Assembly: GCA_019637105.1 (NCBI GenBank)
Contig: JAHBWF010000012.1
Coordinates: 1 to 64,000 of the forward strand
DNA: 64,000 bases
Source of the DNA: Labilithrix sp.
GTDB taxonomy: Bacteria; Myxococcota_A; Polyangia; Polyangiales; Polyangiaceae
Reading direction: 5' to 3'
Position numbers and translations under genes: made by a program. Shown piece after piece: positions 1 through 64,000 of this stretch. The stretch's first letter is position 1. The number at the start of each line of letters is the position of its first letter. The notes under the pieces were generated by a model. That model was not told the DNA's origin. It was given only the letters and a program-made list of their open reading frames with translations, and ran no database searches.

Positions 1-2
1 CG

Positions 3-1580
3 AGCACGCCCGGAGGCAGGTGGCGCGAGCGGCTCGTCTGGGGCGGCCTGGCGTTCGTCCCGTCGACGCTCTTGCTCGGCGCCACCGAGTACGTGACGAC
101 GGACATCGCCAGCGTCCCGCTCCTCTGGGTCGTCCCGCTCGCGCTCTACCTCCTCTCGTTCATCGTCGCGTTCGCGAAGCGCCAGCCCTTGCCGCCGCGC
201 GTCTTCTCGCGGGCGACGGCGCTCGTCGCGGCGCTCGTCGTGGCGCTGACGCTCGCGAACGTGGCCGGCCCGGCGTGGCTCGTCGTCGGCGCGCACGTGC
301 TGCTCCTCTTCGTCGGCAGCGTCGTGTGCCACCGCGCGCTCGCCGAGCGCCGCCCGCCCGCCGCGCGGCTCACGGAGCTGTACCTGTGCATCTCCGTCGG
401 CGGCGTGCTCGGCGGGCTCGTGAACGGCCTCGTCGCTCCCTTCGTCTTCGACGACCTGTTCGAGTACCCCCTCGCCATCGGCCTCGTGTGCCTCGCGCGC
501 GCGGCGCTCGATCGGCCGGCCGCCGCCGCGACGCGGAGGGAGCTCGGCCGCGACCTCGGGCTCGGCGTCGCGCTCGGGGCGCTCACGTGGGGCCTCGTCA
601 AGCTCGGCGCCGCGCTGAAGACCGACCCGCGGTCGTCCTTCGTGTGGATGTTCGGCGCCCCGCTCGTCGTGGCCTACGTCTGGTCGAAGCGCCCCGTCCG
701 CTACGCCGTCGCGATCGCGGGGCTCTTGCTCGCCGGCATGAGCCACGGCGGCTTCCGCGGGACCACGCTCTGGTCGCACCGCGGCTTCTTCGGCGTGCTC
801 CAGGTCACGCGCGAGCGCGAGGGCCGCTTCGAGCTGCTCGTCTCGGGCCGGACGATGCACGGCAAGCAGGCGCTCGATCCGGCGAGCCGGCACGTGCCGC
901 TCGCGTACTACCACCCGACCGGACCGGCCGGCGACTTCCTCGGCCCGCTGCCGGCGCCGGAGCTGAGCCTCGGCGCCCGCCGCGTGGGCGTGATCGGCCT
1001 CGGCGCCGGCGCCCTCGCCGCGTACGCGCGCCCGGGCGACGCGTGGACGTTCTTCGAGATCGACCCCGCCGTCGTGGAGGTCGCCGAGGCGCGCTTCGGC
1101 TTCCTCGCGCGCGCGCGGGAGCGCGCGAAGGTCGAGGTCGAGACGGGCGACGCGCGTCTCCGGCTCCGCCGCGGGCCGAGCGAGCGCTTCGACGTCCTCG
1201 TGCTCGACGCGTTCAGCTCGGACGCCGTCCCGGTGCACCTCGTCACGCGCGAGGCGCTCGCGGTCTACCGCCGCGCGCTCGCCCCGGGCGGAGCGCTCCT
1301 CGTGCACGTCTCGAACAACCACGTGCGCCTCGCGCCCGTGTTCGCGTCGCTCGCGCGCGACGCCGGCCTCGTCGCGATCGGGCGGAACGACGACGAGCTC
1401 CCGCCCGCCGAGCGGCTCGCCGGCAAGGATGCGTCGGAGTGGCTCGTCATGACCGAGTCGCGCGAGGCGATCGACCTGCTGCTCCGGACGAAGTCCGGCT
1501 GGCGCCCCCTCGCCGCGCCGCCGCGCGCGCGGGTCTGGACCGACGACTACGCCGACGTCCTCGGCGCCCTCGAGCTCTGA
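3..1580 (+). CDS. Membrane-anchored spermidine-synthase-like protein, 5' end outside window
   Basis: The frame is open from the left edge, so the N-terminus is missing and about 525 residues are visible. The first half carries several hydrophobic helices typical of the membrane part of fused spermidine synthase-like proteins. The second half is a Rossmann-type SAM-binding methyltransferase fold: GLGAGALAAY is the glycine-rich loop, FEIDP the acidic strand-2 end, TGDAR follows, and LDAFSSDAVP matches the DAFS loop of spermidine synthases. Bacterial membrane fusions of this kind are common, but their substrates are mostly unknown, so polyamine synthesis should not be assumed. The next gene is convergent with only 14 bp between the stops. 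Confidence 0.75.
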   Translation, partial: STPGGRWRERLVWGGLAFVPSTLLLGATEYVTTDIASVPLLWVVPLALYLLSFIVAFAKRQPLPPRVFSRATALVAALVVALTLANVAGPAWLVVGAHVLLLFVGSVVCHRALAERRPPAARLTELYLCISVGGVLGGLVNGLVAPFVFDDLFEYPLAIGLVCLARAALDRPAAAATRRELGRDLGLGVALGALTWGLVKLGAALKTDPRSSFVWMFGAPLVVAYVWSKRPVRYAVAIAGLLLAGMSHGGFRGTTLWSHRGFFGVLQVTREREGRFELLVSGRTMHGKQALDPASRHVPLAYYHPTGPAGDFLGPLPAPELSLGARRVGVIGLGAGALAAYARPGDAWTFFEIDPAVVEVAEARFGFLARARERAKVEVETGDARLRLRRGPSERFDVLVLDAFSSDAVPVHLVTREALAVYRRALAPGGALLVHVSNNHVRLAPVFASLARDAGLVAIGRNDDELPPAERLAGKDASEWLVMTESREAIDLLLRTKSGWRPLAAPPRARVWTDDYADVLGALEL

Positions 1581-1594
1581 CGCCGCCGGCCGCG

Positions 1595-3265
1595 TCAGCT
1601 CCGCGGGCGGACCGGCGCGCGCGCGCCGACGTGCGGCACCGGCGCCTCGACGATCGACCGCGGCGGGACGCTCTGCGAGAGGACGCAGCCCGCCATGATC
1701 TTCGTCCCCTCCCCGACGACGATCGGGCCGTAGAGCGTCGCGCCGATCCCGACGTGGACGCTCTCTTCGAGCAGCGGCGCCCCGGCCTGCTTCGTCACCG
1801 GATCCGGTCCGTACCCGAGCGTGACGTTCTGGAAGAGGATGCAGCCGTGGCGCGCCCGCGCGGCGTAGCTGATCGCGAGGCCGAAGCCGTGCACGATCAT
1901 GATGCCCGGCTCGAGGTCCGCGTCCCAGTGGACGTCCGACGCGAACGCGTGGCGGATCGTCCGCGACATGAACTGCGCGCCGAGCTCGAGCCCCGCGGCG
2001 CGGAAGAAGCGCATCACGCGGTAGGCGATCATCAGCTGGAAGCCGATCTTCCTGACCGCGTCGCCCGCGAGCGCCGCCGCGCCGGGCGCCTCGTAACCGT
2101 CGACGCTCGCCCCCACGCGGTCGTCGTACTTCTCGCCGTAGAAGCGGAGGACGCGGTGGTCCTCGCGCACGGCCTCGCGGAGCGCGCGGAACGCGCCCGC
2201 GTCGCCGCCGTCGCCGCGCCGGAGGAGCGAGACGCCGCGCTCGAACTCGCGGTACTCGCGGCGCACGGCGTCGTACCCGCCGACCTCCTGGCGGACGCCG
2301 CGGTAGTACTGGATGCCGTAGACGAAGGTCATCCCCGCGAGCGCGACGGGCTCGAGCCCGACCTTGTCGAAGGCCGACGCGGCGCGGATCGCCGCGCCGG
2401 CGACGACGCTCGCCGCGGCGGGCGCCGCGAGGCCGAGCGTCATGAACGGGCGCTTGAGCGGGTTCGCCACCGGCAAGAAGCGCCAGGGGCTCGACTCGGG
2501 CACGTCCGGGTGCTTCCGCGCGAGCTTGGCCTGGTAGACGCCGTCGCGGTACGCGCGGTCCATCCACTTCTTCATCGACGTCCAGTCGGAGCCGTGCACG
2601 CTCTCGGCCTCGTCCGCGAACGCGAAGCGCGCGCCGGCCTTCTCGAGGCGCACGCCGAGCTCCTCGTCCTCGAGCGCGCGGAACGCAGGATCGAAGCCGC
2701 CGGCGCGGACGAACAGCTCGCGCGCCATGCTCACGTTGCCCGTGTAGATGTTGTGCCCGCGCACCGGGCGCTCGCCCGCGGCGAGCTCGTCGCCCTGGCT
2801 CGCCATCACGCGCGCGTAGTAGCGCTCGAAGAGCGGCATTTCGGCCAGCTTCGCGTCGGGTCGGAGGCGCCCCAGCACGACCGAGCTCGTCGCGTCGCCG
2901 ATCTCGAGGTGCCGCGCGAGGTGCTTCGCGAGGAACTCCGGCTTCACCTGCATGTCGTCGTCGAGGAACACGACGATCTTGCCGCGCGCGAGGTCGACGC
3001 CGCGCTGGCGCGCCGCCGCGGCCCCGGCGTTCTCCTGCCGCTCGACGCGGAGCGCGTAGCGAGTCTCGAGCCCGGCCAGCGCCGCGCGCGTGTCCTCCTT
3101 CGATCCGTCGTCGACCGCGATGACCTCGAAGCGCGACGGCTCGAGCGTCTGGGCGTCGAGATCCGAGAGGAGGCGGCGGAGGAGCGTTTGCCGGTCGTAC
3201 GTCGCGATGACGACGCTCAGCCAGAGGCCGTCGCCGAGATCCACGTGGCTGGAGGGGCTCGTCAT
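1595..3265 (-). CDS. Bifunctional GT2 glycosyltransferase / SAT-like hexapeptide acyltransferase
   Basis: 556 residues. Residues about 16-270 are a GT-A family 2 glycosyltransferase: SVVIATYD opens the fold, VDDGS follows at 51-55 and the DxD-type metal site is LDDDM at 101-105. A GG-F-D motif and an EDEELG catalytic-base region follow. A hydrophobic stretch lies near 285-315. Residues about 415-545 resemble the serine-acetyltransferase left-handed beta-helix, with DVHWDADLEPG, an IVHG histidine and hexapeptide turns (VGIGATLYGPIVVGEG). The protein probably adds a sugar and O-acetylates the same glycan, although the acceptor is unknown. It is the last gene of a four-gene minus-strand operon with an ATP-grasp enzyme, a GT-C/acyltransferase fusion and a kinase. 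Confidence 0.85.
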   Translation of the reverse strand: MTSPSSHVDLGDGLWLSVVIATYDRQTLLRRLLSDLDAQTLEPSRFEVIAVDDGSKEDTRAALAGLETRYALRVERQENAGAAAARQRGVDLARGKIVVFLDDDMQVKPEFLAKHLARHLEIGDATSSVVLGRLRPDAKLAEMPLFERYYARVMASQGDELAAGERPVRGHNIYTGNVSMARELFVRAGGFDPAFRALEDEELGVRLEKAGARFAFADEAESVHGSDWTSMKKWMDRAYRDGVYQAKLARKHPDVPESSPWRFLPVANPLKRPFMTLGLAAPAAASVVAGAAIRAASAFDKVGLEPVALAGMTFVYGIQYYRGVRQEVGGYDAVRREYREFERGVSLLRRGDGGDAGAFRALREAVREDHRVLRFYGEKYDDRVGASVDGYEAPGAAALAGDAVRKIGFQLMIAYRVMRFFRAAGLELGAQFMSRTIRHAFASDVHWDADLEPGIMIVHGFGLAISYAARARHGCILFQNVTLGYGPDPVTKQAGAPLLEESVHVGIGATLYGPIVVGEGTKIMAGCVLSQSVPPRSIVEAPVPHVGARAPVRPRS

Positions 3266-3305
3266 GTTCCACTCAGCTCATACCGAGGAGTCGTCCTCGA
3301 CGCCA

Positions 3306-3326
3306 GGAGGCCTTCGAGAGGCCTCC
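3306..3326 (-). terminator. Hairpin between ATP-grasp and GT2 genes
   Basis: A perfect 8-bp stem (GGAGGCCT / AGGCCTCC) with a 5-nt loop TCGAG lies in the 102-bp gap. No T-tract follows on the minus strand, so it may be a weak terminator, an attenuator or an mRNA-processing hairpin. Confidence 0.35.
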
Positions 3327-3367
3327 GCGGCCGAGGCCCTCCCGGACGGACGTCGATCGGGGGGCCG

Positions 3368-4624
3368 TCAGCGGTTCAGCACGAAGCTTCGCACGAAGCT
3401 CCTCGGGTGCCGCGCGAAATGGCGCACCCACTCCGCCGCGTCGACCACCGCCGGCATCCGGTCGTCGGCGTCGCGCACCGCGTCGGTCGCGCCGCGCCGG
3501 TGACGCGTGTACCAGGCGCGCCAGCGGCGCACCTCGGCGCGCGTCATCTGCCCGGACAGGCCCTGGAGGCCGAGGACGAGATCGAGCATCGTCTTGTGGC
3601 AGTAGACCTCGTCGCCGCGCGGCCGCCAGTCCGCCGCGCGGGCGACCTCCTCCCGCACGCGGTCGTGCTCGCCGCGCGCCGAGTGGTAGACGAGCATGGG
3701 CAGCGGGAGGCCGCGCGCCACGTCGAAGCCCATCTGGCTGTAAAAGCGCGGGTTGAAGTCGATGAGCAGGCGGCGCTCGCCCTCGACGATGAACTCGGCC
3801 TCGAACGCGCCGTGGTAGCCGACGTCCGCGCAGAGCGCCGCGAGCTTCTCGACGAGCGGAGGCTCCGGCGCGCGGCCCTCGAAGCACAGGCCGATGCCGA
3901 CCTTGCGCGGGCGCTGGAGCACCTTCGTCGCGGAGCGGGCGACGAGGGCGCCGTCGGCGCCGACGAAGCCGGAGACGCTCGCGATGTTGGTCTCCGCCGC
4001 CGGCAGGTACTCCTGGAGCATCGGCTCGGCGATGTCCGGGTGGCGCCGGGCGAGGATCGGATCGAAGGCGACGAGCTGCCGGAACCGCGCGAGCGCCGCG
4101 TCGAGCTCGCCGCGATCGTGCGCGATGAAGCCCTTGATCCCGCCGGTGAGGTAGACCTGCGTGCGCGGCTTGACCAGGACCGGCAGCGGGACGTCGCGCC
4201 CGGCGGCGGCGTCCGCGGCCTCGAGCGTCCGCGGCACGTCGATGCCGACGCGAGAGCAGGCGGCGTGGAGGCGCTTCTTGTCGAGGAGCGCGAAGACGGC
4301 GTCCTCTCCCGGCGAGAACATCGCGAACGCCTTCGACAGCCGCTCGCGCTCGGCCGCGAAGAGCCACGCGAGGTGATCGTTCGGCGGGTAGAGGACCGCG
4401 CCCGGGTTCCGCGTCCCCCACGCGATCAGCCAGTCGACCAGCTCCGCGGGCCGCGAGAGCGGCGGGTGGACGAGCTTCTCGGCGACGTGCCGCGACCAGG
4501 AGGCGCGCGCGCCTCGGCGCTCGTCCGCCACCGTGACCTTCAGCCCGGCCTTGCCGTACGCGCGAGCCGCGGCGAGCGTGCCGTAGTAGTCCGCGCCGAG
4601 GAGAAGGACGCCCATTTTCGCCAT
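3368..4624 (-). CDS. ATP-grasp carboxylate-amine ligase-like protein
   Basis: 418 residues; start taken at ATG 4624 (MAKMGVLLLG), where a Rossmann-like N-terminal domain begins. A second ATG lies three codons in. ATP-grasp features include LVKPRTQVYLTGG in the small ATP-binding subdomain, MLQEYLPA, and the metal-binding end EAEFIVEG...LIDFNPRF, which gives Glu and Asn ligands. The overall layout is like CarB/PylC-type ATP-grasp enzymes found in polysaccharide clusters. The acceptor is unknown; an amino acid or amine attached to a sugar is possible by context. It lies 47 bp after the GT-C/acyltransferase gene and is probably cotranscribed with it. Confidence 0.8.
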   Translation of the reverse strand: MAKMGVLLLGADYYGTLAAARAYGKAGLKVTVADERRGARASWSRHVAEKLVHPPLSRPAELVDWLIAWGTRNPGAVLYPPNDHLAWLFAAERERLSKAFAMFSPGEDAVFALLDKKRLHAACSRVGIDVPRTLEAADAAAGRDVPLPVLVKPRTQVYLTGGIKGFIAHDRGELDAALARFRQLVAFDPILARRHPDIAEPMLQEYLPAAETNIASVSGFVGADGALVARSATKVLQRPRKVGIGLCFEGRAPEPPLVEKLAALCADVGYHGAFEAEFIVEGERRLLIDFNPRFYSQMGFDVARGLPLPMLVYHSARGEHDRVREEVARAADWRPRGDEVYCHKTMLDLVLGLQGLSGQMTRAEVRRWRAWYTRHRRGATDAVRDADDRMPAVVDAAEWVRHFARHPRSFVRSFVLNR

Positions 4625-4671
4625 ACTACGCGCGCTCCGCCGGCGGGGCGACGCCTCTCTCGCGCCGGCGG

Positions 4672-7600
4672 TCAGTCGTGGAACTTGCCCTTCAGCTTGA
4701 GGAACGGGCTCTCGAAGAACCTGAAGCTCAGCGAGGCGAGCGCCCAGATGGACGCGAGGCCGAAGACGATGAACGCGCCGGAGATCCCCATCTGCGCGAG
4801 CGTCGACCGCCCCTCCTGCCACCTCGTCAGGTACGGCACGGCGAGGACCACCAGCGGCCAGTGGAAGATGTACATGCCGTAGCTCACCTTCCCGCACGAC
4901 ACGAGCGGCCCCCACGAGAGCAGGCGGCGCGCGCGCTCGCCGATGACGTGGTCGGCACAGAGCGACACGCCGCTCGCGAAGAAGAGCGCGAGCGTCACGT
5001 AGCCGACGCCGATGACGCGGCGGTCGTAGTCGTTCAGGCCCGTCGCCCAGACGTACAAGCCGAGGAGCGCGAACGCGGTCCCGACGAAGATCGGCAGGCG
5101 GAGGCGGCGCCACACCTGCGCGGCCGGGTGCCTGACCTCGCGCTGCGTGACCGCGACGAACGCGCCGAGCAGGAGGCCGTCGGCGCGGGTGAACGTCGTG
5201 CGGTACACGAGCTTCGCGATGCCGTGCTCGAGCCCGCCCGGCTCGTCGGCGAACCAGCGCTGGAACAGCCCGATGTCCGCCCCCTTGAACGTGAGCCCCA
5301 CGCGGAGCGCCACGGTGAAGAGCACGAGGACGAGGATCAGCGGGATGAGGCGGCGTCGCGAGACCGTCAGCGCCACGATCGGCCAGATGAAGTAGAACTG
5401 CTCCTCGATCGCCAGCGACCAGAAGTGCGCCGTCCAGCGCATCACCTCGTGGTCGAAGGCGAGGGTGTAGTTCTGCATGTAGAGCCAGTACGGCAGGCCC
5501 GGCACCCACTGCGCGCCGAAGGCGAGCGTCACGATGGTGCCGACGACGATCACCGCGTAGTAGAGCGGGAAGATGCGGAGGACGCGGCGCATCCAGAACA
5601 TCTTCATGCGCGTGCCGAGCGCCCTCTTCGAGTCGGTCACGAGCCCGCGCGTGATCAGGTAGCCCGAGAGGACGAAGAAGAGGTCGACGCCCGTCCAGCC
5701 CGACCACATGAACGCGTGGAGCTGCACGGCGACCTTGTCGACGAAGCTCGTGGCCGCGGAGGGATCGTCGCCGGGGAACGTCCAGGCGAAGTGGAAGACG
5801 AGGACCAGGATGACGGCGATCCCGCGCATGCCGTCGAGCGTCGGGATCGCGCGGGCGTCGGCCCCCGCGAGCGCCGCCCTCTGGCCCTCGTCGAGATCGA
5901 GCGGCTCCGCCGGCGGCGACGGCGAGAGCTCGGCGTACGACTCGCCGTCCTTGGCGATCTTGCGGGTCGCGCCGGCGATGACGAGCCCGAACGCCAGGAG
6001 CACGACGAAGTCCGTCACGCCGACGGCCGCGGGCAGCGTCTTGCCGAGCTCGCCCAGCGCCGCGGCCAGCGAGTCGCCGTCCTCCATCTCCCGGCCGATG
6101 AGGTCGCGCCGCGCGACCTTCGCGCCCTCGCGCAGGCGCATCCCGTTCGCGAGCTCCTCGAACCCGAGGCGCTTCATGTACTGCTCGTCGACCTCGTTCA
6201 CGTCGACGGCCTCGACGACGAGCTGGGCGTCGCGCTGCCCGAGGCTGTAGTCGTAGTCCCACTTGTCGTGCCCGGGCGAGAAGACGCCGCGCGGCGCGAG
6301 CTTGGCGACGTGGCGGTCGTTCTTGCCGAGCAGGTCCTCGGTCGGGCGCTGCGCGAAGTACGGCGTCGCGCCCGCCGCCGCGACCGCGATCCGGAAGTCG
6401 GGCGACGTGCTCGCCTGGATGAGCAGTCCGAGCCGCGTGTAGCGCGCCTCGTCGGCGTACTGCGCCGCGTTCTGCGCCGCCCACCGACCGAGCGGCAAGA
6501 GGTGGGACGGGAGCCAGACCAGCGCCGCGACGACCAGCGCGGCGCGCGCCGCCGTCCGCTGGCTCTCGAGCCGCCGGCGGAGCGCGGCGAGCCCCTCGAC
6601 GACGCCGCGCCGCGCGTCCTTCATGCGGAGCAAGAGGCCGCCGAGCACCATCGCGCCGCCCGCCGCGAACGGCGTCTTGCTGAAGACGATCGTGGCGGCG
6701 ATGCCCTGCTCGGGGAACGTCCGCGCGAGGAGGTTCAGCGCGATGAGGAGGAGCCCCGAGGCGGAGAGGCCGTAGGCGAAGCGCTTCGCGAAGATCGCGG
6801 CCTCGCCGTCGTCGGCGCGAAAATCTCCCGCCGTGGCGCCGCTCGACGCGATCGCCCGCTGCATCAGCACGCCGACCAGGAGGATGAGCGCCGGCATGCC
6901 GACGCACATGTAGCGGTTCGCGTAGAGCATCCACTCCCAGGCGTCGCCGCCGACGTAGGTGGCGTAGGCCACCTGCGCGGAGAAGATCGCGCCGAGGAGC
7001 ACGAGGCGCCGGGCGGCGCGATCGCGGTAGACCTCCTTGACCCACGCGACCGACGGCCTCACGCCCGGGAGGCTGGCGAGCACGATCGAGATCGGCACGG
7101 CGAGGTGGAGCGCGAGGACCTCGAGCGCCACGAACGCGCCGCGCTTGACGCGGGCGAACGTCGAGATCTTGTAGAGCTTGAGGAAGTACGTGTTGGGCAG
7201 CGACTCGTGGAAGTACGCCTTGCGGAACATCGTCTGACCGCCGACGGCCCCGCCGGCGAACGCGCCGATGACCGCGGCGAAGACCCAGCGGCGCGAGCAC
7301 GTGAGGAAGCCGTAGAGCGAGATCAGGCCCACCGGGACGACCGAGTCGCTCCGGATGAGGAGCGCCATGCTCGTCAACGCGCCCATCGCGAGCGTCCGCG
7401 GGAGCGAGAACTCTTCCTCGTTCTCGAGCGCGAGCCAGAGCAGCGTGTAGACCGCGAGCGTGAGCGCGCCGACCTCCATCCCGCGCAGCGTCCAGAAGAC
7501 GAGCGGGTAGTCGAACAGCGTCGCCGCCAGGACGCAGACGGGCACCCAGGGCGCGGTGGTGAGCTTGCGCGCGATCTTCGAGGTGACGAGGCCGGTCGCG

Positions 7601-8028
7601 AGGAGGATCGCGACGCCGGACAGCATGATGAAGAGCGAGATCTTCGACTCGGCGAGGCCCAGCTTGTGGGCGACGCTCATCCACAAGACCCAGAGCAGGT
7701 TCGTGAACCCCTCGATCGGCGGCTCGCCGATGTTCCACACCAGGCCGTGCCCGTCCGCGAGGTGACGCGCGTAGCGCATCGAGATCATCGCGTCCTCGAA
7801 GAGCACGAAGTAGCGCGTCCCACCGATCGTGAAGCTCGTCCGGAACACGAAGAGCGCGTAGAACGCGAGCGCCGTGAGCGCGATCCACGTCCGAGCGCGG
7901 TGGCTCGTCGCACCGCCCCGCCCGCTCGAGCGATCGCCGCGGTAGGGAGAGGCGCCTCCCGGTCCTGGCGCGGCGCTCTCGGTCGTCGGGTCGGCTTCGC
8001 CCATGGCACCCATCCCGTCGGCGCTCAT
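4672..8028 (-). CDS. GT-C glycosyltransferase fused to acyltransferase-3 (OafA-type)
   Basis: 1118 residues. Residues about 48-650 are a polytopic GT-C-type transferase. The first extracytoplasmic loop has an acidic FEDAMISMRYARHLADG and a WNIGEPPIEGFTNLLW block, resembling AftB-like arabinofuranosyltransferases and other polyprenyl-phosphate-sugar users. A linker near 700-725 is followed from about 728 by a complete acyltransferase-3 domain: TLDGMRGIAV with the catalytic-type His in VFHF, FFVLSGYLITRG and FWSLAIEEQFYFIWP. The two halves probably glycosylate and acylate the same exported glycan on the periplasmic face. The start ATG at 8028 lies 3 bp after the kinase stop, which suggests translational coupling. 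Confidence 0.85.
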   Translation of the reverse strand: MSADGMGAMGEADPTTESAAPGPGGASPYRGDRSSGRGGATSHRARTWIALTALAFYALFVFRTSFTIGGTRYFVLFEDAMISMRYARHLADGHGLVWNIGEPPIEGFTNLLWVLWMSVAHKLGLAESKISLFIMLSGVAILLATGLVTSKIARKLTTAPWVPVCVLAATLFDYPLVFWTLRGMEVGALTLAVYTLLWLALENEEEFSLPRTLAMGALTSMALLIRSDSVVPVGLISLYGFLTCSRRWVFAAVIGAFAGGAVGGQTMFRKAYFHESLPNTYFLKLYKISTFARVKRGAFVALEVLALHLAVPISIVLASLPGVRPSVAWVKEVYRDRAARRLVLLGAIFSAQVAYATYVGGDAWEWMLYANRYMCVGMPALILLVGVLMQRAIASSGATAGDFRADDGEAAIFAKRFAYGLSASGLLLIALNLLARTFPEQGIAATIVFSKTPFAAGGAMVLGGLLLRMKDARRGVVEGLAALRRRLESQRTAARAALVVAALVWLPSHLLPLGRWAAQNAAQYADEARYTRLGLLIQASTSPDFRIAVAAAGATPYFAQRPTEDLLGKNDRHVAKLAPRGVFSPGHDKWDYDYSLGQRDAQLVVEAVDVNEVDEQYMKRLGFEELANGMRLREGAKVARRDLIGREMEDGDSLAAALGELGKTLPAAVGVTDFVVLLAFGLVIAGATRKIAKDGESYAELSPSPPAEPLDLDEGQRAALAGADARAIPTLDGMRGIAVILVLVFHFAWTFPGDDPSAATSFVDKVAVQLHAFMWSGWTGVDLFFVLSGYLITRGLVTDSKRALGTRMKMFWMRRVLRIFPLYYAVIVVGTIVTLAFGAQWVPGLPYWLYMQNYTLAFDHEVMRWTAHFWSLAIEEQFYFIWPIVALTVSRRRLIPLILVLVLFTVALRVGLTFKGADIGLFQRWFADEPGGLEHGIAKLVYRTTFTRADGLLLGAFVAVTQREVRHPAAQVWRRLRLPIFVGTAFALLGLYVWATGLNDYDRRVIGVGYVTLALFFASGVSLCADHVIGERARRLLSWGPLVSCGKVSYGMYIFHWPLVVLAVPYLTRWQEGRSTLAQMGISGAFIVFGLASIWALASLSFRFFESPFLKLKGKFHD

Positions 8029-8031
8029 CGC

Positions 8032-8910
8032 CTACATCGCCTCCGACGCGAGCTTCGTGAGGTCGTCGAACATGTCCTGCGCCTTCGCGTAGCGCTCCGC
8101 CGGGCGGCGCCGGAGCGCCCGCGTGACGACGCGCTCGAAGCCCTTGGCCATCGGGTCCGCGCGGCCGGTCACGAGCGGGCGCGCCTCCTGCTGGAGCTTC
8201 TCGCGGAGGCTCTCGCGGGTGTCGAAGGGGAGCGCGCCGGAGACGGCGCGGTAGAGGATGGCGCCGACCGAGTAGACGTCGGAGGCCTCGGTCACGCGAC
8301 GCGCGTCGAGCAGCTGCTCGGGGGACATGTACGGCACGGTGCCGATCGCCGCGTGCATCGACGTCAGGCTGCTCGCCTTGCCCTTCGCGTCCTTCACCCG
8401 CGAGAGGTTGAAGTCGAAGATGACCGCGTGCCAGCCGCTGTCGTTGGGCCGGAGGATCACGTTCTCCGGCTTGATGTCACGGTGAATGATGCCCATCGAT
8501 TGCATTTCCGCCACGCCGGCCAGGATGCCGATCCCGAGACCCATCGCGTCCTCGACCGAGAATTGCGCTCGCTTGAAGACGTCGGACAAGAGCTCACCCT
8601 CGATGTATTCCATGACCAGTGCCATCTCGAAGGGAGGCCCGGTCAACAGCTCGTGCATCCGCGCGATGTGCGGGCTGGTGAGACGTGAGAGCGCCCACGC
8701 CTCCCGCCGAAAGCGCTCGACGCTCTCCCGCGAGACTGCGGCTTCGGGGTGGAGGACCTTGATCGCGACCCGCTCGCCGGTGTCCGTCCGGTGTGCGAGC
8801 CAGACGACTCCGAAAGCTCCCGACCCCAGTAGCGACTCGAGTACGTAGACCCCGATCTGGGAACCGGGCGCAAGCTGCACGGAGAGCATCGTACGCAACC
8901 TTGTCACCAC
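8032..8910 (-). CDS. Soluble Ser/Thr protein kinase with DFN in place of DFG
   Basis: 292 residues, essentially one Hanks-type kinase domain with no membrane segment. Visible motifs are the glycine loop GSGAFG (29-34), VAIK with Lys51, Glu70 of helix C, HRDIKPEN (143-150), and the activation-segment end YMSPEQ (194-199). The metal-binding DFG is DFN at 166-168: the aspartate is kept and the glycine replaced by asparagine. Activity is therefore plausible but the activation-loop hinge is unusual. The GTG at 8910 is the longest start; ATG 8889 (MLSVQLAP) is an alternative. It heads the glycan operon and may phosphorylate a glycan enzyme, which is inference. Confidence 0.85.
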   Translation of the reverse strand: MVTRLRTMLSVQLAPGSQIGVYVLESLLGSGAFGVVWLAHRTDTGERVAIKVLHPEAAVSRESVERFRREAWALSRLTSPHIARMHELLTGPPFEMALVMEYIEGELLSDVFKRAQFSVEDAMGLGIGILAGVAEMQSMGIIHRDIKPENVILRPNDSGWHAVIFDFNLSRVKDAKGKASSLTSMHAAIGTVPYMSPEQLLDARRVTEASDVYSVGAILYRAVSGALPFDTRESLREKLQQEARPLVTGRADPMAKGFERVVTRALRRRPAERYAKAQDMFDDLTKLASEAM

Positions 8911-8912
8911 GA

Positions 8913-8961
8913 GCGACCCATTAAAGGAGTGGCAGCGCGCCCGCGGGCTCGTTTGGGTCGC
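8913..8961. promoter_or_regulatory. Inverted repeat between divergent kinase and flippase genes
   Basis: GCGACCCA at 8913-8920 is mirrored by TGGGTCGC at 8954-8961. The repeat extends outward to 11 bp per arm with one mismatch, and the spacer is 33 bp. It lies just upstream of the kinase start and 130 bp before the flippase, a reasonable place for a shared operator. No regulator is identified. Confidence 0.3.
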
Positions 8962-9089
8962 ACGAGCGCGGCGCCGCCGTGCCGGAGCACGGCGCTGCGT
9001 CCGCCCCTACGCGGCGCCCGTCCCCCGCGCGGGCCCGCGCGAAGCCTCCTCCCGTCGCGCGTCGCGGTCCGCTAGCGTAAGGGCCCACC

Positions 9090-10679
9090 ATGTCGAACGA
9101 CTCACCCGCGGTGAGCGAGCCCGAAGCTCGAGCGGACGCCGCGCCGCCGCAGGACGAGGCGCCGCCGCGGTCGGACGCTCACGCCACGACGGCGGCTCCG
9201 CACGAGGCCGCGGGCGAAGGCGCGACGGCGCTCCGGAACGGCCTCCGTCTCGGCGTCTCGCTCCTCCTGACGTGGGGCGTCGCCCTCGTCATCACGTTCA
9301 CGCTCCCGAAGTACCTCGGGCCGCTGTTCTGGGGCTACTACAAGTACGGCTTCGAGTACGCCGCGACGCTGGCCGTGTTCGTCGGCTTCGGCGTCGACAC
9401 GTACATCTCGCGCGAGGTCGCGGTCCGCCCGAAGCACGCGAGCGATTTCTTCGGCGGGGTCGTCGCCGTCCGGACGCTCGCCGTGCTGCCGCTGTTCGCG
9501 TACGGCTGGTACCACCTCGGGCACAAGCTTCACGAAGAGCGCCTCGCCGCGGCGATGTTCGGCGTCACGCAGGTCTTCGTCGTGATGAACCAGACGTTCC
9601 AGCAGACGCTGCAGGCGGCGTCGCGGGTCGGGGGCCTGGCCGTCGCGAACGTCGTCGCGAAGGTGCTCTGGGGCGGCGGGACCTTCGCGGCCGTCATGCT
9701 GGGCGCGCCGTTCTGGTTCTTGCCGCTCCCGATGCTCGCCTCCGAGGCGCTGAAGGCGGCGTTCCTCTACTGGGCGACGCGCGAGGCCGTCGGGCTCCGG
9801 ATCGTGCTCGATCTCGCGGCGACGAAGACCGTGCTCCGCGTCGCCTTCCCGTTCTTCATCGCCAACGCGGCCGTCACGCTCGGCTCGACGATCGACGTCG
9901 TCGTCCTCCGCGAGCTCGTCCCCGAGGGCTCGGAGGAGGTCGGCTGGTACAGCGCCGCGCGCGAGATCGCGCGCCTCTCGGCGCTCATGTCGCCCGTGCT
10001 CTCCGGCGTCCTCGTCCCGATGATGAGCCGCGCCAAGCACCGGAGTGAGGACGAGTTCTTCCGGATCCTCCGCCGAGGCATCGAGGGCGTGGGCGTCGTG
10101 TCGATCCCGCTCACGCTGATGCTCGCGCTCGGCGCCGAGCTCGTGATCGGCGCGGCGCTGAAGGAGAAGTTCCTCCCGGCCGCCGCGAGCCTCGAGTGGC
10201 TCGCGCCCACGTTCGTCCTCGCCTACTTCAACGTGCTGCTCTGGATCGCGCTCATGATCCTCGATCGCTCGTGGACCATCACGGTGATCTCGTTCGTCGG
10301 GCTGGCGCTCCTCCCGGTCTTCATCCTCGGCATCGTCCCGCTCACGCGCGCGCTCGGCCCCGGCTCCACGGGGATGGGCGTGGCGATGGCGCTGTCGGCC
10401 CGCGAGCTCGTGATCGCCGTCGTGTTCTTCGCGTTCCTCGGCAAGCGCGCGGTCGATCGGCGCAACGCGCTCGCCATCGCGAAGTCGTTCGGGATCTGCG
10501 GCGTGGTGGTCGCCGTCCACGTCTGGCTCGCCGGCCTCGGCCACGCTCGCCTCCTCGTCGACATGGCGGTCTACGGCGCGCTGATGCTCGGCGCCGGCGT
10601 GGTCCGCCCGCGCGACATCAAGGACGTCCTCCGGATGATCAAGGACCGGAAGAAGATCCAGGCGGAGGCGGCGGGCTGA
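9090..10679 (+). CDS. Wzx-type polysaccharide flippase
   Basis: 529 residues. A hydrophilic, Ala/Pro/Glu-rich N-terminus of about 45 residues precedes roughly 12-14 hydrophobic helices. The fold pattern matches the MOP/oligosaccharide flippase superfamily: the early segment LGPLFWGYYKYGFEYAATLAVFVGFG with the following EVAVRPK, and a repeat half beginning FPFFIANAAVTLGS. Members move undecaprenyl-linked glycan units across the inner membrane. It is transcribed away from the kinase operon and ends convergently with the outer-membrane barrel gene 33 bp away. The start ATG 9090 has AAGGG about 10 nt upstream. Which glycan it exports is inferred from context only. Confidence 0.85.
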   Translation: MSNDSPAVSEPEARADAAPPQDEAPPRSDAHATTAAPHEAAGEGATALRNGLRLGVSLLLTWGVALVITFTLPKYLGPLFWGYYKYGFEYAATLAVFVGFGVDTYISREVAVRPKHASDFFGGVVAVRTLAVLPLFAYGWYHLGHKLHEERLAAAMFGVTQVFVVMNQTFQQTLQAASRVGGLAVANVVAKVLWGGGTFAAVMLGAPFWFLPLPMLASEALKAAFLYWATREAVGLRIVLDLAATKTVLRVAFPFFIANAAVTLGSTIDVVVLRELVPEGSEEVGWYSAAREIARLSALMSPVLSGVLVPMMSRAKHRSEDEFFRILRRGIEGVGVVSIPLTLMLALGAELVIGAALKEKFLPAAASLEWLAPTFVLAYFNVLLWIALMILDRSWTITVISFVGLALLPVFILGIVPLTRALGPGSTGMGVAMALSARELVIAVVFFAFLGKRAVDRRNALAIAKSFGICGVVVAVHVWLAGLGHARLLVDMAVYGALMLGAGVVRPRDIKDVLRMIKDRKKIQAEAAG

Positions 10680-10712
10680 GCGCGCTCGCGGCGCGCCGCC
10701 CGGGCGCGGGCC

Positions 10713-12062
10713 TCAGAACCGCGCCGGCAGCGGCACCCACGAGAGCCCGCCGTAGACCGTGAGCTGCGTCAGCTCGTTGAAGCGCACGGCGTTGTTGAAG
10801 TCCTGGTAACCCGCCCGGAGCCCGAGGTCGGCGGAGAAGGTCGGCGTGATCCGGTACTGCACGCTCGCGTCACCGAGGACGATCTGGTACTCGGCGACGG
10901 ACCGCGGCGTGGCGAAGACGCGCGCGTGAGCGAGGGCGCCGCGGAACGTGACGCGGTCGATCGAGTAGTTCGCGGCGAGCGACAGGACGGCGCGCTGCTC
11001 GAGGTCGCCGGAGAAGAGATCGATCCACGGCTGGACCTTCGCGACCGCGCCGAGCTGGAGGCGGTGCCCCCGGCCTCCGAACACGGCGTACGGCGCCGCC
11101 CCCGGCGGGATCCGGGGCTGGCCCCACGAGTCCCACAAGAGCGCGGCGTGGCCGAGCGTGAACATCGTAAAGCCGTTGATCTGGTCGCCGCCGATCGCGG
11201 CGCCGCCCATGACCTCGCTCGAGAGCTTGTTGCTGTAGTAGTGGCGCCAGGTCTGCGTCGCCTCGGTGCGGACGATGACGACACCTTCTCGGTCGTCCTG
11301 GAACGTCGTGGAGACGCGCCCCGCGCCCACCGTCGTCACGAAGCGATCGCTCCGCGTCGCCGCATGATCGAGCGAGAGGCTCGCGCCGGGCCCCTGCGTG
11401 AGGGCGATGACGCCGCGCGAGCTGCGATCCGCCCCGCCGAAGGCGTTGTACGTCGCGCCCGGGATGAGCGCGGTGCGCGCGCTCAGCCTGATCGGGACGA
11501 AGAGCTGCGTCTGCACGAACAGGAGGCGGAAGCGCGCCCCGATGATCGCCGGGATGATCGGGTTGGGATCGGGCGGCAGCGCCACGCCGTTCCAGGAAGC
11601 CTGCACGAGCAGCGCCGTGGTGGAGATCGGGCCGTAGGCGAGGAACTGGTAGAGCGAGAGCCGCCACCGGGGCCGGACCACCTCGTAGCCGACGCCGCCG
11701 TTGTGGAGCGCCGAGAGCGGCGTCGCGTTCGGATCGGCGAGGTTCAGCGTCTCCGGGTTGATCAGGTTCGGATCGGGCAGCGTCCGGTCCCAGGAGGTCG
11801 TGTGGATGAACCGCGGGTTGTAGATCGCAACGAAGTGGTTCTGCCCGCCGCGCCAGATGAGGTCGTAGCGGAGCAGCGGGTTCAGCTCGGTCTCGGCGGC
11901 ATTGATGTCGCTGCCGATCTTCATGCGCTCCTCGACGCGCGCCTGGACGTAGCCCTGCTGCGCCACGTCCATCGGCATGACAGCAGTGAACGGGAGCATC
12001 GGCGCGGTTTCGGTCCTTCGGTCCGTCACGGGGCCCGGAGCGAGCCCACCCTCGGCGCTCAC
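10713..12062 (-). CDS. Predicted outer-membrane beta-barrel protein
   Basis: 449 residues with no cytoplasmic enzyme motif. The sequence alternates polar and hydrophobic residues in short strands rich in Tyr, Phe and Trp, and ends ...LSWVPLPARF with a terminal Phe, the usual beta-signal of outer-membrane barrels. Repeated pieces such as RTALIPGATYNAFG and ADLGLRAGYQDFNN look like strands joined by turns. No signal peptide is visible: GTG 12062 is the first possible start after an in-frame stop at 12096-12098, so the real N-terminus may be misread. By context it could be the polysaccharide porin of this locus, analogous to the Wzp barrels of Myxococcus; this is inference. Confidence 0.65.
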   Translation of the reverse strand: MSAEGGLAPGPVTDRRTETAPMLPFTAVMPMDVAQQGYVQARVEERMKIGSDINAAETELNPLLRYDLIWRGGQNHFVAIYNPRFIHTTSWDRTLPDPNLINPETLNLADPNATPLSALHNGGVGYEVVRPRWRLSLYQFLAYGPISTTALLVQASWNGVALPPDPNPIIPAIIGARFRLLFVQTQLFVPIRLSARTALIPGATYNAFGGADRSSRGVIALTQGPGASLSLDHAATRSDRFVTTVGAGRVSTTFQDDREGVVIVRTEATQTWRHYYSNKLSSEVMGGAAIGGDQINGFTMFTLGHAALLWDSWGQPRIPPGAAPYAVFGGRGHRLQLGAVAKVQPWIDLFSGDLEQRAVLSLAANYSIDRVTFRGALAHARVFATPRSVAEYQIVLGDASVQYRITPTFSADLGLRAGYQDFNNAVRFNELTQLTVYGGLSWVPLPARF

Positions 12063-12242
12063 CTTCGAGCGAACGAGCGTCCTACGTATATCGGCTCAGG
12101 GCCTACGCGAACAAGACCGTCTCGTGACAACGTGCCCGTCCGGCGACGCGCGGCACACCGCTTGCGAACGTGCTCGCACCCGACCTCGTCGGGGATCCTG
12201 GGAGGAGCCGAGAGTACCGGGCGCCTCGACAAGGAGAAAGCC

Positions 12243-12836
12243 ATGGCAAGGGGACAAGCGACGACGAAGATCACGACCAACCGCGAAGAGATCCGCCGCT
12301 GGGTGGAGTCCAAAGGCGGCTGGCCGGCCCGCGTGAAGGGGACCGAACGCGGCAACGATCCTGGGCTTCTCCGGATCGACTTCCCGGGCTTCAGCGGGGT
12401 GGAGACGCTCGCGAAGATGTCGTGGGACGACTGGTTCAAGTGGTTCGACAAGAAGAAGCTCGCGTTCGTTCACCAGCCGAACACCCGCTTCTCGAAGCTC
12501 ATCGCGCGCGAAACGGCGATCGCCCGGGCCGGCATCCGCGCCACGCCCCGTCGTGCGACCGGGGCGAAGCGCGCCACCGCGAAGCGCACGACGACCAAGC
12601 GCGCGACGACCAAGCGCGCGACGACCAAGGGCGCCGCGCCGAAGCTCGCGCGGCTCTCGAAGAAGCCCGCGACCGGGAGCACGAGCAAGCGCGGCGCCGC
12701 GACCGGCGGTCGCTCCCGCCCCAAGCGCGCCACCACGCGCCCCGCCGCGCCGAAGCGCGCCGGCGCCAAGCGCGCGAAGCGCGGCGCGGCCAAGCGCACG
12801 ATCAAGCGCCGCGGCGAAAAGCGCGCGTCGCGCTGA
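12243..12836 (+). CDS. Small conserved-domain protein with histone-H1-like basic tail
   Basis: 197 residues. ATG 12243 is preceded by an excellent ribosome-binding site (AAGGAG, about 7 nt away). Residues about 10-80 form a compact domain (REEIRRWVESKGGWPARVKG, LLRIDFPGFSG, SWDDWFKWFDKKKLAFVHQ). It resembles a widespread short bacterial domain often mislabelled as a glucan-branching enzyme. Residues about 97-197 are almost only Lys, Arg, Ala, Thr, Pro and Gly, with repeated KRATTKRATTK and KRAGAKRAKR units, like eukaryotic H1 or bacterial HctB/AlgP tails. It probably binds DNA or another polyanion through the tail. The role of the N-terminal domain is unknown. Confidence 0.8.
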   Translation: MARGQATTKITTNREEIRRWVESKGGWPARVKGTERGNDPGLLRIDFPGFSGVETLAKMSWDDWFKWFDKKKLAFVHQPNTRFSKLIARETAIARAGIRATPRRATGAKRATAKRTTTKRATTKRATTKGAAPKLARLSKKPATGSTSKRGAATGGRSRPKRATTRPAAPKRAGAKRAKRGAAKRTIKRRGEKRASR

Positions 12837-12849
12837 GCGCGGCTCGGAG

Positions 12850-12878
12850 GACGAGGAGACCCGCGTGGTCTTCTCGTC
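12850..12878. terminator. Bidirectional terminator between convergent genes
   Basis: GACGAGGAGACC (12850-12861) pairs with GGTCTTCTCGTC (12867-12878) across a 5-nt loop. There are 11 Watson-Crick pairs and one G-T. It lies 14 bp after the stop of the H1-tailed protein gene and 66 bp beyond the stop of the co-polymerase gene on the other strand. Confidence 0.55.
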
Positions 12879-12943
12879 GCTCCGCGCGCGTCCCCGCGGC
12901 GACGCGCGCGCCCGCGTCCGCGGCGACGCGCGCGCCGAGCCCG

Positions 12944-14473
12944 CTACGAGAACGTCGCGAAGACGGGCAGCCCGAGGCGGTCGCGCACGTCGCGCGGCTC
13001 GAAGAAGATGCCCGAGAAGCGATCCGCGAGCGCAGCCACCGCGAGCACCGCGGCGATCGTGGAGAGCACGCCGATGGCGATCGCGATGAGGCCCACCGGG
13101 CGCTTCGGACCGGTCGGCACCTCCGCGGGGTGGACGACCTTGTAGCGGTTCTTGAACGCCGCCTCGGCGGTCTTCATCTCGATGCGCGCCGCGTCGAGCT
13201 GCGTGACGAGCTCGCTGTACTTCCGCGTCACCGTGTCGAACTGCACCTGCGCGTCCTGCAGGCTCTTCGTCGCGCCGGCGGTCGGCTCGACGGGGACGGG
13301 CGCGGGGGTGACGGCCCGCGGCGTCGCCGGCTTCGGCTCGTTGGCGCGGGCGTCCGCCGCGGCGCGCTGCTTGGCGGCGATCTCGTTCAGGATCTCGCGC
13401 TCCTCCGCGCGGAGCTTGGCGAGCGGGGGCGGGTCCACCCGCGTCGCGTCGAGCGTCTGCTTGAGCGCGATGACCTCGGGGTGGCCCTCGGCGAGCGTCT
13501 GGCGCTTCTGGATCAGCTCCTGGTTCAGCTCCGCTTCGCGGCGGAGCTTCGCCTCCTGGAGCACCGCGATCTGCTGGCGGACCTGCTCGAGGCGCGCCTT
13601 CAGCGCCGGATCCGCCTCCTCGAGGCGCGCGCGATCGTTCACGCCCTGCGGGAGGTTCGGGATGACGATGTTCACCCGCTCCTTCGGGTTCGCGAGCTTC
13701 TGCTGGCGCACGAGCTCGGCCGCGGAGACCTCGAGGTCCTTGTGCGCCTGGGCGACGCTGGCCTCGTAGATCTTGAGGCGCTCGGGGATGACGCCGACCT
13801 CGGACTGGAAGCGCGCCTCCAGGAAGTTCTTCACCGCCGCGTCGACGATGTCGCGCGCGGCCTCGGGCTCCGACCAGTCGAGCTTCACCGTCACGGTCGT
13901 CGCGTCGACCCAGACCTTGAGGCGGTGCTGGATGTTCGTGACCAGGGCGTCGTACTTCTCGTCGTCGGTCGGGGCCGCCTTGCCGATCTTCCGGTTGATC
14001 TTGTCGATCAAGCGGCGATGCGGCTGCCGCATCTCGTCCCAGCGCGAGACGAGGTTCTTCTGCCGGACGATGGCGATGATGTTGTCGTGCGCCATCACCT
14101 GCTCCTCGTACTCCTTGGAGATGTTGCGCATCTCCTCGGGCGAGAGCTGCTGCGTCTGCGCGCCCGTGATGACCTGCGTCCGCTGGACGAGGACGCGCGC
14201 TTCGACCTCGTAGCTGCGCGGGGCGAAGATCGCACCGAGCACGGTGAGCGCGCCGCAGATCATCACGACGACGAACGAGAGACCCTTGCGGCGCTTGGCC
14301 GACCGAGCCGCCTCCGCGACGCGCTCCTTGACCGCGATGCTCGGTCCGTCGTCGTCGTCGTCGCCGCGCCCGCCTCCGCCGCCGCGCCCACCGCCGCCTC
14401 CGCTGCGGGAGGCCGTGGGGTACTGCAGCTTCGGATCGGGTCGAAAGAGTGTCGCTTCTTCGATTCGAGCCAT
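12944..14473 (-). CDS. Wzz-type polysaccharide co-polymerase without kinase domain
   Basis: 509 residues. A Gly/Asp-rich N-terminal linker (24-45) is followed by a transmembrane segment at about 63-83 (LSFVVVMICGALTVLGAIFAP) and the Wzz N-terminal fold (YEVEARVLVQR). A long periplasmic coiled-coil region spans about 150-440, then comes a proline-containing second transmembrane segment at about 462-485 after PTGPKRPVG. These are the hallmarks of PCP-2a proteins that set chain length in Wzx/Wzy pathways. The C-terminal BY-kinase domain seen in Wzc is absent. A separate, degenerate BY-kinase-like protein is encoded at 20175. A second membrane Ser/Thr kinase lies 88 bp upstream and may be cotranscribed. 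Confidence 0.85.
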   Translation of the reverse strand: MARIEEATLFRPDPKLQYPTASRSGGGGGRGGGGGRGDDDDDGPSIAVKERVAEAARSAKRRKGLSFVVVMICGALTVLGAIFAPRSYEVEARVLVQRTQVITGAQTQQLSPEEMRNISKEYEEQVMAHDNIIAIVRQKNLVSRWDEMRQPHRRLIDKINRKIGKAAPTDDEKYDALVTNIQHRLKVWVDATTVTVKLDWSEPEAARDIVDAAVKNFLEARFQSEVGVIPERLKIYEASVAQAHKDLEVSAAELVRQQKLANPKERVNIVIPNLPQGVNDRARLEEADPALKARLEQVRQQIAVLQEAKLRREAELNQELIQKRQTLAEGHPEVIALKQTLDATRVDPPPLAKLRAEEREILNEIAAKQRAAADARANEPKPATPRAVTPAPVPVEPTAGATKSLQDAQVQFDTVTRKYSELVTQLDAARIEMKTAEAAFKNRYKVVHPAEVPTGPKRPVGLIAIAIGVLSTIAAVLAVAALADRFSGIFFEPRDVRDRLGLPVFATFS

Positions 14474-14561
14474 CGCGATGAGCCTTGTCTGTCAGCTTAG
14501 CCGGGAGTGCACGGGAGCATCCCGAGAATGTGCGACGCGGCGCCCTCGCCCTCCGGCGTCG

Positions 14562-16385
14562 CTAGTCGGGCGTGCCGAACGGGTCGGGCGGGAGTGTGGT
14601 CGGTATCGGGGGAGGTTCGTCCTGAGGAGGATCGGGTGGGGCCTCCGGCGGATCCGGAGGATCCGCCGGCGCGGGCGTCGGGCTGACCTTCGGCGTCCGC
14701 GCGACGGGCGGTCGCGTTGCATTCCCCGTGCGCGGCGACGCGGTCGCCGACGCCTTCAGCGGAGAGTCGCCCGTCGCGGCGGCGTCCTTCACGAGCTCCT
14801 TCGCGTCGAGCTCGAGCGTCGGGATCGTCGGATCGAACGAGGGCTCCGGCGCGGCCGAGGGCGCCAGCGTAACCGAGGGCGCCGGCGTGGCCGGCTCGGC
14901 CGAGACCACCGGCGTCGCGGACGTGAGCGGAGCCTCCGCGGAGGGGACGCTCTGCGCGTCGCCGCCCGCGGGCCGGTTCACCGCGAAGAACGCGACGCCG
15001 CCGATCGCCGCGAGCAGGAGGGCGCCGCCGACGAGCCAGACGCCGCCGCCGGACCGCCGGGTCCCGACCTGCGCCATGAGCCCCGCGTCCTGCTCGGGCG
15101 CGAGCGTGCTGCCGACGGCAGGGTAGCTCCCCTCCTGGCCGTCCGGCCGCGAGCCGAGGGGCGCGCGCACGATCGCCGCCGGGAGCACCGCGGCGACGCC
15201 GCGGGGGGGCAGCGGCGCCGTCGGCCCGAGGTCCACGCTCGGCCCGAGGTCCACGCTCGACGACGCCGCCGGGACGAGCGGCATCGTCCCGGCGCTCTTC
15301 ACCGCGGGCGCGCCGGCGTCGCCCGGCCCGCCGATGCCGATGAACGTGCCGCCGGGGCCCTCCGAAAGCTTCTTCTTCGGCGCCGCGCTCGGCAGCGGCG
15401 GCGGCAGGCCCGTGCGCACGACGACCTCCGCGTCGCGCGCGCCGTTGTCGAGGTGCGTGGCGTCGAGGTCGATCGCGTCGTCGAGCCAGCCCGGAGGCGG
15501 CACGCTCATGGGCTTGCCGAGGCCGAGCATCACGCGCGCTTCGCGGAACGCACGGCGGAACGCCTCGACCGACTGCCAGCGCTCCTCCATCTTGAAGCGG
15601 AGCGCGGTGTCGATCGCGGCGGCGATCGGCGCCGGCAGGTCCTGCTTCACGAGGGAGATCGAGCGCGCCTTGACGGTCGCGGCCGCGAGCAGCTTCGCCT
15701 GGACGTGGGGCCCGAGGTGCACCGTCTGGCCGGTGATCGCCGTGAAGAGCGTCGCGCCGAGCGACCAGATGTCGGAGCGGTGATCGACCTTCTCGCGCGC
15801 CCCGAGGGCTTGCTCGGGCGACATGAACGACGGCGTCCCGAGGACGAGGCCGAACATCGAGAGCTTGCTCCGCGCGCTGCTGTCGAAGACGCGCGCCACG
15901 CCGAAATCGAGGAGCTTGACCGAGCCGTCGTCGCAGACGAAGACGTTCTGAGGCTTGAGGTCTCGATGGATGATCCCGGCCGCGTGCACCGCCTGGAGGA
16001 CGTCCATGAGCTTGTCCGCGATGTCGAGGATCTCGACGAGCTCGATCTGTCCGCCCCGGTCCTGCCGCAACGTCTCGAGCGTCTTGCCCTCGAGCAGGTC
16101 CATCACGAGGAAGACGCATCCGTCGTCGGTCACCCCGTCGTCGAGGACCCGCACGATGCCCGCGTGCTTGACGGAGTTGGTGAGGTAGCCCTCGCCGAGG
16201 AAGCGCTCGCAGACGGCCTCGTCGGTGCAGAGCGTCGGGTGCAGGATCTTGAGCGCAGCGCGAGCGCCGTTGCGGTGCGTCACGGCGTAGACGGCCGCCA
16301 TCGACCCGGAGCCCAGGAGCGAGTCCACGCGCCACTTTCCGGCGATTACACTTCCGAGGCGCCGTTCGGCCGGGTCACTGCTCAT
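14562..16385 (-). CDS. Membrane-anchored Ser/Thr protein kinase with Pro-rich C-terminus
   Basis: 607 residues. Residues 15-285 are a Hanks-type kinase with LLGSGSMAAVY (23-33), AALK with Lys46, HRDLKPQN (140-147), LLDFGVAR (158-165) and MSPEQA. One transmembrane helix near 446-466 (VWLVGGALLLAAIGGVAFFAV) follows a disordered juxtamembrane region rich in Pro, Ala and Gly. The extracytoplasmic part is Ala/Pro/Ser-rich and ends in a polyproline-acidic tail (PDPPEAPPDPPQDEPPP) that could span part of the envelope. All key catalytic residues are present, so it should be active. The position next to the Wzz-like gene suggests control of polysaccharide assembly, which is inference. Confidence 0.9.
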   Translation of the reverse strand: MSSDPAERRLGSVIAGKWRVDSLLGSGSMAAVYAVTHRNGARAALKILHPTLCTDEAVCERFLGEGYLTNSVKHAGIVRVLDDGVTDDGCVFLVMDLLEGKTLETLRQDRGGQIELVEILDIADKLMDVLQAVHAAGIIHRDLKPQNVFVCDDGSVKLLDFGVARVFDSSARSKLSMFGLVLGTPSFMSPEQALGAREKVDHRSDIWSLGATLFTAITGQTVHLGPHVQAKLLAAATVKARSISLVKQDLPAPIAAAIDTALRFKMEERWQSVEAFRRAFREARVMLGLGKPMSVPPPGWLDDAIDLDATHLDNGARDAEVVVRTGLPPPLPSAAPKKKLSEGPGGTFIGIGGPGDAGAPAVKSAGTMPLVPAASSSVDLGPSVDLGPTAPLPPRGVAAVLPAAIVRAPLGSRPDGQEGSYPAVGSTLAPEQDAGLMAQVGTRRSGGGVWLVGGALLLAAIGGVAFFAVNRPAGGDAQSVPSAEAPLTSATPVVSAEPATPAPSVTLAPSAAPEPSFDPTIPTLELDAKELVKDAAATGDSPLKASATASPRTGNATRPPVARTPKVSPTPAPADPPDPPEAPPDPPQDEPPPIPTTLPPDPFGTPD

Positions 16386-16583
16386 AGCCTAGGGCCCAAC
16401 GTTAGCACGACTAATGCCTAGACCTCGCGGCCCGGTGATGGGGCCGGCCCCGGGGCGGGGGGGCCAGCCCCGAGGGCCCGAGCCGCGGGGGCCCCGCCGG
16501 GCGGGGAGCCGGCGGCGGAGCGCCCGGGCCAGCGCGGGCACCGGCCAGCGCGGGCGCCGGGGCCCGAAGCGCGGCCGTCCACC
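16386..16583. other. Extremely G+C-rich intergenic spacer with short direct repeat
   Basis: The 198-bp gap is almost pure G+C and self-complementary in many registers. It contains a 16-bp tandem duplication differing at one base (16527-16542 and 16543-16558, unit GGCCAGCGCGGGCRCC). No convincing gene or T-tract is visible. It follows the stop of the Wzy/WaaL-like gene and precedes the kinase start on the minus strand, so it may end one transcript and start another. Confidence 0.4.
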
Positions 16584-18296
16584 TCAGCGCCCCCGCACGG
16601 CGAGACGAGACGCCACGGCGAACGCGACGCCGAACGTGACCAGGGTCGTGTAGCTGCTGAAGCCCTGATCGCCCCAGATCTGGACCACGCAGACCGCGAC
16701 GCAGCCGAACGACGCGAGCGCGGCGCTGCGCTCGAGCGGCGTCGCCGCGGCTCGGTAGCCCCGCATCGCGAGCGTGCCCGCCAGCGGGTAGACGAACCAG
16801 AGCGCCGTGAACCCGACGACGCCCGCGATCGACCAGAGCCAGAGTACGCCGTTGTGGGCGATGAGCCGGTAGTTCTGGAAGACCTCGCTCAGGTCGACCG
16901 GCGGGTTGTTCGGCGAGAACTCGTACTCGTGGCCGAACCCCTTCGTGAAAAGGGGGCTCTGCCGGAGCGTATGGATGAGGTTCTCGTTCTCGATGTCCCG
17001 CGAGATCGACGAGGTGTCTCGCTGGTCGAGCACCGAGGCGACGCTCTTCGCCGGCTTGAGCAGCGGCGAGGACGACGCGGCCTCCGCCCCGACGAGCACG
17101 TAGCCGACGAGGAGCGGCAGGGCGACCGCGAGCGCCATCGTGACGCGCCGCTTTCGCTTGCTCGGATCGAGCGCGAGGTAGATGGCGATGGGCGCGATCG
17201 CGAGGCTGACGAACGCGAGGCGGCGGTTGTTGAGCACGACGCCGAGGAAGATGATCGCGCCGAACGCGAGCGCGCGCAGCGTCGTCTTCCTCTTCCGTTG
17301 CTCGAGCGCGTGGGCGAGCAGGACGACGAGCGCGCTCACGAAGAGGACCGTGTCCGAGTGGGTCGTGCACCACTCCGGCTTCCCGGGCAGCGCCGTGATG
17401 CCCTGCGGGACGCAGACGCCGACGTAGACGTAGACGACGAGCAAGCTCCGCGCGACGGCCGTGAGGACGAACGCCGTGCCGACCGCGGCGAGGTCGTTCG
17501 GCACCCGCAGCGCGTACAGGAAGAGGAGCGCGACGAGCGGCAGCTGCAGCAGGTGGACGACCTGACGGAAGGTCCAGTCGACCTGCCCGCCTCGGGCGAG
17601 GCCGACGAGGGAGAGGAGGACGACCGCCCCGAGGAAGACGAGGAGCGCGTCGCGGGCGAACCGCGGCGGCGCCCGCTCGGCGCGCCTCCGGTTCGCCGGC
17701 CAGACGGCGCGGCAGAGGAGCCCCACCGTGGCGAAGAAGAAGACGGGCAGCGACGCGCCGGGGAGCCCCGAGAGCTCCTTGATCGTGCCGAAGTAGGCGA
17801 CGGCCGCCGGCCACATCACCGAGTCCCAGTAGCCGCCCTCCCCCTTCGCCACGAACATCGTCTCGCTGAACGACTCGATGAAGAGCGCGAGGACGAGGTA
17901 CGCGCGGACGCTCTTCCAGAGCTTCTGCCGGGCGAGGGCCCAGTAGAGGAGCGGCCCCCAGACGACGACGAAGACCGTGTCGAGGCGGAACGAGCTCGCC
18001 CACTCGCCGGGCCCGCTCCACGACGGCTGCGACGCGAAGGCGAGGAACGCCGACGCGAGGAAGACGCCGGCGACGAGCCACGCCGCCGAGCGCCAGTCGT
18101 TGTCGAGGAGGACCGCGCGATCGTCCTCGGCGTCGTCGACGGCGCGGACGCCGAACGCTCCGTAGGTCTGGTTGACGCGCTCCTGGAGCGCCTCGAGATC
18201 GGCCGGCGAGCCGAGGTGGCGGGGCAACGCGCCGCTCGGCTCCGCTCGGCTCTCACGCTCTTCGGTGTCGGTGTCGGTGTCGGCGTCGATCGGCAT
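16584..18296 (-). CDS. O-antigen polymerase/ligase-like membrane protein
   Basis: 570 residues with about 12 hydrophobic helices after an acidic N-terminus of about 70 residues. A large loop between late helices contains the polar block DTSSISRDIENENLIHTLRQ, then SPLFTKGFGHEYEF and RLIAHNGVLWLW. This HNG motif after a long periplasmic loop is typical of the Wzy/WaaL (O-antigen ligase) superfamily. It would polymerise or ligate lipid-linked glycan at the periplasmic face. Family assignment comes from topology and the loop motifs; these proteins are poorly conserved, so polymerase and ligase cannot be separated. It lies 68 bp after the CE2 esterase gene on the same strand. Confidence 0.7.
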   Translation of the reverse strand: MPIDADTDTDTEERESRAEPSGALPRHLGSPADLEALQERVNQTYGAFGVRAVDDAEDDRAVLLDNDWRSAAWLVAGVFLASAFLAFASQPSWSGPGEWASSFRLDTVFVVVWGPLLYWALARQKLWKSVRAYLVLALFIESFSETMFVAKGEGGYWDSVMWPAAVAYFGTIKELSGLPGASLPVFFFATVGLLCRAVWPANRRRAERAPPRFARDALLVFLGAVVLLSLVGLARGGQVDWTFRQVVHLLQLPLVALLFLYALRVPNDLAAVGTAFVLTAVARSLLVVYVYVGVCVPQGITALPGKPEWCTTHSDTVLFVSALVVLLAHALEQRKRKTTLRALAFGAIIFLGVVLNNRRLAFVSLAIAPIAIYLALDPSKRKRRVTMALAVALPLLVGYVLVGAEAASSSPLLKPAKSVASVLDQRDTSSISRDIENENLIHTLRQSPLFTKGFGHEYEFSPNNPPVDLSEVFQNYRLIAHNGVLWLWSIAGVVGFTALWFVYPLAGTLAMRGYRAAATPLERSAALASFGCVAVCVVQIWGDQGFSSYTTLVTFGVAFAVASRLAVRGR

Positions 18297-18364
18297 CGCG
18301 GCTCGTGAGGGCAGGACCCGACGAGATCGAGGCAGATCGCCCCGAGCCCGCGGCGGGCGCTACC

Positions 18365-19795
18365 TCACCAGCACGTTTTGGACCGGACCGCTCCGACGAG
18401 CTGCCGCGCCATGATGCGATGCACCTCGAGGTTCGGGTGGTAGTCGCACCCGAGCCCGTAGCGGAAGCCCTGCTCGACGAGGTCCATCTGATAGACCTTG
18501 CCGTCGCCGACGCGCTCCTGCTCCGCGACGATGCGGAGCAAGGCGTCGCGGAGGTTGCGCCGCGCGTTGTCGAGCGGAAACTGGTCGGTGACCATCGGCG
18601 GCACCGCGAGGAAGATGTGCGCGTCGGGGCGGCGCTGCCGGACCTTCTTCACGAGCTCGTGGTACTTCTGGAAGAACTGCTCGCGCTCGGCGGGGTCGTT
18701 CATGTCGCCGTCGGGGATGTTGTCGCCCGAAAGCTTGGTGGGATCCGTCGCGACGGGCAGCGTGTCGCGCGAGAAGTCGTTGGTGCCGAGGCTGATGAAG
18801 ACGACCTGCGGGACCTCCTCCGGCTTCTCCGTCGAGAAGTCCCACTTGAAGCCCTCGAAGTCGCTGGCGATCGTGCGCGTCTCCCACAGCTCCGGCACCG
18901 TGGTGAAGGTGTCGTCGTCCGGGACGATCTCGTTCGTCTGCGGGTCGCGCTTGAAGCGCTCCTTGTAGTTCTTGTAGACCCCCTTGCCCGACCAGCAGAT
19001 CGTGACGGCGTCGGCGTCGAGCTCGCGCGCGGTGAGCGACGTGAACGAGAGGAACTGGTTCTCCGTGATGGGCACGGTGATGGCGACCGGGTTGCCGTTC
19101 GCGTCGAGGATCGGGTTGCCCTGCGCGTCCTTCGCGTCGCGGACCTTGATCTCGAAGGGGCACGTCGCGTTCTTCCCCTCGTTGCCGTAGCCGCACACGA
19201 TCGAGTCGCCGATGAACTCCATCCGGCGCGCGCGACGGGTCGGCGGGAGCAGCGTCCCGCCGTTGAGCTCGAAGCCCTTGAACACGATCGAGCCCTTCTG
19301 CGCCTCCGTGTTCTTGTAGATCGTGACCTCGTGCGGCCGGCTCGGATCGAGGCCGTCGACGTCGTACGCCTCTTGAGGCTCGAGCGTCGGGTTGCCCGCG
19401 GCGTCGTTCTTCACCGTGATCCGGCGCGACTCCGGCGGGAGGTCGTCGACGGCGAACGTGAACATCTGGTCCTGCGGGACCGCGCCGGTGAGCTGCAGCT
19501 TCACGGTGAGCTTGCTCGTCCCCTGGAACCGCACCGTGATGTAGTTGCCCGACCAGTCGAACATCGGCTCCCCGGGCGAGTCCTCGGGGAACGCGAAGCG
19601 GCCGACGAACTTCGGCGCCGCGTCGCCGCCCGCCGCGCCGTTGGGCAGCGGCTGCACCACGGAGCAATCCGCCGGCGCGCCCGTGACGCCGCCGTTCTCC
19701 TTCGGGGCGTTGCGCTCGGCGAGGCGGACGACGCACGCCGGGAGCATGAGCGACGTCACGCAGGCGAGGGTCCGAAAGCGAAAGAGCGTCGACAT
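18365..19795 (-). CDS. CE2-type SGNH carbohydrate esterase lipoprotein
   Basis: 476 residues. The N-terminus is a lipoprotein signal with lipobox LMLPAC (Cys21). Residues about 55-185 look like the jelly-roll domain that precedes the catalytic domain in family CE2 esterases (GRFAFPEDSPGEPMFDWSGNYITVRF is one stretch in two pieces). The SGNH domain begins at RMEFIGDSIVCGYGN with nucleophile Ser198. It continues with a block-III-type ISLGTND and closes with the Asp-x-x-His-like GCDYHPN near the C-terminus. It probably removes acetyl groups from surface or environmental polysaccharide. Placement in a glycan locus with two acyltransferase domains suggests editing of the same polymer. Confidence 0.85.
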   Translation of the reverse strand: MSTLFRFRTLACVTSLMLPACVVRLAERNAPKENGGVTGAPADCSVVQPLPNGAAGGDAAPKFVGRFAFPEDSPGEPMFDWSGNYITVRFQGTSKLTVKLQLTGAVPQDQMFTFAVDDLPPESRRITVKNDAAGNPTLEPQEAYDVDGLDPSRPHEVTIYKNTEAQKGSIVFKGFELNGGTLLPPTRRARRMEFIGDSIVCGYGNEGKNATCPFEIKVRDAKDAQGNPILDANGNPVAITVPITENQFLSFTSLTARELDADAVTICWSGKGVYKNYKERFKRDPQTNEIVPDDDTFTTVPELWETRTIASDFEGFKWDFSTEKPEEVPQVVFISLGTNDFSRDTLPVATDPTKLSGDNIPDGDMNDPAEREQFFQKYHELVKKVRQRRPDAHIFLAVPPMVTDQFPLDNARRNLRDALLRIVAEQERVGDGKVYQMDLVEQGFRYGLGCDYHPNLEVHRIMARQLVGAVRSKTCW

Positions 19796-20174
19796 GATTC
19801 GGAGGGTCCGTCCGCCCGAAGCGGGAACGCGGTCTCTGGAGTTCTAGCATGCGACAGGGGCGGTCGAGGGTGGGTCCGAGACGTCGAGCCTGCGGCACGG
19901 GCCTTGTTTACGGCAGGCGAGATGCGCACGCCGGGCCTCGCCTCGCTCGACACGGAGACGCTCGCCGGCGCGGCGGGTCCGGTCCGCGAGGAGCACGGCG
20001 AGCGCCGCTCCGTTTGGGGCGTTCGTCCCCAACGTGGAGTGTTGCGACGGCCGATCCGGCGTGTCCGCCCGGCGGCGCGACGGAGTCGACGCCGTGACCC
20101 GGCCGGAACGACCGCGACCGGACACTTCACGCCGAAGTACACCCGCGAATAATCGAGCTTTTCGGAGGTAGGTT
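19796..20174. other. Divergent intergenic region with a hairpin at 20011-20034
   Basis: About 380 bp separate the esterase gene (minus) and the BY-kinase-like gene (plus). A hairpin CGTTTGGGG (20011-20019) / CCCCAACG (20027-20034) with a 7-nt loop and one bulged T is visible. No convincing reading frame is seen. The right end becomes A/T-richer (AATAATCGAGCTTTT near 20148-20162), which would suit a promoter for the plus-strand gene, but no clear -35/-10 pair can be defended. Confidence 0.35.
20164..20169 (+). promoter_or_regulatory. Ribosome-binding site that favours the TTG start at 20175
   Basis: A perfect GGAGGT lies 5 nt before TTG 20175. The downstream ATG at 20286 has no comparable site. 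This is the reason for choosing the longer protein. Confidence 0.5.
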
Positions 20175-20786
20175 TTGGATATACTGGAGCGCACCGACTC
20201 TCGCCGAGGAGCCCCGCCGCACGAAGACGGCGAGGAGCCTCGCGAGAAAGCTCTGAACGAACGACCCGGCGAACGACCTCCTTCAATGTCCCAAGGTACG
20301 AATCCGCTCGCGGGGTTTGACGGTGGCCTCACCTCGATGATGAGCGGGGCCAACACGATGGACCCCGTCTGGCAGCGACTCTGGCTGCGCTGCCAGCAGC
20401 ACGACTGGCAGTCGCTCGCGTTCATCGGCTCGAGCAAGCGCGATCCCGACGGCGTCCTCGAGATCGCGCACGGCATGGCCCGCCTGGCGAGCGAGCTCGG
20501 TCAGGAGCTCACCGTCTTCGACGCGCGCAACCTCGGTCTGAAGGACATGGGGCGCATGCTCGCGCAGATCCAGAGCATCACCAGCCGCGGCAAGCGGTGC
20601 ATCGTGGTGCTGAAGCTCGTCACCGAGAACGCGACGACCGTGCCGATGGCGCAGAACGTCGACGCGGCGCTCCTCGGCGTCTTCATCGGCGAGACGAGCG
20701 TCATCGCCGCGTCGCGCACCGTCGACGAGGTCGGCCGCCCGAAGTTCCTCGGCTCGGTCGTCCTCAACGCCTCGCTGGCCAAGTAG
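20175..20786 (+). CDS. Small BY-kinase-like protein lacking a Walker A motif
   Basis: 203 residues from TTG 20175, or 166 from ATG 20286 (MSQGTNPLAG). The core from WQRLWLRCQQHDWQSLAFIG resembles the nucleotide-binding domain of bacterial tyrosine kinases of the CpsD/Wzc type. The P-loop position reads GSSKRDPDGVLEIAHGMARL instead of a GKS-containing loop. The Walker A' position reads TVFDARN, and the C-terminal VIAASRTVDEVGRPKFLGSVVLNA matches the G-V-V-L-N end of BY kinases. No C-terminal tyrosine cluster is present. It probably binds the kinase-less Wzz-like protein as a structural or regulatory partner rather than catalysing phosphorylation; homology is judged by eye. Confidence 0.55.
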   Translation: MDILERTDSRRGAPPHEDGEEPREKALNERPGERPPSMSQGTNPLAGFDGGLTSMMSGANTMDPVWQRLWLRCQQHDWQSLAFIGSSKRDPDGVLEIAHGMARLASELGQELTVFDARNLGLKDMGRMLAQIQSITSRGKRCIVVLKLVTENATTVPMAQNVDAALLGVFIGETSVIAASRTVDEVGRPKFLGSVVLNASLAK

Positions 20787-21031
20787 GCCAGCGTCGCGTG
20801 GGTCCGCGCGGTCGGCCGATCGGTCGGAAGGCCGAGGCGCGCCTCGAGAGCGCCGCGTCCCACGCGCGACGCCGAGCGACGCTGCGGGCTCCGTCTCCGC
20901 GCGGGCCTCCGCGCCTCGGGGGCGGCGCGCCGGGCCGTCCGGTTTCGTCGTTTGCGATACTCTTCTTGGTTTCCACGCTGTCCACCTCAAGCTCGATCGT
21001 GATAGTGTCGCTCTCGGTCGCAGGAACTGCG

Positions 21032-21051
21032 GTCCGCTGAAGACAGCGGAC
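21032..21051 (+). promoter_or_regulatory. Leader hairpin before the porin-kinase operon
   Basis: GTCCGCTG (21032-21039) and CAGCGGAC (21044-21051) form a perfect 8-bp stem with tetraloop AAGA, ending 22 nt before the porin ATG. The 286-bp gap upstream also holds a possible extended -10 (TGCGATACT, 20954-20961) without a clear -35. The hairpin could influence translation or mRNA stability of the operon. Confidence 0.35.
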
Positions 21052-21073
21052 AACCCGCCGAGAGGCTCGACGA

Positions 21074-22231
21074 ATGTGGTCACGAGGCTGGCTCGCTGCG
21101 TTGCTGCTGGTCGTCTGTCCACGCGTCGCCGGAGCCGCGGAGGTGCCGATCCCGGGGAACGAGCGCGCGGTCGAGGTCCACGGCTTCGTCAGCCCGGGCT
21201 TCCTCGTGACGACGAGCAACAACTACCTCGCGAAGTCCAGGCGAGGGAGCTTCGAGTTCACCGAGGTCGGCATCAACTTCACCGTGCCGATCACCGACAG
21301 GCTCCGGAGCGGCGTCCAGCTCTTCGCCCGCGACCTCGGACCGACGGGCAACTACTCGCCGAAGGCCGACTGGTTCTACCTCGATTATCGCTTCGAGGAC
21401 TGGCTCGGCCTCCGCGCCGGACGCGTGAAGATCCCGTTCGGCCTCTACAACGACAGCAGCGACGTCGACGCCGCTCGCGTGCCGATCCTCCTGCCGCAGT
21501 CCCTCTACTCGATCAACAACCGCGATTTCCTCCTCGCGCAGACCGGCGCCGAGGTCTACGGCCGGGTGCGGATGCAGGGCCTCGGCGCGCTCGAGTACCG
21601 CATCTACGGCGGGACGATCTTCCTCGACGTCGCGTCCCAGACGACGTTGAGCACGCAGGTCACGAACCTCGACGTCCCGTACGTCGCCGGCCAGCGGCTG
21701 ATCTGGGAGACGCCGGTCGAGGGCCTGCGCGCCGGCGCGAGCCTCCAGGCGCTGCGCCTCGACGCCGACGTCCGCCTCCCCGACCGGCCCCCCGTCTCGC
21801 TCGGCGTCCCCGCCGTGCTGTGGGTGGGCTCCGCCGAATACGCGCTGCACGACCTCTTGCTCTCGGCCGAATACTCGCGCTGGATAGCCCGCCTCGAGAG
21901 CAACGACGCGACCGTCGTCCCGCCCGCGCGCGGGATCAGCGAGCGCGCGTACGCCATGGCCTCGTACCGGGTGAACGAGTGGTTCCAGCCCGGCGCTTAT
22001 TACTCGCTCTACTACCCCGACGTGAAGCGCCGCTCCGGACGCGAGGCGATGCAGCACGACGTCGCCGCGACGCTTCGCTTCGACATCAACCACAACTGGC
22101 TCGTGAAGCTCGAGGGCCACTTCATGAGCGGCACGGCCATGCTGAGCGCCGACCTCAACGACGGGCGAACGCCGGCTCAGCTCGACCGCAACTGGGGGGT
22201 CTTCCTCGTGAAGACCACGGCCCACTTCTGA
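21074..22231 (+). CDS. Outer-membrane porin
   Basis: 385 residues. A signal peptide (MWSRGWLAALLLVVCPRVAG, cleavage after AGA about residue 21) is followed by HGFVSPGFLVTTSNNYL, a porin-like first strand. The mature part is full of alternating aromatic beta-strands, for example FYLDYRFEDWLGLRAGRVKIPFG and YAMASYRVNEWFQPGAYYSLYYP, and ends VFLVKTTAHF with the terminal Phe beta-signal. The KIPFG-LYN segment recalls OprP/OprO-like and short-chain porins. The next gene, a PstS-like periplasmic protein, starts 8 nt downstream, so the two are cotranscribed. An anion or phosphate substrate is possible by association but unproven. Confidence 0.8.
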   Translation: MWSRGWLAALLLVVCPRVAGAAEVPIPGNERAVEVHGFVSPGFLVTTSNNYLAKSRRGSFEFTEVGINFTVPITDRLRSGVQLFARDLGPTGNYSPKADWFYLDYRFEDWLGLRAGRVKIPFGLYNDSSDVDAARVPILLPQSLYSINNRDFLLAQTGAEVYGRVRMQGLGALEYRIYGGTIFLDVASQTTLSTQVTNLDVPYVAGQRLIWETPVEGLRAGASLQALRLDADVRLPDRPPVSLGVPAVLWVGSAEYALHDLLLSAEYSRWIARLESNDATVVPPARGISERAYAMASYRVNEWFQPGAYYSLYYPDVKRRSGREAMQHDVAATLRFDINHNWLVKLEGHFMSGTAMLSADLNDGRTPAQLDRNWGVFLVKTTAHF

Positions 22232-22238
22232 GCCGACG

Positions 22239-22691
22239 ATGCGCCCCTTAGAGCAGGCAGCTCGAGTCCTCCTCCTCGCGCTCTTCGCCCTCGTCGTCTC
22301 GCCCGGCGAGGTGTCGGCGGAGGCCGCGGCGCCGGCGTTCGTCGTGATCGTCCACCCGAGCAACCCCGCGGGCGCGCTCGAGCGGTCGTTCGTCGCCGAC
22401 GCGTTCCTCAAGAAGACGACCCGCTGGCCCGACGGCGGCGTCATCAAGCCGGTCGACCTCCCGCCGACGTCGACGACGCGCGAGCGGTTCTCTCGCGACG
22501 TGCTGAAGCGCTCGGTCGCGGCGGTGAAGACCTACTGGCAGCAGATCATCTTCTCCGGGCGCGACGTCCCGCCCGCCGAGCTCTCGGGCGACGAGGCCGT
22601 CGTGCAGTACGTCCTGACCCACCGCGGGGCGATCGGCTACGTCTCCGGCGGCGCGCGCGTGGGCGACGCCAAGACCGTGAGCGTGCGCTGA
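22239..22691 (+). CDS. Minimal PstS-like periplasmic substrate-binding protein
   Basis: 150 residues. A signal peptide of about 28 residues ends at EVSA. The mature part, about 120 residues, resembles one lobe region of phosphate-type binding proteins: VVIVHPSNPAGALERSFVADAFLKKTTRWPDGG, then ERFSRDVLKRSVAAVKTYWQQIIFSG and the terminal block VQYVLTHRGAIGYVSG, which is typical of PstS-like C-termini. It is far shorter than transport PstS (about 320 residues) and no ABC permease is nearby, so a sensory role is more likely. It sits 7 bp after the porin and 2 bp before the hybrid kinase, consistent with presenting a ligand to the kinase. Confidence 0.75.
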   Translation: MRPLEQAARVLLLALFALVVSPGEVSAEAAAPAFVVIVHPSNPAGALERSFVADAFLKKTTRWPDGGVIKPVDLPPTSTTRERFSRDVLKRSVAAVKTYWQQIIFSGRDVPPAELSGDEAVVQYVLTHRGAIGYVSGGARVGDAKTVSVR

Positions 22692-22693
22692 CC

Positions 22694-25600
22694 ATGCGCC
22701 TCACGCTCCGCGCCAAGCTCGCCGCGATCGTCGGGAGCGCCGCGCTCGCGCTCCTCGTGGTCATCGCGACCAACCGGGTCGCCACCCAGCGGGTGGACGA
22801 TCAGCTCGGCGAGATCCAGCGGCGTCAGATCCCGAAGATGGAGATCGGCCCGCGGCTCTCCAGCGATTTCGCCTCGCTCCGGCGCGGCTACCAGGACGCC
22901 GTGGCCGCGCACGACGCCGAGGCGCTCGACCGGACGCGCGAGCTCCTCACGCGCCTGCTCGGGCGCCTCGACGAGGGCCGCGACGTCCTCGACGCCGCCG
23001 CGAGCGCGGCGTTCCGCGCGGCGCTCACCGACTACGACGCGAGCGCCCTCGACGTCTCGCGCCGGATGCTGGCGGGGGAAGGCGGAGAGGCCCTCGTCGA
23101 ATCGATCGCCGAGATGCAGAAGCGCCAGGCGCGCGCCGAGGAGCTGCTCGAGCAGGTGGTCACGTTCGACCAGCGCGATCTCGCGACGGCCTTCAACGCC
23201 GCGCGCGCCGCGCCGGTCGCGAGCGCGCGCGCCCAGCTCGCGACCACGCTCGCCTGCCTCGCCGCCGTGCTCGCCCTCTCGGTCGGGCTGAGCCGGGGCG
23301 TCGTCCGCTCGCTCGCGCGGCTCGAGGCCGGCTTCAGCCGCTTCGCCCGCGGGGCGTTCGACGAGCCGATCGTCGTCCCCGGCGGGGACGAGATCGCCCA
23401 CGTCGCCTCCGAGGCGAACCGAATGGCCGAGAGCCTCTCGCGCCTGGCCTCCGATCGGGAGCGCGCCGACTGGGTGAAGACGGGGATCGTCGAGCTGACG
23501 CACGCGCTCCGTGGAGATCTCGACGAGACGGAGGTCGCGGAGCGGGCGGCGCGCACCCTCGCGCGCTACGTCCGCGCGCCGGCCGCGGCGCTCTACGTCG
23601 CGCGCGGCGAGGATCGTAGGACGCTCGAGCTCCTCGGTCACCACGCGGCGACGCGCGGGGCGTCGGCGGGCGACGCGCCGCCGAGCTTCGAGCTGGGCGA
23701 GGGCCTCGTCGGCGAAGCCGCGCGTTCGCGCGAGCTCGTCGTCGTCGATCCCGCGCCGGCGGACTTCCTCCGCGTGAGGTCGGGGCTCGGCGAGGGCGCG
23801 CCCTCGGTGCTCGTCCTCGTCCCGCTCGTCCGCGACCAGGAGATCCGCGGCGTCCTCGAGCTCGCCCTCTTCGAGCCGCTCTCGGCGGAGGCGCGCGAGC
23901 TGCTCCTCACCGCGCGCGAGAACGTCGCCGTCAGCCTCGCCGTCGCGGCGGCCCGCGCCGCGACGCGCGAGCTCTTGGCGCGGACGCAGGGCCAGGCGAC
24001 GCGGCTCCTCCAGCAGGAGGAGGAGCTGAAGGCGACCAACGAGGAGCTCCGCTGCCAGCAGGAGGAGCTGCGGCAGACCAACGAGGAGCTCGCCGCGCAC
24101 GCGCGCGAGCTCGCGCGGCAGCGCATCGCGCTCGAGGCGAAGAACGCCGACCTCGAGGAGATAGGCCTCCGCTTCGAGCAGAAGGCCGCCGAGCTCGCGA
24201 CCGTCAGCACGTACAAGTCGCAGTTCCTCGCGAACATGTCGCACGAGCTCCGGACGCCGCTCAACAGCATGCTGCTGCTGTCGAAGCTCCTGGCGGACAA
24301 CGCCGAGCAGAACCTCACGGCGAAGCAGATCGAGTACGCGAGGACCGTCCACTCCGCCGGCAAGGACCTCCTCTTCCTCATCAACCAGGTGCTCGATCTC
24401 GCCAAGGTCGAGGCGGGCAAGCAGACGATCCACCTCGAGCCGGTGCGCGTCGAGGACGTCGTCGAGCGCGTCCGGCAGGTGTTCACGCCGCTGGCGAGCG
24501 AGAAGGGGCTCGCGCTCGTCGTCGAGATCGCGAAGGGCGCCCCCGAGATCGTCACGACCGACGCCCAGCGGCTCGGTCAGATCCTGACGAACCTCGTGGG
24601 CAACGCGATCAAGTTCACCGAGCGCGGCGCCGTGAAGCTCGCCGTCCACCGCCCCGCCGGCCCGATCGACGCGCGCGGCCGCGCGCTCGCCCCCGAGACG
24701 ACGGTCGCGTTCTCGGTGTCGGACACCGGCTCGGGCATCGCGCCCGAGCACCAGGCGCGCGTGTTCGTGCCGTTCGAGCAGCTCGACGGCTCGACCCAAC
24801 GGCGCCAAGGCGGGACCGGGCTCGGGCTCGGCATCGCGCGCGAGCTCGCCGCGCTCCTCGGCGGCGACCTCCAGCTTCAGAGCGTCCTCGGACAGGGCAG
24901 CACGTTCGTCTGCTACCTGCCCGAGGGCGGCGATCGCCCGTCGGCGCCCGGGCGGGCGCGCCCGCGCGACGAGCCCTCCGACGGCGAGGCGTCGAGGATC
25001 GACCTCCTCGTCGTCGAGGACGATCCGACGTTCGCCGCGGTCCTCGGGCAGATCATCGAGGAGCGCGGCCTCGTCTACTCGACCGCGCGAGACGGCGCGA
25101 CGGGCCTCCGACTCGCGCGGGAGCGACGCCCGCGCGGCATCATCCTCGACGTCAAGCTGCCCGACCTCGACGGCTGGCAGGTGATGGAGCAGCTCCGGGC
25201 GAACCCGAGCACGGCGTCGATCCCCGTGCACTTCATCTCCGGCGTGGAGATGCCCGAGCGCGGGCTCGCGATGGGCGCCGCCGGCTACCTGACCAAGCCC
25301 GCCGAGCGCGAGGACCTCGTCCGCGTGATCGAGGCGCTCGGCCCGAAGCGCGACCGCGCCACGCATCGCGTCCTCGTCGTCGACGACGACGAGGACGCGG
25401 GCGAGTCGTTGGTCGAGCAGCTCGCCCGAGGCGGCCTCCAGGCGCGGCGGGCGACGAACACCCGGCACGCCCTCGACCTGCTCGAGCAGGAGCGCTTCGC
25501 GTGCCTGATCCTCGACCCGTCCGTCCCGGACAGCCAGGAGCTCGAGCTGCTCGAGGCGCTGCAGCGGCGCGGGGGCGCCGACATGCCGGCGGTCGTCGTC

Positions 25601-26182
25601 TACACGAGCCGTCAGCTCAGCCGGCCCGAGGTGGCGCGCCTCGAGGCGTACGTCGAGACCGTCATCCTGAAGGACGGGCAGGCCTCGGCGGAGCGCCTCC
25701 TCGACGAGATCCGGCTCTTCGTCCGCCGCCTCGAGGGCGGGCTGCCGCGCCGCTCCCTCGGCCCGCGCAGGGGCGAGCTCGACGTTCGGCTCGAGGGCAA
25801 GAAGGTCCTCGTGGTCGACGACGACATGCGCACGGCCTACGCGCTCTCGGCGACGCTCCGGGCGAAGGGCGCCGAGGTGCTGGTCGCCGAGACCGGCGCG
25901 GTGGCGCTCGACGTCCTCGCGGCGACCCCGGACGTCGACGCGATCCTCATGGACGTGATGATGCCGGAGATGGACGGCCACGAAGCCACGCGGCGGATCC
26001 GCCGGCAGCCCGCGTTCGCGCGCCTGCCGATCGTCGCGCTCACCGCCAAGGCGATGAAGGGCGACGAGGCGCGCTGCCTCGAGGCCGGGGCGAGCGCGTA
26101 CCTGCCCAAGCCGATCGACGCCGACGCGCTGCTGGAGCTCCTCCACGCCCAACTCCGTCCGGCCGGGCGGGACCACGGATGA
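22694..26182 (+). CDS. Hybrid sensor histidine kinase: TM-HAMP-GAF-HisKA-HATPase-REC-REC-REC
   Basis: 1162 residues. TM1 (about 9-28) and TM2 (about 178-200) enclose a helical four-helix-bundle-like periplasmic domain. HAMP spans about 200-255, GAF about 270-415, and a coiled coil with ATNEELRCQQEEL/QTNEELAAH repeats about 430-510. HisKA has the phospho-acceptor SHELRTPL (His517). HATPase shows NAIKFTE, DTGSGIAP and GTGLGLGIA. Three receivers follow with Asp819 (ILDVKLPDLDG), Asp941 (ILDPSVPDS) and Asp1087 (LMDVMMPEMDG). The second receiver is divergent around its Asp. CheR overlaps its stop (ATGA). The PstS-like gene just upstream is the likely ligand-binding partner, by context. Confidence 0.9.
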   Translation: MRLTLRAKLAAIVGSAALALLVVIATNRVATQRVDDQLGEIQRRQIPKMEIGPRLSSDFASLRRGYQDAVAAHDAEALDRTRELLTRLLGRLDEGRDVLDAAASAAFRAALTDYDASALDVSRRMLAGEGGEALVESIAEMQKRQARAEELLEQVVTFDQRDLATAFNAARAAPVASARAQLATTLACLAAVLALSVGLSRGVVRSLARLEAGFSRFARGAFDEPIVVPGGDEIAHVASEANRMAESLSRLASDRERADWVKTGIVELTHALRGDLDETEVAERAARTLARYVRAPAAALYVARGEDRRTLELLGHHAATRGASAGDAPPSFELGEGLVGEAARSRELVVVDPAPADFLRVRSGLGEGAPSVLVLVPLVRDQEIRGVLELALFEPLSAEARELLLTARENVAVSLAVAAARAATRELLARTQGQATRLLQQEEELKATNEELRCQQEELRQTNEELAAHARELARQRIALEAKNADLEEIGLRFEQKAAELATVSTYKSQFLANMSHELRTPLNSMLLLSKLLADNAEQNLTAKQIEYARTVHSAGKDLLFLINQVLDLAKVEAGKQTIHLEPVRVEDVVERVRQVFTPLASEKGLALVVEIAKGAPEIVTTDAQRLGQILTNLVGNAIKFTERGAVKLAVHRPAGPIDARGRALAPETTVAFSVSDTGSGIAPEHQARVFVPFEQLDGSTQRRQGGTGLGLGIARELAALLGGDLQLQSVLGQGSTFVCYLPEGGDRPSAPGRARPRDEPSDGEASRIDLLVVEDDPTFAAVLGQIIEERGLVYSTARDGATGLRLARERRPRGIILDVKLPDLDGWQVMEQLRANPSTASIPVHFISGVEMPERGLAMGAAGYLTKPAEREDLVRVIEALGPKRDRATHRVLVVDDDEDAGESLVEQLARGGLQARRATNTRHALDLLEQERFACLILDPSVPDSQELELLEALQRRGGADMPAVVVYTSRQLSRPEVARLEAYVETVILKDGQASAERLLDEIRLFVRRLEGGLPRRSLGPRRGELDVRLEGKKVLVVDDDMRTAYALSATLRAKGAEVLVAETGAVALDVLAATPDVDAILMDVMMPEMDGHEATRRIRRQPAFARLPIVALTAKAMKGDEARCLEAGASAYLPKPIDADALLELLHAQLRPAGRDHG

Positions 26183-27003
26183 GCGACGACGTCGAGAGCA
26201 TCGAGATCCGCTTGCTGCTCGAGGCGGTCCACGCCCGCTACGGCTACGATCTCCGCGACTACGCGGCCGCGTCGATGCGCCGGCGCGTCCTCGCCGCGCT
26301 CGCGAGCTCGGGGCTCCCGCACCTCGCCGAGCTGCAGCACCGCGTGCTCCACGATCGCGAGTGCTTCTCCGACCTGCTCGAGCGGCTGACCGTGCGCGTG
26401 AGCGAGCTGTTCCGCGACCCGGCGTCGTTCCACGCGTTCCGCGCCCGCGTCGTCCCGCTCCTGCGCACCTACCCCTTCCTCAAGATCTGGCACGCGGGCT
26501 GCGCGACGGGCCAGGAGGCCTACACGAGCGCGATCCTCCTGACCGAGGAGGGGCTCTACGAGCGCGCCCAGCTCTACGCGACCGACCTGAGCCAGCGGGC
26601 GCTCCGCGACGCGAAGGAGGCGGTCTACCCCGCGACGGCGCTCCCGGTCTTCGAGCAGAACCACCGCGCGTCCGGGGCGACCACCGACCTCGCCGATCAC
26701 ATCACAGCGGCGTACGACCACATTTCCATCCGCGAGTCGCTGCGGAAGAACATCCTCTTCTTCCACCACGATCTCGTCTCCGATCACGTCTTCGGCGAGA
26801 TGCACGTCGTCTTCTGCAAAAATGTGCTCATTTATTTCGGTCGGGAGCTGCGGGAGCGGGTGCTCCAGAAGCTCGCGCAGAGCCTCCGGCCCGGCGGCTT
26901 CCTCTGCCTCGGCACGGCCGAGCGCCTCACCGGCGCCACGGCGACCGAGAAGACCTTCACTCCGTTCTCCGCCGAAGCGCGGATCTATCGGTACGAGCCA
27001 TGA
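26179..27003 (+). CDS. cheR: CheR-type SAM-dependent methyltransferase
   Basis: 274 residues, the normal CheR length. The N-terminal helical domain contains YGYDLRDYAAASMRRRV. The SAM-binding domain starts KIWHAGCATGQEAYT and has the CheR signatures TDLSQRALRDAKEAVYP, VFCKNVLIYF and LCLGTAERL. CheR methylates glutamates of chemoreceptors. No chemoreceptor lies in the window, so this copy probably modifies a receptor elsewhere or the kinase partner, as seen in other CheR-linked hybrid kinases. Its ATG overlaps the preceding stop, and its own stop overlaps the next start, so expression is coupled. Confidence 0.93.
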   Translation: MSDDVESIEIRLLLEAVHARYGYDLRDYAAASMRRRVLAALASSGLPHLAELQHRVLHDRECFSDLLERLTVRVSELFRDPASFHAFRARVVPLLRTYPFLKIWHAGCATGQEAYTSAILLTEEGLYERAQLYATDLSQRALRDAKEAVYPATALPVFEQNHRASGATTDLADHITAAYDHISIRESLRKNILFFHHDLVSDHVFGEMHVVFCKNVLIYFGRELRERVLQKLAQSLRPGGFLCLGTAERLTGATATEKTFTPFSAEARIYRYEP

Positions 27004-28148
27004 GCGAGTCGCCCAAGGTCCTCATCGTCGACGACGTCGAGGCGAACCTGATCGCCATGGAGGCGCTCCTCGGCGGCCTCGACTGCGTGATCGTGCGCGC
27101 GGGCTCGGGCAACGACGCGCTCCGCTGGCTCTTGCGGCACGAGTTCGCCGCGATGCTCCTCGACGTGCAGATGCCGGGGATGGACGGCTTCGAGGTGGCG
27201 CGGCTCGCGCGGATGAACCCGAGGTCGCGCGAGGTCCCCATCATCTTCGTCACCGCGATGCTCGAGACGGACGAGAACCTCTTCCTCGGCTACGAGAGCG
27301 GCGCGGTCGACGTGCTCTTCAAGCCGCTGAACGCCCACGTCCTCGTGAGCAAGGTGCAGGTGTTCCTCGAGCTCGATCGGAGCCGGAGGAGGCTCGCCGA
27401 CGAGATCGAGGCGCACAAGCGCACGCTCGCCGACCTCGACGCCTTCAACTACTCGGTCTCGCACGACCTCCGAGCGCCGCTGCGCCCCCTCAAGGGGTTC
27501 AGCGAGATCCTGCTCGAGGAGCACGCCCAGAAGCTCGACGACGAGGGCCGGCGCCTCTTGTCGAGGATCGCCACGGCCGCCGACAAGATGGATCACCTGA
27601 TCGACGATCTGCTCCGCCTCTCGAAGGTGAGCCGCGTGCGCCCGAGCGCGGGCCTCGTCGTGTCGCTGAGCGACCTCGCGCGGGAGATCGTCGCGGAGCT
27701 GCGCGGCGACCACCCCGATCGTGAGGTCGACTTCGTCGCCGCGGCGGATCTGAGCGCGCACGGCGACGCGAGCCTCCTCCGCATCGCCCTCGAGAACCTG
27801 CTCCGCAACGCCTGGAAGTTCACGACGCGCTCCCCGAACGCGCGCATCGAGGTGGGCTCGACGACCCTCGGAGCCGAGACCGTCTATTTCGTCCGCGACA
27901 ACGGCGTGGGGTTCGATCCGCGTCACGGCGACAAGCTCTTCCGCGCGTTCCAGCGCCTCCACTCGAGCGCGGATTTCGAGGGCACGGGGATCGGCCTCGC
28001 GATCGTCGAGCGGGTGATCCGCCACCACGGCGGCCGCATCTGGGCGGACGCGGCGACCGACCGAGGCGCGACGTTCTTCTTCACGCTCCCCTCCGGGCGC
28101 CCACCCCCGGGCGTCGCGGGCTCCTCCGTCACGCCGGGCGGCGCCTGA
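27000..28148 (+). CDS. Receiver-histidine kinase protein
   Basis: 382 residues. An N-terminal receiver (residues 6-125) has the acidic pocket VDDVE and phospho-acceptor Asp55 in LLDVQMPGMDG, with KPL at the lysine position. A short helix leads to a phytochrome-type HisKA domain with FNYSVSHDLRAPLRPLKGF (His155). The HATPase has NLLRNAWKFT, DNGVGFDP and GTGIGLAIVERV. There is no membrane segment. The receiver-first order suggests it accepts phosphate from the upstream hybrid kinase and changes its own kinase output. The start ATG overlaps the cheR stop (ATGA). Confidence 0.9.
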   Translation: MSESPKVLIVDDVEANLIAMEALLGGLDCVIVRAGSGNDALRWLLRHEFAAMLLDVQMPGMDGFEVARLARMNPRSREVPIIFVTAMLETDENLFLGYESGAVDVLFKPLNAHVLVSKVQVFLELDRSRRRLADEIEAHKRTLADLDAFNYSVSHDLRAPLRPLKGFSEILLEEHAQKLDDEGRRLLSRIATAADKMDHLIDDLLRLSKVSRVRPSAGLVVSLSDLAREIVAELRGDHPDREVDFVAAADLSAHGDASLLRIALENLLRNAWKFTTRSPNARIEVGSTTLGAETVYFVRDNGVGFDPRHGDKLFRAFQRLHSSADFEGTGIGLAIVERVIRHHGGRIWADAATDRGATFFFTLPSGRPPPGVAGSSVTPGGA

Positions 28149-28195
28149 GCGCCGACCGCCTCGCCCGTCCCGATACGGCGTCCCGATGTCGCGCG

Positions 28196-29395
28196 ATGCG
28201 TTCTAAGCTCGTGCCCGTGAAGCGCGCCGCTCTCCTGCTCTCCGCCTTGGTCCTCGCCGCCGCGTGCGAGCGTGAGCGTCCCCCGGCGTCCCCGGCCCCG
28301 GGCGCGGCGGCGCCCGTCCTCGAGCCCGGCGCGACGGCCGGCCCGAGCGCCGCCGACCTCGCGAACGCCGGCGCCCCGACGGGCGAGGGGCTCATCACGG
28401 GGTGGCTCGAGGTGAAGGGGAACCGCATCCGCCTGCCGAACGGAGAGCCCTTTCGAGGCCGCGGCGCCAACCTGCACGACACGCGCTCGTGCGACGGCTG
28501 CGCGTGGGAGCCGCCTCACGTCGACGAGGTGCTCCGGCGGATCGACGCGCTCACGGACGAGTGGCACGCGACGTTCATCCGCCTCCTCCTCGAGAGCTAC
28601 CCGGACGACGGACGCGCGAAGAACGGCGGCAACGCGCGCGTGCACTACCGGAACGTCCTCGACGATCCGCGCTACTTCAGCGACGTGATGCGGATCATCG
28701 GGCACGTCGGGAAGAAGAAGGGCGTCTACGTGCTCGTCTCGCTCTGGCAGGACCCGACGTTCTCGCCGCTCGGGTGGCCGAGCGCGCGCACCGCGCTCGT
28801 GTGGAAGAAGCTGGCGGCGGCGCTCAAGGACATGCCGTTCGTGCTCTTCGGCCTCGTGAACGAGCCGCAGTCGAACGAGGACGGCAAGCGCGACGCCGAG
28901 GTGTGGAGGGCCATGAACGACACCGTCGAGGCGATCCGCAGCGTCGAGCGCCCCGGGCGCTTCCACGTCGTCACGGTCCAGGGCACGCGCGAGTGGGGCC
29001 GTTCGCTCGACTACTACGTCGAGCACCCGATCACGGCCGGCGGCGGCGTGAACGTCGCGTACGAGACGCACGTCTACAACCGCCCGGCGCGCTTCGACGA
29101 GCTGGTGGCGCGGCCGGCGAAGACGCTGCCGGTCGTCATCGGCGAGCTCGGACCGCAGCAAGACAAGGACGTGACGATGTTCCCGGAGGACTGCGAGGCG
29201 CTCTTCGACCTCGCGGAGAAGCTGGACGTGCCGTGGATGGCCTGGTCCTTCCACACCAACTGCCCGCCGAACCTGCTCGTCGAGCGGAGGGACGTCTGCG
29301 GGGCGGGCGCCTCGCTCGAGCCGAGCGCGTGGGGCCGGCAGGTGAAGGCGCGCCTCGCGCGTCCGTGGGCGAGCCCGCGGTCCGCCGGCCCGTGA
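28196..29395 (+). CDS. Glycoside hydrolase family 5-like lipoprotein
   Basis: 399 residues. A lipoprotein signal with lipobox VLAAAC (Cys24) is followed by an Ala/Pro-rich linker to about residue 65. The catalytic (beta/alpha)8 domain opens with RLPNGEPFRGRGANLHD. The GH5 acid/base is in FGLVNEPQ (Glu223) and the nucleophile in VVIGELGPQQ (Glu317). It probably cleaves a beta-linked glycan outside the inner membrane. The substrate cannot be read from sequence. GTG 28217 (MKRAALLLS) is an equally good start that leaves the lipobox intact. It lies 47 bp after the signalling operon. Confidence 0.8.
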   Translation: MRSKLVPVKRAALLLSALVLAAACERERPPASPAPGAAAPVLEPGATAGPSAADLANAGAPTGEGLITGWLEVKGNRIRLPNGEPFRGRGANLHDTRSCDGCAWEPPHVDEVLRRIDALTDEWHATFIRLLLESYPDDGRAKNGGNARVHYRNVLDDPRYFSDVMRIIGHVGKKKGVYVLVSLWQDPTFSPLGWPSARTALVWKKLAAALKDMPFVLFGLVNEPQSNEDGKRDAEVWRAMNDTVEAIRSVERPGRFHVVTVQGTREWGRSLDYYVEHPITAGGGVNVAYETHVYNRPARFDELVARPAKTLPVVIGELGPQQDKDVTMFPEDCEALFDLAEKLDVPWMAWSFHTNCPPNLLVERRDVCGAGASLEPSAWGRQVKARLARPWASPRSAGP

Positions 29396-29486
29396 GCCGC
29401 CGGCCGCGCCGCGCCGCGCCGTCGCACCGAGCGAACGACGATGTGACGCCAGGTGGCGCACGGATTGCTATGATCTCCGCCGTCCG

Positions 29487-29693
29487 ATGCAGAAGGCGCT
29501 CCTCATCAGCATCCTCTTCGCCACGGTGCTCATCCCGCTCATCGCCGCGCGTGGCGGAACTGTGAAGAGCGCCGTGCGCCGGAGCGTGATCGCCACGGGC
29601 GTGTTCTGCGTCGTCTACTGGCTCGGGCTGCTCTTCGTCTACCCGGCGCTCACCGCGGGGAAGCCGAACCTGCAGAACCAGGGCATGCAGTAG
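29487..29693 (+). CDS. Small two-helix membrane protein, unknown function
   Basis: 68 residues. The protein contains two hydrophobic helices (ALLISILFATVLIPLIAA and SVIATGVFCVVYWLGLLFVY) joined by a short basic loop, and a polar C-terminus rich in Gln/Asn. The coding pattern has the strong third-position G/C bias of neighbouring genes. It is not part of an obvious operon and converges with the isc operon end 18 bp away. I recognise no family. Confidence 0.55.
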   Translation: MQKALLISILFATVLIPLIAARGGTVKSAVRRSVIATGVFCVVYWLGLLFVYPALTAGKPNLQNQGMQ

Positions 29694-29711
29694 CGCCGCC
29701 GGCGACCGCCG

Positions 29712-30086
29712 TCAGCGGGGATCGGGGTTCGGCCCCGGGCGCTTCGTGTACTTGCCGCGGTGCTCGGGGTGCTCGTTCTCGAACGCCTCCAGGCTCTCGC
29801 GCGTGATCTCGACCTCGACCTCGCCGTCGCGCTCGATCGTCGACTGGCAGCCGAGGCGCGAGTTGTGGCGGACGTCGAAGGCCTTGTCGAGGATGTCCTC
29901 CTCCTCCTCCTCCTGCTCGCTGAGCAGCTCGGCGCCCTTCGTCACGTAGACGTGGCAGGTCGAGCACGCGCAGACGCCGCCGCAGGCGTAGCCCTCCGGC
30001 GCGTCGATCTTCTGGGCGGCCTGGAGGATGCTCGAGCCGACGGGCACCTCGGTCTCGCCGTATCCCTTGAAGCGCACGATCGCCAT
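29712..30086 (-). CDS. fdx: Isc-associated [2Fe-2S] ferredoxin
   Basis: 124 residues; start ATG 30086 (MAIVRFKGYG). Cluster ligands follow the adrenodoxin-type spacing: Cys35, Cys41 and Cys44 in CGGVCACSTC, plus Cys80 in LGCQ. An extra cysteine (Cys39) lies inside the loop. An acidic run (EQEEEEEDILDKAFD, 57-71) matches the acidic partner-binding face of this family. The C-terminus extends to a basic-proline tail. It is the last gene of the isc operon and should supply electrons for cluster assembly on IscU. Confidence 0.93.
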   Translation of the reverse strand: MAIVRFKGYGETEVPVGSSILQAAQKIDAPEGYACGGVCACSTCHVYVTKGAELLSEQEEEEEDILDKAFDVRHNSRLGCQSTIERDGEVEVEITRESLEAFENEHPEHRGKYTKRPGPNPDPR

Positions 30087-30154
30087 CTCGATGACCTTCT
30101 CTCTCTTTCTCTTCCTTGGCTCGTGTCGTGGCCGCGCCGCGCGCGGCCGGGCGC

Positions 30155-32119
30155 TCAGCCCGACGGCGGCGCCGGCGGCAGAGGCCCGCTCTCCGCGTGC
30201 GCGGCCTCGATGCCCTTCGCGTGCTCGACCGACCGCTCGACCGTCTCGAGCGCCTGACCTTCGATCGCCTGGGCGATCGCGCGGTTCATCCGCCGCCCCG
30301 CGAAGCCCTTCGTCGCCGCGTCGAGGTCCTCGATCTTGAGCTCGACGCGGCGGGCGTCGGCGCCGGAGATCGCCCCCTCGAGATCGGCGATCGCCGACTC
30401 GATGCGCGCCTGCTCGCCCGGCTCGAGCAGGTCCGGATCGGCCGCGAGCGACTTCTTCGTCGAGGCGACGACGCGCGACGCCTCGACGCGAACCTCGGCG
30501 AGCTTGCGCGCGGCGAGGTCTTCTTCGCCGTGATCGATCGCGTCGAGGAGCATCTGCTCGACCGTGTCGTCGTCGAGGCCGTACGACGGCTTGACGCTCA
30601 CGGTCTGCTCGACGCCGGTGCGCTCCTCGCGGGCGTGCACCGAGAGGAGCCCGTCGGCGTCGACGCGGAACGTGACCTCGAGGCGCGCCATGCCCGCGAC
30701 CATCGGGGGGATGCCCTTGAGCGTGAAGCGCGCGAGGCTCCGGCAGTCGGCGGCGAGCTCGCGCTCGCCCTGGACGACGTGGATCTCGAACCCCGTCTGG
30801 TTGTCCTCCTGCGTGGTGTAGGCCGCGCGCGCGGCCGCCGGCGTGGTCGTGTTGCGCGGGAGGATGCGGTCGACGACGCCGCCGCCGACCTCGATCCCGA
30901 GCGAGAGCGGGATCACGTCGAGGAGGAGCACGTCGTCGGCGCTCCCCTGCCCCGCGAGCAGGTTCGCCTGGATCGCCGCGCCCAGCGCCACGACCTCCTC
31001 GGGATCGATGTCGCCGAGCGGCTCCTTGCCGAAGGTCTTCGCCACCCAGCTCCGGACCGCGGGGACGCGCGTGGCGCCGCCGACCAGGATGACGCCGTCG
31101 AGCTCTTCGGGCTTCATGCCGGCGTCCTTGAGCGCGCGCCGGCACGCGGCTCCGGTCCGCGCGAGCAGCGGCTCGACGAGCTCGTCGAAGCGCGCGCGCG
31201 CGATCGACAGCGGCGCGCCGGCCTCCGCGCCCGGTCCGCCGAACGGGCTCTCGAAGTCGACGACGTCCGCGTCGGTGAGGCCGTGCTTGACGCGGCGCGC
31301 GAGGTCGAGGACGACGCGCACCTCGGACGGCGAGGCGGAGCTCGCCTCGCGGCCCGTGAGGCGGAAGATCTCCTCGGCGAGCGCGCGGTCCATGTCGTCG
31401 CCGCCGAGCGCGCTGTCGCCGCCGGTCGCGCGCACCTGGAAGACGCCGTCGTCGAGCACGAGGATCGTGACGTCGAACGTGCCGCCCCCGAGGTCGTAGA
31501 CGGCGAACTTCCCGTTCTGCTTCTTCTCGAGGCCGTACGCGAGCGCGGCCGCGGTCGGCTCGTTCAGGAGGCGGAGGACCTCGAGCCCGGCGAGCCGACC
31601 GGCGTCCTTGGTCGCCTGCCGCTGGGCGTCGTCGAAATACGCGGGGACGGTGATGACCGCGCCGCCGACGCTGCGGAGCTCGTCCTCGGCCAGCCGCCGG
31701 AGCGAGCGGAGGATCTCGGCGCTCACCTCGACCGGCGTCACGACCTTCTCGCCGACGGCGAAGCGGACGACGTTCGGCGCGCCCTCCTCCGGCACGACGA
31801 AGGCGTAGGGGCCGAGGCGCCGCGTCTCCGGATCGTCGCCGCCGCGGCCCATGAAGCGCTTGACGCTGACGATGGTCTCGCGCGGGCGCTCGGCGGCGCG
31901 GAGCTGCGCGTTTTTGCCGACGACCACCTCCCCGGCGTCGCCGTAGTGGACCACGCTCGGTACGAGCGCGGCCTGGTCGCAGTCCTTCACCGTCGTCGGG
32001 CGCTCGTTCTTCACGTAAGCCACGAGCGAGTTCGTGGTGCCGAGGTCGATCCCGATCGGCTTCGGCGGCGCCTTCGGGTCGAAGATCTCGAGGAGGCCTG
32101 AGCTCGGGGCCTGGCTCAC
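30155..32119 (-). CDS. hscA: Hsp70-type chaperone HscA
   Basis: 654 residues from GTG 32119, which overlaps the hscB stop (GTGA). The nucleotide-binding domain starts [28 protein letters not shown], the [17 protein letters not shown] block and [10 protein letters not shown] are standard Hsp70 motifs. The substrate-binding domain has [17 protein letters not shown] and NTTTP. Length is slightly above HscA of enterobacteria (616) because of an N-terminal extension of about 20 residues. HscA with HscB acts on IscU to promote cluster transfer. The neighbours hscB and fdx identify it as HscA rather than DnaK. Confidence 0.92.
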
Positions 32120-32676
32120 GGCGACACCCCCCTCGCGCCGGCGAGGGCGCGCTCTTCGGCTTCCTCCTCGATCGCCTCGACCTCGTCGAGGAACCGTCGG
32201 TAGAAGCGGAGCTCGCCGAGGAGCGGCAGGAGCGCGGCGAGCTCGTCCCTCGAGGGCGAGCCGCCCGCGAAGCCGGCCGTCAGCCTCGACTCCACCGCCT
32301 TCGCCCGCGCGGAGACGCCGGCGCCGAGCGCCTTCACCTTCGCGAGGTCCCGCGCGGCGCGCGCGTCGGCGAGCGCCTCGCGCTCCTCCATCACCTCCAT
32401 GAGGAAGGCGGGGCTCGCCTTGGGCTCGTTGGTCTCGCCCACCGCGAGGCCCTCGGCCTGGAAGAGCGCCTCCGCGCGACGGATGGGGTCGCGGAGGACA
32501 CGCCACGCCTCGTTCACGCTCGCGGCCTTCTCGAGCGCTGCGCGCCGCTCGCTCGCGCCCGCCTGGGCGAACTTGTCGGGGTGGAGCGCGCGAGACAGCT
32601 CGCGGTGCGTCTTCTCCAGCGCCGAGAGGTCGAGATCGAAGCGGCGCGGGGCGCCGAGCATAGCGAAGGGATCCAT
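32116..32676 (-). CDS. hscB: J-domain co-chaperone HscB
   Basis: 186 residues. The N-terminal J-domain ([19 protein letters not shown]...) contains the HPD tripeptide in ALHPDKF, required to stimulate HscA ATPase. The C-terminal three-helix bundle includes [14 protein letters not shown], corresponding to the IscU-binding helix of HscB. Length fits the family (about 170-200). A short Ala/Glu-rich tail is added. The stop overlaps the hscA start. Confidence 0.9.
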
Positions 32677-32749
32677 GGTCGTCAGTCCAGAGGCCTCGGT
32701 GTTGGTTCCCCGGAGGCGCGCTCGCCGGGGACGGAGGGCTGCGGACCGT

Positions 32750-33214
32750 TCACACCGTGAACGACGTGCCGCAGCCGCAGGAGGACTTCTCGTTCGGGTT
32801 GATGAACTTGAAGCCCTGCCGCATGAGCGTCTTCTCCCAGTCGAACGTCGCGCCGTTGAGGTAGAGGAGGCTCTTCTTGTCGACCACGATGCGGACGCCC
32901 GAGCCGTCGGTCGCCTTCAGGTCGTAGACGACGTCGCGCGCGCGCGGCTCGCCGTCGTGGAACTCGATGACGTACGAGAAGCCGGAGCAGCCGCCGCCGC
33001 GGATGCCGACTCGGAGCGCCGTGCCCGGCACGCCGCGCTTCTCGATCTGCGCTCCGACCGCGTCGACGGCGGCCTGCGTGATGACGATGCCGAGCTTCTT
33101 CGAAGCGGGCGGCTGCGAGGAGGGCGCGCCGCCCGCCGCCGCCTCGCCGCCCGGCGGCGCGCCGTGGGGCGTCGTGGTGCTCGGTGCGCGGTCCTCGTGG
33201 GTCGTCTCGTTCAT
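32750..33214 (-). CDS. iscA: A-type Fe-S carrier IscA with N-terminal extension
   Basis: 154 residues against about 107 in typical IscA. The first 40 residues are a disordered His/Pro/Gly/Ala-rich extension. The core begins LGIVITQAAVDAV and keeps the three conserved cysteines: GGGCSGFSY and the C-terminal SSCGCGTSF. A-type proteins bind Fe or Fe-S clusters and deliver them to client enzymes. It lies between iscU and hscB in the isc operon. Confidence 0.92.
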   Translation of the reverse strand: MNETTHEDRAPSTTTPHGAPPGGEAAAGGAPSSQPPASKKLGIVITQAAVDAVGAQIEKRGVPGTALRVGIRGGGCSGFSYVIEFHDGEPRARDVVYDLKATDGSGVRIVVDKKSLLYLNGATFDWEKTLMRQGFKFINPNEKSSCGCGTSFTV

Positions 33215-33257
33215 CTCGACTTCTCTCTTCTTCTTCGTGGCCGTCCGCCCGCGGCGC

Positions 33258-33650
33258 TCAGGCCTTCTTCGCGGCCTGCTTCGCGCGGTAGTCGGCGATC
33301 GCGCTCTTGATCGCGTCCTCGGCGAGGACCGAGCAGTGGATCTTCACCGGCGGCAGGTTGAGCTCGTTGACGATGTCGACGTTCTTGATCGCCTCGGCCT
33401 CCTCGACCTTCTTGCCCTTGATCCACTCGGTGGCGAGGGACGACGACGCGATGGCCGAGCCGCAGCCGAACGTCTTAAACTTCGCGTCCTGGATGACGCC
33501 GTCGTCGCTGACCTTGATCTGGAGGCGCATGACGTCGCCGCACGCGGGCGCCCCGACGAGGCCGGTGCCGACGCTCGGGTCTTCCTTGTCGAGGGTGCCG
33601 ACGTTGCGCGGGTTCTCCGCGTGGTCGATGACTTTTTCGCTGTAGGCCAT
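33258..33650 (-). CDS. iscU: Fe-S cluster scaffold IscU
   Basis: 130 residues, normal length. Cluster ligands Cys37 (APACGD), Cys63 (FGCGSA) and Cys106 (IHCSVLA) with His105 are present, as is the HscA-recognition motif LPPVK at 99-103. It starts MAYSEKVIDHAENPRNVG, as in canonical IscU. A basic Lys/Ala tail closes the protein. It assembles [2Fe-2S] clusters from IscS sulfur. Confidence 0.96.
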   Translation of the reverse strand: MAYSEKVIDHAENPRNVGTLDKEDPSVGTGLVGAPACGDVMRLQIKVSDDGVIQDAKFKTFGCGSAIASSSLATEWIKGKKVEEAEAIKNVDIVNELNLPPVKIHCSVLAEDAIKSAIADYRAKQAAKKA

Positions 33651-33681
33651 CTGTGCTCTCTCTCCGATTCTCGGTCCAGGT

Positions 33682-34905
33682 TCAGTGAGCGACCCACTGG
33701 ACGCTCTTGAGGTCGATGCCGTCCTTGTACATCTCGTACAGCGGAGACATGTTCCTGAGGTGCTTGACCTTGTCGATGACGAGGTCGGCCACGAAGTCGA
33801 TCTCCTCCTCGGTCGTGTAGCGGCCGAGGCCGAAGCGGATGCTCGAGTGCGCGAGCTCGTCGCCGACGCCGAGCGCGCGGAGGACGTAGCTCGGCTCGAG
33901 GCTCGCGGACGTGCACGCCGAGCCGGAGCTCACGGCCACGTCCTTGATCGCCATCATCATCGCCTCGCCCTCGACGAAGGCGAACGAGACGTTGAGGTTG
34001 CCCGGCAGGCGGTGCTCGAGCGAGCCGTTGACGAAGACCTCCTCCAGCGAGGTCTCGAGCTTCTTCCGGAGGCGCTCGCGCATGGCGAGCAGGCGCGCGC
34101 TCTCCTCCTTGCCCTCCTTCGACATGATGTCGGCGGCCTTGCCGAAGCCCACGATGCCGGGGACGTTGAGCGTGCCCGAGCGCATGCCGCGCTCGTGACC
34201 GCCGCCGTCCATCTGCGCGACGAGGCGCACGCGCGGCTTGCTGCGGCGGACGTAGAGGCCGCCCACGCCCTTCGGGCCGTACATCTTGTGCGCCGTGACG
34301 CTCGCGAGGTCGACGTTCATCTTCTGGACGTCGAACGGCACCTTGCCCACGCCCTGGACCGCGTCCGAGTGGAAGAGCACGCCGCGCTCGCGCGTGAGCT
34401 TGCCGATCTCTTCGAGCGGCTGGACGGTGCCGATCTCGTTGTTGGCGAGCATGATCGAGACGAGGATCGTCTTGTCCGTGATCGCCCTCTTCACGTCGTC
34501 GGGATCGACGCGGCCGTCCTTGCCGACGCCGAGGTACGTCACCTCGTAGCCCTCTTTCTCGAGGCGCTTGCACGTGTCGAGCACGGCCTTGTGCTCGATC
34601 ACGCTCGTGATGATGTGGTTGCCCTTCTCCTTGTAGAACTCGGCGACGCCCTTGATCGCGACGTTGTTGGACTCGGTCGCGCCCGAGGTGAAGACGATCT
34701 CCTTCTCGCTCTGCGCGTTGACGAGCTTGCCGATGCGCTCGCGCGCGTAGTCGACGGCCTCCTCGGCCGTCCATCCGAAGGCGTGGCTGCGGCTCGCCGC
34801 GTTGCCGAACTTCTCGTTGAAGTACGGCAGCATCTCCTCGATGACGCGCGGGTCGACCGGCGTCGTCGAGTGGTAGTCCATGAAGATAGGGAGCTTGATG
34901 GCCAT
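33682..34905 (-). CDS. iscS: Cysteine desulfurase IscS
   Basis: 407 residues. PLP-binding Lys207 lies in [10 protein letters not shown], His105 stacks on PLP in IEHKAV, and the active-site Cys331 is in [10 protein letters not shown] followed by the long mobile loop of class I desulfurases. The C-terminus [13 protein letters not shown]...VQW is the IscU-binding end of true IscS. It mobilises sulfur from cysteine for IscU and tRNA thiolation. It is the first enzyme gene after the regulator, with 27 bp between them. Confidence 0.97.
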
Positions 34906-34932
34906 GGAACGTCTCTCTTCTGCTGCTTGCTC

Positions 34933-35496
34933 TCAGGCGCGGAACCCCGCGACGAGGTCCGGAACTTCTCGCGCGCGATCGTGGTGGTTGCACGTCGGGC
35001 ACTCCGCGAGGAGCTTTCCGGGCTCGCAGGCGGACTCACACGTGTCGAGGTAGTCGAGGCTCGCGAGGATCTCGCGCTCGAGCGTGCGGAGGCGCTCGAT
35101 CTGCGTGCGGGCGTCGTCGAGCTTTCGCTTGTAGACCTCACGCACCTTCGCCATGGCGGACGGCGCGGACGCGGCGCGGCCCTCGGCCTCGACGTCCTTC
35201 ACGATCGCCTTGATGTCCGTGAGGCTGAAGCCGAGGTCCTGGAGCTTGCCGATCCAGCGGATGCGCACGAGCGCTTCCGGGCCGTAGAGGCGGTAGCGGC
35301 CCTTCGACCGACCGGCAGGCTTCAAGAGCTCCATCTGCTCGTAGAGATGAATGGCGCGGACGGTCTTGCCTGCCTCGCGCGCGAGATCCCCGACCTGCAT
35401 GAGCTCTTCCTCGGCGAGCACGCGCCCGCTCGCCGCCGCGGGCGGAGCGGCGGCCTCTGCGATTTCATTGAGGATGGGGAGGCGGACGTTGCTCAT
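34933..35496 (-). CDS. MerR-family regulator with C-terminal four-Cys motif, isc operon
   Basis: 187 residues. The winged-helix DNA-binding domain covers about 32-100 (MQVGDLAREAGKTVRAIHLYEQ, then GRYRLYGPEALVRIRWI). A dimerisation helix follows (KVREVYKRKLDDARTQIERL). The C-terminal effector region has Cys153, Cys157, Cys166 and Cys169 with His171/His172, in CESACEP and ECPTCNHH. Such a set could bind an Fe-S cluster or Zn. The spacing differs from SoxR (CxxCxC-x5-C). It is the first gene of the isc operon, where many bacteria have the Rrf2-type IscR. It probably senses Fe-S status or metal and controls its own operon. Confidence 0.85.
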   Translation of the reverse strand: MSNVRLPILNEIAEAAAPPAAASGRVLAEEELMQVGDLAREAGKTVRAIHLYEQMELLKPAGRSKGRYRLYGPEALVRIRWIGKLQDLGFSLTDIKAIVKDVEAEGRAASAPSAMAKVREVYKRKLDDARTQIERLRTLEREILASLDYLDTCESACEPGKLLAECPTCNHHDRAREVPDLVAGFRA

Positions 35497-35532
35497 GCGC
35501 TGGTCTTCAGCCGGGCTTTGCGGAGCCTTACT

Positions 35533-35548
35533 CTCACGTGCACGTGAG
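35533..35548. promoter_or_regulatory. Palindromic operator candidate, box 1
   Basis: CTCACGTGCACGTGAG is a perfect 16-bp palindrome located 37 bp upstream of the MerR-type regulator start. It shares the form CTNACGTNNACGTNAG with box 2 at 35604-35619. MerR-family dimers bind palindromes of this size. Confidence 0.6.
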
Positions 35549-35565
35549 GGTTGGAAGCAGAAAGA

Positions 35566-35595
35566 GTCTTAGGCGCCACCTCGGGGTGGCGTCAA
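35566..35595 (-). promoter_or_regulatory. Candidate isc promoter with dyad in an 18-bp spacer
   Basis: Read on the minus strand: TTGACG (35595-35590), an 18-nt spacer, then TAAGAC (35571-35566). The spacer is almost filled by a perfect 7-bp dyad CGCCACC / GGTGGCG (35574-35580 and 35585-35591, the second arm reaching 2 bp into the -35). Dyads in a long spacer are the classical MerR-activated promoter layout. The -10 match is poor, so this is a proposal. Confidence 0.4.
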
Positions 35596-35603
35596 GACCA
35601 ACT

Positions 35604-35619
35604 CTTACGTTAACGTTAG
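35604..35619. promoter_or_regulatory. Palindromic operator candidate, box 2
   Basis: CTTACGTTAACGTTAG matches its own reverse complement at 14 of 16 positions and has the same CTNACGTNNACGTNAG form as box 1. The centres are 71 bp apart. It lies between the candidate isc promoter and the TPR gene start at 35671, so it could affect both directions. Confidence 0.55.
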
Positions 35620-35670
35620 TCTTCGATCCAAGCAAGGCTAAATACCTGGAATCTCATCTGCAAGCCTGCC

Positions 35671-38600
35671 GTGGACGCGACGACCGCGGTAGACTTCCGC
35701 CCGGTGGGATCCGACGAAGAGTCGACGCACGAGATCGACATCGAGGCCCTGCGCGACTCGCTCGCGACGGCCCGCGCCGGAGGCCTGTCCGCGCCCGACG
35801 CGCCGCCGAGCGATCGCGAGACCGCGCGCGGTCGCCCCGATCCCGCCACGCTCGACGCCGTCGGTCTCGACGACGACCTCGACACGATGGGGCGGCCGCT
35901 CCCGACGTTCGGCGACGAGACGTTCGGCGTCGACGACGACGACGGCGATCGGACGGTGATGGCGCCGGCGCCGCCGACGAGCCGCGCGGAGGATCGACGA
36001 CCGACGCGCGCGCGCGCCGATCGCGAGTCGGTCACCCGCCTCGACGCCGCGTCGCTGCGGCCGATCGGGCTGTCGACGCCGATCGATCCGATCGCGCCGC
36101 TGCGCGCGCGCGCGCCGATCGAGTCCTCCGAAGCGATCGACACGCTGGACCCGCTCGAGCTCGAGCTCGAGCCCGAGGCGATCGAGCCGGCGCCGGCGCC
36201 GGGCGAGCGCTTCGCGCCGCCGCGCCACGCCTCGCCGCGCTTCGGGGCGGAGGACGACGACGTCGTCGATCTCGCGGACATCGAGGACGTCGAGAGCGGC
36301 GAGCACGAGGTCGTCGAGGAGCCGAGCGTCGCCGACGAGGCCGACGTCGTCGCGCTCGACTCGGACGAGGTCCCCGCGCAGGTCGAAGGGGCCGTGGATC
36401 CGACGCCGTCGCTCTTCGGGACGCTGCCGGGGCACGACGTGGCGCAGGCGCTCCGCGCGATGATGGGCGAGGCGCCGGACGCGCCGGACGCCGCGCCGCT
36501 CTCCGAGGCGACGATGTGGCGGCCGCCCGCGCGCACGCTCGACGACGGCGAGACGCAGACGCGCCTTCCGCTCTCGGACGCGCCCGAGGCCGCGCCGCGC
36601 GAAGGCCTCGACGGCGGCGACGCCTTCGGCCTCGACGGCGGCGACGCCTTCGGACGCGACGACGGCGACGCCTTCGGACGCGACGACGCGCTCCCCGCCT
36701 TCTCGCTCGAGGACGGGAGCGACGATCCGCTCGAGGAGAGCCAGGGGCCGTGGCCGCGCGCGCCGTGGAACCCCGCCGAGGTCGCGGGGCCGTCCCCTCG
36801 GCCGTTCGAACGCGACGCCGACCACACGAAGATCACGCGGCCGGCGATGCCGAGCGCGGATCGAGAGGCCACCGCGATCACGCGCGCGGTGGGTCCGAGC
36901 GCCAAGGCCGCCGCGGAGATCGGCGAGACCACCGCCGTCTTCATGGGGCCCGTTCCTTCGATCGCGCGGCCGGAGCCGGCGCCCCGCGGCGCGGTCGAGC
37001 CGACGACCGACGAGGTCGAGGCGCTCTACGGCCCCTTCGAGCGGCCGGACGAGACGGGCGCCGACGTCACCGCGCTCGGCCGCGCCGCGGACCGTGGCGA
37101 CGTCGCCCCGCGGCGTGATCGCGACGCCGCCCCGCTCCGCGAGGACGGTCCGATCGGCGCGGCCCTGCTCGACGACGCCGGCGCGCGCGGAGATCGGGCG
37201 AGCGGCGGCGACGCGCCCCCGGCGTCCGAGGACGTCCCGTCGGAGCCGGCGCTGCCGCGCTTCTCGCTCGCGTCGATCCCGGACACCGTCGCCACGCCCG
37301 AGCCCGCCCTGGCGCCCGCCGAGCTCGGCGGCGCGGGCAACGAAGACCTCACGGTGATGCGTCCGAGCCAGGTGGACACCCGGGACCTCGGGGCCTCCGC
37401 GCGCTCGTTCCACTCGATCGACGTCCGGATGTCGGCGCCGTCGATCGACGCCGAAGACGCGACCGCCGCGGGGACGACGCGGGCCGAGAGCGACGGCGAG
37501 GACATCGCGCAGCTGACGGCGCGCCTGCACCGCGACGACGTCGGGCTCGGCGACGATCCGGCCTCGGCGCTCGACGCCGAGCCTCCCCCCACGGCCGCCC
37601 GTCCGCCCGTGGGCACGGAGGAGATCGAGGCCGTCGACGCGCGCGCCGACGCCGTAGAGGAGATCGACGACGCGGAGATCCTCGAGCTCGTCCCCGACGA
37701 GATCGTCGAAGACGACCCGACGAACGCGAGCCTCGGCGCTCCGCTGAAGGCGCCGGAGTTCGAGCCGCCGGCGCCGGGCGCGCCGACCGCGCCGCCGCTC
37801 GCCGACCTCGACCCCGAGGAGCGGGAGCTCTTCGAGGAGCGGCGCTTCGGACCGCTCGTCGCGCTCTACCGCCAGCGGCTCGCCGACACCGACGGGCCGA
37901 ACCGAAAGGCGGCCATCCTCCTCAAGATCGCGCACGTGTACGAGGCGGGGCTCGAGGACTCGAACGAAGCCTTCAACGCGCTCGTCGAGGCGTTCGAGCT
38001 CGCGCCGGACAACCACGACGTCGTCTCCGCCGTCGATCGCGTCGGCAAGGCCGCAGGGCGGATCGGCGAGCTCGCGGACAAGGTCAAGCGCAAGCTCTTG
38101 CCCGGCGCGCCCGACGACAAGCGCGTCGTCTACCTCGGCCACCTCGTCTACTGGTACGAGCGCGTCCTCGGGCGGGGCAAGGAGGTCTCGTCGTTCGTCT
38201 CCGAGATCGAGCGCCACGACAAGGTCCACCCCGTCGTCCTCAAGCGCGCCGCGCAGCTCGCCGCGATGAACGCGGACCCGAAGACCCAGCGCGAGCACCT
38301 CACGCGCGCGCTCGAGCGGACGATCCGGAGCGAGGAGAAGGTCGCGCTCCACCTCGCGCTCGCGAGCTCGTACGCGGGGACGGCCGACGCGCTCAAGCAC
38401 TACGAGGCCGCGCTCCGCATCGACGGATCGTCGATCGTCGCGCTCCAGGGCGTGAAGCGGCTCGGCAAGGAGAAGGAGCGCTACGACCAGGTCAAGTGGG
38501 CGCTCGAGCGCCAGGCCGAGGTCGCGCCGACGGAGGCCGAGCGCATCGACGCGCTGCTCGAGCTCGCCGAGCTGCAGGAGACGAAGTTCCTCAAGCGCGA

Positions 38601-41457
38601 GGCCGCCGCGGAGCTCCTCGAGCGCGTCCTCGAGATCGAGCCGTCGCACCCCGCCGCGCTGAAGGGCCTCGAGCGCTGCTACCACGCGCTCCGCGACTGG
38701 CCGAAGCTCGCGCGCATCCTCGGCGTGCGGTCGGAGCACACGTTCGACAAGAAGGCGAAGGTCGAGCTCCTCGAGCTGGCCGCCGAGGTCCACGAGTCCA
38801 AGCTCGGCGATCCGGCGAGCGCCGTCGAGGTCTACCGGAACCTGCTCGTCGTCGAGCCGAAGCACCGCCGCGCGCTCGGCGATCTGGCGCGCCTCTACGA
38901 GAAGCTCGGCGACTGGGCGAACGTCGCGACCTACAAGGCGCGCCTGGCGGAGCTCGCCCCGACGAAGCGAGCCTCGTCGCAGGAGCTCGTGAAGCTCGGC
39001 GACTTCTTGAACGTTCCGGAGCGCGATCCGCTCGCCGCCAAGCTCCAGTACGAGCGCGCGGTGACGGTCGATCCGACGAACGCCGCGGGGTGGGAGGCCC
39101 TCCAGCGGCTCGCGGCCGAGGCGGGGGACGATCGCCGCGTCGTGGAGTGCCTCGAGCAGCGCAGGAAGCACACCGACGTCCCGCGCCAGCGCGCGGCGAT
39201 CCTCGTGGAGCTCGCGAAGGTGCATCGCGCGCAGGGCGACGACGACGCCGCGGACAAGGCCTTCGAGGCGGCCGTCCACGCCGACCCGTCGAACGAGGTG
39301 GCGGCGGCCGCGGTGCTCGACACGTACACGGCCGAGGAGCGCTGGGCCGAGGCCGCGCCGCTCTGCGAGCTGCTCGTCAACGCCGCCGTCCGCGATCGCG
39401 ACGCCGAGGCGCTGTTCGTTCGCCTGCGCCTGGCGACGCGCATCGCCGCGGCCCTCGGCGACGCCGATCGCGCGCTGACGTCCGCGGTCGCCGCGCTCGA
39501 CGCGCGGCCGGACGACCCGGGGGCGCGGGCCGACCTCATCGCGGTCGCAAGCCAGTGCCGGGAGTCGGGGCCGTCGATCGCGCGGGTCCGAGAGCGGCTC
39601 GCGCGGCTCGCCGAGCAGCCGGACGACCTGACGACCGACCAGCTCGTCCGCCTCGCCAAGCTCCAGGAGGACGCCGGCGACCTCGACGGCGCCGCCGCGC
39701 TCCAGGAGCGGGCGCGCCGCCTCGAGCCCGACGATCCGGAGCTGACGCAGGCGCTCGCCGAGGTCTACCTGGCCCAGGGCGACTTCCCGCGCGCGTGCAA
39801 GCTCAAGGTCGACATGGCGCGGAACGCGACGGACGCGGAGACGCGGTTCGATCTGTTCTGCGAGGCCGGCGAGATCTGGGCGCGCCGCGCGGACGAGCTG
39901 GAGAAGGCCGCGAGCATCTTCGAAGAGGCGCGCGCGCTCAAGCCGCTCGATCCCTGGCTGCTCCAGACGATGATGTGGCTCTACGGGGAGCTGGGCGAGT
40001 GGGGCCTCCTCACCGGCGTGCTCGAGGACGCCGCGCAGGCGTCCGACGGCTCGCCCGAGGATCGGGTCAAGAACCTCGTCGCGATGGCCGAGGTCGTCCG
40101 CGACAAGCTCGACGACCGCCTGCGCGCGGCGGACCTCTACGACCAGGTGCTCGACGTCGACAGACGGCGCCTCGACGTCTTCGAGGAGCTCGTCCGCGCG
40201 CTGACCGAGGAGAAGGACTGGGAGCGGCTCGAGCAGGCCTACTGCAGGATGCTCGCCCGGGTGAAGGACGACGACGAGCCGCAGCTCCAGTTCCTCCTCC
40301 TCCATCAGCTCGGGCTCATCTACCGCGACCGCCTCGGCGACGCCTCCCGCGCCTACGACGCCCTCGACGCCGCCTCGCGCCTGCGTCCCGACGACGGAGA
40401 GGTCCGCAAGATCGTCGTCGAGCTGCTCGTCGTCACCGACAACCTCGACAACGCCGTCGCGCGCCTGCGCGACGAGATCGACCGCGATCCCCACGACCCG
40501 CAGCTCTACGCGGAGCTCTACGAGCTCTTCCTTCGCCAGCATTTCTTCGACAAGGCCTGGTGCGCCGTCAACGTGCTGTCGCGCATGCGCGAGCCCACGC
40601 CCGAGCAGCGGCGCTTCCACGAGGACTACGCCCCGATGCCGCTCGACGGCGTGCCGGGTCAGATCGTCGAGCAAGCCTGGCGCTCCCACGTCTTCCACGC
40701 CGCGCTCGATCCGGCGCTCACGAACGTCTTCGCGCTCTTGACCCCCGCCGTGGCGCGCATGCGGTACGGCCAGCTCCGCCCCGAGCAGCGCGTCGGCCGC
40801 CCGTTCACGCCGAACCACTCGCGGATGCACGACGTCGTCCGGGCGACGTTCGACAACGCCGCCGAGATCCTCGCCGTCGAGGCGCCGGAGCTGCTGCTCG
40901 GCGATCCCAAGTCGCCGGCGCCGTTCACGCCCGCGCTCGCGCCGTACGGCGCGCTGCTCGTCTCGGGGCCCGCCGTGGAGGCGCAGTCGAGCTCGCTCAT
41001 CTACCTGGTCGGCAAGCGCCTCGCCGAGCAGCGCCCGGAGCTCGCCGCGCGGGCGTTCTTCACCTCGGTCGCGGAGATGACGTCGCTCCTCAACATGGCC
41101 GTGCGCGTGAGCCGCAACGAGGTCGCCAAGGACGCGGCCGGAGCCGCCCTCGACCAGACCTTCGCCGCGGTCCTCGCGCCGCAGGAGGCCGCCGCGCTCC
41201 GCAGCGTCGTCCTCCAGGCGACGTCGGAGAGCCCGTCGCTCGACGTGAAGCGCTGGTCGCAGGCGGCCGAGCTCTCGAGCATGCGCGCGGGGCTCCTCAT
41301 CGCCGGGGACGTCGAGCCCGCGCGCGACGCGCTCCTCGCGGAGGGACCGTCGGGCGACCTCTCGGCCGAGGACAAGGTCGGCGAGCTCTACAAGTTCGCG
41401 ACGAGCGACCTGTACTCGGACCTCCGCGGCGCGATCGGCGTCGCGGTCCAGGCCTGA
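35671..41457 (+). CDS. Giant TPR protein with acidic low-complexity N-terminus
   Basis: 1928 residues from GTG 35671. Residues 1 to about 700 are low-complexity and acidic (many Asp, Glu, Ala, Pro), with short tandem repeats and no catalytic motif. From about 705 (LDPEERELFEERRFGPLVAL) to about 1640 there is an array of TPR-like helical pairs, for example LLELAELQETKFLKREAAAELLERVL and KVDMARNATDAETRFDLFCEAG. The last 280 residues are a separate domain with AEMTSLLNMAVRV and RAGLLIAGD. No signal peptide or membrane helix is seen. It is probably a cytoplasmic scaffold. It is divergent from the isc operon. A paralog of its C-terminal domain lies at the right window edge. Confidence 0.8.
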   Translation: MDATTAVDFRPVGSDEESTHEIDIEALRDSLATARAGGLSAPDAPPSDRETARGRPDPATLDAVGLDDDLDTMGRPLPTFGDETFGVDDDDGDRTVMAPAPPTSRAEDRRPTRARADRESVTRLDAASLRPIGLSTPIDPIAPLRARAPIESSEAIDTLDPLELELEPEAIEPAPAPGERFAPPRHASPRFGAEDDDVVDLADIEDVESGEHEVVEEPSVADEADVVALDSDEVPAQVEGAVDPTPSLFGTLPGHDVAQALRAMMGEAPDAPDAAPLSEATMWRPPARTLDDGETQTRLPLSDAPEAAPREGLDGGDAFGLDGGDAFGRDDGDAFGRDDALPAFSLEDGSDDPLEESQGPWPRAPWNPAEVAGPSPRPFERDADHTKITRPAMPSADREATAITRAVGPSAKAAAEIGETTAVFMGPVPSIARPEPAPRGAVEPTTDEVEALYGPFERPDETGADVTALGRAADRGDVAPRRDRDAAPLREDGPIGAALLDDAGARGDRASGGDAPPASEDVPSEPALPRFSLASIPDTVATPEPALAPAELGGAGNEDLTVMRPSQVDTRDLGASARSFHSIDVRMSAPSIDAEDATAAGTTRAESDGEDIAQLTARLHRDDVGLGDDPASALDAEPPPTAARPPVGTEEIEAVDARADAVEEIDDAEILELVPDEIVEDDPTNASLGAPLKAPEFEPPAPGAPTAPPLADLDPEERELFEERRFGPLVALYRQRLADTDGPNRKAAILLKIAHVYEAGLEDSNEAFNALVEAFELAPDNHDVVSAVDRVGKAAGRIGELADKVKRKLLPGAPDDKRVVYLGHLVYWYERVLGRGKEVSSFVSEIERHDKVHPVVLKRAAQLAAMNADPKTQREHLTRALERTIRSEEKVALHLALASSYAGTADALKHYEAALRIDGSSIVALQGVKRLGKEKERYDQVKWALERQAEVAPTEAERIDALLELAELQETKFLKREAAAELLERVLEIEPSHPAALKGLERCYHALRDWPKLARILGVRSEHTFDKKAKVELLELAAEVHESKLGDPASAVEVYRNLLVVEPKHRRALGDLARLYEKLGDWANVATYKARLAELAPTKRASSQELVKLGDFLNVPERDPLAAKLQYERAVTVDPTNAAGWEALQRLAAEAGDDRRVVECLEQRRKHTDVPRQRAAILVELAKVHRAQGDDDAADKAFEAAVHADPSNEVAAAAVLDTYTAEERWAEAAPLCELLVNAAVRDRDAEALFVRLRLATRIAAALGDADRALTSAVAALDARPDDPGARADLIAVASQCRESGPSIARVRERLARLAEQPDDLTTDQLVRLAKLQEDAGDLDGAAALQERARRLEPDDPELTQALAEVYLAQGDFPRACKLKVDMARNATDAETRFDLFCEAGEIWARRADELEKAASIFEEARALKPLDPWLLQTMMWLYGELGEWGLLTGVLEDAAQASDGSPEDRVKNLVAMAEVVRDKLDDRLRAADLYDQVLDVDRRRLDVFEELVRALTEEKDWERLEQAYCRMLARVKDDDEPQLQFLLLHQLGLIYRDRLGDASRAYDALDAASRLRPDDGEVRKIVVELLVVTDNLDNAVARLRDEIDRDPHDPQLYAELYELFLRQHFFDKAWCAVNVLSRMREPTPEQRRFHEDYAPMPLDGVPGQIVEQAWRSHVFHAALDPALTNVFALLTPAVARMRYGQLRPEQRVGRPFTPNHSRMHDVVRATFDNAAEILAVEAPELLLGDPKSPAPFTPALAPYGALLVSGPAVEAQSSSLIYLVGKRLAEQRPELAARAFFTSVAEMTSLLNMAVRVSRNEVAKDAAGAALDQTFAAVLAPQEAAALRSVVLQATSESPSLDVKRWSQAAELSSMRAGLLIAGDVEPARDALLAEGPSGDLSAEDKVGELYKFATSDLYSDLRGAIGVAVQA
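36604..36687 (+). repeat. 24-bp tandem repeat inside the TPR gene
   Basis: Three full 24-bp units (36604-36627, 36628-36651, 36652-36675) and a half unit encode GLDGGDAF, GLDGGDAF, GRDDGDAF and GRDD. The first two are identical at the DNA level, which suggests recent slippage in the disordered region. Confidence 0.8.
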
Positions 41458-41464
41458 GCGCGGT

Positions 41465-41488
41465 CGCTCGCCGGCCGGGCGGCGAGCG
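41465..41488. terminator. Hairpin between convergent TPR and cyaY genes
   Basis: CGCTCGCCG (41465-41473) pairs perfectly with CGGCGAGCG (41480-41488) over a GCCGGG loop. It fills the 33-bp gap between the two stop codons and can serve both strands. There is no T-tract, as usual at this G+C content. Confidence 0.55.
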
Positions 41489-41490
41489 CG

Positions 41491-41820
41491 CTACGCCGGC
41501 GGCGTGACGTCGACGCCGGCGCTCTCCTTCACGATCGCGGCGACGCGACCGAGGAGCTCGACCCCCTGCCCCTTGTCGTCGAGCCAGCGCGACGTCGCCT
41601 CGTCGTAGCCGAAGTGCCACGCGCGGGCGTTCGCGGCGAGCCAGATCTGGCGCGTGGGCCGCTGCGTGTTCACGACGCATTTCTTCCCGTCGCGGAACGT
41701 GAGCGTGATCACGTCGCCGGCGCGCTCGACGTCCACGTCGTCGGCGTCGACGTCCTCGAGCATCGCCTCGAGCTTCGCGAGCGCTTCGTCGGCGAGGCGC
41801 TGGTACCGGGACTCGTCCAT
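41491..41820 (-). CDS. cyaY: Frataxin homolog CyaY
   Basis: 109 residues, the family length. It starts MDESRYQRLADEALAKLEAML with the acidic helix-1 ridge (EDVDADDVDVER) that binds iron and IscS. The beta-sheet follows with DVITLTFRDGKKCVVNTQRPTRQIWLA in overlapping strands, containing the invariant N-x-Q-x-P-x-x-Q-I-W-L-A pattern, and HFGYD. CyaY/frataxin modulates IscS activity and iron supply for Fe-S assembly. It is separated from the isc operon only by the TPR gene, which supports a shared Fe-S theme. Confidence 0.93.
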   Translation of the reverse strand: MDESRYQRLADEALAKLEAMLEDVDADDVDVERAGDVITLTFRDGKKCVVNTQRPTRQIWLAANARAWHFGYDEATSRWLDDKGQGVELLGRVAAIVKESAGVDVTPPA

Positions 41821-41985
41821 GCCGCCGACTCTAGTACCCGGACGCCATGATTTCGACCGGTTCGTTCCGCCCCCACGACGAACGAGAGGTCGGACCGAAC
41901 CTCCCGTCATCGCGCGGGCATGCGTCCTGGAGTGTCTCTCTCGCGATCGGGCCTCGGCACGTCGAGATCGACGGGTCGAGGTTTC

Positions 41986-42028
41986 ACGCCGCGCGCCCGG
42001 ACGCCGCGCGCCCGGACGCCGCGCGACC
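41986..42028. repeat. 15-bp short tandem repeat between cyaY and apaG
   Basis: Nearly three copies of ACGCCGCGCGCCCGG occur at 41986-42000, 42001-42015 and 42016-42028 (the last truncated and changed at its end). They lie in a 241-bp gap where no gene is convincing. Confidence 0.6.
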
Positions 42029-42062
42029 AGCACATGCGACGGCGCCCGGCGGATCGCGGCGC

Positions 42063-42440
42063 TCAGTTGAGGGAGTACGGCAGCGTGAGCGAGAACGGGG
42101 CGATCGTCGCGTCGAACTCGCGGCCGTCGGGACGGTGCATCTGGTAGGTGCCGCGCATCTCGCCGCGCGGCGTCGTCAGGACGCAGCCGCTCGTGTACTC
42201 GAACTGGTCGCCCGGGTTGAGGAAGGGCTGCTGCCCGACGACGCCGGGGCCCTTCACCTCTTCGATGCGGCCGTCGCCGTCGGTGATGATCCAGTGGCGG
42301 CTCCTCAGCTGGGCGGGGGTCTCGCCTTCGTTCGCGATCTTCACGGTATAGGCGAAAACGTAGCGGTGCGTGCGCGGCGAGGACTGCTCGGGCACGTAGA
42401 CCGCCCGGACGCTGACCTTGATCCCTTCGGTGGTGGCCAT
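42063..42440 (-). CDS. apaG: ApaG domain protein
   Basis: 125 residues, exactly the usual ApaG length. ATG 42440 (MATTEGIKVSVRAVYVPEQS) is the natural start. Family blocks are RYVFAYTVKIANEG, QLRSRHWIITDGDG, EEVKGPGVVGQQP, PGDQFEYTSGC, and the end RGTYQMHR...IAPFSL. ApaG is a fibronectin-III-like beta-sandwich; its role is uncertain and has been linked to Co2+/Mg2+ efflux phenotypes and Ap4A metabolism. It is divergent from the amidase, with 57 bp between the starts. Confidence 0.93.
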   Translation of the reverse strand: MATTEGIKVSVRAVYVPEQSSPRTHRYVFAYTVKIANEGETPAQLRSRHWIITDGDGRIEEVKGPGVVGQQPFLNPGDQFEYTSGCVLTTPRGEMRGTYQMHRPDGREFDATIAPFSLTLPYSLN

Positions 42441-42497
42441 GGACACGGCTACCAAGTGCCATTTGCGCGGCCGGCTGGCAATATGCCGCTCATCACC

Positions 42498-44168
42498 ATG
42501 GCCGACACCCCGCGCTCTCCACGCCTCAGCGGCGCTCCGCTCCGCAACCTCGCTCGCCTCGCGCGCACGCGTGTCGGCGGCGTCGCGCTCCAGCGCGTCC
42601 TCCGCGCCGAGCTCCGGATCGACCGCCTCGCGACGCTCCCGGACCACCTCCGCGGCGACCTCCCGCTCGACACCAACGCGCACCCCGGACGCCCGCCGCG
42701 CTCGGCGCCCTCCGAGGGGCTGCCGCCGCCCACCGGGCAGAGCTGGGCGCCGACGAGCGCCACGCTGACGGCGGCCTACCGGAGCGGCGAGGTCTCGCCG
42801 CGCGACGTCGTACGCCGCGCGTTCGCCGAGGCGAGCCGCCTCGCCGCGCTCGAGCCCTCGGTCGGCCCGCTCTCCGAGCTCGCGGAGGAGGCCGCGCTCG
42901 CGGAGGCCGAGGCCTCGGAGCAGCGCTGGCGCGAGGGGCGCCCGCTCGGCTTCTTCGACGGCGTCCCGTGGGCCGTGAAGGAGCAGACGGCCGTGCGAGG
43001 GCTCGCGCGCCGCTCCGGGACGGCGTTCGTCGATCCGTCCCCGCGCGAAGAGGACGCGACGGCCGTCGGCCGTGTCCGCGCGGGCGGCGCGATCACGCTC
43101 GGCGCGACGCCGATGACCGAGTTCGGCATGACGCCGAACGGCGCCAACTCCAAGCGCTCGATGCCGCGCAACCCCCACGCCGTCGCCCACCTCGCCGGCG
43201 GGTCCTCGACCGGCTCCGGCGTCGCCGTGGCGACCGGCCTCGTCCCCTTCGCGCTCGGCTGCGACGGCGGCGGGTCGATCCGCATCCCCGCCGCGATCAA
43301 CGGCGTCTTCGGGATCAAGCCCACCTGGGGCCGCGTCAGCCGCTCGGGGGACAGCTCCAACGGCTCCCTCGCGCACCTCGGTCCGCTCGCCTGCTCGACC
43401 GTGGACCTCGCGCACGCGCTCGAGCTCCTGAGCGGGCCCGATCCGAACGATCCGCAGACCTTCGCCGCCCCACGGCGCGAGGCGGGCTCCTTCGTCGGCG
43501 CGCTGTCGCGCGGCGTCCGCGGGACGGTGATCGGCGTCCCCGACTCCGAGTGGGCCGACGCCTCCGAGCCGGTGCAGCGCGCGGGCCGCGCCGCGCTCGC
43601 GGCGCTCGAGGAGGAGGGCGCCGTCCTCGTCCCGATCCAGCTCGAGCTCGCCAAGTACGCCGCGGCCATCGGCTACGTCGTCATCGCCAGCGAGGCGCGC
43701 GCGCTGCTCAGCGCGGAGTGGCGCGACCACGCCGACGAGATGGGGGACGACCTCCAGGTCAGCTTCTCCGCGGTCGACGCGTTCAACGCGCTCGAGTACC
43801 TCGACGTCTGCCGTCTCCGCACCGGGCTCCGCCGGGAGCTCGCGCGCGCCTTCGGCACGATCGACCTCCTCGCGCTGCCGTCCGCCGGCGCCGCGGCGGC
43901 GAAGGTCTCCGACACCGACATGCGCACGGGCTTCCTCGACGCCAAGGTGATCGACGCGCTCTGCCGGTTCATGTTCCTCGGCAACCTCTCGGGCCTGCCC
44001 GCGCTCTCGGCCCCGGTCGGCTGCGACGCGGCGGGGCTGCCGGTCGGCCTCCAGCTCGTCGGTGACGCCTGGGACGAGGCCACGGTCCTCGCCGCCGCCG
44101 CGCACCTCGAGCGCGTCGGCGTCGCCGTCCCGCGCCGGCCGCGGATCACGGCGTCGCTCCTCGACTGA
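42498..44168 (+). CDS. Amidase signature family hydrolase
   Basis: 556 residues from ATG 42498; ATG 42483 (MPLIT) is an alternative and neither has a clear ribosome site. The Ser-cisSer-Lys triad is visible: Lys161 in PWAVKEQ, the Gly/Ser loop AGGSSTGSG (Ser236/237) and nucleophile Ser260 in CDGGGSIRIPAA. An N-terminal extension of about 80 Arg/Pro-rich residues precedes the domain. The C-terminal FLGNLSGLPALSAPVG is also typical. Amidases of this family hydrolyse diverse amides. There are no gatB/gatC genes nearby and the extension is unlike GatA, so it is not assigned to Gln-tRNA amidotransferase. Confidence 0.85.
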   Translation: MADTPRSPRLSGAPLRNLARLARTRVGGVALQRVLRAELRIDRLATLPDHLRGDLPLDTNAHPGRPPRSAPSEGLPPPTGQSWAPTSATLTAAYRSGEVSPRDVVRRAFAEASRLAALEPSVGPLSELAEEAALAEAEASEQRWREGRPLGFFDGVPWAVKEQTAVRGLARRSGTAFVDPSPREEDATAVGRVRAGGAITLGATPMTEFGMTPNGANSKRSMPRNPHAVAHLAGGSSTGSGVAVATGLVPFALGCDGGGSIRIPAAINGVFGIKPTWGRVSRSGDSSNGSLAHLGPLACSTVDLAHALELLSGPDPNDPQTFAAPRREAGSFVGALSRGVRGTVIGVPDSEWADASEPVQRAGRAALAALEEEGAVLVPIQLELAKYAAAIGYVVIASEARALLSAEWRDHADEMGDDLQVSFSAVDAFNALEYLDVCRLRTGLRRELARAFGTIDLLALPSAGAAAAKVSDTDMRTGFLDAKVIDALCRFMFLGNLSGLPALSAPVGCDAAGLPVGLQLVGDAWDEATVLAAAAHLERVGVAVPRRPRITASLLD

Positions 44169-44291
44169 CGGCCCGGGCCGCCCGAGGAGACGACGACCCG
44201 ACCGATCCACGAATCGCGCGGGCGATCGGCGGCGCGGCAGGAGCGCGACCGCAAAACGTCGCTTGATTCGCGGCGCGCACGAGTTATGGAG

Positions 44292-44297
44292 GGAGGT
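44292..44297 (+). promoter_or_regulatory. Ribosome-binding site deciding the argF' start
   Basis: GGAGGT lies 6 nt before ATG 44304. It falls inside the coding frame of the upstream ATG at 44286, which itself has no such site. The shorter protein (MAIRHFLSTLDW) is therefore preferred. Confidence 0.75.
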
Positions 44298-44303
44298 CCA
44301 TCG

Positions 44304-45344
44304 ATGGCCATCCGCCACTTCCTCTCCACGCTCGACTGGTCGCGCTCCGAGCTCGACGAGATCCTCGTCGACGCCGCCGAGCTCAAGGCGACGCGCAAGA
44401 CCGCGCGTCCGGCGCACCTCGCCGGCAAGAGCGTCGCGCTCGTCTTCTTCAACCCGTCGCTCCGGACGCGCTCGTCGTTCGAGATCGGCGTGTTCGAGAT
44501 GGGCGGTCACGCGGTCGTCCTCGAGCCCGGCAAGGGCGCGTGGCCGATCGAGTACCGTGACGGCGTCGTGATGGACGCGGACGCCGAGGAGCACGTCGAG
44601 GAGGTCGCGCGCGTCCTGTCGCGCTACTGCGACCTCATCTGCGTGCGGGCGTTCCCGAAGTTCCAGCGGTGGGAGGACGACCGCGAGGACCTCGTGATCC
44701 GCCAGTTCGCGAAGTTCGCGACGGTGCCGGTCATCAACATGGAGACGATCACGCACCCGTGTCAGGAGCTCGCGATCATGCTGGCGCTCAAGGAGCGCCT
44801 CGGGACGGGCGCGGGCGACGCGCGCGCGACCGACGGCAAGAAGCTCGTCTTGACGTGGACGTACCACCCGAAGCCGCTCAACACCGCCGTCGCCAACTCG
44901 GCGCTGATCATCGCGGCCAAGTTCGGCTTCGACGTGACCCTCCTCTGCCCGACGCCCGACTACGTGCTCGACCCGCGCTACATGGCCGCGGCCGAGGCGA
45001 GCGCCGCGGAGAACGGCCGGAAGATCACCGTCTCCCACGACGTCGAGTCGGCCTACGCGGGGGCGCACGTCGTCTACGCCAAGAGCTGGGGAGCCTTGCC
45101 CTACTTCGGGCGCTGGGAAGAGGAGAAGCCGATCCGCGATCGGCACCGGCACTTCATCGTCGACGCGAAGAAGATGAGCCTCACCGACGACGCCTTCTTC
45201 AGCCACTGCCTCCCGCTCCGCCGCAACGTCAAGGCCACCGACGAGGTCGTGAGCGGCCCGCGCTCGCTCGTCATCGAAGAGGCGGAGAACCGCCTCCACG
45301 TCCAGAAGGCGCTGATGAAGCGCCTCGCGCACGCCGCGCCCTAG
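44304..45344 (+). CDS. argF': N-acetylornithine carbamoyltransferase
   Basis: 346 residues. The carbamoyl-phosphate loop reads FFNPSLRTRSSFE. The family-specific blocks TWTYHPKPLNTAVANSAL, LLCPTPDYVLDPRYM, AKSWGALPYFGRWE and SHCLPLRRNVKATD match the acetylornithine enzyme of Xanthomonas and Bacteroidetes rather than ordinary ornithine carbamoyltransferase. It converts N-acetylornithine and carbamoyl phosphate to N-acetylcitrulline. The neighbours (acetylglutamate synthase/kinase, argC, carB) support this. The pathway then needs an acetylcitrulline deacetylase, not seen here. Subtype is assigned from remembered family motifs. Confidence 0.9.
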   Translation: MAIRHFLSTLDWSRSELDEILVDAAELKATRKTARPAHLAGKSVALVFFNPSLRTRSSFEIGVFEMGGHAVVLEPGKGAWPIEYRDGVVMDADAEEHVEEVARVLSRYCDLICVRAFPKFQRWEDDREDLVIRQFAKFATVPVINMETITHPCQELAIMLALKERLGTGAGDARATDGKKLVLTWTYHPKPLNTAVANSALIIAAKFGFDVTLLCPTPDYVLDPRYMAAAEASAAENGRKITVSHDVESAYAGAHVVYAKSWGALPYFGRWEEEKPIRDRHRHFIVDAKKMSLTDDAFFSHCLPLRRNVKATDEVVSGPRSLVIEEAENRLHVQKALMKRLAHAAP

Positions 45345-45397
45345 TGCCGAAGGCACGAACTGAGACCAGCCAGGAAGCGAGCCAGGAATGTCGTCAA

Positions 45398-45450
45398 GGC
45401 CAGGAATTCTGGCGCCCTCAAGAGCGAAGCGGGCGCCGGAATTCCTGGCC
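45398..45450 (+). promoter_or_regulatory. 20-bp hairpin in the argF'-argAB junction
   Basis: GGCCAGGAATTCTGGCGCCC (45398-45417) pairs with GGGCGCCGGAATTCCTGGCC (45431-45450) over a 13-nt loop, with 19 Watson-Crick pairs and one T-G. Two further copies of GCCAGGAA precede it (from 45369 and 45381). It could be a terminator, an attenuator or an mRNA-stability element, since 56 bp later argAB begins. Confidence 0.55.
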
Positions 45451-45506
45451 GAACTTTGGGCGAGCGGTACTAGCGCCGCGCCGTCGCCCAACTGGAGATC
45501 CGGAAG

Positions 45507-46904
45507 ATGACGAACAAGGAGAAGGAGACGCAGGACGTCATCGTCCGCCTCCTCACCAACATCGGCAGCCGCAAGGAGGTCGAGCAGTACCTCAAGCACT
45601 ACGCGAGCGTCGACGCGCCGAAGTTCGCCGTCGTGAAGGTGAGCGGCGCGATCATCGACCGCTCGCTCGACGCGCTCGCCTCGTCGATGTCCTTCCTCCA
45701 GCGCGTCGGCCTCGTGCCGATCGTCGTCCACGGCGGCAACGTCCAGCTCGACCGCGCGCTCGCCCAGGCCGGGGTCGACGCCCCGGTCGTGAAGGGCCTC
45801 CGCAAGATGACGCCGGCGGCCCTGGAGATCGCGCGGCGCGTCCTGCACGACACGAACCTCCGCCTGGTCGAGGCGCTCGAGGGCCTCGAGACGCGCGCGC
45901 GCCCGTTCACCTCCGGCGTCGTCGAGGCGAAGAAGTCCGAGTCGCCCGATCTCGGGCTGATCGGCGCGATCACCGCGGTGCGCGAGGCCGCGATCGCCCA
46001 GACGGCGCGCGGCGGGGTCCTGCCGATCGTCGCGCCGCTCGGCGAGACGCCGAAGGGCCAGATCCTCGTCGTCCACGCGGACGCCGTGGCGCGAGCGATC
46101 GCGCTGGCCCTCAAGCCGCACAAGGTCGTCTTCCTCAACGAGGTCGGCGGGCTCGTCGACGGCACCGGCGCCGTCCGCTCGGCGGTGAACCTCGCCGAGG
46201 ACTACGCCGAGCTCAGCCAGGACACGGCGCTCGATCCCGAGTCGCAGCGCAAGCTCATCGAGATCAACGCGCTCCTGTCCGAGCTCCCGCCGACCTCCTC
46301 GGTGTCGATCACGTCGCCGGAGCACCTGGCCAAGGAGCTCTTCACCCACGGCGGACACGGCACGCTCGTCCGGCGCGGCGAGAAGGTCGTCCGGCACGAC
46401 GACTGGAGCACGCTCGACCGCGACCGCCTCCGCGCGCTGCTCGAAGAGTGCTTCGCGCGGAGGCTCGACGAGCGGTACTTCGACGAGAAGGCGCCGCACC
46501 GCGTCTTCCTCGCCGAGTCGTACCGCGCGACCGCGATCCTGACGACGGAGCACGGGGTGCCGTACCTCGACAAGTTCGCCGTCACCAACGAGGCGCAGGG
46601 CGAGGGCATCGGCGGCTCGCTCTGGCAGCGGATGCGCCGCGACACGCCCAAGCTCTTCTGGCGCTCGCGCGCCAACAACCCGGTCAACGCGTGGTACGCC
46701 CAGAAGGCCGACGGCCTCTACAAGACGCAGAAGTGGTGGGTCTTCTGGAGCGGCATGAGCGACTTCGGCGAGATCCAGCGCTCGGTCGAGCGCGCCCTCG
46801 AGATGCCCGCGACCTTCTACGACGCGCCGTCGTCGCCGATGGCGGCCGCCGCGTCCGCGGCCGCCGACGCCGCTCCCCCCGCGTCGGTCACCCCTCCCGG
46901 ATGA
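45507..46904 (+). CDS. argAB: Bifunctional N-acetylglutamate synthase/kinase (Xanthomonas type)
   Basis: 465 residues. Residues 1-285 are an amino-acid-kinase domain (FAVVKVSG, PIVVHGGNVQLDRAL, VFLNEVGGLVDGTG) beginning with the LLTNIGSRKEVEQYL helix of the NAGS-K family. Residues about 290-435 are the C-terminal acetyltransferase (NAT/DUF619) domain: ESYRATAILTTEHGVPYLDKFAV, QGEGIGGSLWQRM for acetyl-CoA, and FWRSRANNPVNAWYAQKADG. An Ala/Pro tail closes it. It acetylates glutamate and phosphorylates the product, the first two steps of arginine synthesis. The VHGGN motif departs from the usual GxGxQ/GGG loop slightly. Confidence 0.9.
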   Translation: MTNKEKETQDVIVRLLTNIGSRKEVEQYLKHYASVDAPKFAVVKVSGAIIDRSLDALASSMSFLQRVGLVPIVVHGGNVQLDRALAQAGVDAPVVKGLRKMTPAALEIARRVLHDTNLRLVEALEGLETRARPFTSGVVEAKKSESPDLGLIGAITAVREAAIAQTARGGVLPIVAPLGETPKGQILVVHADAVARAIALALKPHKVVFLNEVGGLVDGTGAVRSAVNLAEDYAELSQDTALDPESQRKLIEINALLSELPPTSSVSITSPEHLAKELFTHGGHGTLVRRGEKVVRHDDWSTLDRDRLRALLEECFARRLDERYFDEKAPHRVFLAESYRATAILTTEHGVPYLDKFAVTNEAQGEGIGGSLWQRMRRDTPKLFWRSRANNPVNAWYAQKADGLYKTQKWWVFWSGMSDFGEIQRSVERALEMPATFYDAPSSPMAAAASAAADAAPPASVTPPG

Positions 46905-46905
46905 A

Positions 46906-46942
46906 GGCGTCGCGGAGCCGCGCCCGGCTCGATCGACGCCTG
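46906..46942 (+). promoter_or_regulatory. Two-part hairpin right after the argAB stop
   Basis: Outer arms AGGCGTC / GACGCCT (46906-46912, 46936-46942) enclose inner arms GAGCCG / CGGCTC (46916-46921, 46926-46931) with a CGCC loop. It starts 1 nt after the stop and lies 36 bp before argC, so it may tune read-through or protect the upstream message. Confidence 0.45.
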
Positions 46943-46978
46943 GTGGTCGGGCGATCGATCGGCTAAAGACCGGCCAAC

Positions 46979-47878
46979 GTGAAGCGGAACGTCGCCATCG
47001 TCGGAGCGCGCGGTCACACCGGCCGCGAGCTCGTCACCCTCGTCGAGGGTCACGGTTCGTTCGAGCTCGCGCTCTCCGTATCCGCGCGCGACGGGATGTC
47101 GCCGGAGGACGTCGCCGCGGCGAAGCTCGACGCGTACTTCCTCGCGCTCCCGAACGGCGCGACCGCGGCGTACGTCGACGCGATCGCGCTGTCGCGGCCC
47201 GACGCCGTGCTCGTCGATTTGTCGGCCGACCATCGCTTCGACGACGCCTGGATCTACGGCCAACCCGAGCGCCGCCGCGAGGCGATCCGCGGCGCCAAGC
47301 GGATCTCGAACCCCGGGTGCTACGCCACCGCCGCGCAGCTCGCGCTCGCGCCGCTCGCGCCGCTCTTCGACGGGCCTCCGAGCGTCTTCGGCGTCAGCGG
47401 CTACAGCGGCGCCGGGACGACGCCGTCGCCGAAGAACGACCCCGAGGTCCTGCGCGACAACCTCCTGCCGTACTCGCTCGTCGACCACGTCCACGAGCGC
47501 GAGGTCTCGCGGCAGCTCGGCGCCCGCGTCTTCTTCTCCCCGCACGTCGCGCCGTTCTTCCGAGGCATCACGGTGACGGCGTCGGTCGCGCTCCGCGAGG
47601 AGACGTCGCGCGACGCCTTGGCCGACCGCTACCGCGCGGCGTACGGGCACGAGCCGATGGTGACGCTCTCGGAGGAGCCGCCGCTCGTGCGCGACATCGT
47701 CGGCAAGCACCACGTGGCGATCGGCGGCCTCTCGGTGGCGAAGGACGGCCGCCACGCGGTGGTCGTCGCCACCGTCGACAACCTCCTCGGCGGCGCCGCC
47801 TCGCAGGCGCTCCGCAACCTGAACCTCGCGCTCGGCCTCCCCGAGCTCACCGGGATCCCCGATGCCGCGCCGCGCTGA
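46979..47878 (+). CDS. argC: N-acetyl-gamma-glutamyl-phosphate reductase
   Basis: 299 residues from GTG 46979. NADP-binding [10 protein letters not shown] is near the N-terminus and the catalytic Cys114 lies in [24 protein letters not shown] and the His of [13 protein letters not shown] complete the ArgC active site. It is slightly shorter than average ArgC (about 340), as in the Xanthomonas-type short forms. It reduces acetylglutamyl phosphate to the semialdehyde. The stop overlaps the carB start by 17 bp, so the two are cotranscribed. Confidence 0.93.
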
Positions 47879-50800
47879 CCTCGAGCGCGTCCTCGTGCTG
47901 GGCGCCGGGCCGATCGTCATCGGTCAAGGCTGCGAGTTCGACTACTCCGGGACGCAGGGGATCCGCGCGCTCCGCGACGAGGGCTACGAGGTCGTCCTCG
48001 TCAACTCGAACCCGGCGACGATCATGACGGATCCGGAGCTCGCGGACCGCACCTACGTCGAGCCGCTCGATCTGCGCGCCGCCCGCGCGATCGTCGACAA
48101 AGAGCGGCCGAGCGCGATCTTGCCGACGCTCGGCGGCCAGACCGCGCTGAACCTCGCGCTCGGCCTGGAGGACGACGGCACGCTCGCGCGCCTCGGCGTC
48201 GAGCTGCTCGGCGCGCGGCCCGAGGCGATCCGCAAGGCCGAGGACCGCGCGCTCTTCAAGGCCGCGATGGAGCGGATCGGGCTCGAGTGCCCGCGCGCCG
48301 TCGTGGCGCGCTCGCGGGACGAGGCGCGGGCGGCGCTGCGCGACTTCGGGCTGCCGCTCGTCCTGCGCCCGTCGTTCACGCTCGGGGGAACGGGCGGAGG
48401 GATCGTCCGCGCCGAGGACGAGCTCGACGCGAAGGTCGCGCAGGCGCTCGCCGAGTCGCCCTCGCGCGAGGTGCTGGTCGAGGAGAGCCTGCTCGGCTGG
48501 AAGGAGTTCGAGCTCGAGGTCATCCGCGACCGGCGCGACAACTTCATCGTCGTCTGCACGATCGAGAACCTCGACCCGCTCGGCGTGCACACCGGCGACT
48601 CGATCACCGTCGCCCCGGCGATGACGCTGACGGACAAGGAGTACCAGCGCCTCCGCGACGCCGCGCGCGCCGTGATGAGCGAGATCGGCGTCGAGACGGG
48701 CGGCGCCAACGTGCAGTTCGCCGTACGCCCGGCCGACGGCGCGATGCGCGTCATCGAGATGAACCCGCGCGTCTCGCGGTCGAGCGCCCTCGCGTCGAAG
48801 GCGACCGGCTACCCGATCGCCAAGATCGCGACCAAGCTCGCCGTCGGCTACAGCCTCGACGAGCTCCGGAACGATCTGACGGGGACGAGCGCCGCCTTCG
48901 AGCCCGCGCTCGACTACGTCGTCGTGAAGTGGCCGCGGTTCGCGTTCGACAAGTTCCCCGACGCCGACGACGCGCTCGGCACGCAGATGAAGAGCGTGGG
49001 CGAGACGATGGCGATCGGGCGCACCTTCGTCGAGGCGGTGCAGAAGGCCGCGCGCGGCCTCGAGACCGGCCTCGACGGGCTCACCCCGGCGTCGAGCGAG
49101 CCGCGCGACGTCGCGCGCGTCCTCGAGCTGGCGGCGCGGCCGAACGACCGCCGGCTCCTCCACGTCGTCGACGCGCTCCGAGCCGGCGCGAGCCACGACG
49201 ACCTCGTCGCCGCCACCGCGATCGACCCGTGGTTCATCGCCCAGCTCCAGCGCGTGGTCGACGCCGAGCGCGCGGCCGCCGCCGGCGGCGAGGCCGGGCT
49301 CGCGTCCGCCGCCGAGATGCTCCGGCTGAAGCGCCTGGGGCTGTCCGACGCGCGGCTCGGGCGGCTCGTCGGCGCGACCGAGGACGAGGTGCGCGCGCTG
49401 CGCGAGGCCTCCGGCGTGAGGCCCACGTTCGCGCGCGTCGACACGTGCGCGGCGGAGATCCCGGGCACCACGCCCTACCTCTACGCGACGTGGGAGAGCG
49501 AGAGCGACGACCTCGCGCCCGCCCCCACGCTCGCGCCGGCCGGCGCGCGGAGGCCGAAGGTCGTCGTGCTCGGCGCGGGGCCGAACCGCATCGGGCAAGG
49601 CATCGAGTTCGACTACTGCTGCGTCCACGCCGTCGCCGCGGCGCGCGAGCTCGGGTTCGAGGCGATCATGGTCAACTCGAACCCGGAGACGGTGTCGACC
49701 GACTACGACATCGCCGACCGCCTCTACTTCGAGCCGATCACGCTGGAGAGCGTGCTCGCGATCTGCGACGCCGAAGAGCCCGACGGCGTGCTCGTCCAGC
49801 TCGGCGGGCAGACGCCGCTCCGCCTCGCCGGCGCGCTCGCCGCCCGCGGGCTCCGGCTCTTCGGGACGAGCGCCGACGCCATCGATCGCGCGGAGGACCG
49901 CGGGCGCTTCGACGCCGTGCTCGAGAAGCTCGGGCTGCGCCGCCCCGCGAGCGCCGTCGCGCGGACGCACGCCGAGGTCCACGCCGCCGCGGAGCGCCTC
50001 GGCTGGCCGGTGCTCGTGCGCCCGAGCTACGTCCTCGGCGGACGCGCGATGAAGATCGCCCGGACCGCCGACGAGCTCGACGCGCACCTCGCGCGCATGC
50101 CGCTCGACGCAGACGACGCCGTGATCCTCGTCGACCGCTTCCTCGCCGACGCGATCGAGATCGACGTCGACTGCGTCTCCGACGGCGCGCGCGTCGTCAT
50201 CGGCGCGGTGATGGAGCACCTCGAGCGCGCCGGCGTCCACTCGGGCGACTCGGCCACGGTCCTCCCGCCCTTCACGCTGCGGGCGGACGTCGTCGACGAG
50301 ATCGAGCGCGTCGTCCGCGCGCTCGCCCTCGAGCTCGGCGTCGTCGGCTTGATGAACGCGCAGCTCGCCGTCAAGGACGGCCGCGTCTACGTCCTCGAGG
50401 TCAACCCGCGCGCGAGCCGCACGGTGCCGTTCGTGTCGAAGGCCACCGGCGTACCGCTCGCGCGCATCGCGACGAAGGTGATGCTCGGCAAGACGCTCGA
50501 CGAGCTCGGCGTGACGGACCCGCCGCTCGGCCGCCACGTCGCGGCGAAGGAGTGCGTCTTCCCGTTCAAGAAGCTGCCCGGCGCGGACACGGTCCTCGGA
50601 CCGGAGATGCGCTCGACCGGCGAGGTCATGGGCGTCGGCGAGACCGCCGCGCGCGCCTACGCCAAGGCCCTCCGGGCGATCGGCGTCCAGCTCCGCGCCC
50701 CGCGCCCGGGCGAGACCGCGAAGGCGCTGCTGGCCGTCTCGAGCACCGACCAGAGCGTCGTCGTCGAGATCGCGCGCCGCCTCCGGGCGATCGGCTTCAC

Positions 50801-51098
50801 GATCGCGGCGGACGCGCGGACCGCGAGCTCGCTGGCGGCGTCGCGCCTCCCGACGGAGACGCTCTCCGCGGACGGCGCCGAGGAGGCCATCCGGCGCGGC
50901 GACTTCGCCGTCGCGATCGTCACCGCCGAGGGCGACGAGGAGATCGCGCGGACGCGCCCGCTCCGGCGCGCGGCCCTCGCGCGCGGCATCCCGTGCTTCA
51001 CCACGACCGCGCTCGCCCGCGCGGGCTGCTCCGCGCTCGAGGAGGACGACGGGACCGAGCACGTGCGCTCGCTCCAGGAGTGGTACGCGCTGGCCTGA
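47862..51098 (+). CDS. carB: Carbamoyl-phosphate synthase large subunit
   Basis: 1078 residues, full length. Two homologous halves begin [21 protein letters not shown] and [19 protein letters not shown]; each has its ATP-grasp core ([14 protein letters not shown] and [14 protein letters not shown]), with [20 protein letters not shown] and [20 protein letters not shown] closing them. The C-terminal MGS-like allosteric domain starts about residue 940 ([19 protein letters not shown]). It makes carbamoyl phosphate for arginine and pyrimidines. The glutaminase subunit carA is not in the window. Position directly after argC ties supply to the acetylornithine carbamoyltransferase. Confidence 0.97.
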
Positions 51099-51112
51099 CC
51101 GCGGTCGGGCGC

Positions 51113-51129
51113 GCGCTCGCTCCGAGCGC
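51113..51129. terminator. Short hairpin between carB and the acyl-CoA dehydrogenase gene
   Basis: GCGCTCG (51113-51119) and CGAGCGC (51123-51129) form a 7-bp stem with a CTC loop in the 53-bp gap between convergent genes. No T-tract is present. Confidence 0.35.
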
Positions 51130-51151
51130 CCCGCGCCGGCCGCCGGGGGGC

Positions 51152-52300
51152 TCAGGACAGGACGCTGCGCGCGATCACGATCCGCTGCACCTCGCTGGTG
51201 CCCTCGTAGATCGTCGTGACGCGCGCGTCGCGCAGGTGCCGCTCGGCCGCGAACTCGCGGGTGTAGCCGTAGCCGCCGTGGATCTGGACGGCCTTGTTGC
51301 AGATGCGGTTCGCGGCTTCGGTCGCGAAGACCTTCGCCATCGACGCCTCGCGCGAGAACGGGCGGCCGTTCTCCTTCAGCCACGCCGCGCGCATCGCGAG
51401 CAGGTGGGCGGCGTCGAGCTCGACCTGCATGTCGGCGAGCTTCCACTGCGTGGCCTGGAAATCGCCGATCGGCTTGTCGAACTGCCTGCGGTCCTTCGCG
51501 TACGCGACGCTCTCCTCCAGCGCGGCGCGCGCGATGCCGATCGCCTGGCAGCTGATGCCGACGCGACCGCCGTCGAGGGCCATCATCGCGATCTTGAAGC
51601 CGCCGTTGAGCTCGCCGAGGAGCGCGGAGTCGGGCACGCGGCAGCCCTCGAACGTGAGGCCGACGGTGTTGGAGCCGCGGATCCCCATCTTGTCCTCGGC
51701 CTTGCCGATCTTGAGGCCGGGCGTGCCGCCCTCGACGAGGAAGCACGAGATGCCGCGCGTCCCCGGGAGCTTCTCGCGATCGCCGGTGCGCGCCCAGACG
51801 ACCATCACGCCGGCGTGCGCGCCGCTCGTGATCCACTGCTTCTGGCCGTCGAGGACCCAGCCGTCGCCGTCCTTCTTCGCGGTCGTGCGCATCGAGCCCG
51901 GATCGCTGCCCGCCTCCGGCTCGGAGAGGGCGAAGGCGCCGGCCGCGTACTGTCCGCTCGCGAGCTTGGGGTTGTACGTCTTCCGCTGCTCGTCGGTGCC
52001 GAACTTGGCGATGACCTCGCCGACCATGTTGGTCACGGCCATCGTCACCGCGGTCGAGGCGCAGGCGCGCGCGACCTCCTGCATCGCGAGCGCGTACGCG
52101 ACCGCGCCCGCCCCCGCGCCGCCGAGCTCCTCGGGGACGTTGACCGCCATGAGGCCGAGCTCGGCGAGCCCCTTCAAGATGGCGCGCGGGAAGCGCTCCT
52201 CGCGGTCGATCGCGGCGGCCTCCGGCGCGATCACGCGGGTCGCGTAGTCGCGCGCCGCGCTCTGCACCATCGTCTGCGTCTCGTTGGGCGAAAGGTCCAT
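51152..52300 (-). CDS. Acyl-CoA dehydrogenase
   Basis: 382 residues. It starts MDLSPNETQTMVQSAARDYA. FAD-binding blocks GAFALSEPEAGSD and WVLDGQKQWITSG are present, as are RVGISCQAIGIARAAL and the IHGGYGYTREF signature. The catalytic Glu366 lies in IYEGTSEVQR. It oxidises an acyl-CoA to the 2-enoyl-CoA and passes electrons to ETF. Chain-length preference cannot be read with certainty; overall it looks like the short/branched-chain (Bcd-like) group. A related copy lies at 53272, with a lipoprotein gene between them on the same strand. Confidence 0.93.
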   Translation of the reverse strand: MDLSPNETQTMVQSAARDYATRVIAPEAAAIDREERFPRAILKGLAELGLMAVNVPEELGGAGAGAVAYALAMQEVARACASTAVTMAVTNMVGEVIAKFGTDEQRKTYNPKLASGQYAAGAFALSEPEAGSDPGSMRTTAKKDGDGWVLDGQKQWITSGAHAGVMVVWARTGDREKLPGTRGISCFLVEGGTPGLKIGKAEDKMGIRGSNTVGLTFEGCRVPDSALLGELNGGFKIAMMALDGGRVGISCQAIGIARAALEESVAYAKDRRQFDKPIGDFQATQWKLADMQVELDAAHLLAMRAAWLKENGRPFSREASMAKVFATEAANRICNKAVQIHGGYGYTREFAAERHLRDARVTTIYEGTSEVQRIVIARSVLS

Positions 52301-52376
52301 CGTCGGTCTCTCTTGCTTCTTGCGCGGCGGGTTCTCGCGCGGGGGTGCGCGGGGCTCGGCCCCGGACGAGCGAGCG

Positions 52377-53228
52377 TCAGAGCGAGAAGGTCACCTTCGC
52401 CGCGTAGCTGCCGGGGCTCGGCAGCGGGAGGTTCTTCAGCGCGTCGACGATGCAGTCGACCTTGTCCGCCGCCTCCTTGCCCGGAGGCGCGACGCCGATC
52501 GCCTTGAAGCGGCCGCCGTGCTCGCCGCCCGCCTTGGCGGCGTTCGCGCCCTGCTTGCCGCCCTTGCCCGGGTTCTTCCCGCCCTTGCCGGGCCCCTTGC
52601 CGCCGCCCGGCTCACCTTCCACCTCGCCGGGCTCGACGTACGCGGTCACGTGGAACTCGCCGGAGACGCCGCTCTTGCACTTCTCGACGCCCTTCTTCGC
52701 GTCCTTGTCGTCGTCGAGCGCGCCGATGACCTTCTCGGGGCCCCACGGCGTGGGGGCTCGCTCGCTGCCGCCCGGCCAGCCGAAGCCGTTGCGCACCTCG
52801 GCCTCCCCGCCTTGCGGCTTCGGCCAGTCGGTCGCGGCGAACAGATCGAGGATGCACTTCTCCGTGTCGCGGTCGCCGAGCGTCGACTCCTCGAACCACG
52901 AGTACCGGACCCTCCCGTCCTTGCCGACGCGCATGAAGACCTTCACGTCGCCCGAGAGGTACTCGACGCGGTCGCGGCCCTGCTTGTGGCAGACCTCGAG
53001 CTTCGACTGCAGGTCGTCGAACTTCCTCTCGACGGCGCGCTGATCGATCGAGCCGAGCTCCTGCTCGATCGTCGGCCCCCCGCTCGGGACCTCGCGCGCC
53101 GGCTCCTCGCGCGCCGGCTCCTCGGTCTTGGGCGGCGGCGTGCTCCCACCGCACGCGACCGCGGCGAGCGAGACGCCGGCGAACAACGAGAGGGTGAGGA
53201 CGATCGGACGACGGGTCGAGACGCTCAT
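52377..53228 (-). CDS. Lipoprotein with Gly/Lys-rich insert, unknown function
   Basis: 283 residues. Lipobox AAVACG near residue 26 is followed by a Pro/Glu-rich repeat (EEPAREEPAREVP). Two similar modules appear: one around LEVCHKQGRDRVEYLSGDVKVFMRVGKDGRVRYSWF...KCILDLF, and a second around GVEKCKSGVSGEFHVTAYVEPGEVEG...VDCIVDALKNLPLPSPGSYAAKVTFSL. Each module has a cysteine pair and a strand pattern like the AgmX/PglI or TonB-C-like beta domains of myxobacteria. Between the strands of the second module lies a Gly/Lys-rich linker (GGGKGPGKGGKNPGKGGK). It is flanked by acyl-CoA dehydrogenases but no functional link is evident. Confidence 0.65.
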   Translation of the reverse strand: MSVSTRRPIVLTLSLFAGVSLAAVACGGSTPPPKTEEPAREEPAREVPSGGPTIEQELGSIDQRAVERKFDDLQSKLEVCHKQGRDRVEYLSGDVKVFMRVGKDGRVRYSWFEESTLGDRDTEKCILDLFAATDWPKPQGGEAEVRNGFGWPGGSERAPTPWGPEKVIGALDDDKDAKKGVEKCKSGVSGEFHVTAYVEPGEVEGEPGGGKGPGKGGKNPGKGGKQGANAAKAGGEHGGRFKAIGVAPPGKEAADKVDCIVDALKNLPLPSPGSYAAKVTFSL

Positions 53229-53271
53229 GGATTTCCTCGGGTCTGTTCGGAGACGGTCGTGCTCGCGCCGC

Positions 53272-54414
<1,143 letters not shown>

Positions 54415-54430
54415 CGCGGGAGTCCTAGTC

Positions 54431-54446
54431 GGCCCTCCGCAGGGCC
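54431..54446 (-). terminator. Hairpin after the tail-anchored protein gene
   Basis: GGCCCT and AGGGCC flank a CCGC loop in the 95-bp gap after the stop at 54510 and before the acyl-CoA dehydrogenase start. The stem is only 6 bp, so it is a weak candidate. Confidence 0.3.
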
Positions 54447-54509
54447 TCAAGAGCTACCGAGCCGGAGCGCGCCGCCGCGGCCGGGCTCGGCCGTCGCGAG
54501 GAGGCGGGG

Positions 54510-55463
54510 CTACCCGGCCCCGAGCGCCACGACGACGCGCCAGACGACGACCGCCGCGAGCAGGAGCACGACGACCAGCGCCGCGATCGCGCGCTTCGAG
54601 ACGCGCTGCATCCGGTGGCGCTGCTCGAGCAGCTCGCGCGGGGGCGGCGTCCGCATCGACTGGATGCCCGCCCCGTTGAGGACGACCTCGGCCTTGCGGA
54701 GGAACTGCTCCCACTCCTGCAGGCTGATGTCGAGCGTAGTGCGGAAGCGCACGTCGTTCATGATGGTGACGTGGTCGTAGTCGCGGAGCTCCGCGCGACG
54801 TTCGAGCTGGTTGACGGTCCCGGCCACGAGGACGGAGTAGCCCTCGCGCCGCGGGCGAAGGCGGAGGTGCTGCAGCGCCTGCTTGCCGCCGCCGGTCGAC
54901 ATCCCCTGCGGCGCCGTCAGCTCGACGGCGTACGCGCCGGCGCCGATCGCGAAGTCGCGGAACGCCTCCGTGACCGAGTCGGCGAGCGAGACGAATTTCT
55001 GGGCGAGGCGCGTCCGGAGCGCCTCGGGGTCGCGCGCGCCGTCCTCCGGCGTCGCTCCCGGAGCCGCCGCCTCGGCCTGCTGCGGCGGGACCCACTCGCC
55101 CGGGACCCACGCGGCGCCGGGCGTCGGCGCCGCCGGGGCGGCGGCGTGGCCGCTCGAGGCCCGCTCGCTCCGAGGCTCGAAGGGCACCGCGGGCAGGTCC
55201 GCGGGCCCCGGTCCGCCCGCCGCGGCGCGCGGCTCGAACGGCAGCGCGGGGAGATCCGCGCCCGCGACGCGCGGCTCCGAGCTGCGCGCCGGAGGCGAGG
55301 CGCCGGGGCCCTCGAGGGCGTCGAGCACGGCGTTCGGCTGGAGCTCGGCGATCGCCGCCGCGGCCTGACTCTCGAGCGCGCTGCCCTCCTGCGCACGCGC
55401 GTCCTCACGCGCCTTCGTGTAGGCGTCGACCTCGAACTTCTCCATCTTCCGCGTGCCGGACAT
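54510..55463 (-). CDS. Tail-anchored protein, long paralog
   Basis: 317 residues from ATG 55463 (MSGTRKMEKFEVDAY). Residues to about 150 are disordered and Ala/Pro-rich with repeated PAVPFEPR / PALPFEPR pieces. The conserved part starts near 155 (LRTRLAQKFVSLADSVTEAFRDFAIGAGAYAVELTAP). It continues with the STGGG motif, LRLRPRREGYSVLVAGTV, FRTTLDI and PPPRELLEQRHRM. A single C-terminal transmembrane helix (AIAALVVVLLLAAVVVWRVVVAL) ends the protein, so it should be tail-anchored with the body in the cytoplasm. The neighbouring gene at 55577 encodes a shorter paralog. I recognise no family; function unknown. Confidence 0.7.
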   Translation of the reverse strand: MSGTRKMEKFEVDAYTKAREDARAQEGSALESQAAAAIAELQPNAVLDALEGPGASPPARSSEPRVAGADLPALPFEPRAAAGGPGPADLPAVPFEPRSERASSGHAAAPAAPTPGAAWVPGEWVPPQQAEAAAPGATPEDGARDPEALRTRLAQKFVSLADSVTEAFRDFAIGAGAYAVELTAPQGMSTGGGKQALQHLRLRPRREGYSVLVAGTVNQLERRAELRDYDHVTIMNDVRFRTTLDISLQEWEQFLRKAEVVLNGAGIQSMRTPPPRELLEQRHRMQRVSKRAIAALVVVLLLAAVVVWRVVVALGAG

Positions 55464-55525
55464 GGGGTGAATTATCCTATCACGCCCAGTTGGGGCGCCC
55501 GGCAAGAGTGCGCCCCGCGCCTCGC

Positions 55526-55546
55526 GAGGCCTGGAAATCAGGCCTC
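55526..55546 (-). terminator. Hairpin between the two tail-anchored paralogs
   Basis: GAGGCCTG (55526-55533) and CAGGCCTC (55539-55546) form a perfect 8-bp stem over loop GAAAT. It follows the stop of the short paralog at 55577, so the paralogs may be separate transcripts. Confidence 0.45.
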
Positions 55547-55576
55547 CGCCGCGCCGTCGCGACGCCCGCCGGGGCG

Positions 55577-56122
55577 TCAGGGAGCGACGGTGTGCATCAC
55601 GCGGTAGACGACGATCGCCGCCAGCGCGATGACGAAGACGAACAGCACGAGCGCGGGCATCGACAGCTTGCCGATCGCCTTGCGCTGCGCGAGCAGCTCC
55701 GGCGACGGCGGCACGCGGCGCGAGCGCACGCGCGCCAGGTTCAGCACGACGTCGAGCTTGGTGAGAAACTCGGTGTACTCGTCGGCGGTGATCTCGAGCG
55801 GGCGGCGGAACCGGAGCTCGTGGAGCACGGCCACGTGCTCGAACGTCCGGACCTCCGCGAACGACGTCACCGGATCGACCGTCCCCGCGACGACCACGGC
55901 GTACCCCTGGCGCCGGGGCACGAGGCGGATGCTCTGCCGGGCCTGCGCGCCGCCGCCCGTCGACGGTCCCTCGGGCCCCTTCAGATCGACGCGGTAGTCG
56001 CCGGCGCCCATGTGGAAGCCGTCGAAGCCGTCCGTCACCGTCTCCGCGAGCGACGCCGCTTGATTGGCGACCTGCGTACGAAGCGCCTCGAGCTCGCGTT
56101 CACGTTCGCTGTCCAGACTCAC
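55577..56122 (-). CDS. Tail-anchored protein, short paralog
   Basis: 181 residues, colinear with the C-terminal 165 residues of the protein at 54510. Shared blocks are LRTQVANQAASLAETVTDGF, GAGDYRVDLKGPEGPSTGGG, IRLVPRRQGYAVVVAGTV, LRFRRPLEI and PPSPELLAQRKAIGK. A single C-terminal helix (MPALVLFVFVIALAAIVVYRV) acts as tail anchor. It lacks the long disordered N-terminus of its sister. The two arose by tandem duplication. No catalytic motif is evident; function unknown. Confidence 0.7.
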   Translation of the reverse strand: MSLDSERERELEALRTQVANQAASLAETVTDGFDGFHMGAGDYRVDLKGPEGPSTGGGAQARQSIRLVPRRQGYAVVVAGTVDPVTSFAEVRTFEHVAVLHELRFRRPLEITADEYTEFLTKLDVVLNLARVRSRRVPPSPELLAQRKAIGKLSMPALVLFVFVIALAAIVVYRVMHTVAP

Positions 56123-56187
56123 GATCGCTCAATATACTCGTGACGACGCGAGAGAAGGACGCTTTCGCGCTCTACGCCCGGCGAAGC

Positions 56188-56271
56188 GGGCCGGCGTCGC
56201 TGGGCCATCGTAGCTGGGCCGGCATCGATGGGCCATCGTAGCTGGGCCGGCGTCGATGGGCCATCTTAGCT
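56188..56271. repeat. Three 28-bp tandem repeats
   Basis: Units at 56188-56215, 56216-56243 and 56244-56271 differ at only a few positions, and a partial copy (GGGCCGC) follows. Each unit is two related 14-mers of the form GGGCCGGCRTCGMT and GGGCCATCKTAGCT. They fill part of the 219-bp gap between the short tail-anchored paralog and the HAD gene, with no unique spacers and no cas genes nearby. Confidence 0.85.
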
Positions 56272-56341
56272 GGGCCGCTTTCTCACGCCCGGACGTCCTC
56301 GAGCCTGCGGCGCCGGCGTCGCGGCCCGCGCGCGCGCCGGA

Positions 56342-57115
56342 TCACGCCCGCTCGAGCACGACGAGCTCCGGGACCTCGGCCGCGCGCTCGACGAGGCGCG
56401 CCTTCGGCCGTACCGCCACCGGGTGCCGCGCCTCGCGGAGCATGGCCACGTCGAAGGCGTTGTCGCCGAACGCCGCGTAGAGGACCCGCTCGGCGCCGAG
56501 CCGCGCGCGGAGGTGCGTCACCTTCCCCGGACCGTACGGGATGGGCCGCTCGACCGACGACTGGACGATCCCGACCGCGTCGTACGCCTCGCGCGCCGCC
56601 ATCGCGTTCGCGAGGTCGATCCCGACGACGCGCGCGGCCTGCTCGACGATCGCGCGAGGCGAGGCGCTCACGAGGAGCACGTCGATCCCGACGCGCCGCG
56701 CGTGCTCGACGACGTGGATCGCCTCGCCGTGGAGACGGTCGCGGAGGCCGATGCTGACGACGACCCCTTCGCAGAACCGATCGAGCTCGGCGCGAGACCA
56801 GCCGGCGGCGGCCCACGTCATGATCTCGCAGACGCGCTCCTCGGGGAAGCTTCCCGCGAGGTACGCCGCGTGGATCCGCCGCGCGATCGCGCGCGGGTCG
56901 CCCGACGCGTCGATCCCCTCCTCCGCCGCCTCGCGGACGAGCGCGTCGCGCGCCGCGTCGCGCACGCCCCGCGCGAGCAGCGCCTCGAAGAAGTCCTCGC
57001 CCACGTCGCCGGACCAGAGCGTGCCGTCGCCGTCGAACGCGATCGCGCCGCCCGGCTCGCGCGCCCGCGCCTCGTCGATCGCGAGGACGATCTCGTTGAC
57101 GCTGACCGTACGCAC
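56342..57115 (-). CDS. HAD-superfamily phosphatase (SerB-like)
   Basis: 257 residues from GTG 57115 (MRTVSVNEI-type start, written VRTVSVNEI). Motif I is IAFDGDGTLWSGD with Asp29 nucleophile and Asp31 acid/base. Motif II is LLVSASPRAIV, and motif IV FGDNAFDVAML. The helical cap region between about 45 and 120 fits the phosphoserine-phosphatase-like (IB) class. The leader before motif I is about 25 residues longer than minimal forms. Substrate is not certain: phosphoserine or another small phosphate ester is possible. There is no serine-biosynthesis neighbour. Confidence 0.8.
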   Translation of the reverse strand: MRTVSVNEIVLAIDEARAREPGGAIAFDGDGTLWSGDVGEDFFEALLARGVRDAARDALVREAAEEGIDASGDPRAIARRIHAAYLAGSFPEERVCEIMTWAAAGWSRAELDRFCEGVVVSIGLRDRLHGEAIHVVEHARRVGIDVLLVSASPRAIVEQAARVVGIDLANAMAAREAYDAVGIVQSSVERPIPYGPGKVTHLRARLGAERVLYAAFGDNAFDVAMLREARHPVAVRPKARLVERAAEVPELVVLERA

Positions 57116-57324
57116 CAGCGCCAGGATACGCGCCTCTCGCGTCGATCGGCATCCTCCCGGCGCGGATCGACGCCTCCCGGGTCCTCGTCGTCGCTCGTCG
57201 ACGCTCCTCGGCCTCCCCGCGCGCTCTCCGAGCGTCGAGGCCGGACGCGCTCGACCGGAGCGCGACGCCGCGCCTCTCCGATCGTCGATCGCGGGCGCCC
57301 GTCGCGGGCCGCGAGCGTTCGCGA

Positions 57325-59286
57325 TCAGCGCGGTCGGCGACCGCGCGGACCACGCGCGAGCGGCGGACCGCCGCGCTTCGGGCGGACGGCGCGCGCCGCG
57401 GCGTGGACGCGATCGGCCGCCCCCTCGAACGGGACGAGCGCGTTCGGACCGTGGCCGATGAGGTCGCGGCGGCCGACCTCGATCAGCGCCTGGCGCGCGA
57501 GCGGCCAGTGCTGCGGATCCCAGTAGAAGACGAGGGCCTTCATCATGCGCTTCTCGCGGAGATCGCGCGCGGTGTAGACCGGCTCGTTCGTCAGCGGGTC
57601 GAGGCCCGTGTAGAACATCGTCGTGGCGACGGCCATCGGCGTCGGGATGAAGTCCTGCACCTGACGCGGGCGCATGTTGTTGCGCTTCAAGTAGAGCGCG
57701 AGCTCGACCGTGTCCTTCAGCGTCGAGCCGGGGTGCCCGGTGATGAAGTACGGGACGAGGTACTGCTGCTTGCCGGCCTTCTCGCTCGCCTGACAGAAGG
57801 CCTGCGCGAAGCGCTCGTACGTCTCGATGCCGGGCTTCTTCATCTTGTCGAGCACGCGCGGATCGTTGTGCTCGGGCGCGACGGAGAGCTGACCGCCGGT
57901 GTGGTGCTGCGCGAGCTCGGCGACGAACTCGGGGCTCCTGTCGGCGAGGTCGTAGCGCACGCCGGACGCGATGAAGACGCGCTTGATCCCCCTCTCGCGC
58001 CGCACCGCGCGCATCAGCGAGAGCAGCGGACCGTGATCGGTGACGAGGTTCTCGCAGATCCCCGGGTGGACGCACGACAGCCGCCGACACGCGCTCTCGG
58101 TGCGCTCGTCCTTGCAGGTCATCTTGTACATGTTGGCGGTGGGGCCGCCGAGATCGGTGAGCACCCCGGAGAACCCGGCGGAGCGCGAGAGCTCGCGCAC
58201 CTCACGCAGGACGCTCGCCTCGCTCCGGCTCTGGATGACGCGGCCCTCGTGCTCGGTGATGCTGCAGAACGTGCAGCCGCCGAAGCAGCCGCGCATCGTC
58301 ACGATCGAGTGCTTCACCGTCTCGAAGGCGGGGATCCCCTCGTCCGCGTACGACGGGTGCGGCGCGCGGGCGAACGGGAGGTCGTAGAGGCCGTCCATCT
58401 CCTCTTCGGAGAGCGGGAGCGCCGGCGAGTTGAAGTAGACGGCCTCGTCGCCGTGCGGCTGGAGGATCGGGCGACCGTTGTGCGGGTTGGTCTCGTACTG
58501 GAAGGCGCGGCTCATCCGCGCGAAGGCCTCCTTGTCCCGCGCGACCTCCTCGTAGGACGGGAGGACGACGACCTTCCTGTCCGCGACGAAGCGGCTCGGG
58601 TCCGCCGCGATCGGCTCCCACGCGCGGCGGTTCTTCTTCACGTGGGCGGTGCCGCGGACGTCGGTGAGGTCCTGGACCTTCTCGCCCGCGTCGAGCCGGC
58701 GCGCGATCTCCCACGCGGGACGCTCGCCCATCCCGAAGACGAGGAGATCGGCCTTCGCGTCGAGCAAGATCGACCGGCGCACCTGATCCGACCAGTAGTC
58801 GTAGTGGGCGATCCTCCGGAGCGACGCCTCGATGCCGCCGAGGACGACGGGGAGCCCGGGGAACGCCTGCCGGCAGAGGTTCGAGTAGACGATGCTCGCG
58901 CGGTTCGGGCGGAGGTTCGCCCGCCCGCCCGGCGAGTACTGATCCTCCGAGCGGACCTTCTTCTGCGCCGTGAGCTTGTTGAGCATCGAGTCCAGGTTGC
59001 CCGCGCTCACGCCGACGAAGAGGCGCGGCCGCCCCATCCGCGCGACGTCGGCCGGCGAGTCCCAGCGCGGCTGCGCGATCACGCCGACCTTGTAGCCGCG
59101 CCCCTCGAGGAAGCGCGCGACGAGGATGGGGCCGAACGCCGGGTGATCGACGTAGGCGTCGCCGCTCACGATCAGGATGTCGAGCTCGTCCCAGCCGCGC
59201 GCGCGCATCTCCTCGCGCGTCGTCGGGAGGAAGCGCGGGCGCCCGGCCGCGCTGGGCTTCTTACCGATCTGGACGAGGTTCGACAT
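57325..59286 (-). CDS. ygiQ: YgiQ-family radical SAM protein
   Basis: 653 residues from ATG 59286 (MSNLVQIGKK). The N-terminal part has the UPF0313 hallmarks FLPTTREEMRARGWDELDI, VSGDAYVDHPAFGP and VVLGGIEASLRRIAHYDYWSD. The radical SAM cluster motif is MRGCFGGCTFCSI (CxxxCxxC, about residues 331-338). The C-terminal half has TANMYKMTCKD, VAPEHNDPRVLDKMKKP and TGHPGSTLKDTVELALYLK. A basic Arg/Pro/Gly tail of about 25 residues is extra. The family binds a [4Fe-4S] cluster and SAM, but its reaction is unknown. It is divergent from the GpsA-like gene. Confidence 0.93.
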   Translation of the reverse strand: MSNLVQIGKKPSAAGRPRFLPTTREEMRARGWDELDILIVSGDAYVDHPAFGPILVARFLEGRGYKVGVIAQPRWDSPADVARMGRPRLFVGVSAGNLDSMLNKLTAQKKVRSEDQYSPGGRANLRPNRASIVYSNLCRQAFPGLPVVLGGIEASLRRIAHYDYWSDQVRRSILLDAKADLLVFGMGERPAWEIARRLDAGEKVQDLTDVRGTAHVKKNRRAWEPIAADPSRFVADRKVVVLPSYEEVARDKEAFARMSRAFQYETNPHNGRPILQPHGDEAVYFNSPALPLSEEEMDGLYDLPFARAPHPSYADEGIPAFETVKHSIVTMRGCFGGCTFCSITEHEGRVIQSRSEASVLREVRELSRSAGFSGVLTDLGGPTANMYKMTCKDERTESACRRLSCVHPGICENLVTDHGPLLSLMRAVRRERGIKRVFIASGVRYDLADRSPEFVAELAQHHTGGQLSVAPEHNDPRVLDKMKKPGIETYERFAQAFCQASEKAGKQQYLVPYFITGHPGSTLKDTVELALYLKRNNMRPRQVQDFIPTPMAVATTMFYTGLDPLTNEPVYTARDLREKRMMKALVFYWDPQHWPLARQALIEVGRRDLIGHGPNALVPFEGAADRVHAAARAVRPKRGGPPLARGPRGRRPR

Positions 59287-59483
59287 CGAGGTCCACGCTC
59301 GCGGTCTCACGACGAGCCGCCGCGGCGCTCACCATGGCGCAAAACGCCTTGCCGGGCCACTGTTCGCGCTCCCGGCGCCTCCGCGCCCTCCCGGGCCCTC
59401 GTCGCGACGGGGCGAACCCCGGCCGGGGGCGCCGCACTCCGGCGCCGTCCTCTCCGCGGGAGCGTGATACTTCTGGCTGAGCC

Positions 59484-60464
59484 ATGGAAGCGGTCAACCA
59501 GCGTAGGGTGGCGATCATCGGGGGAGGCGCCTGGGGGCTCGCGCTCGCGTCGGCCGCGGCGCGCGCGGAGAGCGACGTGGTCCTGCTCTCACGGCGCGAG
59601 CTGAACGGAGCGCTGCCGCGCGGCGTGCGCGTCGTCCGCGAGATGAGGGAGGCGGCCAAGCACGCGCGCCTGGTGGTGCTCGCGGTGCCGTCGAGCGTCG
59701 CTCGCGTCGTGGCCCGGGAGCTCGGCGATCACCTCGACGGCGCCCACTACGTCGTCCACGGCGTCCGCGGCCTCGTCCACGACGACGATCGCTCCGATCC
59801 CGAGGACCTCCGCACGATCTCCGAGGTCATCCGCGAGGAGACGCCGGTCCGGCGCACCGGCGCGCTCGGCGGCCCGGCGCTCGCGCAGGACATCCTCGCG
59901 GGCAAGCCGTCGGTGGTCGTCGTCGGGTCGCGCTACCCCGAGGTCTCCGAGGTCACGACCGCCGCGCTGAGCTCACCGACGCTCCGGATCTACCCCACGA
60001 CCGATCTCCGCGGCGTCGAGTGGGCGAGCGCGCTCGTCGGGTGCCTCACGATCGCGATCGGCTACGCGCAGGCGATGAACACGAGCGCCGGCCTCGTCGC
60101 CGCCTTGATCTCGCGCGCCGTCGGGGAGGCCTCGCGCATCGCGGCGGCGGCGGGCGGCGAGGAGAAGACGCTCCTCGGGCTGGCCGGGTACGGCGACCTC
60201 CTCGCGTCGATCGCGCAGACCGAGCGTCCCGAGGTGCTCGTCGGTCAGGCCCTCGCGAAGGGCCTCCCGCCGGAGGAGGCCGCGAAGGCCGCGGAGCTCC
60301 GCGTCGAGGCCCTGGAGCTCATCCCGTTCGTCACGCGCTGGGCCGAGGCCGCCGGCGTGCGCGCCCCGATCTTCCGCGCGCTCGCGGCCGGCGTCGTCGA
60401 GGGCAAGAAGGCCGACGCGATCCTGCACGAGCTGATGACGCTGCCGATCGAGCACCGCGCCTGA
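59484..60464 (+). CDS. GpsA-like protein lacking both catalytic lysines
   Basis: 326 residues. The NAD-binding start VAIIGGGAWGLALASAAA, the GGPALAQDILAGKPS block and the helical C-terminal domain place it in the NAD-dependent glycerol-3-phosphate dehydrogenase family. The usual active-site lysine of the TKG motif is His92 (VVHGVRGL). The second one, in the ALKN motif, is Val185 (SALVGCLTIAIG). The late S-R-N triad reads TERPEV. It is therefore unlikely to be a normal dehydrogenase. It may reduce or bind a different substrate, or be a regulatory relative. No phospholipid gene lies beside it. Confidence 0.8.
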   Translation: MEAVNQRRVAIIGGGAWGLALASAAARAESDVVLLSRRELNGALPRGVRVVREMREAAKHARLVVLAVPSSVARVVARELGDHLDGAHYVVHGVRGLVHDDDRSDPEDLRTISEVIREETPVRRTGALGGPALAQDILAGKPSVVVVGSRYPEVSEVTTAALSSPTLRIYPTTDLRGVEWASALVGCLTIAIGYAQAMNTSAGLVAALISRAVGEASRIAAAAGGEEKTLLGLAGYGDLLASIAQTERPEVLVGQALAKGLPPEEAAKAAELRVEALELIPFVTRWAEAAGVRAPIFRALAAGVVEGKKADAILHELMTLPIEHRA

Positions 60465-60565
60465 GCGCGCGCTCGCTCGGCGAAACGCCGCGAGCCCGGA
60501 CCGAGCGCCGGGCGGCGATCGATCCGAGCTCACGGGCGCTCACGTCGTCCGAGTCGAGGCCGGGT

Positions 60566-61873
60566 TCACTCCTCGATGCAGTAGAGCGCGCGCGCGTAGT
60601 CGCACATCCCGCCGCCCTGGTTGAACCACCAGTGCCAGGTCTGCGCGACGGTCCCGCTGTGCCCCGTGGCGGTTTGATAGTTGCTCGTGCTCGACGTCCA
60701 GTTGAGGCAGGTGTTCGCGCTCGCCTCTCCGCCCCAAGCGACGCCGGTCCAGGCCTGTTCGCTGGAGCTGTAGGCGATGACGGCCCCGGTCTGCGTCTGG
60801 TTGATCGCGGCGTCCAGCGAGGTGCTCGACAGGAGCTGCTGCCAGCTCTTCGCCACCACGGTGCCGTCCACCCGGACGAACTTGCCGTCGGTCACGAGGT
60901 AGTTGCTGGGCTTCGTCGTCGAGCTCCCGATGAGCGCCTTGAAGCTCTTGCTCGCGAACGCCGGGTTCTGCGCCTTGGCCGCCTGGCACTTGGCGTGGGC
61001 GCCGCTCACGCCGCCGAGGTTGCCCGTCCACTTGCTCGAGGTCACGAAGATCGTCCGCGAGCGCACCGGCGGCGCGTCCTTGCAGACCCAGGCGCTCTGC
61101 GTGATCTCGCTCGAATCGAGGATCCCGTTGCGGTTCGCGTCGATGCCGGCGTCGATCCGGATGCCGCCGGCCTCGCACTTCGCGTCGCCGAGCGCGAGGG
61201 TCGTCGACTTGACGAGCGACGTGAAGCCGATCGCCCCCGCTCCGCCCTTGTCGCCGCCCGCGCCGGTGTCGCCCTTGTCGCCCTTGTCGCCCGCCGCGCC
61301 CTTGTCGCCCGCCCTGCCCTTGTCGCCCTGCTCTCCGGCCGCGCCTTGCGCGCCGCCTTCGCCCGCCCTGCCCTTGTCGCCCGTCGCGCCGGTGTCGCCC
61401 TTCTCGCCCTCGTCGCCCTCGTCGCCCTTGTCGCCCGCCGCGCCCACGTCGCCCTGCGCCCCCTTGTCGCCGACGGCGCCCTCCAGGCCCGTCGCGCCGC
61501 GGTCGCCCTTGTCGCCCTTCGCGCCGCGGTCGCCCTTGTCGCCCGTCGCGCCGGTCTCCCCCGCCGCGCCCTGGTCGCCCCGAGCGCCCGCCGCGCCGCG
61601 CGGCGCGTCCGGGAAGATGACCTCCTGCCACGAGCCGTCGAGGCACGCGACGATCCGCTTCTCGTCGACGACGTACGCCAGCATCGCCTCCGTCGACGCG
61701 TCGCACGCAGGGAGCTCGCCGCGCGTCCGGACCTCGAGCTTGTCGAGAGAGACGCCCGTGGCCGCCTGCTCGCGGACGGGCGAAGGATCGTCGCTGCACC
61801 CTCCCACCATCGCCGAGACCATCGTCGCGAGAACCAACGACATACCCACACCAATCGTTCGCATCGACCCCAT
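60566..61873 (-). CDS. Collagen-like lipoprotein with DUF1554-type C-terminal domain
   Basis: 435 residues from ATG 61873; ATG 61864 (MRTIGVGM) is equally likely because the paralog conserves it. The lipobox is MVGGC near residue 26. A 60-residue head with two cysteines (ELPACD, VACLDG) precedes about 41 uninterrupted Gly-X-Y triplets (GDKGDRG, GATGDKG). After the triplets come a calcium-loop-like DANRNGILDSSEI and CKD, then a C-terminal domain of about 165 residues (FVTSSKWTGNLGGVSGAHAKCQ ... GWWF-like QTWHWWFNQGGGMCDYARALYC). That domain resembles DUF1554 of Leptospira lipoproteins, which is C-type-lectin-like. It is probably a trimeric surface stalk with an adhesive tip. Confidence 0.8.
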   Translation of the reverse strand: MGSMRTIGVGMSLVLATMVSAMVGGCSDDPSPVREQAATGVSLDKLEVRTRGELPACDASTEAMLAYVVDEKRIVACLDGSWQEVIFPDAPRGAAGARGDQGAAGETGATGDKGDRGAKGDKGDRGATGLEGAVGDKGAQGDVGAAGDKGDEGDEGEKGDTGATGDKGRAGEGGAQGAAGEQGDKGRAGDKGAAGDKGDKGDTGAGGDKGGAGAIGFTSLVKSTTLALGDAKCEAGGIRIDAGIDANRNGILDSSEITQSAWVCKDAPPVRSRTIFVTSSKWTGNLGGVSGAHAKCQAAKAQNPAFASKSFKALIGSSTTKPSNYLVTDGKFVRVDGTVVAKSWQQLLSSTSLDAAINQTQTGAVIAYSSSEQAWTGVAWGGEASANTCLNWTSSTSNYQTATGHSGTVAQTWHWWFNQGGGMCDYARALYCIEE

Positions 61874-61909
61874 TCCTACCTTTCGACTCCGTCGTTCCTC
61901 TCTCCCTAA

Positions 61910-62919
<1,010 letters not shown>

Positions 62920-63036
62920 CCTGACTTTCTCGACGTTTCGTCGTCGCTCGAGTCAAGAACGGGCCGGCGCGCCGAAGGTTAAGGCGACCGCGAACGGCGA
63001 GGCGTCGCGCCGGGCGCGGCACCGCGACCGTGGCGC

Positions 63037-63504
63037 TCAGCGGCCGCGCTTGGCGATCCACGCGTCGAGGCCGCGCGCGCCCTGCTTTCGGATCGCGCTC
63101 TTCAGGAAGGGCGTCCACCCGAAGAGCTTGCCGGGGACGCCCAGCGCCATCCCGCTCCACCGCCGGAGGTCGAAGCGATCGACGTGCTCGACGATCTCGC
63201 CGTCGGCGAAGCGGAAGGTCGCGTCGATGACGTTGTGGACCCGCCTGCCCGCAGCGCCGAAGGAGTAGCGGGCCTCCCAGCGCGCCGAGCCGCGCTCGCC
63301 GTCGGCCTTCACGTCGCGGAACGTGATCTCGAGGTCCTCGCCGCGCTCGCAGAGCATCCGCCACATGGCCTTCGCCCGCTCGCCGCGGAGGTCGGTGAAG
63401 ACCGGATCGGAGAAGCGGACGTCGTCGGCGTAGCACGCGACCATGCCCTCGGCGTCGCGACGGGAGAACGACTCGTAGAAGGAGGTGATCAGCGCTGCGC
63501 TCAC
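63037..63504 (-). CDS. NTF2/SnoaL-like protein
   Basis: 155 residues from GTG 63504, which overlaps the preceding stop (GTGA). The fold pattern is clear: FYESFSRRDAEGMVACYADDVRFSDPVFTDLRG, then LEITFRDVKADGERGSARWEARYSF, and VIDATFRFADGEIVEHVDRFDLRRW. These are the cone-shaped alpha+beta barrel blocks of the SnoaL-like/NTF2 superfamily, in which members act as isomerases, hydrolases or binding proteins. The C-terminal 30 residues (GKLFGWTPFLKSAIRKQ) are common in this subgroup. The catalytic role is unknown. Translational coupling ties it to the gene cut by the right edge. Confidence 0.85.
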   Translation of the reverse strand: MSAALITSFYESFSRRDAEGMVACYADDVRFSDPVFTDLRGERAKAMWRMLCERGEDLEITFRDVKADGERGSARWEARYSFGAAGRRVHNVIDATFRFADGEIVEHVDRFDLRRWSGMALGVPGKLFGWTPFLKSAIRKQGARGLDAWIAKRGR

Positions 63505-64000
63505 GTGTCCTCCGAGGCGCCGCGCGCGGGCGCGTCCGCCGGCGAGATCGACGCGGTGTGAATGGCGACGCCCATGCGCTCGCGGAGGACGCCGTAGCGC
63601 TCCGACGCCGTGAAGGTGAGCAGGTCTCCGCGCTTCGTCTCGGCGGTGAGCTCGCCGATGGTCCGGGTCTCGTCCTTCATCAATCGCGAGGCCGTGCGGA
63701 GATCGCCGGCGAGCAAGAGGCCGACGCGCGCGGCGGTGAGCTCGACGCCGCGGATCCAGGCGAGCAGATCGAGGCGCCCGCCGCGCGCGTCGAGTCGCGC
63801 GACGATCTCCTCGAGCGCGGCCGTCTGGTCCTCCGTGAGGCGCTCGGCGAGCGCGTCGGCGACGCGGCTCTCCACGCCCGCCGCCGGGACGGTGATGGCG
63901 GGGATGACCACGCGCACGGCGGCGAGGACGAGCGCCGACAGCTCCGCGAGCGTCGGGAAGAAGACGAGCGGGTAGTGCGCCGCCCGGTAATAGGTGAGGT
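63501..64000 (-). CDS. C-terminal domain of a second giant-TPR-like protein, 5' end outside window
   Basis: The frame stays open to the right edge, so only about 165 C-terminal residues are visible. A GTG at 63917 is not needed as start, because conserved sequence continues upstream (LTYYRAAHYPLVFFPTLAELSALV). The region aligns with the C-terminus of the 1928-residue TPR protein at 35671: FFPTLAELSALVLAAVRV against FFTSVAEMTSLLNMAVRV, VELTAARVGLLLAGD against AELSSMRAGLLIAGD, and a closing RMGVAI against AIGVAV. Both are therefore members of one myxobacterial family. Function unknown. Confidence 0.75.
   Translation of the reverse strand, partial: LTYYRAAHYPLVFFPTLAELSALVLAAVRVVIPAITVPAAGVESRVADALAERLTEDQTAALEEIVARLDARGGRLDLLAWIRGVELTAARVGLLLAGDLRTASRLMKDETRTIGELTAETKRGDLLTFTASERYGVLRERMGVAIHTASISPADAPARGASEDT

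Follow-up and report, generated by a model that had tools for sequence, protein, structure and literature searches.

Most of what is known about the regulation of Fe-S biogenesis comes from two proteins of the Rrf2 family, IscR and RisR. In Escherichia coli, the gene of IscR is the first of the isc operon, and the protein is an autoregulator with a regulon of many operons. Holo-IscR represses isc and carries a [2Fe-2S] cluster held by three cysteines, as described in the sections of PMC9973013 drawn on here. The same sections present RisR of Myxococcus xanthus, a member of group IS6 of the Rrf2 family that also has three cysteines. The holo form of RisR represses by way of a palindrome at the isc promoter, with a GAC-N7-GTC core. 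As presented there, the RisR gene lies in the suf operon, and the isc operon of M. xanthus is without a regulator gene. A second point of comparison is the MerR family. In the excerpts of PMC9909328 used here, SoxR is a [2Fe-2S] protein with its operator in the promoter spacer and soxS as target, and MerR has the loop cysteines C117 and C126.

In the window, the whole stretch of 64,000 nucleotides of Labilithrix sp. that was analyzed, the isc operon is headed by a gene for a MerR-type protein with four conserved cysteines. As in the IscR system, the gene stands at the head of the isc operon, where it probably regulates itself and where the holo form would repress; a conserved predicted operator precedes it. 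The two proteins belong to unrelated families, and one dominant site was found here as against the many operons of IscR. With RisR, the locus has in common a palindrome at the isc promoter and, in all probability, the control of Fe-S biogenesis in a myxobacterium; repression by the holo form is probably shared as well. It differs in the fold (MerR instead of Rrf2), in the number of cysteines (four instead of three), in the location of the gene within the isc operon, and in the palindrome, which is of the type ACCCTNACG-N4. Unlike that of SoxR, the predicted operator comes after the predicted start, and the target is isc. The fold and an inner C-x8-C motif are shared with MerR, CueR and ZntR, from which the protein is set apart by two more conserved cysteines, the Fe-S assembly genes behind it and a repressor-like operator placement.

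The comparison points, with a probability of about two-thirds, to a MerR-type repressor that is dedicated to the isc operon, regulates its own gene and senses Fe-S status. This reading is built by sequence comparison, from the operon position, the conserved operator, the one dominant site, the geometry relative to consensus promoters and the coupling to Fe-S assembly. A myxobacterial group appears to control its Fe-S assembly genes by a four-cysteine MerR-type protein with a long palindromic operator of its own, and not by the Rrf2-type protein of other groups. MerR proteins are well known, and so are feedback regulators of Fe-S assembly; their union, with a displaced operator, appears to be new. 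Among the open-access journal papers listed, none describes an isc regulator of the MerR type, and the word 'MerR' is absent from the main text of PMC9973013. If the reading is true, the protein would be the first MerR-type counterpart of IscR as far as that literature shows, and a likely function would be gained for a gene left unassigned by the NCBIfam models applied.

The isc operon and its first gene

The genes of the operon lie on the minus strand in the order reg-iscS-iscU-iscA-hscB-hscA-fdx. The regulator gene (34933..35496) encodes 187 residues, including Cys153, 157, 166 and 169 and a C-terminal P-x-L-V-A-G. It is followed by iscS for the cysteine desulfurase (33682..34905; NCBIfam TIGR02006, 663.7 bits), iscU for the scaffold (33258..33650; TIGR01999, 225.2 bits), a gene for an IscA-type carrier (32750..33214), hscB for the co-chaperone (32116..32676; TIGR00714, 70.4 bits) and hscA for the chaperone (30155..32068; TIGR01991, 792 bits; the start is not fixed and may be slightly upstream). 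These bit scores are all over the cut-offs. The carrier matches PF01521 and, over the cut-off, TIGR00049 (97.6 bits); its score with the IscA model (98.7 bits) is below the cut-off of 150.6. The last gene, an ORF at 29712..30086, was named fdx (ferredoxin-like) by eye. The M. xanthus operon ends with a tRNA-Leu; no tRNA was found anywhere in the window. SufB had no match at E ≤ 1e-60 in the Labilithrix sp. genome (91.5% complete).

The Pfam families MerR_1 (2.2e-14), MerR and MerR-DNA-bind (7.4e-8) match the regulator over their cut-offs and correspond to the N-terminal winged helix-turn-helix of the MerR family. Together with the family matches of the genes behind, they confirm the first-pass annotation of a four-cysteine MerR-type regulator as first gene of a complete isc operon. 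In the AF2 model, residues 111–156 form the long dimerization helix of the family, and the confidence across the cysteine loop is only 60–78. The best matches in a fold search are MerR members; SoxR ranks first but is tied with several others, so that its rank was given no weight. The Rrf2 domain (PF02082) is absent from the Pfam families matched by the regulator. The one Rrf2 match among the candidates scored in the genome, 20 at most (on contig C187), adjoins cysteine-synthase-like genes, as judged by eye, and RisR-like control of isc was rejected as a candidate for Labilithrix sp. In this respect, the proposed dissimilarity to the Rrf2-type IscR loop is supported.

Coupling to Fe-S assembly genes

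Within the class, 133 of 192 genomes have a match to the regulator at E ≤ 1e-15, as do 58 of 188 genomes of an overlapping phylum-wide draw. Removal of duplicates left 130 distinct loci with scores of at least 90 bits, including odd cases that were fetched on purpose. As the loci are related, the counts are not independent; the choice of loci was made on the regulator, without regard to isc. At 124 of the 130 loci, the gene that follows belongs to Fe-S assembly, namely iscS at 122 and iscA-sufB at two; three loci are at a contig edge (L062, L063, L095) and three are copies elsewhere (L051, L052, L055). At 27 of the 122 iscS-adjacent loci, a weak SufS cross-hit was first obtained at the same place. 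Of the 236 relatives, 80 were covered by title; they bear the names of myxobacterial groups or are called no more than Deltaproteobacteria bacterium or Proteobacteria bacterium, and Labilithrix sp. ACE_MYX7 is the closest of these 80, with 99% across the conserved part.

Among the 192 genomes, the regulator (E ≤ 1e-20) is present in 130, HscA over the cut-off in 118–119, and both in 114. The four genomes with HscA only are accounted for by contigs that break before the regulator (G029, G066, G162) and by a broken copy, in two pieces in different frames (G054), so that no confirmed ISC system without the regulator gene was seen among the 192. Sixteen genomes have the regulator only, and the surroundings of the regulator were fetched for 12 of them. 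Eight have adjoining ISC genes, two have suf genes (G045, G137), one is at a contig end (G131) and one has iscS-iscA (G117). The other four have ISC genes (G145, locus L064), iscS (G099, locus L028) or a partial HscA on the same contig (G042, G167). When at most 20 candidates of each genome were scored for Rrf2, 17 of the 20 genomes listed, out of 41 with no match at E ≤ 1e-8, were found to have the regulator. The lack of a confirmed ISC system without the MerR-type gene, combined with several genomes without an Rrf2 match, suggests that negative feedback on Fe-S assembly arose more than once, from unrelated folds.

The cysteine tetrad

Cys153, 157, 166 and 169 occupy invariant columns in an alignment of 53 sequences (alignment A2, from which four of 57 proteins, L109, L139, L169 and L173, were left out; 22 of 46 loci were left out of alignment A1). 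The pattern C-x2/3-C-x7-10-C-x2-C is found in every one of the 127 proteins whose C-terminus is complete, most commonly with spacings x2-x8 (81 proteins) and x3-x8 (35), and the SoxR motif does not occur in the family. The cysteine spacing was rightly noted at first pass as unlike that of SoxR: it is C-x2/3-C-x8-C-x2-C, against C-x2-C-x-C-x5-C for Cys119/122/124/130 of SoxR in the part of PMC9909328 drawn on. In the Labilithrix sp. genome, a separate protein has its cysteines spaced exactly as in SoxR (L003, contig C101), and another shows the C..C-x8-C arrangement of the mercury-responsive MerR (L002), which makes the isc regulator a third type in the same genome.

In an alignment to Bacillus MerR (4ua1), C157-x8-C166 falls at the metal-loop pair, and C153 and C169 are extra. 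An Fe-S cluster is favored over another ligand for the tetrad. An unlikely alternative is a sensor for thiophilic metals (Zn, Cu, Cd, Hg), in which a cluster-attacking metal would bind, the repressor would release the DNA, and ISC would be raised for repair. It would fit the position of the inner C-x8-C at the MerR metal loop, a histidine within five residues past the last cysteine in 120 of the 127 tetrad proteins, and the order of the family scores, headed by CueR and ZntR. However, the regulator stays below the cut-off of each of the 15 listed NCBIfam models, and every metal-regulator model is far below (CueR 59.2 bits for a cut-off of 147.4, ZntR 54 for 167.95, MerR 52.8 for 150.85, CadR-PbrR 47.5 for 151.45); the SoxR equivalog gives 44.2 bits for 116.9. 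Much the same broad range of models is matched by 53 relatives, in a table that shows no cut-offs for them. The neighborhood also speaks against metal sensing, as the neighbor examined, the adjoining downstream gene, belongs to Fe-S assembly at 124 of 130 loci, and across the class the regulator gene accompanies ISC.

A sister MerR subfamily (L065, L066, L067), with 31–33% identity, has the same kind of cysteine tetrad. Its neighbors differ and include, as judged by eye, a large AAA-type ATPase and an SMC-like protein. Since the tetrad is shared beside other genes, it may serve to bind zinc or metals in general, which speaks against its being special to Fe-S sensing. A tetrad that holds structural zinc would place the signal elsewhere, for example in the docking of an ISC component at the P-x-L-V-A-G tail. 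CxxC pairs are typical zinc ligands, and the tail follows the tetrad as P-x-[LM]-V-[AS]-[GA] in 91 of 127 sequences by the strict pattern. To our knowledge, no docking partner for this tail has been described. The loop in question is the sensing site in metal-sensing MerR members and the cluster site in SoxR, as far as PMC9909328 was drawn on, and structural zinc is on balance improbable.

A conserved operator

Two matching palindromes were indicated by the first-pass annotation, and both are present, CTCACGTGCACGTGAG at 35533–35548 and CTTACGTTAACGTTAG at 35604–35619, but they form only the inner part of an operator of 22–24 bp (35530–35551 and 35601–35622). With at most one mismatch, CTNACGTNNACGTNAG has just two sites in the 64 kb, where 0.11 are expected and three of 100 shuffles gave two or more. 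The element conserved across orthologs is A-C-C/T-C-T-N-A-C-G/C-N4-C-G-T-N-A-G-G/A-G-T. The palindromes of the window are two copies of the full operator, AACYCTNACG-N4-CGTNAGRGTT. The predicted proximal operator, ACCCTCACG-TGCA-CGTGAGAGT (35530..35551, minus strand), agrees with the core at 15 of 16 positions and is centered about 19 bp after the predicted start. The predicted distal operator, AGACTAACG-TTAA-CGTAAGAGT (35601..35622, minus strand), agrees at 13 of 16 and is just upstream of the −35 element. The two are 71 bp apart, center to center, with the promoter in between.

The core was scored over 16 fixed positions in the upstream regions of the 130 orthologous loci. A score of at least 13 is reached in 115 of them, compared with seven of 2600 shuffles, and a score of at least 12 in 123, compared with 55 of 2600. 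Conservation upstream of orthologous isc operons had been set beforehand as one of the refuting tests, and the palindromes withstood it. Scores of 11 or less occur at seven loci (9–10 for L008, L069, L096, L098, L139 and L162; 11 for L131). The upstream region of L139 ends at 78 bases and L098, at a contig end, was mis-anchored and entered as a miss, which leaves L008, L069, L096, L131 and L162 as true misses. A second site of at least 12/16 is found at 39 loci, 22 of which, the window included, have the two sites 56–80 bp apart.

The 192 genomes of the class contain 65 sites with at most one mismatch, in 64 genomes. By their coordinates, 58 of the 65 are at the regulator gene and seven are elsewhere (G010, G128, G026, G150, G153, G172, G013); a reversed-pattern control gave 14. 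The 128 genomes without a site at this stringency, which misses weaker sites, include many with the regulator. In the Labilithrix sp. genome, the 16-position pattern with at most one mismatch has one site, at 35530–35551. That the regulator governs the isc operon through the predicted operator is highly probable. The shorter pattern CCTNACG-N4-CGTNAGG, again with at most one mismatch, gave 18 sites in this genome and six for the reversed control. A wider regulon is not claimed at this stringency: the one exact site (contig C132) is without the outer bases, and the 16-position pattern returns the isc site alone.

Promoter geometry and mode of action

The predicted promoter TTGACG-N18-TAAGAC lies between the operators (35566..35595, minus strand), with TTGACG at 35590–35595 and TAAGAC at 35566–35571. 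The promoter-like element and the dyad reported within its 18-bp spacer are both there, but the dyad is not conserved: dyads with arms of at least 5 bp are no commoner at orthologs (5 of 76 spacers) than in base-shuffled spacers (95 of 1520). Among the closest relatives, the dyad of the window is absent in L108 and L110 and imperfect in L109. It was rejected as an operator.

Promoters were counted in 120 of the 130 upstream regions, leaving out L051, L052, L055 and the seven loci below 12/16. The search for the −35 element began 64 bp before the operator start and ended 4 bp after it, a range that partly bounds the geometry; the histogram of TTGAC positions spans a wider one. By consensus, a TTGAC-like −35 and a −10 element were called in 107 of the 120. 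The spacer is of 17 bp in 93, 18 bp in 10, 16 bp in three and 19 bp in one. The operator center is at +1 to +29 of the predicted start in 100 of the 107 and before the start in seven. TTGAC is found 45–59 bp before the operator center 86 times, at 38 bp before it 10 times, and 11–22 bp after it 40 times, as expected for an upstream operator.

MerR-regulated promoters typically have spacers of 19–20 bp with the operator inside, according to the sections of PMC9909328 drawn on. This classic spacer geometry was not recovered with the consensus promoters and is not supported. A classic MerR activator, whose loaded sensor would untwist a long-spacer promoter, is the usual mode of the family in the same sections, and TTCCAA-N20-TAAGGC can be written around the proximal palindrome of the window, but with TTGAC only seven times in 120 upstream regions at 14–18 bp before the operator center, roughly the classic place, against 86 times at 45–59 bp, and 17-bp spacers in 93 of 107 called promoters, such an activator is highly improbable. 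The position of the operator, mostly over or just after the predicted start of promoters with 17- or 18-bp spacers and not within a 19–20-bp spacer, makes simple repression by the regulator the likely mode.

For an autoregulating repressor that senses Fe-S status, we infer DNA binding, repression, cluster occupancy and the sign of the response as follows. A dimer of the regulator would sit on the palindrome AACYCTNACG-N4-CGTNAGRGTT, over or just after the start of a near-consensus promoter, and would stop RNA polymerase from starting or leaving. A second operator copy is 56–80 bp away in the window and at 21 other loci; in the window it is beyond the promoter. The C-terminal tetrad would be the sensor, with the inner C157-x8-C166 in the MerR metal-loop position and C153 and C169 bringing the ligands to four; what they hold would most likely be an Fe-S cluster supplied by ISC. 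With clusters in ample supply, the holo-protein would repress. When iron or clusters are short, the apo-protein would release the operator and expression of the operon would rise. Negative feedback makes sense with the one strong site at the Fe-S assembly operon, which includes the regulator gene itself; RisR works in this way in M. xanthus, with an unrelated fold.

Exchange of ISC for SUF

In two genomes, the regulator gene precedes suf genes, in the order reg-iscA-sufB-sufC-sufD-sufS-sufU in G045 and reg-iscA-sufB-sufC-sufD, to the end of the contig, in G137. IscU has no match at E ≤ 1e-10 in G045, G137, G131 and G117, of which G137 and G131 have a completeness of just 82% and 86%. The operator before suf scores 14/16 in G137 and 12/16 in G045, the latter a weak score that is reached by about 2% of shuffles. 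In a tree of the regulators (L063, L098 and proteins shorter than 120 residues left out), those of G045, G137 and G131 cluster as a clade of their own (0.999), nested in a larger group (0.997) with isc-linked regulators among its members. In G045 and G137, the regulator gene followed function and not operon type. Unlike these two, G022, which has no HscA over the cut-off, has an Rrf2 gene in front of sufBCDSU. G117 (L096, L097) has regulator-iscS-iscA without an IscU match and a separate Rrf2 gene before sufBCDSU; the presence of both kinds of regulator in one genome was counted against a dedicated repressor.

A separate Fe-S-sensing lineage derived from MerR metal sensors in the Myxococcota is slightly favored as the origin of the family. 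The C-x8-C would have been widened to a four-cysteine cluster site, the operator would have left the spacer so that the protein became a plain repressor, and the module would have been kept after the change from ISC to SUF. Its defined operator, its candidate cluster motif and the natural change from ISC to SUF make the family testable at once.

Extra copies and the divergent gene

A second copy of the regulator gene is found outside isc in one family (L051, L052, L055, L057 and L059, in genomes G221, G237, G245, G253 and G322). L051 and L059 adjoin a deoxynucleoside-kinase-like gene and L052 and L057 a sigma-factor-like gene, as judged by eye; L055 is near a contig start. The copies L051, L052 and L055 have an operator of their own, with 13–15 of 16 positions. 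In G221 and G245, the isc-like loci (L050, L054) have the order reg-iscS-iscA-hscB, with no IscU match beside iscS.

In the window, the distal operator is about 50 bp before a divergent ORF of 1928 residues (35671–41457, plus strand). A stretch closely similar to GGCTAAATACCTGGAATCTCATC, between the operator and this ORF, is kept in three Labilithrix-type relatives and may be the promoter of the divergent ORF.
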